Origin: a virus
Virus record (IMG/VR): IMGVR_UViG_3300037228_000016
Location: 1 to 27,707 of that record
Strand: one strand, 5' to 3'
Length of the DNA stretch: 27,707 nucleotides
The notes under the pieces are model-generated. The model had not been told where the DNA came from. It did no database searches and worked only from the letters and a program-made list of their open reading frames with translations. The position numbers were made by a program, and so were the translations under genes. Positions within the stretch are counted from its first letter, which is position 1, and each line of letters begins with the position of its first letter. Positions 1 through 27,707 of the stretch are shown here, one piece after another.

Positions 1-547
1 CGCCCATACCAGCGCGAGCGTACACGCCGACGCTCGTAACGGCTTGACTTCCGCCATTCGCGCCCGCTGCACCCCCGCCCGGTCCGTAACCACCAGCGCC
101 ACCCCCGCCGCTACCGCCTGTGACCCCTGTAACACCGACGCCGCCCACACCACCATAAAGTGCTGGAAACGGGATATTTGCGCCCGATATAGAAGTATTG
201 CCGCCAGTGCCGCCCACACCATTAGCCGGACCAAATGTACCCGCAGCCCCAATCGTAATGGTAAGTGTAGCCCCCGGTGTCACGTTAAGCGGATAACCGC
301 TGACCGAAGCACCACTACCGCCTCCGCCGCCGCCAGCCGCACTAGTGGTAGCGCCGCCGCCACCGCCGCCGCCGCCAGCAGCAGTAGCATCAACAAAGAT
401 AACTGTCACATTCGCCGGAACGGTCCAGGTGTTAGCACCCGTCGAAGTGAATAATTTTGATGTTTGCGCATAAGCCGGAAAACCGACTTCGGCATGACAC
501 GGCGATGTTAGGAATAGCCCGAGAAGAAACGGGACAATCTTATTCAT
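1..547 (-). CDS. Glycine-rich secreted/fibre-like protein (3' end outside window)
   Basis: The frame is open from an ATG at 547 to the window edge, giving 182 codons without a stop. Residues 1-19 look like a Sec signal peptide: a basic MNK start, a hydrophobic FLLGLFL core and a CHA|E cleavage site. After it comes a TWTVPANVTV segment and then long Gly/Ala/Ser runs such as GGGGGGG. A 'TWTVP...' strand followed by polyglycine is the hallmark of the glycine-rich domain found in phage tail-fibre and surface proteins. The start overlaps the stop of the upstream gene (TGATG), so the two are probably translationally coupled. Adhesin or fibre is an inference. The signal peptide is unusual for a virion protein that assembles in the cytoplasm. 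Confidence 0.8.
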   Translation of the reverse strand, partial: MNKIVPFLLGLFLTSPCHAEVGFPAYAQTSKLFTSTGANTWTVPANVTVIFVDATAAGGGGGGGGATTSAAGGGGGGSGASVSGYPLNVTPGATLTITIGAAGTFGPANGVGGTGGNTSISGANIPFPALYGGVGGVGVTGVTGGSGGGGAGGYGPGGGAAGANGGSQAVTSVGVYARAGMG

Positions 548-1041
548 CACCAAATCCTGTAGGTCAGCTTATGGCCCGTAGTCGCGCAAAGGACATGGGG
601 AATCCCCGGCTTATAGGCATCGGGGGATTTTACCCAACCGCCGTTCGCTGGCAGAATATCGCCAGTGCTGCTCGTCGCCGCCGTGCCCTCTGATACATTG
701 CATACTTCGGCAGGATCGGGATTGGAGATCTGAAATCCGTTCGTCGGCGTAGCTAGCGTCTGATCGACGCCGCCAGTTGTGATTGTGATCTGAGAATATG
801 CACCAGGTTGCCCGATATTCACGCTGTCACTGCCACCGGCACCGCCGCCATCGCATATCTTTCCCGTCGTATCCATGAACGGGCCGCTCTGATTCCCGGC
901 GGTGAGCGTCGCCACCGAACCGGGGACGGTTCCGCAGGTCGTAACGATGATATATTGCGCGTGCGCAGGCGCGAGCAGCGCAAAGAAAAGCGCCGCAGCA
1001 AAAGCCGCAGCGCAAGTTAGGCGTGACCGATTCGCGATCAT
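547..1041 (-). CDS. Small protein with signal peptide, function unknown
   Basis: This 164-residue protein starts with a clear Sec signal peptide: basic MIANRSR, an Ala/Phe/Leu-rich core to about residue 24, and an AHA|Q cleavage motif near residue 28. The mature part is Gly/Thr/Ser-rich, with a CGTVP segment and a second Cys in KICDGGGAGG. An extracellular disulfide between them is possible. AAAGGA lies about 12 nt upstream of the ATG. Its stop overlaps the ATG of the glycine-rich gene. The order downstream of the capsid gene suggests a late protein, but I do not recognise the family. Confidence 0.75.
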   Translation of the reverse strand: MIANRSRLTCAAAFAAALFFALLAPAHAQYIIVTTCGTVPGSVATLTAGNQSGPFMDTTGKICDGGGAGGSDSVNIGQPGAYSQITITTGGVDQTLATPTNGFQISNPDPAEVCNVSEGTAATSSTGDILPANGGWVKSPDAYKPGIPHVLCATTGHKLTYRIW

Positions 1042-1056
1042 GCCGGGGGTGATCCT

Positions 1057-1680
1057 TTAGAAGTAACGGTACAAAATCGTCACGTTGATCGAAGCGCCGT
1101 CCGTCCAGTTGGTGTGCGCATTGAAGAAAATCTGCTGTGAGACGGGGCCGGTCGTTCCCGAGGTCGGAAACACGCGCTTGAGGATCGATGCGCTTGGAAT
1201 TGCGATAACACCGTTGGCGCCGACCGCATAGGCGGCGACGATCGTTTGATCCGATGAGCCGGCCACGCCAACGTCAAGGCCGCCGGTCACGGCGTTCCCG
1301 GTCGTTTCCTGGACGATAATTTCCTGGATGACGGCGTTCGCAGGAAGCACAGGAGAGTTGGACGTTGTGCTTTGCGCGGTGAATGGACCGGCGTAGAGCG
1401 CGCCGAGGCCGGCGCCGGCCGTAAAGCCTTGGCTTTTGAAATACGCCACATCCGCGAGGACCATGTTGGCGCAACCCTTGGCATTGAGGGTATATGAGCC
1501 GCCGCCGGTGGCGGGGTTGGTCACATATTTTGGGCCACTTAGCGCGGCGGATGACGCAGGAGCGCACATCTCTACGGCGTCGGTCGCGACAGAAGCAGCC
1601 GCGAAGGCCGACTGCGAGAATCCACCGATCGCCAGTACGGCAAGTCCGGCAAGTCCGGCAAAAAGAATGCGCTTGTTCAT
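1057..1680 (-). CDS. Protein with signal peptide, possible beta-rich surface protein
   Basis: The 207-residue protein starts MNKR, followed by a long hydrophobic core containing a short AGL repeat and an AFA|A cleavage site near residue 27. The mature chain is rich in Ala, Gly, Thr and Val and alternates hydrophobic and polar residues. It ends in ...NVTILYRYF, an aromatic C-terminus typical of beta-strand-ending surface or virion proteins. GAGGG sits about 9 nt upstream of the ATG, and the ATG overlaps the stop of the 146-residue gene (ATGA). It is the first of three consecutive genes with signal peptides. The family is not recognised; a secreted decoration or fibre-associated protein is inference. 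Confidence 0.8.
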   Translation of the reverse strand: MNKRILFAGLAGLAVLAIGGFSQSAFAAASVATDAVEMCAPASSAALSGPKYVTNPATGGGSYTLNAKGCANMVLADVAYFKSQGFTAGAGLGALYAGPFTAQSTTSNSPVLPANAVIQEIIVQETTGNAVTGGLDVGVAGSSDQTIVAAYAVGANGVIAIPSASILKRVFPTSGTTGPVSQQIFFNAHTNWTDGASINVTILYRYF

Positions 1681-2117
1681 GCTACGGCCCTCTGTCCGAA
1701 TTGCGGGTCACTTGCCCGCGCCCTGTTGAGACTGTCGGCTTCCGCCTCGGCCATCTGTTCGGCCTCGACCTGTGCCCGGCCCGGTTTCTGGCCGCGGCTC
1801 AAATCGAGCTTGTAACGATCCGGCTCGATTTCCATGGCGTGCCGGGCATCGACGCCCCACAATTCAACCTTGACCGGTCCACCCTTGATATCCTGCCAGT
1901 CGAGATAGGCGCGCTTGGCCGCCGCATAGTCGCGGAGCTGCTGCTTGTAGCGCTCCAGATTATCCTCGTGCTCGACCTGCGCAGCGGCAAGATCGGCGCC
2001 TTTTAGCTTTGTCGCATCCGGCTCTGGAGGCGGCTGCGGGGCTTCCGGGCGCTTCGGCCCGCAGTCCCACAGATCGACCTTGCCGTTGTTCTTGATCCGG
2101 CGTTCGAGCGTGTTCAT
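1677..2117 (-). CDS. Hypothetical charged late protein
   Basis: The product has 146 residues and is hydrophilic. The N-terminal half holds a Pro-rich stretch (RPEAPQPPPEPD) and an Ala/Glu/Lys helix-prone region at about 40-75. The C-terminal half (about 100-146) is Gln/Glu/Ala-rich and probably helical. An alternating 'PVKVELWGVDARHAMEIEPDRY' block resembles a block in the adjacent 183-residue protein ('PVAVQMDKIDADHAVNSDPKRY'). The two therefore look like distant paralogues or related domains. The start overlaps the upstream stop (AAATGA), with AAGG 3 nt before it. The operon position after the capsid gene suggests a head or structural accessory protein; the function is unknown. Confidence 0.75.
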   Translation of the reverse strand: MNTLERRIKNNGKVDLWDCGPKRPEAPQPPPEPDATKLKGADLAAAQVEHEDNLERYKQQLRDYAAAKRAYLDWQDIKGGPVKVELWGVDARHAMEIEPDRYKLDLSRGQKPGRAQVEAEQMAEAEADSLNRARASDPQFGQRAVA

Positions 2118-2665
2118 TTTGCCTTCTCTGCCCTGGCTTTGGCACGGTCGGCACGCTCAGTCGCCAGCTTTTCATCGCGCTCGCGCCGATGCTCGATTTC
2201 TTCCGGCGTTTCCGGGCCGAGCCGCTGCTCGATCTTGGCCAGCCGCTCCTCAATCGTCACAGGCGCGCGCAGGCCGCGCGGAACATGCACGTAGCGCTTG
2301 GGATCGGAATTGACCGCATGATCGGCATCGATCTTGTCCATTTGGACAGCGACCGGCTCTTTGTGCTTTTTGTGCCATTCGTCATGCTCGCGCTTGGCAA
2401 GCACGGTGGCGCGATTGTCAGCCTCGATCTCGGCATCGGTGCGCTCGCCTTTGATCGTCGGTTCGGCCTCCTTCGGCTCTGACGGGCCGCGGTCAAGAAC
2501 GATGACCTTGCCATTGGCGTACGCACGCGTGGCGGCGGCGATATGCTCGTCGGTGAACTCAGGCTTGTCATCGTCCGGCTCCGGCGAGGCCGGAGCAAAA
2601 GGCGCGGGGTTGGCGTGCTGAGGCCCATCTAAGGGCCGCCCGGTACGGGGATCGTACTCAGTCAT
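2114..2665 (-). CDS. Hypothetical highly charged late protein
   Basis: This 183-residue protein has a Pro-rich N-terminus (about 1-32), then a Glu/Lys/Arg/Ala-rich body. A strongly helical, lysine- and arginine-rich C-terminus follows from about residue 139 (EERLAKIEQRL ... KARAEKAK), which could be a coiled coil. The segment around residues 100-135 resembles the equivalent block of the next gene. Translation initiation is unusually well marked by a perfect GGAGGT 8 nt upstream of the ATG. It lies between the 160-residue capsid-adjacent gene and the 146-residue gene with only 3 bp or a 4-bp overlap separating them. The family is not recognised. Confidence 0.78.
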   Translation of the reverse strand: MTEYDPRTGRPLDGPQHANPAPFAPASPEPDDDKPEFTDEHIAAATRAYANGKVIVLDRGPSEPKEAEPTIKGERTDAEIEADNRATVLAKREHDEWHKKHKEPVAVQMDKIDADHAVNSDPKRYVHVPRGLRAPVTIEERLAKIEQRLGPETPEEIEHRRERDEKLATERADRAKARAEKAK

Positions 2666-2668
2666 GGG

Positions 2669-3151
2669 TTACACCTCCGGCAGGACGGCAAAGAAACCGT
2701 CAATGTTGATCGACGGGCTGGTGCCCCCCATCAGGACATAAACCGCGACGTATTCGTAAAGCGCACCCGCTACGTTGGTCGAGAACATGACCTCATAGCG
2801 CCCGGTGACGGCGGCCTTGGCGTTCACGATGTCGTTGGTGTTGGCCGCAGCCAGATCGATGCCGCCGACGCAAACCACGTTGCCCGCGCCGAACGCCGGA
2901 TCGGTGGAAGCCACCACGCGGATTTTGTAGTATTCGTCGCCGGTCACGATGTTGAGCGCCGTCACGTCGCAAACCGCAACCGCGTCGATGCGCGCAGACT
3001 GCACGGGCGATGTGCCCTGGTTGCCGCCGGAGTCCCAGATGGACTGCGCGCCGCCAACCTGAGTGTAGCCGTTCGCGGTGTACGCGGCAGCGTTGTCCGA
3101 AAAGAACAGGTTGATGTCGGGAGTGTAAGTGCGGTCGTTGGGGAAAGACAT
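2669..3151 (-). CDS. Probable head protein downstream of major capsid protein
   Basis: The 160-residue protein has no charge-rich or transmembrane segments and is beta-prone (many V, T, N, G, A). It contains segments such as DEYYKIRVVASTD and YEYVAVYVLMGG. GGAG lies 8 nt before the ATG, and the gene follows the major capsid gene after only 12 bp. A small beta-rich protein in this position is often a head decoration or stabilisation protein in tailed phages. That role is inferred from size and order only; I do not recognise a named family. Confidence 0.75.
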   Translation of the reverse strand: MSFPNDRTYTPDINLFFSDNAAAYTANGYTQVGGAQSIWDSGGNQGTSPVQSARIDAVAVCDVTALNIVTGDEYYKIRVVASTDPAFGAGNVVCVGGIDLAAANTNDIVNAKAAVTGRYEVMFSTNVAGALYEYVAVYVLMGGTSPSINIDGFFAVLPEV

Positions 3152-3163
3152 TCTGGTTGCTCC

Positions 3164-4123
3164 TTATGCAACGATCGCGGCGTTGGTCCACGAATCCAAA
3201 CGACTCAGGCAGTATTTATGCTCATCTACCATGCCGACATCCCAATTCAGGTGGGTGCGGAAGGTCTTGCCGTCTTGCAGAAGCCCAATGTCGCGGGCCT
3301 CCATCGGGCGAAGCTGCAAACCGCGCAGCCGCTGCTCGCCCATCGACACGACATAGAGCGATGCCGTGACCGCCGAACCGCCGCCGTTGCCGACTTCGGT
3401 AAAGTCCAGCATGTAGGGGTGATCGTCCTTCGGGTAGCCCCACAGGAAAGTCAGACCGGCGTAAGACGCCTTCAAACCGCCGACGCCGGCATTGCCCGAC
3501 ACGTCGAACTCCTGCATGACGAAACCGGATAGCGTCGTGGTGCGCGCCAACTGAATCCACAACGGGCGCGACAGGTAAGGCGCGATGATGTGGGTCGGGC
3601 GATTGACGGCGTTGATCGCCTTGTCGAGATTGGCGAGCGAAAGCGCGGCGCCGCCGGCCGACGTGGAATTGTGGATGTCGCGCGAGTATTTGTTGGCGCG
3701 GACCTGCAGACCGTTGAACACGCGGGCGTTAGTCGACTGATCGCCCTTGATGACGGTTGTCGCGAACAACTGGCCAAAGCCGGTCATTCCCATCATTTCC
3801 TCGTAATTGCGCCGCTCCGGCCCGTGACGATCGACAATCGCGCGGTCCACGTCGATGTCGTGATCGACGATCGCGGTGTTTTCCTGCAATGGCGTGATGG
3901 TGCCGTGTCCGGTGCTCGACGCCTCGTTGATGGCGCGGAATTGCGGAGTCGGCAGCACGGCCTGCCGGTAATACACGAACACCGAGCCTTTGAGGCCCTC
4001 GAACGGCAGCGCATCGAACAGATCGGTCGACTTCGCGAACATCTCGATCGGCGGGCGCCGGATGTCCTCCTTGGCCATGGACTTCGCGTATTCCGCGATC
4101 GTGATAAGGTTGGAAGCAGCCAT
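3164..4123 (-). CDS. Major capsid protein (putative)
   Basis: The product has 319 residues, no signal peptide and a balanced mixed alpha/beta composition. It follows portal and scaffold in the canonical order. The N-terminal region (about 1-60) includes MAKEDIRRPPIEMFAKSTDLFDALPFEGLKG. A central helical region with EEMMGMTGFGQLFATTVIKGD and a C-terminal domain with WNWD-type aromatic patterns (THLNWDVGMV) resemble podovirus-type capsid proteins annotated next to T7-type connectors. AGGGG lies about 10 nt before the ATG. I identify it mainly from position, size and general resemblance; no catalytic motif exists to confirm it. It would self-assemble on the scaffold around the portal. Confidence 0.78.
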   Translation of the reverse strand: MAASNLITIAEYAKSMAKEDIRRPPIEMFAKSTDLFDALPFEGLKGSVFVYYRQAVLPTPQFRAINEASSTGHGTITPLQENTAIVDHDIDVDRAIVDRHGPERRNYEEMMGMTGFGQLFATTVIKGDQSTNARVFNGLQVRANKYSRDIHNSTSAGGAALSLANLDKAINAVNRPTHIIAPYLSRPLWIQLARTTTLSGFVMQEFDVSGNAGVGGLKASYAGLTFLWGYPKDDHPYMLDFTEVGNGGGSAVTASLYVVSMGEQRLRGLQLRPMEARDIGLLQDGKTFRTHLNWDVGMVDEHKYCLSRLDSWTNAAIVA

Positions 4124-4142
4124 GGCTTAAAGCCCCTTTCGT

Positions 4143-4937
4143 TTAACCCGCGCCATTCATGGAATGACGCTCGGCGTAATCTTTTTTCTCGCCGTAGGTC
4201 ATCTTGTCCCAGGTAGCATCGTCGACCTTGGCGCCGATATCGGCAGTGCGCCCGGTCTGCCGGAACATGCCGCCGCCCTGCGACGCAAAACGGGTAACCA
4301 GTTTCTCGGCGATTTCGATGTCGCGCGCCGTGAACATGCGTGATGCGAGTTGAGCACCCTCCTGGTCGCCGAGAATGGATTTGAAAAATGTGGTGATCGC
4401 GGTGACGCGCGCCGGCCCGGTAGTGCCAAGCTTGTTGACCTCGGCGAGGTGCGCGGTCTGGATCTGCTGCTGCGTCGCGACCTGCGCGCCGGCGTAAAGC
4501 CCGAGCAGTTTCGAGAAATTTTCCTGACTGATGCCCATCTCGTGCGCCATCGTGCGCGCCTGCGACAACAGCGGATCGTCCTGCTTGAACTCGAATTTGA
4601 TGCCTTCGGGTGCTTTGAAGTCGGCGGGAAGTTCGACTTTGTAGGCGTCCGGCGTCTGCGGACGCGAGAGCGCTTTCACATCCTCTGCGGCCTTGAATGC
4701 GACGTGCTCGTTGATGAAACTGGCGAGCGCCTTGTCGTCCTTCACCTTGCCGGCGGTCGCGTCCCAATACGATTCGGGAACATACTCGGGGCGAGCGACG
4801 CTAGGCTGCGGAGCCGGCGTCGGACTCGGTGTCGGAGCGGGCGAGGGCTGAGCGGATACGATTGGTGCCGCCGGCGCCGGAGATGGCGCGGGGGCCGGCG
4901 ATGGTAAAGGTGACGGCGGGCTCGGCGTGTCTGCCAC
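4143..4937 (-). CDS. Capsid scaffolding-like protein
   Basis: This 264-residue protein starts with GTG, preceded at 10 nt by AAAGGA. Residues 1-50 are a Pro/Ala/Ser spacer (repeated PSP and APAP units). From about residue 50 there is a YVPESYWD motif, followed by an acidic helical domain to about 230. The motif 'VPESYW...A..K.....', then 'SFINEHVAFKAAED', is typical of phage scaffold proteins lying between portal and capsid genes. The C-terminus (KKDYAERHSMNGAG) would be the capsid-binding tail by analogy. The whole Pro-rich spacer is coded in a stretch that also codes the C-terminus of the 115-residue upstream protein in another frame (4801-4937). Scaffold is inferred from domain style and order. 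Confidence 0.78.
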   Translation of the reverse strand: MADTPSPPSPLPSPAPAPSPAPAAPIVSAQPSPAPTPSPTPAPQPSVARPEYVPESYWDATAGKVKDDKALASFINEHVAFKAAEDVKALSRPQTPDAYKVELPADFKAPEGIKFEFKQDDPLLSQARTMAHEMGISQENFSKLLGLYAGAQVATQQQIQTAHLAEVNKLGTTGPARVTAITTFFKSILGDQEGAQLASRMFTARDIEIAEKLVTRFASQGGGMFRQTGRTADIGAKVDDATWDKMTYGEKKDYAERHSMNGAG

Positions 4938-5148
4938 TTTCGCGTATTCCTTTGGCCATCAGGCCCATCAATTCGGCGGCGAACTTGCGGCGACCCTCGT
5001 TTCTCTGCAACGCACGTTCAAGTTCGCTGTCGCTCGTGATGGCGCAGAGAACTTTCTGAAAATACAGGTAAAGCAGGCGGCCATCCTCGGTGCGTGCGAG
5101 CCGATCGATTGCCTTGACAAAATCCTCGCTGCCGATTTCCTCACTCAT
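4801..5148 (-). CDS. Hypothetical protein between portal and scaffold; C-terminus overlaps scaffold gene
   Basis: The 115-residue protein starts at an ATG that overlaps the portal stop (ATGA). Residues 1-75 are a compact, helical, charged domain (EDFVKAIDRLARTEDGRLLYLYF ... AAELMGLMAKGIRES). That style fits a small, conserved protein next to T7-type connectors. From about residue 76 the composition changes to low-complexity Ala/Gly/Ser/Arg, because this part shares DNA with the scaffold's Pro-rich spacer in a shifted frame. The scaffold's ribosome-binding site lies inside the codons for AKGIRES. The first 75 residues are very likely a genuine protein; whether the tail matters is uncertain. 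Confidence 0.72.
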   Translation of the reverse strand: MSEEIGSEDFVKAIDRLARTEDGRLLYLYFQKVLCAITSDSELERALQRNEGRRKFAAELMGLMAKGIRESGRHAEPAVTFTIAGPRAISGAGGTNRIRSALARSDTESDAGSAA

Positions 5149-6755
5149 GCCGCGGGCCCCGGCGGCTGGTCGGGTGCGCCAGCAACATGCCGGGCGCCGA
5201 CGAGTTGCGCCATTTGCGCCACTGCGGCCTTGACCTTATCGGGATCGCGCAGCTTGAGCAGCGTCACCCGCATCTTGTCGAGGATCGCCTTGATGCTCTT
5301 TTCGCCATCGATGTACATCTTGAACTCCTCAGGGAAGGCCTGCCCGAGTATCTGGATTGCTTTCACGGCCATGCCGACTTCCTGCTGTTCCGCTGCCGCC
5401 TGGGCCGGATTGCGCGGCATGGTCGCGACTGCGCGGCCATCGACCCGCACCGGCTGGATGGCGCCGCTCGCTTCCAGCAGATATTTGAAACGCAGAAAGA
5501 TTTGCGCCGGCCCCTCGCGCCAGAACGGCAGGCCGGGCGTGCCGATGCGGCGCTGCGCGCGTGCCATCTCGTCGAGCCATTGTCCGAGCGTCGGCGGGGT
5601 ATCGCCGTGCTGCTCCGGCATGTCGACAAAGAACAGCTTGCGCAGCGTTTTGATCTTTTCCTCATATTGATAGTTTGCCACCTCGGGCGACGGCGGCTTG
5701 TAGATCGGCTTTACGTCGTCCGCGGTGCCGGGGCGGATCGGGTAGGCCATGCCTTCCTCAACGCCTTGCTCGACATTGACAAAACTGTCGTCGGGGTAGG
5801 TGATCGGCGGATCGATCGACAATGCGCTGTGCTTGATCCGCATCCGCTCAAGCTCGTCGACCTGGCGCAGTGTCGGCAGGCTCTGCAGCAGCGGGCCGAT
5901 GCCGTGCGGCCAGTCCGCAGTCGGATTGAACCGCATCACCAGCAAGGGGCATACGCCTTCGCCCTTCAATTCGACTTCGTGTACGCAATCGAAATCGATC
6001 AGCACCACATGCTGCCAGACCTCATCGCTCTTGTCGTTCCACAACCGCCAGAAACCCCATGATACCTGCGCCCGATCGGCGGGCTTGTCATCGCAAGAGT
6101 CCTTATATTTCTGTGGAACCTTGGCCCATATTTCCTCGCCGACCAGTTCGCGGACATAGCTTTTGCGCGTATAGCGCACGGCAAACCGGTCATCGATTTC
6201 GCCGTAGGGGCCGAGATTGATTTCAAGCTCGCGGAGCGGGATTGCCGATACCACGATCGGCCGGGCCGGATGCGGGCGCTGCGCCCACATTCCGACCGTG
6301 CCAATGGCGAGATCGGGATAGAACGCCTTGGTGACTTCGGGGTAAAGGTTCGATGCCTTCATGGCGCCGAATATCCTGGCGTCATCCTTGCGGACATCGG
6401 CTTTGATCTTGTCCCAAACCCCGTCGGGAAGGTCCATGCCAGGGCCACGCTCGCACCACTCCTGCGCTTCCGGCATGAAAGTGTTGACGATCTCGGTGAC
6501 AAAATCCTGTGTCAACAGGAACGCCAGATCGGTATTGAGTTCCGGCGCGTCCAGCATCCGCTGCGTCGACGGCATTGTCATCGACGAAATCTGTCGCTGC
6601 CGGTTCGGCGCCGAGAAAAAATAGGCTTCCTTGATATCGAGTTCGACGTAGGATTTCCAGGTCCGGCACGCCGCCAGCCGTGCATAAGCCTCGGTGGCAA
6701 TTTTCGACGGTTCGCCCGGAATAAGCCGGTTTTCCGGCTGGCGATCGTCGGCCAT
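5145..6755 (-). CDS. Portal / head-to-tail connecting protein
   Basis: The 536-residue product matches the T7-type head-to-tail connector family in length and pattern. It has an N-terminal helical region (YARLAACRTWKSYVELDIKEAYFF), then WGFWRLW and a long central wing with PLLVMRFNPTADWPHGIGPLLQSLPTLRQVDELERMR. That 'R.....YG.GP...LPDI+.LN' style is the connector hallmark. After it come stem/crown helices and a Gln/Ala-rich C-terminus ending PDQPPGPAA. Twelve copies would form the DNA channel, bind TerL and later the tail. The start overlaps the stop of the 63-residue gene (TGATG). Identification is by recalled family pattern and gene order. Confidence 0.88.
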   Translation of the reverse strand: MADDRQPENRLIPGEPSKIATEAYARLAACRTWKSYVELDIKEAYFFSAPNRQRQISSMTMPSTQRMLDAPELNTDLAFLLTQDFVTEIVNTFMPEAQEWCERGPGMDLPDGVWDKIKADVRKDDARIFGAMKASNLYPEVTKAFYPDLAIGTVGMWAQRPHPARPIVVSAIPLRELEINLGPYGEIDDRFAVRYTRKSYVRELVGEEIWAKVPQKYKDSCDDKPADRAQVSWGFWRLWNDKSDEVWQHVVLIDFDCVHEVELKGEGVCPLLVMRFNPTADWPHGIGPLLQSLPTLRQVDELERMRIKHSALSIDPPITYPDDSFVNVEQGVEEGMAYPIRPGTADDVKPIYKPPSPEVANYQYEEKIKTLRKLFFVDMPEQHGDTPPTLGQWLDEMARAQRRIGTPGLPFWREGPAQIFLRFKYLLEASGAIQPVRVDGRAVATMPRNPAQAAAEQQEVGMAVKAIQILGQAFPEEFKMYIDGEKSIKAILDKMRVTLLKLRDPDKVKAAVAQMAQLVGARHVAGAPDQPPGPAA

Positions 6756-6946
6756 CAGGATTTGCCTGCGACCATCGGCGAGACGTTCGTTCCGGCCATC
6801 GCCAGTTGCGTGCCGTAACGGGCCATGAGGCTTGCCATGTCGCTTTGGGTCCGGGTTTGCAGCGAGCCGACAAGATCGCTTTGCGCCTGCATCTGCTCAG
6901 TCGCTAGATTAGGGTCGACCGGGATTTGCGGAGTTGACTCCTTCAT
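6755..6946 (-). CDS. Small hypothetical protein upstream of portal
   Basis: The product is a 63-residue hydrophilic peptide beginning MKESTPQIP and rich in Gln/Met/Ala/Ser. It is probably helical over residues 15-50 (EQMQAQSDLVGSLQTRTQSDM). A longer frame from a TTG at 7021 exists, but it would overlap the 149-residue gene by 113 bp. The ATG at 6946 leaves only a 38-bp overlap and gives a better composition. Its stop overlaps the portal ATG. The function is unknown; small helical proteins at this position are frequent in podovirus packaging modules. Confidence 0.6.
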   Translation of the reverse strand: MKESTPQIPVDPNLATEQMQAQSDLVGSLQTRTQSDMASLMARYGTQLAMAGTNVSPMVAGKS

Positions 6947-7358
6947 CGACGCGAACGGCCCCAATCTTGAGAAGATGGCGGTATAGGGTATCAGGCCGGA
7001 TTGCGCGGCAACGCACGACAAGAAGGTGCTTTACGGTCGAGACACAGTATAGCCCGAGCCGCGACGACAGGCCCATCGACTGATTGGCGCGGGTCATTTT
7101 CAGGATCACGCAGTTTTTGGTGTGTGCGGCAATCGCCGCCTTGGCCACGTCGCCATGCGGGAACAACATCAGCCGCAGACCGCACCACTGCGCGTCATAG
7201 ATCAGCCACGCCTTGAAGCCGGGGCAATATGCGAAGGCCGAGACATGCTTGAAATGGCCGCATGCCAGCAGCGACAGCCAGCGGCTTTTCGCTTCGGGGT
7301 GAAACACGACGAACCATTGATCGGGTTCGACGGCGTGCGGTAGTGCGACCTCATCCAT
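6909..7358 (-). CDS. Conserved-type phage protein downstream of TerL
   Basis: The 149-residue protein is rich in aromatic residues and Cys: FVVFHPEAKSRWLSLLACGHFKHVSAFAYCPGFKAWLIYD in the first half, a CVSTVKHLL segment near residues 105-113, and RPDTLYRHLLKIG near 121-133. The plan (WF.VF..., H.., W...D..., C...VK.LLG, TPYQLY+.L) matches a small protein I have seen beside TerL in rhizobial phages and resembles circularly permuted papain-like folds. A catalytic Cys/His pair could be C105 with one of the N-terminal histidines. I offer no function. It starts 2 bp after the TerL stop with a weak Shine-Dalgarno. Confidence 0.75.
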   Translation of the reverse strand: MDEVALPHAVEPDQWFVVFHPEAKSRWLSLLACGHFKHVSAFAYCPGFKAWLIYDAQWCGLRLMLFPHGDVAKAAIAAHTKNCVILKMTRANQSMGLSSRLGLYCVSTVKHLLVVRCRAIRPDTLYRHLLKIGAVRVDEGVNSANPGRP

Positions 7359-7360
7359 CG

Positions 7361-8854
7361 CTAGGCGGTCACGCGGCGCATGGTCTTTGGTCCATTGTAA
7401 ATGCGCACGGGTTTAACATTCACACTCGGTCGCAGGCCGATCATGCGGCGGCCCTCGCCAAGCCCGATCATACCGTATTGCAGGCAGTCGCACAGATTCG
7501 AGTATTTGTCTTTCTTCGGCCTCAACTCGCCATCCTCCTCGCGCACCAGATGATAACGCCCGGCCATGCCGACGATCAGCGTGCGGCAGAGCGGCGAGAT
7601 TACAAGGCGATTGATGCCGGAGGGATTGTCGTTGAGCGCATAGGCCACGGCCTCGGTGCGCTCCTCGATGTTGTTCATCTTCACCGGCGCCGGTGTGACG
7701 TGCATCCCATGATGCTTGAAAATGTCGTAGCTCGACTGTTCGGTCTGCTGGCCCTTGTCGCGGCCCTTCGGATCGCCGATGCAGCGAAACGAGTGATCGC
7801 GATAGTGCGTTTCCAGAAACCGCTTGACCTTCGGCGCGAACACCGACGCCGGTTCGTTGAAGCCAAGCATTTCGTACTGCACATAAATACGCTGGTTGAC
7901 CTGCTGAGCAAACAACGCCGCCGGATAGACGCGGCCAAAGTCGAGCCATACCAGAACTTCGTGGTTGGCGACCGGATGCAGCGTTTCACGTGAAACATGA
8001 AACTCGCGGCGGAACATCGGCCACACCGGCTGGCCTTCGACCACCAGCGCGACCTTGTTCATCAATCGACTATCGATCCATGCCTTCGACGGCGCCCCGG
8101 TAAGTTGCTCGTCGTAGTAACCGAGCGGCAGGTTTTTCAGGTTCTCCGCTTCTGGATTGACCGAGTAGCCGACAATAGAGCCGCGCTCGTCGCGCTTTTC
8201 GATCAGCGCCGGCGGCTGCAAGTGAAATCCCCACGATTCCGGCCAGTGATATTTCGCGATCTCGTCGGCAAAAAGTCCCTGCGGCAGCTCGACCTGTCCG
8301 GTCATCATTGCCAGCCAGTGATCCTCGTCCGGCGCGTTGGTGTCGGCAATCACGCCACGCCACGGATTAGGACCGCCATGCTCCGGCGCCGGATAACGCA
8401 ACCGTGACCGCGCTTCGACAAACAGTTCGCGAATGATGAACGCCAGTTCGTTGAACGCGATGCCGGTGTATTCGGTCGAGCGCAGCTTGCGCACGTCCTC
8501 GTCCTTGTCGAGCGACAGAAAATCCACCACGGTCTCGACATCGCCGAATCGAATGCGGTGCTGCATGACCGCGCCATACGTGAAGCGCCCGTACACACTC
8601 TCGGGAAAAGTCTCCAGCCAGGTGCGGATCGTGGTGCGCCGCAAGTCCGGCATGGTGTTGCGCACCACCGCAAAGCGCGTGCGGCGCACGCCATCGACCG
8701 GCGACGGCACCTGTTCCTGCGCATGCCGCATGATGCGGACGCAAAGCGCCTTGGTCTTGCCGGAGCCGAGCGGTCCCTGCAGCACATCAACGCTGCGGTT
8801 GGAAGTAACAAACTCCGCGACCTTCGTGCCACCGATGAAGTCGAACGCGCTCAT
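7361..8854 (-). CDS. Terminase large subunit
   Basis: This 497-residue packaging motor combines an ATPase and an RNase H-like nuclease. The Walker A motif GPLGSGKT is at 27-34. Walker B with the catalytic glutamate (GIAFNE) is at 131-136. An arginine-rich region (VVRNTMPDLRRTTI) follows Walker A, and coupling-type ADTNAPDEDHW lies at 170-180. The nuclease half shows the acidic triad: D305 in LVWLDFG, D361 in IGDPKG and D456 in NLCDCLQYG. Length and motif order are normal. Its ATG overlaps the stop of the 88-residue gene, and the TerS-like gene lies four genes upstream in the same operon. It cuts concatemers and pumps DNA through the portal. Confidence 0.95.
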   Translation of the reverse strand: MSAFDFIGGTKVAEFVTSNRSVDVLQGPLGSGKTKALCVRIMRHAQEQVPSPVDGVRRTRFAVVRNTMPDLRRTTIRTWLETFPESVYGRFTYGAVMQHRIRFGDVETVVDFLSLDKDEDVRKLRSTEYTGIAFNELAFIIRELFVEARSRLRYPAPEHGGPNPWRGVIADTNAPDEDHWLAMMTGQVELPQGLFADEIAKYHWPESWGFHLQPPALIEKRDERGSIVGYSVNPEAENLKNLPLGYYDEQLTGAPSKAWIDSRLMNKVALVVEGQPVWPMFRREFHVSRETLHPVANHEVLVWLDFGRVYPAALFAQQVNQRIYVQYEMLGFNEPASVFAPKVKRFLETHYRDHSFRCIGDPKGRDKGQQTEQSSYDIFKHHGMHVTPAPVKMNNIEERTEAVAYALNDNPSGINRLVISPLCRTLIVGMAGRYHLVREEDGELRPKKDKYSNLCDCLQYGMIGLGEGRRMIGLRPSVNVKPVRIYNGPKTMRRVTA

Positions 8855-9117
8855 GGGCCAGCGTCGCCACGCAGCGCATCGACGAGATTGGCTTTGGCAA
8901 TCTCAAGTTCGCCCACAGTGCGCCGGTCGGAATAACCCCGTCGACTCGATGACACGCACTCGTTGGCATGATTGGCGATGAGAATAACCCCGGCGATCTC
9001 GCCGCCGCGAGCCATTTCCAGCGCACGCTCCAATTGCTCGATCACGTCGGCTTGCGGAACTCCTGGCTGGGCGATCGGCTCACCGCGAAGCGAAACAACT
9101 CTGGGTGCCTCACTCAT
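8851..9117 (-). CDS. Small phage protein (LE..LE.ARGGEI.GV type), duplicated start region
   Basis: The 88-residue protein contains PQADVIEQLERALEMARGGEIAGVILI at about 20-47, followed by a polar stretch and a helical C-terminus (GELEIAKANLVDAL). This pattern, a helix then 'A..GEI.GV.++', then a later helix with LxxxxxxL, recurs in small uncharacterised proteins of alphaproteobacterial phages and plasmids; no function is known to me. The ATG lies in the second copy of a 17-bp tandem duplication, so a GAGG from the upstream copy sits 7 nt before it. The stop overlaps the TerL ATG. Confidence 0.75.
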   Translation of the reverse strand: MSEAPRVVSLRGEPIAQPGVPQADVIEQLERALEMARGGEIAGVILIANHANECVSSSRRGYSDRRTVGELEIAKANLVDALRGDAGP

Positions 9118-9134
9118 CTGGGTGCCTCACTCAT
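9101..9134. repeat. 17-bp perfect tandem duplication at a translation start
   Basis: The unit CTGGGTGCCTCACTCAT (plus-strand reading) occurs at 9101-9117 and again at 9118-9134. Each copy contains a minus-strand ATG followed by AGT GAG GCA CCC. The upstream ATG (9134) overlaps the previous gene's stop but reads only six codons before a TGA. The downstream ATG (9117) opens the 88-residue gene. Confidence 0.95.
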
Positions 9135-9439
9135 CAGTGCAGCACATGCGCCGCCATCTCCCGGCAGTGCCGCTCGATCATCTCCGCATCATGATCCGTC
9201 CGCGGACGGATAACCACCCGCGGCCCCCCGATCAACCCCCGATCGATCTCGGCCGCAAGCCAGCACCCATGCCACACCGGCTGACCCTCCGCATCCATTT
9301 CCATCGGCGTTCCCGGCGGCCGGTTGAACACAATCGCCGCATACCGCCCGCGTGCCCGAAACTCCCGCGCCCAAATCTGAAACTGCGCGTCGTAGAGCTC
9401 GATGAACAGATCCGGTATTTTCTCGAACGACGTAATCAT
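9134..9439 (-). CDS. Hypothetical 101-residue packaging-module protein
   Basis: The ATG at 9439 (MITSFEKIPDLF) is preceded by GGGAAAAG and overlaps the stop of the 63-residue gene (ATGA). Upstream codons in the same frame are low-complexity and overlap that gene, so I reject the longer form. The protein has an aromatic helix (FIELYDAQFQIWAREF), a beta-type segment (YAAIVFNRPPG), a WHGCWLA motif near the middle and an acidic/His-rich C-terminus (DHDAEMIERHCREMAAHVLH). The family is unknown. Tight coupling to neighbours suggests expression with the terminase genes. Confidence 0.7.
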   Translation of the reverse strand: MITSFEKIPDLFIELYDAQFQIWAREFRARGRYAAIVFNRPPGTPMEMDAEGQPVWHGCWLAAEIDRGLIGGPRVVIRPRTDHDAEMIERHCREMAAHVLH

Positions 9440-9627
9440 GATCTTTTCCCGTGTCGACCAGGCCGTTGCGGCCCAAGACGCTCCGGCATCCGGCCGCCGC
9501 CATGCGCTTCCAGCGACGCCCGCGCCTGCTCGACAGTCATCCCGCGCCGTAACGCCTCTTTCGGATCGCCTGCACACCGCTCAAGCATTTCACGCTGCGA
9601 CCGGCTCTTTATCTCGATCAGTTTCAT
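9436..9627 (-). CDS. Small basic hypothetical protein
   Basis: The product has 63 residues, is strongly basic and begins MKLIEIKSRSQREMLERCAGDPKEALRRGMTVEQARASLEAHGGG. It is a short helical core followed by an Arg/Pro/Gly-rich tail. It overlaps both neighbours by 4 bp, which supports translation. The basic tail could bind nucleic acid, but that is only a composition argument; the family is not recognised. Confidence 0.65.
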   Translation of the reverse strand: MKLIEIKSRSQREMLERCAGDPKEALRRGMTVEQARASLEAHGGGRMPERLGPQRPGRHGKRS

Positions 9628-9872
9628 TCCGGCACCGAGACCACGCCGTTATCCTCGGGCCGCCACGTCAGGCAGGCCCGTGGAAAGGCTGACATGTGCT
9701 CTATCTGGCCCTCAAACCAAACAACCGAAATCGCGTCGATCTCATTCTGCTCAGTCGGAATATACGTGATCGTCAATGGCGGGCTACCAGAATTGAGCCG
9801 CACGATCGCGCCTACCTTATAAAACGGATCCCCAAATGATTTGAGGGTTTCTAATTTTTGAACATCGCCCAT
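9624..9872 (-). CDS. DUF2158 / YodC-like protein
   Basis: This 82-residue protein starts at an ATG with AGGAG 9 nt upstream; a longer frame from 9917 has no such site. The central part fits the small YodC/DUF2158 plan: 'F..G..V.L.SG.PP.T+.......... .V.WF.G.... ..F....L'. Here it reads FYKVGAIVRLNSGSPPLTITYI and VVWFEGQIEHMSAFPRACL. These are small beta-barrel proteins of unknown role that are common in phages and enterobacteria. The stop overlaps the ATG of the next gene. The family call is by recalled pattern, with good agreement in length. Confidence 0.75.
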   Translation of the reverse strand: MGDVQKLETLKSFGDPFYKVGAIVRLNSGSPPLTITYIPTEQNEIDAISVVWFEGQIEHMSAFPRACLTWRPEDNGVVSVPE

Positions 9873-9974
9873 CGATGCAATCTCCTGAATATTTCGCGCC
9901 CACCAAATTTCTGCCACCCCCGATGAATGTACACGAAAATGTGCGGGCGCAAGGTTGGAGCACGGCGGATCGGC

Positions 9975-10517
9975 CTAGTTTTCCCCCCGGCTCGCCGTAT
10001 GGCCGGATTCGCGGAACTCGCTCGCGTCGGGATGGTCGAGCGTGGCCCCAGCGCCGCCGCTGGCTGCATTCACTGTGCAGTCCACAATGCGAGATTTCTG
10101 CATCTCATTGAGATCATTGGCGTTTACCACGTTGATGATGCGCACCGTCACGCCAGGCATCGCATTTGCGGCGCCGGATCGCGGTTGCTCGTCGCCGATC
10201 TGCTCGAGCAGCTTGATCGCGTTGACAGCCGGCATGTTGTTCTCAGCGTCGCGAATCTCGCGCAGTCTGTGAATGTTCCGCGGTGCTAGGGAAGCTCGAA
10301 GTACCTCCCGCTCATGTCTGAGGTACGCGAGCACGTGAGGGGATTGGAGCGAACGCCGCATTGATCGGACGTGGTAATTGACTGACCGCGCGGCGAGATC
10401 GTATTCGAGACCTTCCCAGATCATTGCATCGAGCGCGGCCTTGAGTTTGCCGCGGATTTGCTGGCGTTTCGGCTGGTCTGGTGGCTGATCGTTGCGGACT
10501 GCGAGTTCTGCTTGCAC
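9975..10517 (-). CDS. Terminase small subunit-like protein
   Basis: The 180-residue protein has an N-terminal DNA-binding region: KRQQIRGKLKAALDAMIWEGLEYDLAARSVNYHVRSMRRSLQSPHVLAYLRHER. This is a helix-turn-helix preceded by a basic stretch, like small terminase subunits that recognise pac or cos sites. A helical middle (EIRDAENNMPAVNAIKLLEQIGDEQ) is the usual TerS oligomerisation region, and the C-terminus is polar and disordered. The only in-frame start is GTG at 10517, because an in-frame TAA lies 51 nt upstream; the Shine-Dalgarno is poor. It heads the minus-strand packaging operon. TerS is inferred from domain layout plus position upstream of TerL. Confidence 0.75.
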   Translation of the reverse strand: MQAELAVRNDQPPDQPKRQQIRGKLKAALDAMIWEGLEYDLAARSVNYHVRSMRRSLQSPHVLAYLRHEREVLRASLAPRNIHRLREIRDAENNMPAVNAIKLLEQIGDEQPRSGAANAMPGVTVRIINVVNANDLNEMQKSRIVDCTVNAASGGAGATLDHPDASEFRESGHTASRGEN

Positions 10518-10702
10518 GTCGCTCGCGCTTTCGCTCGTTCGTGGTCCTCGCCGCGCTGGACGCGCTTACTGCGGAAGGGCGTCTTAAAGAAAGACGGTGC
10601 GCGCGACGGGCGATGGAATGTGCGATTTTCGTTTTATCGGCAACGCACGATGCTGAGAATGGCGTTTTTATTGGGCTTCCTGTGACTGGAAATAGGTAAG
10701 CA

Positions 10703-10951
10703 TTGCTGCTTGATCTCGAAAACGTAATTTGCCTTATGCAGATTATGAGGCGTTGCCGCGATCCAGAGGCGAAGCGTATTGCATTGGCGCTGCTGGCGCG
10801 CGGCAACGGCTCGCCTGGCGAGATTGCCGAGCTCGCCGGCGTATCGCGCCAGGTTGTGGAGGGTTGGGCGCGGCGCCTCGATTGGCGCAAGGTAAAGCGC
10901 GCGGCATTGACGAAAGCGTGGCGCTCTGAAATGAGACGTAATAGCATATGA
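10703..10951 (+). CDS. Small HTH DNA-binding protein
   Basis: The 82-residue protein contains a homeodomain-like helix-turn-helix: DPEAKRIALALLARGNGSPGEIAELAGVSRQVVEGWARRLDW at about 20-61, with a basic C-terminus. The frame opens with TTG at 10703 behind GGAAATAGGTAAG. ATGs at 10736 and 10745 lack a Shine-Dalgarno, so the start is uncertain. It is transcribed away from the TerS-like gene and is the first plus-strand gene. The fold resembles TerS-type and small regulator HTHs. Its stop codon lies inside a perfect 14-bp palindrome, which suggests self-regulation or control of the following operon. Confidence 0.7.
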   Translation: MLLDLENVICLMQIMRRCRDPEAKRIALALLARGNGSPGEIAELAGVSRQVVEGWARRLDWRKVKRAALTKAWRSEMRRNSI

Positions 10952-10959
10952 CGTCATAT
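10946..10959. promoter_or_regulatory. Perfect 14-bp palindrome, candidate operator
   Basis: ATATGACGTCATAT is its own reverse complement and straddles the stop codon of the HTH gene. It is followed by an AT-rich stretch leading into the leader of the downstream operon. The symmetry and neighbourhood fit a dimeric regulator site; binding is not shown. Confidence 0.5.
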
Positions 10960-11042
10960 ATTCTATTGCATTATCAGACACTTGCATTGTAACAATTCGT
11001 GATTGGACTGATACGACCCAATAGCGCATTATCCCGATTGTA

Positions 11043-11062
11043 AGCAGCGTTGCCGCGCTGCT
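11043..11062 (+). promoter_or_regulatory. Leader hairpin upstream of the small-gene operon
   Basis: AGCAGCG (11043-11049) and CGCTGCT (11056-11062) form a 7-bp stem with a 6-nt loop. It ends 20 nt before the ATG of a 22-codon ORF, so it could affect initiation or act as an attenuator element. There is no U-run after it, so it is not a simple terminator. Confidence 0.4.
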
Positions 11063-11082
11063 CCAACCGCGAGGAACCTGAA

Positions 11083-11151
11083 ATGCTCACCATTACAATC
11101 ATGCTTATCCGGTTGCGTCCCACGCATACCTCCCGTCGTACCGCCGAATAG
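11083..11151 (+). CDS. Possible 22-residue leader peptide
   Basis: This ORF runs from an ATG with GAGGAA about 8 nt upstream to TAG at 11149-11151. Its product begins MLTITIMLIRLRP and is hydrophobic then basic. The TAG is part of the TAGGAG that serves as ribosome-binding site for the next gene, so ribosomes ending here would sit on that site. This geometry suits translational coupling or a leader peptide; the product itself may be irrelevant. Confidence 0.4.
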   Translation: MLTITIMLIRLRPTHTSRRTAE

Positions 11152-11160
11152 GAGAGACAG

Positions 11161-11331
11161 ATGACAACCTACGCCGATCAAGTGATTGTCAGGAACGCCG
11201 CCGTTGTTCTCAGCGAAATCCAGAGCTACGCGGAAATTAACCCAGCGTTTGCCAAGCTTCTCCGCAATGTTAAAACCCCGAGTGGCGAAGCAATCGAGCG
11301 ATTTGCTTTACCTGTGGGGATTGAGCCATGA
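11161..11331 (+). CDS. Hypothetical 56-residue protein
   Basis: The ATG at 11161 follows TAGGAGAGACAG, a strong ribosome-binding site. The product starts MTTYADQVIVRNAAVVLSEIQ and is a small, probably helical, soluble protein. Its stop overlaps the ATG of the next gene (ATGA), which supports it as a real gene despite its size. The family is not recognised. Confidence 0.7.
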   Translation: MTTYADQVIVRNAAVVLSEIQSYAEINPAFAKLLRNVKTPSGEAIERFALPVGIEP

Positions 11332-11618
11332 ACCTCAAAAATCAGCCCCCGGTCTATGTGCCGGACGAACACCGGGCCGAAATCGAGAAGCTTTCCAAGG
11401 CCGCGTTGATGGACATGGTTTGGGACTTCTCCATGCAATTCGCGGGCATAACCGACTACTGTTTTGACACTGAACAAAAAGCCATCGCCGAGTTCCGCTC
11501 GCGTCGCGAAATCATCCTTGCCATGCGGCAACGGCAGCCGGAACTGGAACGAGAAGCCGGGGAACAGGCTTTGCGGCTTATCGGCGAAGCCGCCGCTACG
11601 GTTAGCGGTCATGGGTGA
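11328..11618 (+). CDS. Hypothetical 96-residue protein
   Basis: The product is helical and charged: MNLKNQPPVYVPDEHRAEI, then ALMDMVWDFSMQFAGITDYCFDTEQKAIAEF, then a Gln/Glu/Arg helix. It overlaps the preceding gene by 4 bp and the following small ORF by 8 bp. There is no recognisable domain. The operon context (small plus-strand ORFs behind an HTH gene) fits accessory early functions. Confidence 0.72.
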   Translation: MNLKNQPPVYVPDEHRAEIEKLSKAALMDMVWDFSMQFAGITDYCFDTEQKAIAEFRSRREIILAMRQRQPELEREAGEQALRLIGEAAATVSGHG

Positions 11619-11682
11619 AAACCGGATAAGCATGCTTGACATCAACGGTAATCGCGTCGGCTCATGGGATTGGGCAGTCTGA
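11611..11682 (+). CDS. Possible 23-residue micro-ORF
   Basis: The ORF begins ATGGGTGAA within the end of the previous gene, and its TGA overlaps the ATG at 11682. The product MGENRISMLDINGNRVGSWD is followed by WAV. The NG..VG.WDW pattern resembles the end of a small beta protein. An internal ATG at 11632 follows GGATAAGC. The only support is the overlaps at both ends. Confidence 0.4.
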   Translation: MGENRISMLDINGNRVGSWDWAV

Positions 11683-11933
11683 TGCCCACACACTCAATTG
11701 ACTACCTCAACTCGCGCCGCGAGGCGATCCGCAACGGCCGCGCACAGTCTGCCGGCCACGCCGATCGGCTGGTTAATCCGGTCGACCTCAAAGCCCGTGA
11801 CGCGGCCTTGGATGCCGGCGAAATGCTGCACGAATCCGTGTGCGCCATCTTCGCCGACTTCCGGGCATGGTTCGCGGAGTCGACCAATCGCCTGGCATCG
11901 GGCTTCGATGCGAACACCGAAATCCCGTTTTGA
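11682..11933 (+). CDS. Hypothetical 83-residue protein
   Basis: I choose the ATG at 11682 (MPTHSIDYLNSRREAIRNG) because it overlaps the preceding stop (TGATG). An in-frame ATG at 11664 would overlap the micro-ORF. The protein is helical, with a conserved-looking ALDAGEMLHESVCAIFADFRAWFAESTNRLASGF segment. The function is unknown. Confidence 0.68.
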   Translation: MPTHSIDYLNSRREAIRNGRAQSAGHADRLVNPVDLKARDAALDAGEMLHESVCAIFADFRAWFAESTNRLASGFDANTEIPF

Positions 11934-11945
11934 GGAGCAACGAGA

Positions 11946-12266
11946 ATGCCGAAATACAGCAATCCCAGAATGAGGGCCGTCATTGAAAACTGGCCCCACG
12001 GCTCACAGCGTGTCACTGCCACGTTTTCAATCGAGCAGCATCCCACACGGGGCGAACGCGCAGTGCGCGTCACTACCGGAGCGCCCAAAAAGCTAACATT
12101 CGCACGCAAGATGCGGATTGTGGACGGCGACGACGGCCGCACCTATATCGCCGAATTGAGTGTTTATGGCCACATCACGATCATGCGCGGCGATATGAAG
12201 TTCAACGAGGAAACCATATTCGACCGCGAGCCGCGCCACGCTGAATTGCGGGAGCTATTCGCATGA
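11946..12266 (+). CDS. Hypothetical beta-rich 106-residue protein
   Basis: The ATG follows GAGGAGCAACGAGA. The product is basic and beta-prone: SQRVTATFSIEQ, GERAVRVTTGAPKKLTFARKMRIVDGDDGRTYIAELSVYGHITIMRGDMKF, then an acidic helix. The strand pattern suggests a small barrel or OB/SH3-like fold, but I recognise no family. It overlaps the next gene by 4 bp. Confidence 0.75.
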   Translation: MPKYSNPRMRAVIENWPHGSQRVTATFSIEQHPTRGERAVRVTTGAPKKLTFARKMRIVDGDDGRTYIAELSVYGHITIMRGDMKFNEETIFDREPRHAELRELFA

Positions 12267-12433
12267 TCCCGCTCAATCCTCTCGCCACCGACGAAAAGAC
12301 CGTTGCCGAGCGCAAATGGCAGGCAGGGCTCAAACCGCGCAAGCCGCAGGAAGCGTGCGACATCGGCCTATTCAGCGACGACGCCGACCAGCTTGATCTA
12401 GTCGAAATGCTGATGGACCCGACAAACGATTGA
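12263..12433 (+). CDS. Hypothetical 56-residue acidic protein
   Basis: The ATG overlaps the preceding stop (GCATGA). The product begins MIPLNPLATDEKTVAERKW, has a basic middle (KPRKPQEA) and an acidic C-terminus (LFSDDADQLDLVEMLMDPTND). It is the last gene of this plus-strand run, followed by a strong GC hairpin. There is no recognisable domain. Confidence 0.65.
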   Translation: MIPLNPLATDEKTVAERKWQAGLKPRKPQEACDIGLFSDDADQLDLVEMLMDPTND

Positions 12434-12440
12434 ATAAAGC

Positions 12441-12472
12441 GGGGCGGGTTCCTTTGCCGGGAAGCCCGCCCC
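12441..12472 (+). terminator. Strong GC hairpin after the plus-strand small-gene operon
   Basis: GGGGCGGG-TTCC (12441-12452) pairs with GGAA and CCCGCCCC (12460-12472) with one bulged G and a 6-7-nt loop. It begins 7 nt after the last stop codon. There is no U-run downstream, so it may be a weak or Rho-assisted terminator, a 3' stabiliser or a protein site. Confidence 0.45.
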
Positions 12473-12524
12473 TATCACGTCGCGGCTCAACGTGGCTGCG
12501 AGGCGCACCGCCGGAGCGCATGAC

Positions 12525-12707
12525 ATGAATACGAAATCTTATCTCGCCGCACTGCGCAAGCTTGGTCTTACGCCTGCGTCGCAGCAGACCGCAAAGCTTT
12601 TGGGCTTGACCGTCCGGCATTGCCAGCGCTTGAGCGCCGGAGCTCCGATTCAGCCAACAATCTCTCTTTTGCTCTCGATGTACGTGAAGCACGGCCTGCC
12701 GAAATAG
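12525..12707 (+). CDS. Small HTH (Cro/XRE-like) protein
   Basis: The 60-residue product MNTKSYLAALRKLGLTPASQ continues QTAKLLGLTVRHCQRLSAG. That is a helix-turn-helix of the form 'A..LGLT.R..Q+L..G..I', typical of very small phage regulators. GGAG lies about 10 nt before the ATG. The gene points toward the minus-strand genes, and its 3' 140 bp are also the 3' end of the 211-residue gene on the other strand. Confidence 0.65.
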   Translation: MNTKSYLAALRKLGLTPASQQTAKLLGLTVRHCQRLSAGAPIQPTISLLLSMYVKHGLPK

Positions 12708-13203
12708 GTCCGGATCCTCGGATTGGTTTTGGTGTTTCCCTTGCCTTGCTCCACCGCGCGGCGGCAGCATTTTTGCCAAGCTCCCGCGCCTTGCGCTTGC
12801 TCATGGATTTGCGGCTGTTTGCCCCGCCTTTGAGGCCCATTTTCCGAAAATGACGCCTGTTCCGCACGACATGCACAACATCGTTGCGGACAAACGCTTC
12901 ATTGCGTTTTTTTAGCTTGCCGTCGAATTTATCCATTGCCCATTTTGACTCGACCAGCCAGAGCTCGGCGCCGAGAAATCCGAGCAGCGGCCCGAGCGAG
13001 TTCATGCCGACCCGGCGCACGTTTTTGAGGTTTTTGAGCGTTTGCAGCGACAGCATTTGCGTCAACCGGCGCTCCGACAGCCCGGCCTTGTCGTTGTTGT
13101 CGTCGCTGGAAATCGAAAATTGCCGTTCGGAGGCTCGAGCCCGGAACGCGAATAGCATCCCAGGATAGCCATCGAACTTCGCCAGCACCCGCGGCTCGGT
13201 CAT
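12568..13203 (-). CDS. Hypothetical basic protein, 3' end antisense to HTH gene
   Basis: The 211-residue protein falls into parts. Residues 1-95 look globular (GYPGMLFAFRARASERQFSISSDD, LQTLKNLKNVRRVGMNSLGPLLGFLGAELWLVESK). Residues 96-150 are basic, with SMSKRKARELGKNAAAARWSKAR. The tail from about 165 is low-complexity Arg/Ser/Ala. The tail is the part that overlaps the opposite-strand HTH gene, so it may be an accidental extension. The ATG overlaps the stop of the 57-residue gene. 'SKRKARELGK.AA.ARW' resembles motifs in small phage DNA-associated proteins; no function is assigned. Confidence 0.65.
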   Translation of the reverse strand: MTEPRVLAKFDGYPGMLFAFRARASERQFSISSDDNNDKAGLSERRLTQMLSLQTLKNLKNVRRVGMNSLGPLLGFLGAELWLVESKWAMDKFDGKLKKRNEAFVRNDVVHVVRNRRHFRKMGLKGGANSRKSMSKRKARELGKNAAAARWSKARETPKPIRGSGPISAGRASRTSRAKERLLAESELRRSSAGNAGRSSPKALRSAATQA

Positions 13204-13373
13204 TCGCCAATCCCGAGCGTGCGGTCGATTAGCTCTATTTCTTCCGCTGTAGGACCGTCCTTGCAGTGGATGATCTGGTTAGCAATCCCTAGCACCCTGC
13301 GCAATTCCCGAACTTCTGCGCCCAAGCGAGCGATCGCTGCCTCCTGGGTCGCCACAATCTCAGTCCATGTCAT
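13200..13373 (-). CDS. Small coiled-coil-like protein
   Basis: From the ATG at 13373 (GAGG 6 nt upstream) the product has 57 residues. It starts MTWTEIVATQEAAIARLGAE and continues VRELRRVLGIANQ, a heptad-like helix, followed by an acidic C-terminus. The longer frame from 13613 would overlap another gene completely and is rejected. It is coupled to the 211-residue gene by ATGA overlap. Confidence 0.65.
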   Translation of the reverse strand: MTWTEIVATQEAAIARLGAEVRELRRVLGIANQIIHCKDGPTAEEIELIDRTLGIGE

Positions 13374-13381
13374 GATCTGCC

Positions 13382-13603
13382 TCATTCGCCGGCCTGCCGC
13401 ACAAGCCGCGTCGGGAATCCCTGGGCATCCTTGAACCAGGGCGAGACGTACATTTTGACCTTCACTTCGGCGCAGTTGCCGGTGTAAGCGCCGTAGCGCG
13501 CGAGCATAGTCTGCCGACGCTTTATGACCGCTTCCTTGCGTTCCTGCGCGCGCCGCTTCCGGCTGTAATTCCGCAGCGGCGTTTGTGCTGACAGATCGGT
13601 CAT
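13382..13603 (-). CDS. Hypothetical basic 73-residue protein
   Basis: I choose the ATG at 13603 (MTDLSAQTPLRNYSRKRRAQ) because it overlaps the stop of the 162-residue gene (TGA/ATG sharing) and has AGG upstream. The N-terminal half is Lys/Arg-rich and helical. The C-terminal half (GAYTGNCAEVKVKMYVSPWFKDAQGFPTRLV) is beta-like. A nucleic-acid-binding role is possible from charge only. Confidence 0.65.
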   Translation of the reverse strand: MTDLSAQTPLRNYSRKRRAQERKEAVIKRRQTMLARYGAYTGNCAEVKVKMYVSPWFKDAQGFPTRLVRQAGE

Positions 13604-14088
13604 GACCGGGCACCTGCCTTTTCCGATTGCCACAGCCCGCGCATGAGGTCCTGCAGCCGCTTAATCATCCCGCGCTCGTGGGATTCGCTGAATTTAGTCC
13701 TCTCAGCCATTTCGATAGCCTCCTCGGCCTCTACCCGCGCATGAAGCATCGCGCCCCGATGCCGCTTAACCCGCAAATCGCACCATTCCACAATGCTCGC
13801 CACCGTCGGCGGAAACTCTCGTTCCCGCGCCAGCCCGCGCGCCGGATCGCAGCATTGCTCGACCACGCCGAGCGGATATTGCTCAAGGATGGCGCCGAGC
13901 GACGCGGCATAACCGACCGGATCCGGCACATTGAGGTGCGGCCACGCCGAAACCAGCTTCCTAGCGGCCTTGGCCGCGTCGTGGGGTGATGTCACGGATT
14001 GCAGCGCCTGCATCGACTGCTGCGCCTGCTGTGCGATCGATAACGTAGTCGAAGGCCGCCATTGTTGGATTTGCTGCGATTGCGCCAT
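13600..14088 (-). CDS. Replication-module protein (helicase-loader-position), unknown
   Basis: The ATG at 14088 has GGGAG 5 nt upstream and gives 162 residues. After a Gln/Ser-rich N-terminus the protein is helical, with ARKLVSAWPHLNVPDPVGYAASLGAILEQYPLGVVEQCCDP and a 'F.PTVASIVEWCDLRVK' block. A long charged helix ends it. The layout (W.......D.E.Y...+..+L..YP..V+....D) is common in rhizobial phage proteins just downstream of a replication initiator. I infer a replication accessory, perhaps analogous to lambda P or DnaC-type loaders, but see no Walker motif. The first 128 bp overlap the upstream gene. Confidence 0.65.
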   Translation of the reverse strand: MAQSQQIQQWRPSTTLSIAQQAQQSMQALQSVTSPHDAAKAARKLVSAWPHLNVPDPVGYAASLGAILEQYPLGVVEQCCDPARGLAREREFPPTVASIVEWCDLRVKRHRGAMLHARVEAEEAIEMAERTKFSESHERGMIKRLQDLMRGLWQSEKAGARS

Positions 14089-14326
14089 TTGAGCTCCCTG
14101 TCGGTTCGTCATCCCAGCACCCGCCATTGAGCCAGGTTGCCGGATGCTTGGTGAAAGTCGGGTCTTTTCCTGTACGCTCGGCCGCATACTGCATTGCACC
14201 ACGCAAAATATCTGTGGGTCTCGCCGATTTGAGCGCACGGCGGTACATGCGGATTGCCGCCTGTTTGGCGACGTGGCGGGGGTAGACCTGCCAAAACTCG
14301 TCGAATCCTGGCAATTCCACTGGCAT
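13961..14326 (-). CDS. Replication O/initiator C-terminal-like domain protein
   Basis: This 121-residue protein starts at an ATG with AGAGG 6 nt upstream. Its first 80 residues are the module usually found at the C-terminus of phage initiator (O-like/HTH) proteins: PGFDEFWQVYPRHVAKQAAIRMYRRALK, then ILRGAMQYAAERTGKDPTFTKHPATWLNGGCWDDE. The hallmarks 'F..FW..YPR...K..A...+..AL' and 'HPATWLN...W.DE' are present. The N-terminal DNA-binding half of such initiators is absent, so it is either a stand-alone version or the remnant of a larger gene. The upstream DNA looks rearranged. Its end overlaps the next gene by 128 bp. Confidence 0.7.
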   Translation of the reverse strand: MPVELPGFDEFWQVYPRHVAKQAAIRMYRRALKSARPTDILRGAMQYAAERTGKDPTFTKHPATWLNGGCWDDEPTGSSNGAIAANPTMAAFDYVIDRTAGAAVDAGAAIRDITPRRGQGR

Positions 14327-14329
14327 TAC

Positions 14330-14629
14330 ACCTCTTCTCCCATACTTCCGCTTCCGCAAATCTCGGCTACCTGAGCAGCCATGCGGTTGGAGAGAACGGA
14401 TAGCGAGTTTAGCGGGGATGCCCATGTCGAGGGCCAACCGTCTCGGCACGCAATACAACGCCTTATTAGTCCCCGTTGTCGGCTAGAGCCCGTTCGCCCG
14501 TTGCCGCGGTCGGAAGTCGGCGCCTTAGCCGCAAAGATCCCGCTCGCTTCGACCCGCGGAATACGCCGCGGCGCGCTGTCATCTATGGGGAGGATTGGCT
14601 CAATCGGCGTTAGGCCGGGCTGCAAGCTA
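14330..14629. other. Region without a convincing gene
   Basis: About 300 bp show frames open on both strands (minus 14326-14760, plus 14381-14644). Neither has a recognisable domain or a good ribosome-binding site. The minus frame would end exactly at the replication gene's start. A short Leu/Arg-rich stretch in a third frame (LALDMGIPAKLAIRSL) could be a remnant. I treat it as degraded or non-coding DNA. Confidence 0.4.
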
Positions 14630-14658
14630 TTGACCGAAATGTGAGAACTACTTACATA
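14630..14658 (+). promoter_or_regulatory. Candidate promoter for a small RNA
   Basis: TTGACC (14630-14635), 17-bp spacer, TACATA (14653-14658). The -35 is good and the -10 mediocre. A start near 14665 would lead straight into two hairpins and a U-run. Confidence 0.4.
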
Positions 14659-14664
14659 CATTCC

Positions 14665-14741
14665 GTCTAAGCCCTGATCGCTTGCCGCGAATCCATCAGG
14701 GTCAGCCCCGGCTCGGATGACACCGGCCGGGGCACCTTTTT
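14665..14741 (+). ncRNA. Putative ~77-nt two-hairpin RNA
   Basis: Hairpin 1 is CCCTGAT (14672-14678) paired with ATCAGGG (14695-14701), with a small inner CGC/GCG stem possible. Hairpin 2 is GCCCCGGC (14705-14712) paired with GCCGGGGC (14726-14733), an 8-bp all-GC stem, followed by ACCTTTTTG. A promoter-like sequence lies just upstream at 14630-14658. No plausible protein gene ends here on this strand, so the terminator needs another explanation. It could be a phage-encoded regulatory RNA or only the terminator of a lost gene. There is no match to a named RNA family that I recognise. Confidence 0.4.
14705..14741 (+). terminator. Rho-independent terminator
   Basis: A perfect 8-bp GC stem (GCCCCGGC / GCCGGGGC) with a 13-nt loop is followed after ACC by five Ts. 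It is orientated on the plus strand, upstream of the DinD-like remnant. Confidence 0.6.
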
Positions 14742-14949
14742 GTACGGCATCCGGTTTCATTTCGTCAAGTCCACGAGATTCGATGTAGTTCGGCCGGCTT
14801 ATTCCAGTCTAATTCCCAGACGAACCAAGCGAAGGCGATCGAGGACGAGCTTTGCTTTCCGGTCCAGCCGTCCCGGTGCATACGCGGGAGGCGATTTCGG
14901 AACACATGAACGCGGGCGAGCGTCCCGCCATCGAGGATTGAGGATCGCC

Positions 14950-15132
14950 TATACAGATTGGCGGAACTTTCAGAACGTCATCTCCAAGGCCAAAGAATCC
15001 TGCGAAAGGGCTGGGGTTCCGGTCGAGGATCACTTCGTTGACGTCACCAAGATGATCGAAAAGGGGAAAGGTGCCCAAGAGCGGGTCAACGACGTGGCTC
15101 TAACTCGCTATGCTTGTTACCTTATTGCGCAG
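14950..15132 (+). pseudogene. dinD-like: DinD-like gene fragment (both ends lost)
   Basis: The translation YTDWRNFQNVISKAKESCER, then AGVPVEDHFVDVTKMIEKGKG and LTRYACYLIAQ, is the conserved N-terminal part of DNA-damage-inducible protein D. Known members continue 'LIAQNGDPRKPEIA...', but here homology stops abruptly at LIAQ (about 15132). The codons before YTDWRNF do not encode the expected 'E.WSAR.L...LGY' start. The frame stays open from 14740 to 15204, but its ends are unrelated. In the 14742-14949 stretch I see only low-complexity frames; one ends REAISEHMNAGERPAIED. It was probably acquired as a moron-type gene and truncated by rearrangement. Confidence 0.75.
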
Positions 15133-15294
15133 CACATTGACGATCGTCCCGTCGCCGCAAGCGCATTCCCAAATCGTGCCGTGGAAGTTTTCGACCCTGA
15201 GTAAGGCGTGAACCGCCTCGGGCGGGCTGGCGTAAAAATCGTTGCGGTGTTCGGCCAGCGGCGCGCGGCCAGATTGGGCGGATTTATCGAGCAT
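15100..15294 (-). pseudogene. N-terminal fragment of a DNA methyltransferase-like gene
   Basis: From the ATG at 15294 (GAGG about 10 nt upstream) the product reads MLDKSAQSGRAPLAEHRNDF, then YASPPEAVHALLRVENFHGTIWECACGDGTIVNVLR, and stops 7 codons later. 'DFY.TPP....ALL..E.F.G.IWE.ACGDG.I..VL' is the start of a phage SAM methyltransferase, with motif I being ECACGDG. Everything after motif I, including the catalytic DPPY-type motif, is missing. Homology ends at 15127-15132, exactly where the DinD-like remnant of the other strand ends. The intact start sequence suggests a recent truncation. Confidence 0.7.
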
Positions 15295-15298
15295 TTCG

Positions 15299-15487
15299 TC
15301 AAGCCTCACTCATCAGCCGCCCGAACGTCGCCGCTTCCCAATCCAGATCGTTGATCCCCGCGGCGAACGCCACGTCGGCAGCGTTGCGGACCGCCAGCAT
15401 GTCATCGTCGTCGTAACCGTCCCCGGACCATCGGGTGCAGACCTGGATGGCGACGCGCTCGCGGCGGGTGGTGTAGGCGTCGCTCAT
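15299..15487 (-). CDS. Small protein, paralogue of the 92-residue protein at 16680
   Basis: The 62-residue product starts MSDAYTTRRERVAIQVCTRW. It shares 24 of 42 aligned positions with the N-terminus of the 92-residue protein upstream of the GHKL gene, including DAYT, RR.RVA, QVC..W.GD, ML and AAD.AF.A. It overlaps the GHKL gene stop (ATGA). It lacks the C-terminal 45 residues of its paralogue and instead ends WEAATFGRLMSEA. The function is unknown. Confidence 0.75.
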   Translation of the reverse strand: MSDAYTTRRERVAIQVCTRWSGDGYDDDDMLAVRNAADVAFAAGINDLDWEAATFGRLMSEA

Positions 15488-16683
15488 AGCGGCTTGCCAT
15501 CCAAGCGCTCGCCAAGGCTAACGAGGCGATCAATCAGAAAATTTTGCATGTCGCGGGTCTCATCTTGAAGGCTATGGCGAAGATGGATGAACTCTTCGAT
15601 CAACGTGCCGGCGACGATCTTCGTGCCCTGCATCAGCGCGCGACGCGAAACGTAGATGCGGCCGCCTTCTGCCATGCCCAAGATATTTGGGCCGAGCGTA
15701 TCGGTGATGATGATTGGATACTCGCTGACAGGGAAGCCGAGCGCGCGGCAGAACTTGACGGCTTTCTTGAGCATTTCGGATTCCACGCCGACAAGCTTAG
15801 TAGTCGCCGGCATCAACTCTGCGCGCTTCTCAGTTTTGTAGCGAACCTTAGCGCTGACATTGACTTGGCCAGTTCGGACCTGAGAAAGACTTTCGACCGT
15901 ATCCAAGAATGTTTTTGTCGGCTTCGGGTTGCCATATGGCGCGCGGAAGTCGAAGCCGTGCTCGTAGTATCGGCGGTCAACGTTGAGGATTTGTCGCAGG
16001 AAGTCCTCATTCTCAGAACAGAGCGCAGAAGCCGAAATCATCGGCGGAAACATGAACGGATATTTTGCCGTTCGATCCTCCGTTAGATCGACAGACTCGG
16101 TAATGTTGTAGGTGAATTTGGAGACTTCGCCTTTCGGCAGACGATGCACGAGAATGCCGCGATAGAAAATGCCGAGGCTCTCGCCCTCGTAAATCTCGCA
16201 ATTCTCTAGCTTAAGCCAAGGCTCGCCAACAATGATAAACGAACTGCGGTTATTGTGCTCTTGCAGGAAGGCGTCGCCGGACACGATAACCCGAGTTGTT
16301 CCCGCCTTCGGCGCTGGTAATTCATCGGCGACATAGACCGTGCCGTGCTCGTCTTTGCAGTTGCAGTAAAGCTCCCGGTAGGCCATCCAGACCTCCCAAG
16401 TCTTGCCGACAGCATCGGTAAAGCCGAGTGGCTCGTCATCCATCGTGATCAGGTTGACAGGCTGATTACGAATCGTGGCCTGCTTGGTCCCGAAGGGAAG
16501 GGTGATCTGCCCGGCCTGCACCATGATCTGATGGCTATTGCGGAGCAGGATCGCGAGCGCGTATTTCAGGCCGGTTCCGAAGAACCCGATTGGGTCATCG
16601 CTTTCCTTAACGCTGACACCGAACGTGCGGATGGCAAGCGGATCGATCTCGCCGGCATTCTCAAAGATGACGAATTTGCTCAC
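15484..16683 (-). CDS. GHKL-ATPase-like protein with C-terminal EExxH peptidase-like motif
   Basis: The 399-residue protein starts FVIFENAGEIDPLAIRTFGV. Residues 33-42 are GFFGTGLKYA, the glycine-rich lid motif (G2 type) of the Bergerat/GHKL ATP-binding fold, and E8-N9 could be the N-box. Middle segments (about 90-260) are alpha/beta. The C-terminus has GRIYVSRRAL at 341-350 and LIEEFIHLRHSLQDETRDMQ at 361-380. This resembles the metal-binding 'HExxH....D.T..F' region at the end of some GHKL-containing ATP-binding proteins, but with Glu in place of the first His. It is flanked on both sides by paralogous small genes with overlapping stop/start codons. The role is unknown; chaperone-like or defence-linked use is speculative. 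Confidence 0.75.
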   Translation of the reverse strand: MSKFVIFENAGEIDPLAIRTFGVSVKESDDPIGFFGTGLKYALAILLRNSHQIMVQAGQITLPFGTKQATIRNQPVNLITMDDEPLGFTDAVGKTWEVWMAYRELYCNCKDEHGTVYVADELPAPKAGTTRVIVSGDAFLQEHNNRSSFIIVGEPWLKLENCEIYEGESLGIFYRGILVHRLPKGEVSKFTYNITESVDLTEDRTAKYPFMFPPMISASALCSENEDFLRQILNVDRRYYEHGFDFRAPYGNPKPTKTFLDTVESLSQVRTGQVNVSAKVRYKTEKRAELMPATTKLVGVESEMLKKAVKFCRALGFPVSEYPIIITDTLGPNILGMAEGGRIYVSRRALMQGTKIVAGTLIEEFIHLRHSLQDETRDMQNFLIDRLVSLGERLDGKPL

Positions 16684-16958
16684 TGCCCGATCTCCCGAAG
16701 TGCCTCGGCTACCGCTTCACAGCCCAGCGAGTTTTCCAAAAATTCCTGAGAGACGATGTGCCCCTCGTCGCATTCGAGGGCGAGCACCTTCTTGGCGACA
16801 TCCTCAGAAATGTCCCTCGCCGTATTCGCGGTGAATGCCATGTCTGCGGCTGCGATGGCGGTGAGCATTTGCTCGTCGGTCCAATCGTCTCCTACCCATT
16901 GGGAGCAAACCTGAGTGGCTACGCGGGCACGGCGTTCGGTGTAGGCGTCGGTCCTCAT
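16680..16958 (-). CDS. Small protein, paralogue of the 62-residue protein at 15299
   Basis: The 92-residue product starts at an ATG with GGAG 9 nt upstream. Residues 4-45 form the shared DAYT.RR.RVA.QVC domain. Residues 46-92 (ARDISEDVAKKVLALECDEG, then HIVSQEFLENSLG) are specific to this copy. Its stop overlaps the GHKL gene start. The invariant Cys and Trp in both copies suggest a structural core. The function is unknown; a partner of the GHKL protein is a context inference. Confidence 0.75.
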   Translation of the reverse strand: MRTDAYTERRARVATQVCSQWVGDDWTDEQMLTAIAAADMAFTANTARDISEDVAKKVLALECDEGHIVSQEFLENSLGCEAVAEALREIGQ

Positions 16959-16977
16959 TCATCGCGCTCCGGGCTTA

Positions 16978-17529
16978 TCAATGGGGCATTTCGATTTGTA
17001 TTTCTTTCTTCCGATAGATCGCAAATAGACGGATCCTCTTTTGCGGCCCATTCATCACACCGATCACGCCAAGCAGCTTTACGGGGAGGTGTTTGGTCGG
17101 TGGAATGAACTCGTGCAGCAGTCCAATCTTGCCGCCGACGCGAGTGCAGCGCGCCAGCTCGGCTAGGACTTTCGTGGCCGAGATATAGGGCAGCGCGTAC
17201 CGTTCAGAATCTTTGGGCGAATAGGGCGGATCCGCAAACGAGGCGCAGAAGGTGCCGTCAGCAAATGGGAGCGAGGATCCAAGAGCCACCACAGAAGGCT
17301 TGCCAATCGGGTTGCCGTCAACCGTGGTGATGCCATCTTCGGGCGGCATGGTTCCGCTGAACCAATGCAGCATCGAACCCCATGGTTTTAGAACCTGTTT
17401 GGCGCGCGGCCAAAACGACTGCGGAAATGCCCCGTAATACTTTCGCATCGGTCGGCCGCAAAACCATGTTCCATGGATGTAGCCGTTTTCCAGAACGGTG
17501 TAGGGCGGAAGATCCGTAACGGCGTCCAT
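16978..17529 (-). CDS. SAM-dependent methyltransferase-like protein (DPPYS)
   Basis: The 183-residue protein carries YYGAFPQSFWPRAKQVL at about 31-47 and a motif-I-like LHWFSG at 54-59. SFADPPYSPKDSERY lies at 97-111 (DPPY catalytic-type motif), and RVGGKIGLLHEF and KLLGVIGVMNGPQKRIRLFAIY follow. This is a compact methyltransferase layout of a type I have seen in phages. Targets could be adenine-N6 or another substrate; the small size and lack of a target-recognition domain leave this open. GAGGA lies 7 nt before the ATG. It sits next to the RNA ligase gene. Confidence 0.78.
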   Translation of the reverse strand: MDAVTDLPPYTVLENGYIHGTWFCGRPMRKYYGAFPQSFWPRAKQVLKPWGSMLHWFSGTMPPEDGITTVDGNPIGKPSVVALGSSLPFADGTFCASFADPPYSPKDSERYALPYISATKVLAELARCTRVGGKIGLLHEFIPPTKHLPVKLLGVIGVMNGPQKRIRLFAIYRKKEIQIEMPH

Positions 17530-17558
17530 TCACGTTTCCTCTGGTCTTTAGACTGAAC

Positions 17559-18677
17559 TCAAATTGCTTCATCTATCACGCGACCCATTGCATAGGATGG
17601 CGTGTAGCCTGGAAGGCGGTTGCCGGTAGGCCGAATAAATCGGAACAACGAATCGCGAGCACGGCCGTCAATCTGTCCGCCGCTCTTGCGCCAGTGGAAG
17701 ATGAAGGGCCGCACATCTGGGTCGAGCGTCGCAAGCGCGAGGCCTATTTCCTTGTCGGGCTTTTCGGCATACTTATCCGCCACCTGAGCCACTTTCTGGG
17801 TGATTTCCTCAATGCGCTCGGACAACTTCGATGTGATAGCATCGAAGTCGCCCCAGAACTCCTCGGGCAAGTCACGGCGGATCGCACCCATGTCATCGCC
17901 TGCCTGCATGGCTTCCCACATAGCTAGAGGCGTACAGCGCGAAATAAGGGAATGGATGCGCTTGTATTCGTCGCCCTTGAGCTTCAATCGAAGCCCATTA
18001 GCGAAGCGAACAACAAAACCCTCCTCGGTGGCCGGCAAAGTTTTTGCGTAGCCAGCGAGGTCTACAAAGGACGTGAAGGCATAGCGCTTTGCGACGCGCC
18101 AGCCGACCATACCGGCGACTGTTTCCAATTGATCGAAGGTCAATTCACTACCGTCTTGGCGATAGGCGCCGAGCATGACCAACTCAGGCTTGGAATAATG
18201 AACCACAATACGGTTTTCGGGAAACACGGCCTCGGTCAGGTAAGTTGTGCCTTGATCCAAGGGACGTAGATCGGCGCTCTCGATAAACTGCTCGGCCCAT
18301 ACTGCCTGTGACGATTCAAACGCGCCCTTGGTTGCAGCGCGCCATTTACCGTCGAAATAGTGGAGGATCGCAAGCGAACCATCGACCTTTTCAAAGGCCT
18401 CGAATGGAAGATCAGGAATCGTGCCGTTGTGTTCGCCGGCATTGAAAAACTTGGTGAAGGGCGTCGCAATGACTTCCTGCCGTTCTGGGTGCAGGATTAG
18501 CCCGCGCGCCATAAGTGAAAATTCATTCCAGCCGTCATCGTGAACGCAGCTTTGTGAATAGACGTAGAGCGCCCTGCCGGTTTTCGGATCATCCTTGCGC
18601 ACAACGATGCCCGCTGTCCGCGCGGCTTCAAGGCCAGTGTATAGCTGTCCGAACGGCATTGATCGTGCTGGATGCAT
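17559..18677 (-). CDS. T4 Rnl1-like RNA ligase
   Basis: The 372-residue protein has the ATP-dependent RNA ligase motifs in order. The upstream RGLILHP...VIATPFTKFFNAGE precedes motif I, EKVDGS, with the adenylated lysine at about 97. YLTEAVFPENRIVVHYSKPELVMLGA follows (motif III region). Motif IV is EGFVVRF and motif V is LRLKLKGDEY. The C-terminal 140 residues are helical, as in Rnl1. It would seal 5'-phosphate/3'-OH RNA ends, classically tRNA cleaved by host anticodon nucleases. No polynucleotide kinase/phosphatase is in the window. The start could instead be GTG 15 bp upstream, which overlaps the preceding stop (GTGA). Confidence 0.88.
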   Translation of the reverse strand: MHPARSMPFGQLYTGLEAARTAGIVVRKDDPKTGRALYVYSQSCVHDDGWNEFSLMARGLILHPERQEVIATPFTKFFNAGEHNGTIPDLPFEAFEKVDGSLAILHYFDGKWRAATKGAFESSQAVWAEQFIESADLRPLDQGTTYLTEAVFPENRIVVHYSKPELVMLGAYRQDGSELTFDQLETVAGMVGWRVAKRYAFTSFVDLAGYAKTLPATEEGFVVRFANGLRLKLKGDEYKRIHSLISRCTPLAMWEAMQAGDDMGAIRRDLPEEFWGDFDAITSKLSERIEEITQKVAQVADKYAEKPDKEIGLALATLDPDVRPFIFHWRKSGGQIDGRARDSLFRFIRPTGNRLPGYTPSYAMGRVIDEAI

Positions 18678-18688
18678 TGTATTTATTC

Positions 18689-19177
18689 TCACTCAGTAGA
18701 GGTCAGTGGGGTCTTGAGCGCGGGCGGCACGTTGAACACTGTATTTTCGCCTTCGCAAAAAACGGTTGTGACCACGTTACTGATACCATTGATGCCCATT
18801 GTCAGGCCGGTGGTGCCATCTGGCGCGCGTACATATTGTTCGCCTGAATCCAGCTTGCCAGACCGTTTTGCCATTCCGGCTATTTCTTCACGGATGGCCG
18901 TGATATCGACGCCTCGGTGCCGCTCCAAAAAACGAACGATGGCGTGATCCGAAATGTGGACACCGTTGCTTGCGATTGTTCCGCGTCTCTGAATTTCGAG
19001 GCGCACTGCGTCGAGCCTTGCGCGCACCTCGTTCATAACCACCGCCTGCTGATTTATCTCGCGGCCTAGCTCATGTTGAAGATTGCGGAGCTTGTCATCA
19101 TCAAGCGCCATGATGGCCTCCATAGCCACGCGCCTAGCAGCACGGCGCTTCGCTTTCATGATGTTTCGCTGGCTCAT
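18689..19177 (-). CDS. Conserved-type phage protein (SDHAIVRFLER family)
   Basis: I choose the ATG at 19177 (MSQRNIMKAKRRAARR) because GAGGAAAA precedes it; the longer frame overlaps RusA. Of 162 residues, the N-terminal 65 form a basic, coiled-coil-like helix. Residues 74-130 contain ISDHAIVRFLERHRGVDITA, which precedes a short beta region ending VTTVF. 'SDHA+.R+LER..G.D+..+R..I' is a widespread small phage domain of unknown role, in my recollection often close to recombination or replication genes. It lies between RusA and the RNA ligase in the same operon. Confidence 0.75.
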   Translation of the reverse strand: MSQRNIMKAKRRAARRVAMEAIMALDDDKLRNLQHELGREINQQAVVMNEVRARLDAVRLEIQRRGTIASNGVHISDHAIVRFLERHRGVDITAIREEIAGMAKRSGKLDSGEQYVRAPDGTTGLTMGINGISNVVTTVFCEGENTVFNVPPALKTPLTSTE

Positions 19178-19202
19178 TTTTCCTCGCACTGAGCGGTCTA
19201 GA

Positions 19203-19610
19203 CTAAGCGGATGGCCGAACAATAACGCGGCAACCCTCTGGCGCAAATCCCCAGGCAACATGCAGCGCGCGCATGTGCGCCGGGCCATCGTCGGCGATGA
19301 GCTCGATCTGGCGCAGATAGTCGATCAGCACCTTCAAAATGTTGTCGAGATCGGCCCCGCTATGTGTCTCCGAAAGCGTGACGAATAGCTCAAAACGCCC
19401 TATTTTATTGAGCTTTAGCGGATCGCGCGATCGGCACTTTGCGGCGAATACGTAGCCATCTGCACCGCGTTTCCAGCGCTTGATCGCGCGGTGATTCGCC
19501 CAATCGATACGCCGGACTTTGTTCACGCTCGGCGGTGCCGGCAGGTCAAGCACAATATCGGGCGGGATGGCGAAGGGCGGATCGGCTTGCGACGGCAGCG
19601 ACACATTCAT
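19203..19610 (-). CDS. rusA-like: RusA-like Holliday junction resolvase
   Basis: The 135-residue protein matches the RusA family: LPAPPSVNKVRR near residues 23-34, a basic stretch, HSGADLDNILKVLIDYL at 83-99, and ELIADDGPAHMRALHVAWG at 103-121, then a terminal beta strand. The conserved acidic residues D87 and D89 of DLDN and D107-D108 of IADD are the metal-binding set. RusA dimers resolve phage recombination and replication intermediates and would pair with ERF on the other arm. The start overlaps the stop of the membrane protein gene. Confidence 0.9.
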   Translation of the reverse strand: MNVSLPSQADPPFAIPPDIVLDLPAPPSVNKVRRIDWANHRAIKRWKRGADGYVFAAKCRSRDPLKLNKIGRFELFVTLSETHSGADLDNILKVLIDYLRQIELIADDGPAHMRALHVAWGFAPEGCRVIVRPSA

Positions 19611-19825
19611 CCGCGCACCGCGGCCTGGGTCGCCCGGTATGCGGCCAACGCCGCTATTTCGCGGTTGGTCAGCGCGACGTAGTCCTGGGTCAGGCAGTTG
19701 TGATCTATTTTTGCGAACGCCGATTCCAGATCGTCACCTTTCCACGCCGGGCGCCCCCACCACCAGCAGATGGCACCGAGCAAGGCGATGACCATGCCGC
19801 CGGCAGCGACGATGATGTAGGCCAT
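19607..19825 (-). CDS. Small membrane protein
   Basis: The ATG at 19825 has AGGAG 7 nt upstream; the 72-residue product starts MAYIIVAAGGMVIALLGAIC. That is one transmembrane segment followed by WWWGRPAWKG and a soluble 40-residue tail. The tail would face the cytoplasm or periplasm depending on topology; the positive residues after the segment favour N-out/C-in. Immediately downstream of the repressor, it could be an exclusion or immunity factor, but this is only positional inference. Confidence 0.7.
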   Translation of the reverse strand: MAYIIVAAGGMVIALLGAICWWWGRPAWKGDDLESAFAKIDHNCLTQDYVALTNREIAALAAYRATQAAVRG

Positions 19826-19833
19826 GATGGCTC

Positions 19834-20034
19834 CTATTGTGCCGCCTGTGATCGCTTCACGGCGAGCTCCTGCAGCACGCATTGCACGGCGATCTGCGCA
19901 AGGCCGTCGATTGGCCGGCTCCCAGTTTCCCACCGCGCTATCGTGCTTTGATCGACATGGAAGTGTTGCGCGAACTCAGCCTGCGTCTCACCAAGCTGTT
20001 TCCGTTTTCGTTTGATGTCTCTGCCGGTAATCAT
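19834..20034 (-). CDS. XRE-family repressor (leaderless)
   Basis: The 66-residue protein starts MITGRDIKRKRKQLGETQAE and continues FAQHFHVDQSTIARWETGSRPI, a textbook XRE/Cro helix-turn-helix with the ET.G signature. There is no C-terminal dimerisation or protease domain, so it is Cro- or short-CI-like. The ATG lacks a Shine-Dalgarno, and a TATATT -10 box ends 8 nt upstream, so transcription should begin at or next to the A of ATG. It is divergent from the plus-strand early operon, as expected for a lysogeny switch. Confidence 0.85.
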   Translation of the reverse strand: MITGRDIKRKRKQLGETQAEFAQHFHVDQSTIARWETGSRPIDGLAQIAVQCVLQELAVKRSQAAQ

Positions 20035-20042
20035 GGCGGCAA

Positions 20043-20070
20043 AATATACATGGTCAAAAATAAATGCAAT
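20043..20070 (-). promoter_or_regulatory. Promoter of the XRE repressor, leaderless start
   Basis: On the minus strand ATTGCA (20070-20065), 16-bp spacer, TATATT (20048-20043). The predicted start at about 20035-20034 coincides with the initiation codon. Confidence 0.5.
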
Positions 20071-20077
20071 GGGCATA

Positions 20078-20107
20078 TTGACGAGGCATTCATGCCGTGT
20101 GCATAAT
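20078..20107 (+). promoter_or_regulatory. Early promoter with candidate operator
   Basis: TTGACG (20078-20083), 18-bp spacer, CATAAT (20102-20107). The spacer contains GGCAT-TC-ATGCC (20085-20096), an inverted repeat, and another GGCAT half-site lies at 20072-20076. A dimeric XRE repressor bound there would block this promoter. Transcription would start about 20114, ahead of the gene at 20142. Confidence 0.65.
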
Positions 20108-20141
20108 CCTGATATGTGCTGCAATTGAGGACTGAGCATAA

Positions 20142-20498
20142 ATGCCATACGCGATGAAAAATATCGGCACCCCCTCGCCTGCGATGGCCCACGCCTTCGG
20201 CCGGATCGAGCGGGAGTGCAACTGCCACGTCCTGTTCAAAATTCGCCTGCGACGCGTCCTCCGGGGCGCTGTGAGCCATCGTGAGCTTGTGGCCCGTTAC
20301 GGCGCCCGCGCCCGGAATATGTCGCTCACCGCGGCCGTGCGAATCGCGCGCAACCTTTACCGAGCCGAGTTAGCCTCGTTCGACCCCTCCCGGCTCACGC
20401 TCGACGTGCTGTGGGAGTTGTCCGTGATGCTTCGGTTCATGAGGACAAAGCGGATGCACGGCGTGTTTCCCGATATTGTGGCGCATTTCAAGGAGTAA
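20142..20498 (+). CDS. Cro-position hypothetical protein
   Basis: The first gene behind the early promoter has 118 residues, is basic and mostly helical: HAFGRIERECNCHVLFKIRLRRVLRG, then a helix-turn-helix-like SHRELVARYGARARNMSLTAAVRIARNLYR, then LTLDVLWELSVMLRFMRTKRM. GAGGA is about 11 nt before the ATG. The basic helices suggest nucleic-acid binding, but I cannot align it to a named HTH family. Its stop is followed by the next gene after 2 bp. Confidence 0.7.
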   Translation: MPYAMKNIGTPSPAMAHAFGRIERECNCHVLFKIRLRRVLRGAVSHRELVARYGARARNMSLTAAVRIARNLYRAELASFDPSRLTLDVLWELSVMLRFMRTKRMHGVFPDIVAHFKE

Positions 20499-20500
20499 AC

Positions 20501-20752
20501 ATGACCCGATTGGAACGAGTAGCCGCACTGTTGCGCGAGCACGGCCCGAGCACGACTCGGCAGATGGCCGAGCGCATGGGCATCGCGAAGATGAGCACAG
20601 CGGCTGCGCTTATGTCGCACGCTCGCGCCTACGGATATGCGGTGCTGCTCGGCCGGCAGGCGCTGCGGCCGAGCGGGCAAGGCCCCCGGCTACACATCTA
20701 CGGCCCGCGCCCGACGCTGATCCGCCAGCCGGGACAGGGAGGGCCACAATGA
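20501..20752 (+). CDS. Winged-helix-like DNA-binding protein
   Basis: The ATG at 20501 follows AAGGAGTAAAC. The 83-residue product starts MTRLERVAALLREHGPSTTR and continues QMAERMGIAKMSTAAALMSHARAYGYAVLLGR. It is a helix-turn-helix/wing unit as in MarR- or FaeA-type small regulators ('L...GP.T...+A..+G+....+...+..+...G.+'). The C-terminal 25 residues are basic and Pro/Gly-rich. It probably regulates early genes or replication. Confidence 0.7.
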   Translation: MTRLERVAALLREHGPSTTRQMAERMGIAKMSTAAALMSHARAYGYAVLLGRQALRPSGQGPRLHIYGPRPTLIRQPGQGGPQ

Positions 20753-20865
20753 TCGGGCCAACCGGGGAGGATCGATCGGTGGTCGCAGCGGCTTATGCCG
20801 TGGCTGGCCTTATGGCCGCGCTGCTATTCGCCGTCTATGGAATAGGGAGTTTTCTTCATGGCTGA
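20749..20865 (+). CDS. 38-residue single-pass membrane peptide
   Basis: The ATG overlaps the previous stop (ATGA), and GGGAGG lies 7 nt upstream. The peptide MIGPTGEDRSVVAAAYAVAG is followed by LMAALLFAVYGIGSFLHG. Residues 11-36 form one transmembrane helix. The TGA overlaps the start of the ERF gene, so it is well placed as a real gene. The function is unknown; it could modulate the host membrane or an exclusion process. Confidence 0.6.
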   Translation: MIGPTGEDRSVVAAAYAVAGLMAALLFAVYGIGSFLHG

Positions 20866-21652
20866 AACGGCCACTGCTGAACACGTCGAGGCGACGATCG
20901 CCACCGAAGCGCCGGCTGCGCAGCTTCCGGCCGTAGTGCGGCAGGAGCGCCGGCCGCGCGTAGCCTCGCAGAAGGCGCCGCAGTTTCCTGCGGCAATCGC
21001 CAAGTCAATCCTCGCGGTATCCCGCGACATCGGCGAGATCGCCAAGGAAGGCATCAATACCTTCCAGAAATATCGCTATGTGAAGTGGGAGGACATCAAC
21101 CAGAAGCTTTCGCCGCTCCTGTCGCAGCACGATCTCATCATCGTGCAATCCGAGATCAGCCGCAGTCTGCTTGAGGAAAATGCGCAAGGTTCCGTGCTGG
21201 CGATTGTCTATCACTTCACGATCGTCAATGGCGATGGCGAGCAATGGCCGCCGGTCGAATGGACCGGGATCGCGCGGCTGCGCGACAGCAAAGGCGTGTC
21301 CGACGACAAGGCCGCCACGAAATGCCATACCCAGGCGGAAAAGTATTTCTGCATCAAGCAATTCAAAATCCGCGTGGAGGATTCCGACCCGACCGACCGC
21401 GCGCACACGCTCCCGAAGAAAGACGCCCGTGAGCTTTATAGCAAGCTACAGGCTGAGATCGACGAGGCGCAATCGGCAGTCGAGCTCGGCATGTGGGGCA
21501 AGGAGCCGGGAAATCTCACGCGCAAAAAAAGCCTGCCCCCCGATTGGCAGGACATCATCACCACGCGCTACAACGAGAAGCTTTCCGAACTGCAAGGCGG
21601 CCCGAAAGTCATTTGGGACGATCCAGACCCAGAAACCGGCGAGGTCGCGTGA
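20858..21652 (+). CDS. erf-like: ERF-family single-strand annealing protein
   Basis: The product has 264 residues. After a Pro/Ala-rich 45-residue N-terminus, the ERF core runs from about 46 to 165. It has ILAVSRDIGEIAKEGINTF, then YRYVKWEDINQKLSPLLSQHDLIIVQSEI, then YHFTIVNGDGEQWPPVEWTGIARL and KAATKCHTQAEKYFCIKQFKI. The 'Y.YV....+...+.P.L..H.L', '...DG' and 'G.+.TYA.KY.L...F.+' elements are the family signature. It anneals complementary strands in phage recombination. The C-terminus (PGNLTRKKSLPPDWQ and after) is a variable tail. GGGAG lies 8 nt upstream of the ATG. Confidence 0.88.
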   Translation: MAETATAEHVEATIATEAPAAQLPAVVRQERRPRVASQKAPQFPAAIAKSILAVSRDIGEIAKEGINTFQKYRYVKWEDINQKLSPLLSQHDLIIVQSEISRSLLEENAQGSVLAIVYHFTIVNGDGEQWPPVEWTGIARLRDSKGVSDDKAATKCHTQAEKYFCIKQFKIRVEDSDPTDRAHTLPKKDARELYSKLQAEIDEAQSAVELGMWGKEPGNLTRKKSLPPDWQDIITTRYNEKLSELQGGPKVIWDDPDPETGEVA

Positions 21653-22629
21653 TGCTTGTATCCGAACTGATCGCGTCATACCGCACCGATCCGGTGTCGT
21701 CCTATAAGACTTTGCGTTTCAGGACGCGGGAACACTACGATTCCCTGCTCAAGCGCGTGGAGGCTGATCTTGGCGACAAGCAGATCGGCGACATTCGCAC
21801 CCGCGATGTGACGCTGACCTATCAGGCGTGGACGCTGCGTGGTGTCTCAATGGCTCACGCGCTAATCGGCATGGTGCGAACGCTCTGCAACTACGGCAAC
21901 GTCTATCTCGAAAACGACGACTCCATGAGGCTTGCCAGCCGATTGCACGCCATGCGGTTCAAGATGGGCAAGCCACGGCAGTCTCACATCACGGCTGAAA
22001 TGGCGACCGATCTTCGGCAACATGCACGCGATTGGGGTCTGTACTCGATCGCTCAAGCGCAAGCGTTTCAGTTTGAATGTACCCTGCGGCAGCGCGACTG
22101 CATCGGGGAATGGATTCCGACTACCGAGCCCGGCGAGTCCGACACTTTTGATGGCGACTTCAAATGGCTGCGCGGTATCCGCTGGGAAGAAATCGACGAT
22201 CAGTTGATCCTTCGCCATGTGACCAGCAAGCGGCAGAAGGAAGTCGAAATCAATCTGACGCTCGCGCCGATGGTCATGTCAGAGCTTCGCCATGATTTTC
22301 TGATCGTAGAACCCGGCAAGCGCGACCGTCTGCCCAAGAGCGGCCCCGTCATCGTTTCTGAGGCCACGGGGCTTCCGTTCAACGCTTGGGAGTTTCGCAG
22401 GCTATGGCGCGGCTTGGCACGACGCTGCGGCATTCCCGATACTACATTTTCGATGGACACGCGCGCCGGGGCGATCACGGAAGCGTTTAGCTCCGGTGCC
22501 GCTGCGGACTCGGTTCGCAAGTCGGCGACGCATTCCGACCTCTCGACCACCAACCGCTACAGCCGTGGCGACGCAGAAGCCATTGCCGAGGTCATGAGAT
22601 CGCGGGCAGCACTTAGGAGCGCGGGATGA
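21652..22629 (+). CDS. int: Tyrosine recombinase / integrase
   Basis: The ATG at 21652 overlaps the ERF stop (TGATG) and gives 325 residues. Residues 1-110 contain a SAM-like core-binding domain (YDSLLKRVEADLGDKQIGDIRTRDV). The catalytic domain has R148 (TLRQRDCIGEW), K193 (VTSKRQKEV), R271 (FSMDTRAGAITEA), H294 (SATHSDLSTT) and Y303 (NRYSRG). The box II His of the usual HxxR is Met/Asp here (MDTR), a variation I have seen in rhizobial phage integrases. It would insert and excise the prophage. No att site was recognised nearby, and the gene sits inside the early operon rather than at an end. Confidence 0.88.
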   Translation: MLVSELIASYRTDPVSSYKTLRFRTREHYDSLLKRVEADLGDKQIGDIRTRDVTLTYQAWTLRGVSMAHALIGMVRTLCNYGNVYLENDDSMRLASRLHAMRFKMGKPRQSHITAEMATDLRQHARDWGLYSIAQAQAFQFECTLRQRDCIGEWIPTTEPGESDTFDGDFKWLRGIRWEEIDDQLILRHVTSKRQKEVEINLTLAPMVMSELRHDFLIVEPGKRDRLPKSGPVIVSEATGLPFNAWEFRRLWRGLARRCGIPDTTFSMDTRAGAITEAFSSGAAADSVRKSATHSDLSTTNRYSRGDAEAIAEVMRSRAALRSAG

Positions 22630-22823
22630 GCAAGACAGATGCCGTGATCGAACTCATGCGCGAGGAAGCGAAAGAAAAAACTTCCAACACTGCCGCGCGT
22701 CGGATTCGGAAGGCGTGTCGTATCTTGGAGATCGAGGATCCGCTGCGGATTTTTCAGCGGCTCGGCTACTGCGATTCTCAGGGGGCACCTTACTCCGACA
22801 AAATCGAATGTATTTGGTTCTGA
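22626..22823 (+). CDS. Hypothetical 65-residue protein
   Basis: The ATG overlaps the integrase stop (GGATGA). The product is helical and charged, MSKTDAVIELMREEAKEKTS, then NTAARRIRKACRILEIEDPL, and ends in an aromatic IECIWF. There is no known domain. Co-translation with integrase suggests a directionality or accessory role, which is only position-based. Confidence 0.6.
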   Translation: MSKTDAVIELMREEAKEKTSNTAARRIRKACRILEIEDPLRIFQRLGYCDSQGAPYSDKIECIWF

Positions 22824-22840
22824 CGGATTAGTGGGAACAA

Positions 22841-23581
22841 ATGCTCTACGTGGACTTTCATAAAGCAACTCTGCAGCACGGCGACTGCCTTCCGCTGATG
22901 GCCAAGATGCCATCGGGTTCAGTCGATCTTGTGCTGGCCGATTTGCCCTATGGGACTACGCAGTGCCGATGGGATAGTCCGCTTCCGCTCGAGCAACTCT
23001 GGGCCGAATACGAGCGCCTATGCCGCGGCACCATCGTCCTTTTCGCTCAAACGCCTTTCGATAAGGTCTTGGGCGCGAGCAACATCAAGAAGCTACGCTA
23101 CGAATGGATTTGGGAAAAAGGTAACGCATCGGGCCACCTGAATGCGAACCGTGCCCCAATGAAGTGTCACGAGAACATCCTAGTGTTCTCGAACAAGGCC
23201 CCAACCTACAACCCGATCAAAACCAGCGGCCACGTTCGCAAGGCCGCTGTGAAACGGCGCGGCGACACAACGCCAGTCTATGGCAAACAGGACTTCGACG
23301 AGCTGTCCTATGACAGCACCGACCGTTATCCGCGCGACGTGATTAGGTTTGCCAGCGAGAAGCAGCGCGGCAGTGTACACCCGACGCAAAAGCCCGTGGC
23401 GCTCTGCGAATATCTAATCCGCACTCACTCGAACGAGGGCGAGATAGTCTTAGATAATTGCATGGGCAGCGGAACGACCGGCGTCGCTGCCGTCACTGCT
23501 GGCCGGCGCTTTATCGGAATGGAATTGGAGCGCGAATGGTTTGACGTGGCGAAAGCACGCCTCGGATCAATTCTGTGTTGA
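22841..23581 (+). CDS. Beta-class DNA methyltransferase (N6-adenine or N4-cytosine)
   Basis: The 246-residue protein has motif IV DLPYG at 34-38 near the N-terminus and motif I DNCMGSGTTG at 205-214 near the C-terminus, the circular order of beta-class enzymes. HPTQKP is at 180-185, immediately before motif I as usual, and LHGDC-like LQHGDCLPLM marks the N-terminus. Catalytic DPPY is replaced by DLPY, a well-tolerated variant. No cognate restriction gene is present, so it is an orphan methyltransferase, likely for protection against host restriction. The leader GGATTAGTGGGAACAAATG resembles that at 23870. Confidence 0.9.
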   Translation: MLYVDFHKATLQHGDCLPLMAKMPSGSVDLVLADLPYGTTQCRWDSPLPLEQLWAEYERLCRGTIVLFAQTPFDKVLGASNIKKLRYEWIWEKGNASGHLNANRAPMKCHENILVFSNKAPTYNPIKTSGHVRKAAVKRRGDTTPVYGKQDFDELSYDSTDRYPRDVIRFASEKQRGSVHPTQKPVALCEYLIRTHSNEGEIVLDNCMGSGTTGVAAVTAGRRFIGMELEREWFDVAKARLGSILC

Positions 23582-23586
23582 TGGGT
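23575..23586 (+). repeat. Intergenic leader repeat, copy 1
   Basis: GTGTTGATGGGT is identical to 23864-23875. It contains the stop of the methyltransferase gene and precedes the next ATG by 17 nt. Confidence 0.6.
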
Positions 23587-23603
23587 CACTACGGGGATAG
23601 TCG

Positions 23604-23858
23604 ATGAGCACAGCTACCGAGATCGGGATGATGCAGCGTGAGACGGAAATGCGGAAACGCGGCTTTGAGCAACGCATGGAGCACTTCATCAACGAGTGGG
23701 CACCAGAAGATAATCGTTTCAGCCGCGCGGCGTTTGAAACGGAACTGATCGTTTTGGTGCGCGAAATCTATGCCGACGCGCAAGCGCCGTTGCTCGATCA
23801 CATTACCAAGATCGTCATGGCGATGCCGTGGCCGCCAACGATCGGCGAAAAGAAATAG
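23604..23858 (+). CDS. Hypothetical 84-residue helical protein
   Basis: The product is charged and helical: MMQRETEMRKRGFEQRMEHF, then AAFETELIVLVREIYADAQAPLLDHITKIVMAM. GGGG is about 10 nt before the ATG. No domain is recognised. It lies between the methyltransferase and the zinc-finger gene, which share a repeated leader sequence. Confidence 0.6.
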   Translation: MSTATEIGMMQRETEMRKRGFEQRMEHFINEWAPEDNRFSRAAFETELIVLVREIYADAQAPLLDHITKIVMAMPWPPTIGEKK

Positions 23859-23863
23859 CCGAC

Positions 23864-23875
23864 GTGTTGATGGGT
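23864..23875 (+). repeat. Intergenic leader repeat, copy 2
   Basis: GTGTTGATGGGT is identical to copy 1 and is followed by TTAGGGAAAACAAATG, the start of the zinc-finger gene. Confidence 0.6.
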
Positions 23876-23887
23876 TAGGGAAAACAA

Positions 23888-24280
23888 ATGCCGTTCGATA
23901 CTTGCTTCAAATGCAAAAGTCAGATGTGGATTCCTGACGAATTGAACACGGCTGCACTGGCGGCGCGGAACGAAATTCCGTTCTTTTGCGCATATGGCCA
24001 CAAGCAATATTACATCGAAGGCGAGAGCGAGGAAACGAAACTGCGCCGCGAGCGTGACCGCCTAGCCCAGCGCGTCGCCGAAAAGGACGATGAGATCAAA
24101 CGCCAGCGCGATCTGCGCGAAGGCACCGAGCGGCAGTTGTCGGCGACACGCGGCGTAGTGACCAGGATCAAGAACCGCGTGGGTCATGGCGTGTGCCCAT
24201 GCTGTAACCGAACTTTTGGCGACCTCTCGCGGCACATGATGACCAAACATCCGGCCTACGCGGTTGAGGCCGCGGAATAG
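23888..24280 (+). CDS. Zinc-finger protein with central coiled coil
   Basis: The 130-residue protein has two putative metal sites. Residues C6, C9, C34 and H38 (CFKCKSQMW ... FFCAYGHKQYY) form an N-terminal site. C103/C106 and H116/H121 (CPCCNRTFGDLSRHMMTKHP) form a C2H2 finger at the C-terminus. Residues about 48-90 are a continuous charged helix (ETKLRRERDRLAQRVAEKDD), likely a dimeric coiled coil. It probably binds nucleic acid or protein. C2H2 fingers are rare in bacteria, and the family in phages is uncharacterised as far as I know. Confidence 0.75.
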   Translation: MPFDTCFKCKSQMWIPDELNTAALAARNEIPFFCAYGHKQYYIEGESEETKLRRERDRLAQRVAEKDDEIKRQRDLREGTERQLSATRGVVTRIKNRVGHGVCPCCNRTFGDLSRHMMTKHPAYAVEAAE

Positions 24281-24300
24281 CAACCACTGCTGGGGAGTAC

Positions 24301-24675
24301 GTGGTGAAAGTTATCGTCTGCGGTGGCCGTAGTTTCTACGACGAGCAATGGCTCAAGAATGAGCTTTGCGACCTCGTTTGGCAGCGTGGCCGATTCAAGG
24401 ATGTGCCGCAACAGATCACTGTCCTAATTCATGGCGGCGCTCGGGGCGTCGATACCATGGCAGCGAACTTCGCCATTGGGTGTGGATTGAAGCTGGAGGA
24501 GTTCAAGGCAGATTGGGAACGCCACGGCAAAGCTGCGGGGCCGCTGCGCAATCAGGAAATGCTTGATGCCGGCCCCGATCTTGTTGTTGCGTTTCCAGGT
24601 GGTCGCGGGACTGCCGACATGGTGCGACGGGCCAAGTCGGTCAACGTGCCCGTCATCGAACTTTTACCCCACTGA
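24301..24675 (+). CDS. DUF2493 / SLOG-type (YspA-like) protein
   Basis: The 124-residue protein begins GTG with GGGGAG 4 nt upstream. It has the SLOG (YpsA-related) layout: KVIVCGGRSFYDEQW at 3-17, VLIHGGARGVDTMAANFA at 41-58, F.ADWERHGKAAGPLRNQEML at 68-87, and DLVVAFPGGRGTADMVRRA at 93-111. These Rossmann-like proteins bind nucleotides or nucleotide derivatives. The phage members are uncharacterised, though SLOG domains elsewhere sense signalling nucleotides in conflict systems. The small size and complete motif set support a single-domain protein. Confidence 0.85.
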   Translation: MVKVIVCGGRSFYDEQWLKNELCDLVWQRGRFKDVPQQITVLIHGGARGVDTMAANFAIGCGLKLEEFKADWERHGKAAGPLRNQEMLDAGPDLVVAFPGGRGTADMVRRAKSVNVPVIELLPH

Positions 24676-24684
24676 GGGAAACCA

Positions 24685-24891
24685 ATGCGCAAAGTCGTCA
24701 CGCTTCTAGACGGATCGGAACTTCAGGTTGGCGATCCATGCCGAGTTCAAATGTTTGGTTCTAGTCGCTGGCGGCTCGGAACAGTTGCCGAAATTATGCA
24801 AGGGACCGGAGTTGATCGCGTTTTTATATCTCTGAAATCCTCCGGCGAGAAAATCGGACCGATCAGTCGTTATCGATTGAAGCCGCATTGA
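24685..24891 (+). CDS. Small SH3-like hypothetical protein
   Basis: The 68-residue product MRKVVTLLDGSELQVGDPCR, then VQMFGSSRWRLGTVAEI, ...RVFISLKSSGEKIGPISRYRLKPH, has five predicted short strands with glycines at turns, like a small barrel. The leader TGAGGGAAACCAATG resembles those at 22841 and 23888. The function is unknown. Confidence 0.65.
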   Translation: MRKVVTLLDGSELQVGDPCRVQMFGSSRWRLGTVAEIMQGTGVDRVFISLKSSGEKIGPISRYRLKPH

Positions 24892-24909
24892 ACAGGAGCA
24901 AGAGTCCCC

Positions 24910-25245
24910 ATGGCCACCAAGAACAAATGGACCGATGCGGACGATCGAATCCTTCGCGCGGTATATCCGATTGGTGGCCTTGATGCCTGCGAGGTAGCTC
25001 TACCAGAGCGGACCCATACGGCCATCTATCATCGAGCGACCGTTCTAAAGCTGGTTCAAACTTATACATCGCTTGAGCGCGCCGCTCGCATGGTTCTCAA
25101 GAGCGCACAATTTTCAGGCGAGAGGGTCGAGCAAATGAATGTTGTCCAAGCATGGGGTGATTCCCACGCAGACAGCCGATGTACCGTTAGTCTGCGAACG
25201 ATGCTGACACTGAAAGGCACATTGGAAAGCGTTCAGTTGGACTAA
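24910..25245 (+). CDS. SANT/Myb-like HTH protein
   Basis: Residues 6-47 read KWTDADDRILRAVYPIGGLD, then ACEVALPERTHTAIYHRATVLKL. This matches the phage Myb/SANT-like helix-turn-helix 'W+..ED..L+..YP.GG...C...LPGRT..AI..RA..LGL'. The remaining 60 residues are a polar variable tail. AACAGGAGCAAGAG precedes the ATG. It probably binds DNA and regulates late or early genes, in the manner of GcrA- or RpiA-like small regulators. Confidence 0.75.
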   Translation: MATKNKWTDADDRILRAVYPIGGLDACEVALPERTHTAIYHRATVLKLVQTYTSLERAARMVLKSAQFSGERVEQMNVVQAWGDSHADSRCTVSLRTMLTLKGTLESVQLD

Positions 25246-25285
25246 GAAATATTTACATTCAGCATCCGTGATTGAGGAATTTGAA

Positions 25286-25396
25286 ATGCCGGCACGACCT
25301 ACGCTTCGCGCTTTGTGGGACGGCTCAGTGGCGACGATCTTGGCTTCATCGTGCGAAGTCGCCACGCACTGCGTCAGTCACGGAACAAACACATGA
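25286..25396 (+). CDS. Possible 36-residue protein
   Basis: GAGGAATTTGAA precedes the ATG, and the TGA overlaps the ATG of the next gene (ACATGAG). The product MPARPTLRALWDGSVATILA continues SSCEVATHCVSHGTNT; no domain is seen. The good start signal and 4-bp overlap support translation. It may simply couple initiation of the downstream gene. Confidence 0.5.
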   Translation: MPARPTLRALWDGSVATILASSCEVATHCVSHGTNT

Positions 25397-25632
25397 GCAT
25401 ATCGGCAATCAAACAATGCATTCGCGATCTACACGCTGCAAAAGAAGATTTGGCAGCCGTAGTGGCTGAAACGTTCCCGATTGGCGCGGACATAAGTTGG
25501 GACAAGAGTGGCCACCGACAGCACGGGAAGGTGATCTTTCACGGCAACACCGGAAGCGTTCGCGTCGAAAACGAGCGTACCGGAAAACAATACTGGATCG
25601 GGATGTATGACGTTGTCGGCTACGTCAAATGA
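25393..25632 (+). CDS. Hypothetical beta-rich 79-residue protein
   Basis: The ATG at 25393 overlaps the preceding stop, unlike the longer frame from 25315. An N-terminal helix (SISAIKQCIRDLHAAKEDLA) precedes strands: GADISWDKSGHRQHGKVIF, then HGNTGSVRVENERTGKQYWI. The second half resembles the small barrel-like segments of 68-residue and 149-residue neighbours (YR.RNG.DIGVEDESGEKCWI). That suggests a duplicated domain type in this operon. Confidence 0.65.
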   Translation: MSISAIKQCIRDLHAAKEDLAAVVAETFPIGADISWDKSGHRQHGKVIFHGNTGSVRVENERTGKQYWIGMYDVVGYVK

Positions 25633-25640
25633 ACCCCACT

Positions 25641-25670
25641 GACCACCCCATAGCGGAGCTGATCACCATG
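25641..25670 (+). repeat. Duplicated translation leader, copy 1
   Basis: GACCACCCCATA-GCGGAG-CT-GATCACC-ATG shares its sequence blocks with the leader at 25893-25921. It ends at the ATG chosen for the 70-residue gene. Confidence 0.7.
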
Positions 25671-25880
25671 CATATCGTTCTAGCCAAGCAGATCGCCGAT
25701 CAATGTCGCTTCCGATATGCGGAGGGCGACTGTCCAATTACGCCGCTTCCAAGTGAGGAAAATATGATGGAGGCCATCATCACCCTCGACAATGAATTGA
25801 CTTCCGTCCTGCGCAGCCAAGCTCAAATGCCAAGCGCGGGTGAGCGAGCCGCCAATACGCCGGGGACGGCAGGAAGATAA
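25668..25880 (+). CDS. Hypothetical 70-residue protein
   Basis: The frame is open from an ATG at 25629 that overlaps the previous stop. An ATG at 25668 follows a GCGGAG leader that is duplicated before two downstream genes, so I prefer 25668. The product is MHIVLAKQIADQCRFRYAEG, then DCPITPLPSEENMMEAIITL, then a polar C-terminus. The helical pattern with LDNEL is seen; no family is recognised. Confidence 0.6.
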   Translation: MHIVLAKQIADQCRFRYAEGDCPITPLPSEENMMEAIITLDNELTSVLRSQAQMPSAGERAANTPGTAGR

Positions 25881-25892
25881 GCCCGGCGTCTA

Positions 25893-25921
25893 GACCACCC
25901 CATAACGCGGAGACGATCATG
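25893..25921 (+). repeat. Duplicated translation leader, copy 2
   Basis: GACCACCCCATA-ACGCGGAG-AC-GATC-ATG, with ATAACGCGGAGACGAT (25902-25917) exactly repeated at 26035-26050. Confidence 0.85.
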
Positions 25922-26038
25922 CAGTGCACTTATTGCGGCGCGTTTTTAGTTCTTGATGCCGGCGGTCTATGGAAATGCCCGCTGTGGGAAACGGATAACC
26001 GCCACCCACGCACCTTCATTTGCGAACGCACCAGATAA
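25919..26038 (+). CDS. 39-residue zinc-ribbon-like protein
   Basis: The ATG has GCGGAG 7 nt upstream within the duplicated leader. The product MQCTYCGAFLVLDAGGLWKC continues PLWETDNRHPRTFICERTR. C3 and C6 form a knuckle, with C20 and C35 as possible further ligands. The size fits the micro-zinc-ribbons common in phages. The stop TAA lies inside the next leader copy. Confidence 0.6.
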   Translation: MQCTYCGAFLVLDAGGLWKCPLWETDNRHPRTFICERTR

Positions 26039-26054
26039 CGCGGAGACGATTGTG
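26035..26054 (+). repeat. Duplicated translation leader, copy 3
   Basis: ATAACGCGGAGACGAT (26035-26050) is identical to 25902-25917 and is followed by the GTG start of the next gene. Confidence 0.85.
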
Positions 26055-26501
26055 GCAAAGAACGCTTTGGATACTACCCTCGACGAATTGCAGCGCGTCA
26101 ACGCTATAAGGACGCGCATCCACCTCGCGGCGAAGGACGTGATCGACGCCAAGTTCTCCACGTATCGAGCGCGAAATGGTCGTGACATTGGTGTCGAAGA
26201 TGAGAGCGGCGAGAAGTGCTGGATTGTACCATCGGACTTAATAAGCCTTTTGGAAGGCGCACTCGAATATGACGGCGTGAATCTCGATCTTGATGCCGCA
26301 CTTCGACAGGTCGATTGGCCCGACAAAAACTTTCAATTCTCGGACAGTCCAGGTGCGCACGATCCTTGCTACGTCATTATGCCGGACGGTGCCATGCTGG
26401 ACCTAAATCATCACAATACGGAAGGGGTCGATATTGCCCGCGCTAAGTTCATCATCGAGGCGTGCAATGAAAAGCTACAACGGCTTCGGGACCGAGCTTA
26501 G
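26052..26501 (+). CDS. Hypothetical 149-residue protein
   Basis: I choose the GTG at 26052 because GCGGAG lies 7 nt before it in the repeated leader; the longer ATG frame from 25953 overlaps the 39-residue gene. The N-terminal helix (LDELQRVNAIRTRIHLAAKD) is followed by FSTYRARNGRDIGVEDESGE and an acidic middle. A C-terminal HNTEGVDIARAKFIIEACNEKL follows. No catalytic motif is visible; the function is unknown. Confidence 0.68.
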   Translation: MAKNALDTTLDELQRVNAIRTRIHLAAKDVIDAKFSTYRARNGRDIGVEDESGEKCWIVPSDLISLLEGALEYDGVNLDLDAALRQVDWPDKNFQFSDSPGAHDPCYVIMPDGAMLDLNHHNTEGVDIARAKFIIEACNEKLQRLRDRA

Positions 26502-26528
26502 CCCCACCACCCCACAAGGAACCGAAGC

Positions 26529-26723
26529 ATGAGCGAGAAGCCGAGATTGCACCGCAGCGATATCAATGCAGTCAACATGCTGATCCTTGATATCCAGGCA
26601 CTGGAAAGCCGCGCACATCGGCTCGGAATGCACCTTGCCGCCAAGGCGCTAAATGAGTCCGTCAACAAAGCCGGATGGGAATTGGCGGAACAGATCGAAC
26701 GAATGAAAGCATTCGCGTCATGA
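26529..26723 (+). CDS. Hypothetical helical 64-residue protein
   Basis: ACAAGGAACCGAAGC precedes the ATG. The product is a helical hairpin-like protein: SDINAVNMLILDIQALESRA, then HRLGMHLAAKALNESVNKAG, then WELAEQIERMK. It is preceded by ACCACCCCACA, the same 5' block as the duplicated leaders. Its stop overlaps the ATG of the Lar-like gene. Confidence 0.65.
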   Translation: MSEKPRLHRSDINAVNMLILDIQALESRAHRLGMHLAAKALNESVNKAGWELAEQIERMKAFAS

Positions 26724-26911
26724 GACTATTGACTCTCAAAGACGCCAAGGCGTGTCCGTTTTGCGGCGGCGAGAAAGTCGAGACGTTTGATATAGGTGGT
26801 GAATCGCATCTAACGATCCGATGTAAGAGTTGTGATGCAGAGGGGCCGCAGGAGCGGAACAACGATCAGTTGATCCACGCTGCTGTCGCGCGCTGGAACA
26901 AAAGAGTTTAA
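26720..26911 (+). CDS. Lar-like zinc-ribbon protein
   Basis: The ATG overlaps the previous stop (ATGA); 63 residues. Residues 11-15 are ACPFCGG, then a strand, then CKSCDAEGP at about 35-43, and AAVARWNKRV at the end. 'CPFCGG...C..C.A.GP......A...WN.R' is the signature of the restriction-alleviation (Lar) family of small phage zinc-ribbons. In Rac prophage, Lar modulates type I restriction-modification; here that function is only inferred. It fits an early operon that also contains an orphan methyltransferase. Confidence 0.78.
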   Translation: MRLLTLKDAKACPFCGGEKVETFDIGGESHLTIRCKSCDAEGPQERNNDQLIHAAVARWNKRV

Positions 26912-26939
26912 CGCTTACGTGTCGTCAGGGGTAAATCGC

Positions 26940-27140
26940 ATGGACGATGATGATCTTTACGATGACGACGATAACGGCATCGAACACGAGGACGATCTAG
27001 AGGACGAGTGCGGGCTTATGGACGACGGCCAATGCCAACTGGCGGGCACCGAGCATTGTGACTTCACCTGTCCTATGCGGGATAGCGAGTTTTTCTGCGG
27101 CAGCAAGGCGTGGCTCGAAAAACATAAAGCTAATCAGTAG
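26940..27140 (+). CDS. Acidic Cys-rich small protein
   Basis: From the ATG at 26940 (AGGGG about 9 nt upstream; the GTG at 26919 lacks a site) the product has 66 residues. Residues 1-28 are almost entirely Asp/Glu (MDDDDLYDDDDNGIEHEDDL). Residues about 24-56 hold six Cys in CGLMDDGQCQLAGTEHCDFT, then CPMRD and FFCGS, probably binding metal. The DNA-mimic-like charge makes an anti-restriction or anti-defence role conceivable, but only by analogy. Confidence 0.65.
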   Translation: MDDDDLYDDDDNGIEHEDDLEDECGLMDDGQCQLAGTEHCDFTCPMRDSEFFCGSKAWLEKHKANQ

Positions 27141-27160
27141 CGAATACGGAGAATCGAACA

Positions 27161-27586
27161 ATGATTGAGTGGGTGAAGTATCAGAAGCAGGGCAAGCTGC
27201 CACTTGAGCGCCGATACGTCCTAGTGATGATCGAATCGCGTCAAAGCGACAATCAGAAGCTGGCTTACAAGGAATTTGGGCGACCGGGCCTCGACGATCC
27301 CAATTTCAAGGACATCGCCGCTACAGTGGCGGTCGGCTACATCCGCATCCATTCGCATGGACCATTTTTTGTCGTGCCGGGCGTCCCGCACAAAGACGAA
27401 GAAATCACACATTGGGCCGACTGTTTAGGTGACGACTTCACTGCTCCTGATTGGGATAGCAAGCAGGTCGTTGGTCCGCCTCGCCGGCAATGGAACGGCG
27501 CGCGTCACATAAATCAGGTCACGAACACCGAACGATTTGGTTTAGCTAACATCACACAAAGGAACGACAATGGCAGACGAACTTGA
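27161..27586 (+). CDS. Hypothetical protein, DUF551-like C-terminal part
   Basis: The 141-residue protein starts MIEWVKYQKQGKLPLERRYV with GGAGA 8 nt upstream. It continues VLVMIESRQ ... VAVGYIRIHSHGPFFVVPGV ... EEITHWADCLGDDFTAPDW. The arrangement W.....PL....V+V.........+..GY..+....FFV.......+THW.......P resembles the small phage DUF551 plan, with ITHW as the key element. After residue 115 the chain is variable. The last 17 bp overlap the next gene. Confidence 0.6.
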   Translation: MIEWVKYQKQGKLPLERRYVLVMIESRQSDNQKLAYKEFGRPGLDDPNFKDIAATVAVGYIRIHSHGPFFVVPGVPHKDEEITHWADCLGDDFTAPDWDSKQVVGPPRRQWNGARHINQVTNTERFGLANITQRNDNGRRT

Positions 27587-27707
27587 CACTTTGAACAGAT
27601 ACGGCGTCGCAGTTACAGGAGGCCGCATTCAAATGCTTATGCCGCCGCGTGGCTCGTTCTCCAAAGAGGATGCCATAATGCTCGCGGCGTGGCTTGTTGT
27701 ACTGGCA
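27570..27707 (+). CDS. Hypothetical phage protein (3' end outside window)
   Basis: AAAGGAACGACA precedes the ATG, and the frame is open to the window edge (46 codons). The visible part is MADELDTLNRYGVAVTGGRI followed by QMLMPPRGSFSKEDAIMLAA and WLVVLA. It looks like a small phage protein in which a short strand pair is followed by a helix with 'S..DAI.LAAWLV.+'. The function is unknown. Confidence 0.65.
   Translation, partial: MADELDTLNRYGVAVTGGRIQMLMPPRGSFSKEDAIMLAAWLVVLA

Follow-up and report, generated by a model that had tools for sequence, protein, structure and literature searches.

Why would genes in the structural operon of a tailed phage encode proteins with export signals? The assembly of tailed phages is generally regarded as an entirely cytoplasmic process. 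The question is raised by a stretch of viral DNA of 27,707 bases, called here the window. On its minus strand, structural genes for terminase, portal, scaffold and major capsid protein form a podovirus-like operon, followed by three small genes and by the three genes that we call A, B and C (Table 1). The first-pass annotation had placed Sec-type leaders on three genes at 1-1680. All three leaders are present, on the minus strand, and are of the Sec / signal peptidase I type. Among the 50 called genes of the window, A, B and C are the only ones flagged as leader-bearing by a rule-based predictor. Each has a positive n-region, a hydrophobic h-region and small residues at -1 and -3, with a Shine-Dalgarno-like stretch upstream of the ATG.

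Table 1. Positions of the genes and sequence features of the window that are discussed in the text.
Feature	Position	Strand	Description
Gene C, cut by the window edge (182 aa read)	2..547	-	Leader and glycine-rich tail-fibre-like domain, PF21722; phrog_863
Signal peptide of C, residues 1-19	491..547	-	Predicted cut between ...SPCHA and EVGF
Gene B, 164 aa	547..1041	-	Leader; mature part with 4 cysteines
Signal peptide of B, residues 1-28	958..1041	-	Predicted cut between ...APAHA and QYII
Gene A, 207 aa	1057..1680	-	Leader, 43-aa module, jelly-roll-like domain; conserved protein of the phage group, predicted to be exported
Cys39-to-Cys70 stretch of A	1471..1566	-	Both Cys invariant in 19/19 aligned A proteins
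Signal peptide of A, residues 1-27	1600..1680	-	Predicted cut after Ala27, between ...QSAFA and AASV
Leaderless gene, family c0	1677..2117	-	Directly upstream of A
Leaderless gene, family c0	2114..2665	-	
Leaderless gene, family c3	2669..3151	-	Adjoins the capsid gene
Major capsid protein (MCP)	3164..4123	-	PF20911 GP7; phrog_212
Scaffold / capsid assembly protein	4143..4937	-	
Portal	5145..6755	-	PF12236 head-to-tail connector
Terminase large subunit	7361..8854	-	
Tyrosine integrase	21652..22629	+	PF00589

The leader calls come from a home-made predictor. It was benchmarked on 41 E. coli K-12 genes, whose classes (secreted, membrane or cytosolic) we assumed from the gene names. All 6 secreted proteins or lipoproteins among them were recovered, along with 3 false calls, ybgE, tolA and ybhI, which we take to be N-terminal membrane proteins. 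With residues 2-45 shuffled, the pass rate was 409/2000 for A, 900/2000 for B and 211/2000 for C. Of 4000 composition-preserving shuffles of the first 45 residues, 781 still passed. The predictor is mostly a composition test, and by itself it proves little. The shuffle control failed to discriminate and was not used as evidence. As shuffles often pass, the case beyond chance rests on clustering, conservation and cysteines.

Relatives were found via the major capsid protein of the window. Viral contigs yielded 40 loci and bacterial genomes a further 5, the latter including Bosea sp. BK604 and Microvirga sp. KLBC 81. The capsid gene of one relative (L025) was masked by a wrong antisense gene call. 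A megablast search with 24 kb of the window returned 0.1-kb methyltransferase matches in Xanthomonas phages only, and no closer named relative. The PF12236 portal indicates a short-tailed, podovirus-like virion, and the phage is probably temperate, since an integrase gene is present. Gene order in the relatives is mostly fixed and runs scaffold, capsid, c3, c0 (1-2 copies), A, variable cassette, tail-tube genes and internal virion proteins. We term "slot" the stretch after the capsid genes and before the tail-tube genes; its variable cassette is rich in leader-bearing genes. Beyond the cassette, the operon of the relatives continues with tail-tube, internal virion, fibre and lysis genes. As C is cut by the window edge, it cannot be taken to be the last gene of the operon.

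Some further features of the window and its relatives were recorded. The minus-strand early region of the window encodes an RNA ligase of the T4 Rnl1 type (17559-18659; PF09511, 7e-13). In one relative, the capsid gene and c3 are separated by an inserted HNH endonuclease gene, which also matches an AP2 domain weakly (L002:1689-2183). Lastly, one prophage-like contig (L047) belongs to a MAG labelled as an actinobacterium (Salinibacterium FW300_bin.11). The phage group is otherwise alphaproteobacterial, and this contig is probably mis-binned.

As for the distribution of leaders, 12 near-complete related records have them in 30 of 44 slot genes and, counted apart, in 10 of 10 intact fibres. The core virion genes have none (0/131, Fisher p 5e-29), and 24 of the 541 other genes have one. 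The remaining 14 of the 44 slot genes are leaderless, and in one record (G004) the slot encodes a tail-like protein without a leader, although the fibre of that genome has one. Export is therefore not required for every appendage. We considered and rejected N-terminal membrane anchors, as 34 of 39 mature leader-bearing proteins have no further membrane-like stretch. Genes for SAR endolysins or spanins were rejected too, the lysis enzymes being separate genes after the fibre.

Among the leader-bearing tail-fibre-like proteins of the relatives is the gp17-type fibre, of which each genome has one and which begins, in its mature form, with a tail-attachment domain. In near-complete records, the leader-bearing fibre is found at the position of T7 gp17, between the internal virion proteins and the lysis genes, with the exception of G013, where it sits in the slot. 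A tblastn match (1e-6, 37%) shows its N-domain to be homologous to that of the Mwe-JY08 fibre, which is leaderless. Exactly one gene with this N-domain is present per record, in 12/12 near-complete related records, and if it were not the virion fibre, no homologous fibre would be left. The leader is present on 11 of these 12 fibres, counting that of G001 after hand correction of its start, and is absent in G015. A leader-blind gene caller gave leader-bearing fibre starts in 10 of the 12 records. In a scan where the choice of start codon was partly guided by leader score, 47 of 51 fibre loci have a leader. The predicted cleavage site lies before a conserved Gln, with A in 44, S in 2 and G in 1 of the 47 sequences at -1, and A in 40, V in 5 and S in 2 at -3. 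The 4 leaderless fibres begin with Met at the cleavage point of the others (M-ALSPVPSLPN, against QAPPPVPALPD after the A at -1).

We modelled the mature N-domain of the fibre (185 aa, pLDDT 74). The model matches the fibres of LME-1 (9efk, Z 9.4), T7 (7ey9, Z 8.3), HRP29 (8es4, Z 8.1) and Kp9 (Z 7.0), and T7 gp17 in 7boz with Z 7.4 and an rmsd of 1.9 over 66 residues. The mature N-terminus models as a tail-attachment domain of the T7 gp17 type. The Pfam T7 tail-fibre model, PF03906, was found in 0 of 20 records, with no match in the scanned fibres, and a PDB sequence search with the fibre profile gave chance matches only. With PF03906 negative, the identity of the fibre rests on the homology to the Mwe-JY08 fibre and on the fold matches. 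We consider it highly likely that this protein is the virion fibre of the relatives.

A tree was built from 56 N-domains, and in it the four fibres of the outgroup, none of which has a leader, split off at 97/96 support. At least 4 changes of leader state are needed on this tree, whose bootstrap is not settled and which contains long branches. Among 397 sampled genomes of one order, the fibre N-domain is present in 4, with a leader in 1 of the 4 (G382) and an ambiguous start in L145. The fibre of L129 has 9 cysteines despite lacking a leader. The window has no fibre gene of its own, and the case for the fibre rests on the relatives.

Gene A was called in 24 loci, the window included and some of them near-identical, and its leader was flagged in 24/24. 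The 43-aa module spans residues 47-89 and the jelly-roll-like domain residues 90-207. Few columns are invariant across 19 aligned A proteins, among them Met1, Ala27 (the -1 position), Cys39 and Cys70. The cut given by the predictor differs from Ala27 in four loci (L019, L020, L022 and L031). From the alignment, we propose a disulfide between Cys39 and Cys70. A search of 50,697 phage records gave no match to A, and neither A nor B has a significant family in Pfam or PHROGs. Residues 85-207 of A match the jelly-roll capsid cement proteins KHP30, GP4 and Pam1 at Z 8.0-8.5, a range in which chance matches do arise, and the resemblance of the C-terminal domain to these proteins is borderline. The known cement proteins of this kind (Pam1, GP4, KHP30) have, to our knowledge, no leader.

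Some variation is found around A. In sister phages (L013-L018, L023) it is replaced by c19, which has no leader, repeats the 43-aa module three times in tandem and lacks the conserved cysteine pair; L020 has both c19 and A. Another leaderless protein, c35 (L013, L015, L016), combines three tandem A modules with a C-terminal phage tail-protein family (phrog_5939, 7e-27). The 43-aa module may be a virion-anchoring repeat. A is absent from the outlying relatives L040, L043, Mwe-JY08 and L049-L051.

In terms of the cassette, the reading of C as a glycine-rich, fibre-like protein was borne out by PF21722 (Gly_rich_2), with 35.4 bits against a cut-off of 24.3. A 95-kb phage of another kind (L044:9395-11123) encodes a leader-bearing protein 87% identical to the C-terminal half of B, and this B-like protein is followed by a leader-bearing homologue of C. 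Given this pair, the exported adhesins seem to be passed on together from one phage lineage to another. In many loci the cassette consists of several leader-bearing genes in a row, with four in L006, four in L025 and three in L024. One of the three proteins in L024 has 956 aa and 20 cysteines. Proteins of the relatives that are predicted to be exported include right-handed beta-helix, weak arabinofuranosidase-like and GDSL hydrolase-like proteins. In the cassette slot of one relative there is an O-antigen ligase-like gene (L007:4021-5100; PF04932, 3.7e-9), for which surface conversion is possible.

Other leader-bearing genes were observed near the fibre and the lysis genes. A GDSL/SGNH hydrolase-like protein is encoded directly before the fibre in G016 (L079:16733-18088); the sequence MNRRELLAGAAMLAGAGQANA, which precedes its called start, resembles a twin-arginine leader. 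Two leader-bearing genes come after the lysis genes, in G001 (L052:6712-7509) and G010 (L061:3697-4479), the latter with no Pfam match. The start of both (AADLPLK) is, we assume, like that of alphaproteobacterial porins. They are possibly Lom-like outer membrane proteins.

The number of cysteines was counted in mature leader-bearing proteins. It is even in 36 of 38 fibres, in 28 of the 30 cassette proteins having any cysteine, and in 19 of 19 A proteins, the last being non-independent events. Among the controls, even numbers are found in 10/35 MCP, 16/34 portal, 14/30 terminase (TerL) and 8/23 c3 proteins, in 8/26 and 12/24 of the tail-tube proteins TTPA and TTPB, and in 9/22 leaderless slot genes. 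The fibre count left out 4 near-identical and 7 incomplete fibres, and three of the 51 fibre loci (L107, L115 and L117) were missed by the pattern used to collect fibres for it. With one protein per sequence cluster, the counts are 29/31 for fibres and 20/22 for the cassette. The fibres of L037 and L039, counted as both fibre and cassette, were excluded from the per-cluster cassette count. The absence of this parity from core proteins points to disulfides and real export, as an oxidising compartment would select paired cysteines.

The sequences show the leaders, their conservation and restriction to these genes, the paired cysteines and the attachment-domain fold of the fibre. Judged from these sequences, the leader-bearing proteins are very probably exported. 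The reading that we favour, with some confidence, is that A, B and C are part of the adhesion apparatus of a temperate Hyphomicrobiales phage with a short tail, and that this apparatus is exported and then mounted on the tails at lysis. The core parts (capsid, portal, tail tube and internal proteins) would be made leaderless and would remain in the cytoplasm. The adhesion parts would be A, the fast-changing cassette including B and C, and the gp17-type fibre of the relatives. These would cross the inner membrane by Sec, have their leader removed and form disulfides in the periplasm. Lysis would mix cytoplasm and periplasm, and the appendages would dock on the released particles via their N-terminal attachment domains. 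P22 tailspikes attach to finished particles in vitro, which makes docking outside the cell plausible.

We infer that the proteins are indeed exported and that they are mounted on the virion when the cell lyses; the parts of this reading differ in strength. That docking takes place at lysis seems somewhat probable. We also lean towards A, B and C of the window itself being virion appendages, and not host-surface proteins. The strictest form is a split-compartment virion, with the whole adhesion apparatus built in the periplasm and the particle infectious only once lysis mixes the compartments; on this form we are evenly divided.

The first-pass annotation had suggested, as an example, a role at the host surface. 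Export is indeed the most likely fate of the three proteins and is unusual for genes inside a structural operon; a host-surface rather than a virion role is less well supported, the leaders of the relatives being on proteins with tail-fibre features. Under such a role, the exported proteins would block superinfection, mask receptors or alter the adhesion of the lysogen, and would be absent from the virion. Leaders and even cysteines suit any exported protein, the phage encodes an integrase, and for part of the cassette the O-antigen ligase-like gene in the slot of one relative fits as well. Lom of lambda is also leader-bearing and located among tail genes (PMC12309495). Still, the mature end of the fibre is a tail-attachment domain, in the sole such gene of each of 12 records. 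The tail-fibre and glycine-rich domains and the late-operon site between capsid and tail-tube genes also speak for the virion. We regard an exclusive host-surface role as unlikely, and superinfection block explains less than export followed by mounting.

Export and virion could also be served by two forms of the same proteins. One part would be exported to bind receptors, or to spread or strip surface polysaccharide, and a leader-retaining or internally initiated form would enter the virion. Some leaders do contain internal Met codons, and the slot mixes leaderless and leader-bearing adhesins, but in most fibres, judged by eye, the stretch from the leader to the mature end offers no start codon from which a leaderless form with an intact attachment domain could be made, and such dual use seems decidedly improbable. 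The beta-helix, weak arabinofuranosidase-like and GDSL hydrolase-like exported proteins of the relatives would suit secretion before lysis, with free depolymerases or adhesins acting at a distance to clear or coat biofilm and aid the spread of progeny. This leaves the attachment domain on an exported fibre and the missing second fibre unexplained, and we give it very little credence. Finally, the supposed leaders could belong to virion proteins that merely have a hydrophobic N-terminus and never leave the cytoplasm, as the frequent passing of composition-preserving shuffles would allow. Such a false prediction is extremely improbable given the invariant Ala at -1 in A, the A/S/G at -1 in 47/47 fibre sequences, the even cysteines absent from core proteins, and leaderless orthologues that start at the cleavage point.

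Export followed by mounting can be set beside known systems. Fibres of the T7 gp17 type (T7, HRP29, LME-1, Kp9, PhiM1) have in common with those of the relatives the N-terminal attachment fold and the position after the internal virion proteins. The fibres of the relatives differ in the Sec leader directly before the attachment domain, in their 6-20, mostly even, cysteines and in having no PF03906 sequence match. Microcystis phage Mwe-JY08 and the prophages of Microvirga sp. KLBC 81 and Bosea sp. BK604 share the homologous N-domain and the gene order, but their fibres have no leader and few cysteines, and protein A is missing. Bor and Sie-type proteins of lambdoid prophages are, we assume, phage-encoded and leader-bearing like A, B and C. 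Together with Lom, they are presumably not virion fibres, lack a tail-attachment domain and are usually single genes rather than a whole adhesion set. Secreted endolysins (the fOg44 signal-peptide lysin and SAR lysins) are late phage proteins on the host Sec route (PMC6116005). These are lysis enzymes, unlike A, B, C and the fibre as proposed virion parts.

The domains themselves are of known kinds, namely the gp17-type attachment domain, the glycine-rich domain, the beta-helix and tail-fibre repeats. For a Sec leader on a tailed-phage fibre we found no report in the literature searched, which largely omits subscription papers and preprints, nor did we find an experiment on the export, proteomics or structure of the proteins described here. 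A Sec leader conserved exactly before the attachment domain in dozens of genomes, together with paired cysteines, makes the rule of cytoplasm-only assembly testable. If our reading is true, there would be a new assembly step tied to lysis and a route to disulfide-stabilised adhesins. Export would permit disulfide-rich adhesins that are unable to fold in the cytoplasm, and particles before lysis would be non-adsorbing. Furthermore, host-range proteins of soil alphaproteobacterial phages may then be overlooked, or annotated as secreted host proteins.

Follow-up and report, generated by a model that had tools for sequence, protein, structure and literature searches.

Few enzyme folds have been studied as much as that of the GHKL ATPases (Hsp90, MutL, gyrase and the histidine kinases), whose ATP-site motifs follow the canonical order N-box, G1, G2. 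In phages, T4 RIIA counters RexAB. According to published work, the rIIA orthologues combine a GHKL domain with a C-terminus that varies, and they take part in counter-defence (PMC7824862). The minigluzincins have been linked to the proteases Wss1/Spartan, whose targets are proteins bound to DNA (PMC4559962). The family of the protein analysed here, PHROG 8203, is annotated as function unknown, its members being called 'hypothetical', 'HATPase' (Epa38) or 'hydrolase, metallopeptidase' (AN14).

We analysed a window of 27,707 bases, the IMG/VR virus record IMGVR_UViG_3300037228_000016. Terminase, head-tail adaptor, major head protein, Erf-like annealing protein and integrase genes are all encoded in the window, and because of these genes the phage is probably a temperate tailed phage. 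The gene for a 399-aa protein is flanked by genes for RusA, an RNA ligase and a methyltransferase on one side and by a replication-initiation gene on the other, and the preliminary description of three small/ATPase/small ORFs with overlapping start and stop codons was correct: 4-base overlaps, GTGA and ATGA, join the 92-aa gene to the ATPase start and the ATPase stop to the 62-aa gene. The 399-aa protein is divided into a putatively permuted GHKL ATPase domain, a transducer-like segment and a zincin-like C-terminal domain. Conservation was scored over 67 aligned relatives, down to about 35% identity. The features are as follows.

16680..16958, minus strand: 92-aa orphan small protein, paralogous to the 62-aa protein
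15484..16683, minus strand: 399-aa protein of the PHROG 8203 / YuA gp29 family, GTG start
16642..16665, minus strand: G1-like motif, residues 7-14 (F-E-N-A-G-E-I-D); F7 and N9 invariant, G11, I13 and D14 at least 93% conserved
16561..16590, minus strand: G2/ATP-lid motif, residues 32-41 (IGFFGTGLKY); G33, F35, G36, T37, G38 and K40 invariant
16348..16377, minus strand: core RELYCNCKDE (residues 103-112) of the N-box RELYCNCKDEHG (residues 103-114), located after G2
16276..16308, minus strand: T130 strand, residues 126-136, after the N-box; T130 invariant and G136 97% conserved in the 67 sequences, strand in both models
16069..16086, minus strand: LTEDRT, residues 200-205, transducer-like motif; E202, D203 and R204 invariant in the 67 sequences
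15487..15816, minus strand: C-terminal domain, about residues 290-399, minigluzincin-like by Foldseek
15562..15597, minus strand: EEFIHLRHSLQD, residues 363-374, EExxH...D site; E363, E364, H367 and D374 100% conserved in the 67 sequences
15299..15487, minus strand: 62-aa orphan small protein, 24 of 43 residues identical to the 92-aa protein

The 92-aa gene has as its immediate upstream neighbours (16978-18692) a PHROG 3816 methyltransferase-like gene and a T4 RnlA-type RNA ligase gene (PF09511, PHROG 562). The Erf-like ssDNA-annealing protein and integrase genes (20858-22629) are on the plus strand, opposite to the structural genes, which suggests a temperate phage. Just downstream of the 62-aa gene (14740-15309), two gene fragments run head-on and meet at about 15,125, a DinD-like fragment on the plus strand (68 of 288 profile positions) and a DNA-methyltransferase fragment on the minus strand (57 of 458 profile positions); either a mosaic joint has truncated both genes, or the assembly is chimeric here.

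The 399-aa protein matches PHROG 8203 over its full length (E 7e-108, residues 3-399 to 2-394 of 394). YuA gp29 is a full-length homologue, about 46% identical, with the same domains and motifs; the YuA-like phages differ in the neighbours only: the small paralogs of the window are missing, and the downstream gene that overlaps the ATPase gene is gp30, which is unrelated to them. No significant match of the 399-aa protein was detected in Pfam or NCBIfam, PADLOC gave no assignment, and the PDB sequence search returned chance matches alone. Relatives were detected by tblastn in 72 phage records, most of them YuA-like Mesyanzhinovviridae of Pseudomonas and Bordetella, with further relatives in Stenotrophomonas, Synechococcus, Bradyrhizobium, Brevundimonas and Dinoroseobacter phages. 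The profile scan found 290 IMG/VR contigs with relatives. In 84,980 prokaryote genomes it found just 17 loci, which fit prophages or phage contigs, and the family was absent from all 14 control genomes. Given this distribution, it is a gene of phages and not one of host defence.

Some copies are irregular. The ATPase gene of Pseudomonas phage EKU1 (L011:5947-7172) is broken into fragments, and the record of Escherichia phage ERS-1 (L013), flagged as unverified, holds a diverged partial YuA-like copy, perhaps a contamination or error. YuA-like or Vojvodinavirus-like phage regions were found in MAGs of unrelated bacteria (L094 and L095, Anaerolinea; L093, Microbacteriaceae) and are probably mis-binned phage contigs.

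The residues invariant in all 67 sequences include F7, N9, G22, K26, G33, F35-G36-T37-G38, K40 and R48 in the N-terminal part, and R103, E104, N108, D111, E112, T130, Y192, E202-D203-R204, E363, E364, H367 and D374 in the middle and C-terminal part. The lid has the GxxGxG pattern of GHKL proteins (G33-F-F-G36-T-G38-L-K40) with the glycines and K40 invariant; the GFFGTGLKYA motif reported in the preliminary description is present, far beyond chance, and its core residues do not vary among the relatives. The N-box, overlooked in that description, is the E..N..D helix of GHKL proteins in textbook form, invariant at R103, E104, N108, D111 and E112. At the G1 position of the usual adenine-binding Asp (DxGxG) the protein has Asn9 (F-x-N9-x-G11-x-I-D), and the sister family PHROG 6077 is likewise without the Asp at the equivalent place. 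The T130 strand may be the equivalent of the GHKL 'GT' strand, and R204 is the proposed gamma-phosphate sensor. Motif and homology support the assignment of the 399-aa protein to the GHKL (Bergerat-fold) ATPases; the earlier GHKL call is thus borne out by the motifs, by the homology to PHROG 6077 and by an rIIA N-box alignment.

Hsp90/HtpG, MutL, GyrB and topoisomerase VI-B share the Bergerat ATP-site motifs with the 399-aa protein, which differs from them in its motif order, its small size and its restriction to phages. The order G1, G2, N-box, not the canonical GHKL order, was found in each of the 101 members that have the N-box and G2 in readable form. Upstream of the ATPase start there are only about 11 further in-frame residues (an open frame of 410 aa), therefore no hidden N-terminal N-box is present. 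The PHROG 6077 profile was matched by all 67 members examined. The PHROG 6077 protein of Acinetobacter phage ABPH49, annotated as 'histidine kinase-like ATPase' and identical in sequence to one in Serratia phage Kashira, has the N-box EAVREILQNAID at residues 21-32, then G1/G2, then LDRDRK. Other members are Abidjanvirus Ab18 ORF34 and a protein of Edwardsiella phage IW-1, and the IMG/VR scan contained no relatives of the ABPH49 protein.

The PHROG 6077 profile used for hhalign was made from five phage proteins, taken from phage records, and 60 column shuffles per fragment served as controls. Window residues 7-63 (G1/G2) aligned to 49-104 (E 1e-9), residues 82-116 (N-box) to 3-37 (prob 90, E 1.7e-6) and residues 170-248 (transducer) to 192-269, the LDRDRK region (prob 82, E 1e-5). 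The respective scores were 62.0, 39.5 and 40.2 versus shuffle maxima of 20.2, 22.7 and 22.1, and reversed fragments gave no match. The N-terminus of PHROG 6077 holds the same W..W.A.RE(I/L)..N..D segment, in the canonical position. Judged by these alignments, the segments of PHROG 8203 and PHROG 6077 are evidently homologous and differ in order, and since homologous fragments occur out of order, the best reading of the 399-aa protein is that of a Bergerat-fold ATPase with a circular permutation. PHROG 6077 differs in having the N-box first; homology to its C-terminal domain was undetectable, and the five of its sequences that were inspected contain no EExxH. The Mesyanzhinovviridae hold both orders, canonical in Ab18 and permuted in YuA. 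The N-box fragment also aligned to the T4 rIIA profile at 44-56 (E 4e-5, score 32.9 versus a shuffle maximum of 21.0), the rIIA G1/G2 alignment was marginal (22.0 versus 21.4), and hhalign against single MutL, GyrB, HtpG (partial sequence) and rIIA sequences was uninformative. A literature search, covering mainly open-access papers, found no description of a permuted Bergerat/HATPase fold.

AlphaFold2 modelled the full protein with a mean pLDDT of 90.9 and pTM of 0.77, and residues 1-212 with pLDDT 90.0 and pTM 0.86. Model confidence is low at residues 30-34 in the lid, as expected for a mobile lid. The Foldseek search of the PDB with the full model placed Hsp90/Hsc82 at the top (E 1e-3 to 4e-2, prob 0.6) and selecase next; from the aligned chain lengths we infer that the Hsp90/Hsc82 matches belong to the N-terminal part and those of selecase and abylysin to the C-terminus. 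The ATPase domain alone gave weak matches (E at least 0.1), including Hsp90, topoisomerase VI-B, topoisomerase II and MutL, and the separate domain model did not sharpen the GHKL match. Among the BFVD viral models, six uncharacterised phage proteins (E < 1e-3), RIIA proteins and phage metallopeptidases were matched. The Foldseek comparison depends on chain order, therefore a permuted fold should score poorly; the weak GHKL scores of the predicted structure are consistent with permutation, not proof of it. The N-box helix would be placed in the nucleotide pocket.

The C-terminus was matched by Foldseek to selecase (4qhg/4qhi, prob 0.96-0.98) and abylysin (4jiu, prob 0.85) with E-values of only 0.03-0.3; for the selecase match of prob 0.98 the TM-score was about 0.5 by target length and E only 0.03. 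It is modelled as a minigluzincin-like zincin fold, and the likeness to selecase/abylysin and to the related Wss1/Spartan-type proteases lies in this predicted fold. The domain differs from the minigluzincins in having EExxH...D, not HExxH and a third Glu ligand, and in being fused to an ATPase. EExxH is present in every member with domain and motif intact, and HExxH was never found in any family member. The metallopeptidase-like helix with Glu for the first His (LIEEFIHLRH...DETRDMQ), recognized in the preliminary description, was upheld, its residues being invariant. The C-terminal domain is missing in L007, L008, L101 and L106 and the EExxH motif in L103, L104, L105 and L108, and not every member can therefore depend on the activity of this domain. 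E363, H367 and D374 may form a metal site; alternatively, the domain may be a dead zincin that serves as a platform.

The two small proteins are paralogous, with 24 of 43 aligned residues identical (55.8%, blastp E 8e-12), which confirms the paralogy proposed earlier with a count of 24 of 42. They had zero matches among 50,697 phage records and zero in the IMG/VR contigs, and were not found at the loci of the ATPase relatives, including the closest ones (L015, L002, L016 and L017, 65 to 58% identical); no convincing relative was detected in 754 sampled genomes from two bacterial classes. A 22.5-bit match in one genome (L142), lying within an open frame of 764 residues, was taken as chance, and so was DUF2695 for the 92-aa protein (E 0.042). 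Pfam and NCBIfam gave no significant match for the 92-aa protein, Pfam and PADLOC no match for the 62-aa protein, and no PADLOC family was matched by any of the three proteins. The window is alone among 88 non-redundant family loci in having paralogous upstream and downstream neighbours. An abutting ORF is found downstream in 50 and upstream in 38 of these loci, the kinds being mostly unrelated; a small downstream gene overlapping the ATPase gene is common in the PHROG 8203 family, but the partner itself shows no conservation. The search for a conserved partner gene across the family loci returned highly variable downstream neighbours, with gp30 common only to YuA-like phages. The YuA-like gp30, unrelated to the window paralogs, recurs and has a 4-base overlap with the ATPase stop codon (L001:13173-13511; equivalents in L012, L014, L019, L023, L030, L041 and L093-L095), and it is a possible partner candidate for the ATPase in these phages. 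Across the collections searched, the small genes of the window are a duplicated pair peculiar to this phage, now flanking the ATPase gene, and they belong to no conserved system.

Relatives of the ATPase gene have RecE-like nucleases, RecT/ERF/Sak4 annealing proteins, YqaJ recombinases, primases, helicases and methyltransferases as neighbours. The recombination genes recur near family members, their position not being fixed. The family thus sits in phage early replication/recombination regions; a functional association is suggestive, such neighbours being common for phage early genes.

Several other explanations of the locus were considered. The preliminary description proposed that the ATPase works with the duplicated small proteins as a three-gene defence, exclusion or chaperone system, an idea that draws on the tight 4-base overlaps and the clear paralogy in the window. 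The neighbourhood survey, on whether the small genes always flank the GHKL gene, found no other family locus that carries them; the pairing is unique among the 88 loci, relatives up to 65% identical and all searched collections are without the small proteins, and it was this lack of adjacency in homologues that the description itself held to speak against such a unit. The three-gene system is largely refuted, and we give it hardly any credence. A defence role is unlikely: PADLOC gave no match, and the gene is in phage early regions, not in host defence islands. The main rival on role is a counter-defence function similar to rIIA, with an early phage GHKL protein blocking a host or prophage exclusion system. 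T4 RIIA (PHROG 612) shares with the 399-aa protein a phage GHKL N-terminal domain, the GxxGxG motif and a RELxxNxxD N-box, among named phage proteins RIIA ranks best in the BFVD structure search (E 0.015-0.3), the alignment of the N-box fragment to the rIIA profile has a score that no shuffle reached, and a GHKL domain with a variable C-terminus is how rIIA orthologues are described (PMC7824862). T4 RIIA differs in its canonical order, its size (725 versus about 400 aa) and its C-terminus; the rIIA G1/G2 alignment is barely above the shuffles, and the PHROG RIIA families were matched by none of the 67 members, whereas T4 RIIA itself, as a control, matches PHROG 612. We consider this role unlikely.

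A non-catalytic scaffold, in which a GHKL-derived ATP sensor is joined to a dead zincin for protein binding only, is possible and somewhat less doubtful than the counter-defence role. It would account for the Glu in place of the first zinc-ligand His in every member, for Asn in place of the G1 Asp and for the loss of the C-terminal motif in several members, but E104, N108, R204, E363, E364, H367 and D374 are strictly invariant down to about 35% identity, which argues for selected active sites. It could also be proposed that there is no permutation, the RELxxNxxDE helix having a chance likeness to the N-box in an unrelated fold with a G2-like loop. The weak, order-dependent Foldseek scores against solved GHKL proteins would agree with this; the direct homology to the N-terminal segment of PHROG 6077 (E 1.7e-6, above 60 of 60 shuffles) makes it improbable.

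The best reading of the whole, with a probability of roughly 0.55, is that the protein combines a permuted GHKL switch with a zincin domain and is an ATP-gated remodeller or protease-like factor for the phage. Our favoured guess, based on fold resemblance and neighbourhood, is an ATP-gated protein/DNA remodelling factor serving the phage. The Bergerat fold, in which the N-box helix follows the G1-lid-G2 segment, would work as an ATP-driven conformational switch; behind it there would be a short Hsp90/rIIA-like transducer with the invariant Arg and then the EExxH...D zincin domain. ATP binding by the N-box, G1 and G2 may close a dimer, with R204 sensing the gamma-phosphate, and closure may offer the C-terminal domain, either as the E363/H367/D374 metal site or as a platform that binds without catalysis, to a DNA-associated protein. 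Such action would take place in the phage early replication/recombination programme, for phage benefit. A bolder version, in which the Bergerat circular permutant drives a new metal-dependent class of zincins with EExxH...D, as an ATP-gated phage protease or protein-remover at replication/recombination intermediates, is speculative and in our view quite unlikely.

The main interest of the family lies in its permuted ATPase, joined to a zincin site that is altered but does not vary. PHROG 6077 (canonical) and PHROG 8203 (permuted), both in Mesyanzhinovviridae, would form an evolutionary before-and-after pair, and the zincin site offers a second oddity that can be tested. The permuted family is present in the cultured Pseudomonas aeruginosa phages YuA and M6, so its function is directly testable, and a widespread 'hypothetical' phage gene gains a functional hypothesis.
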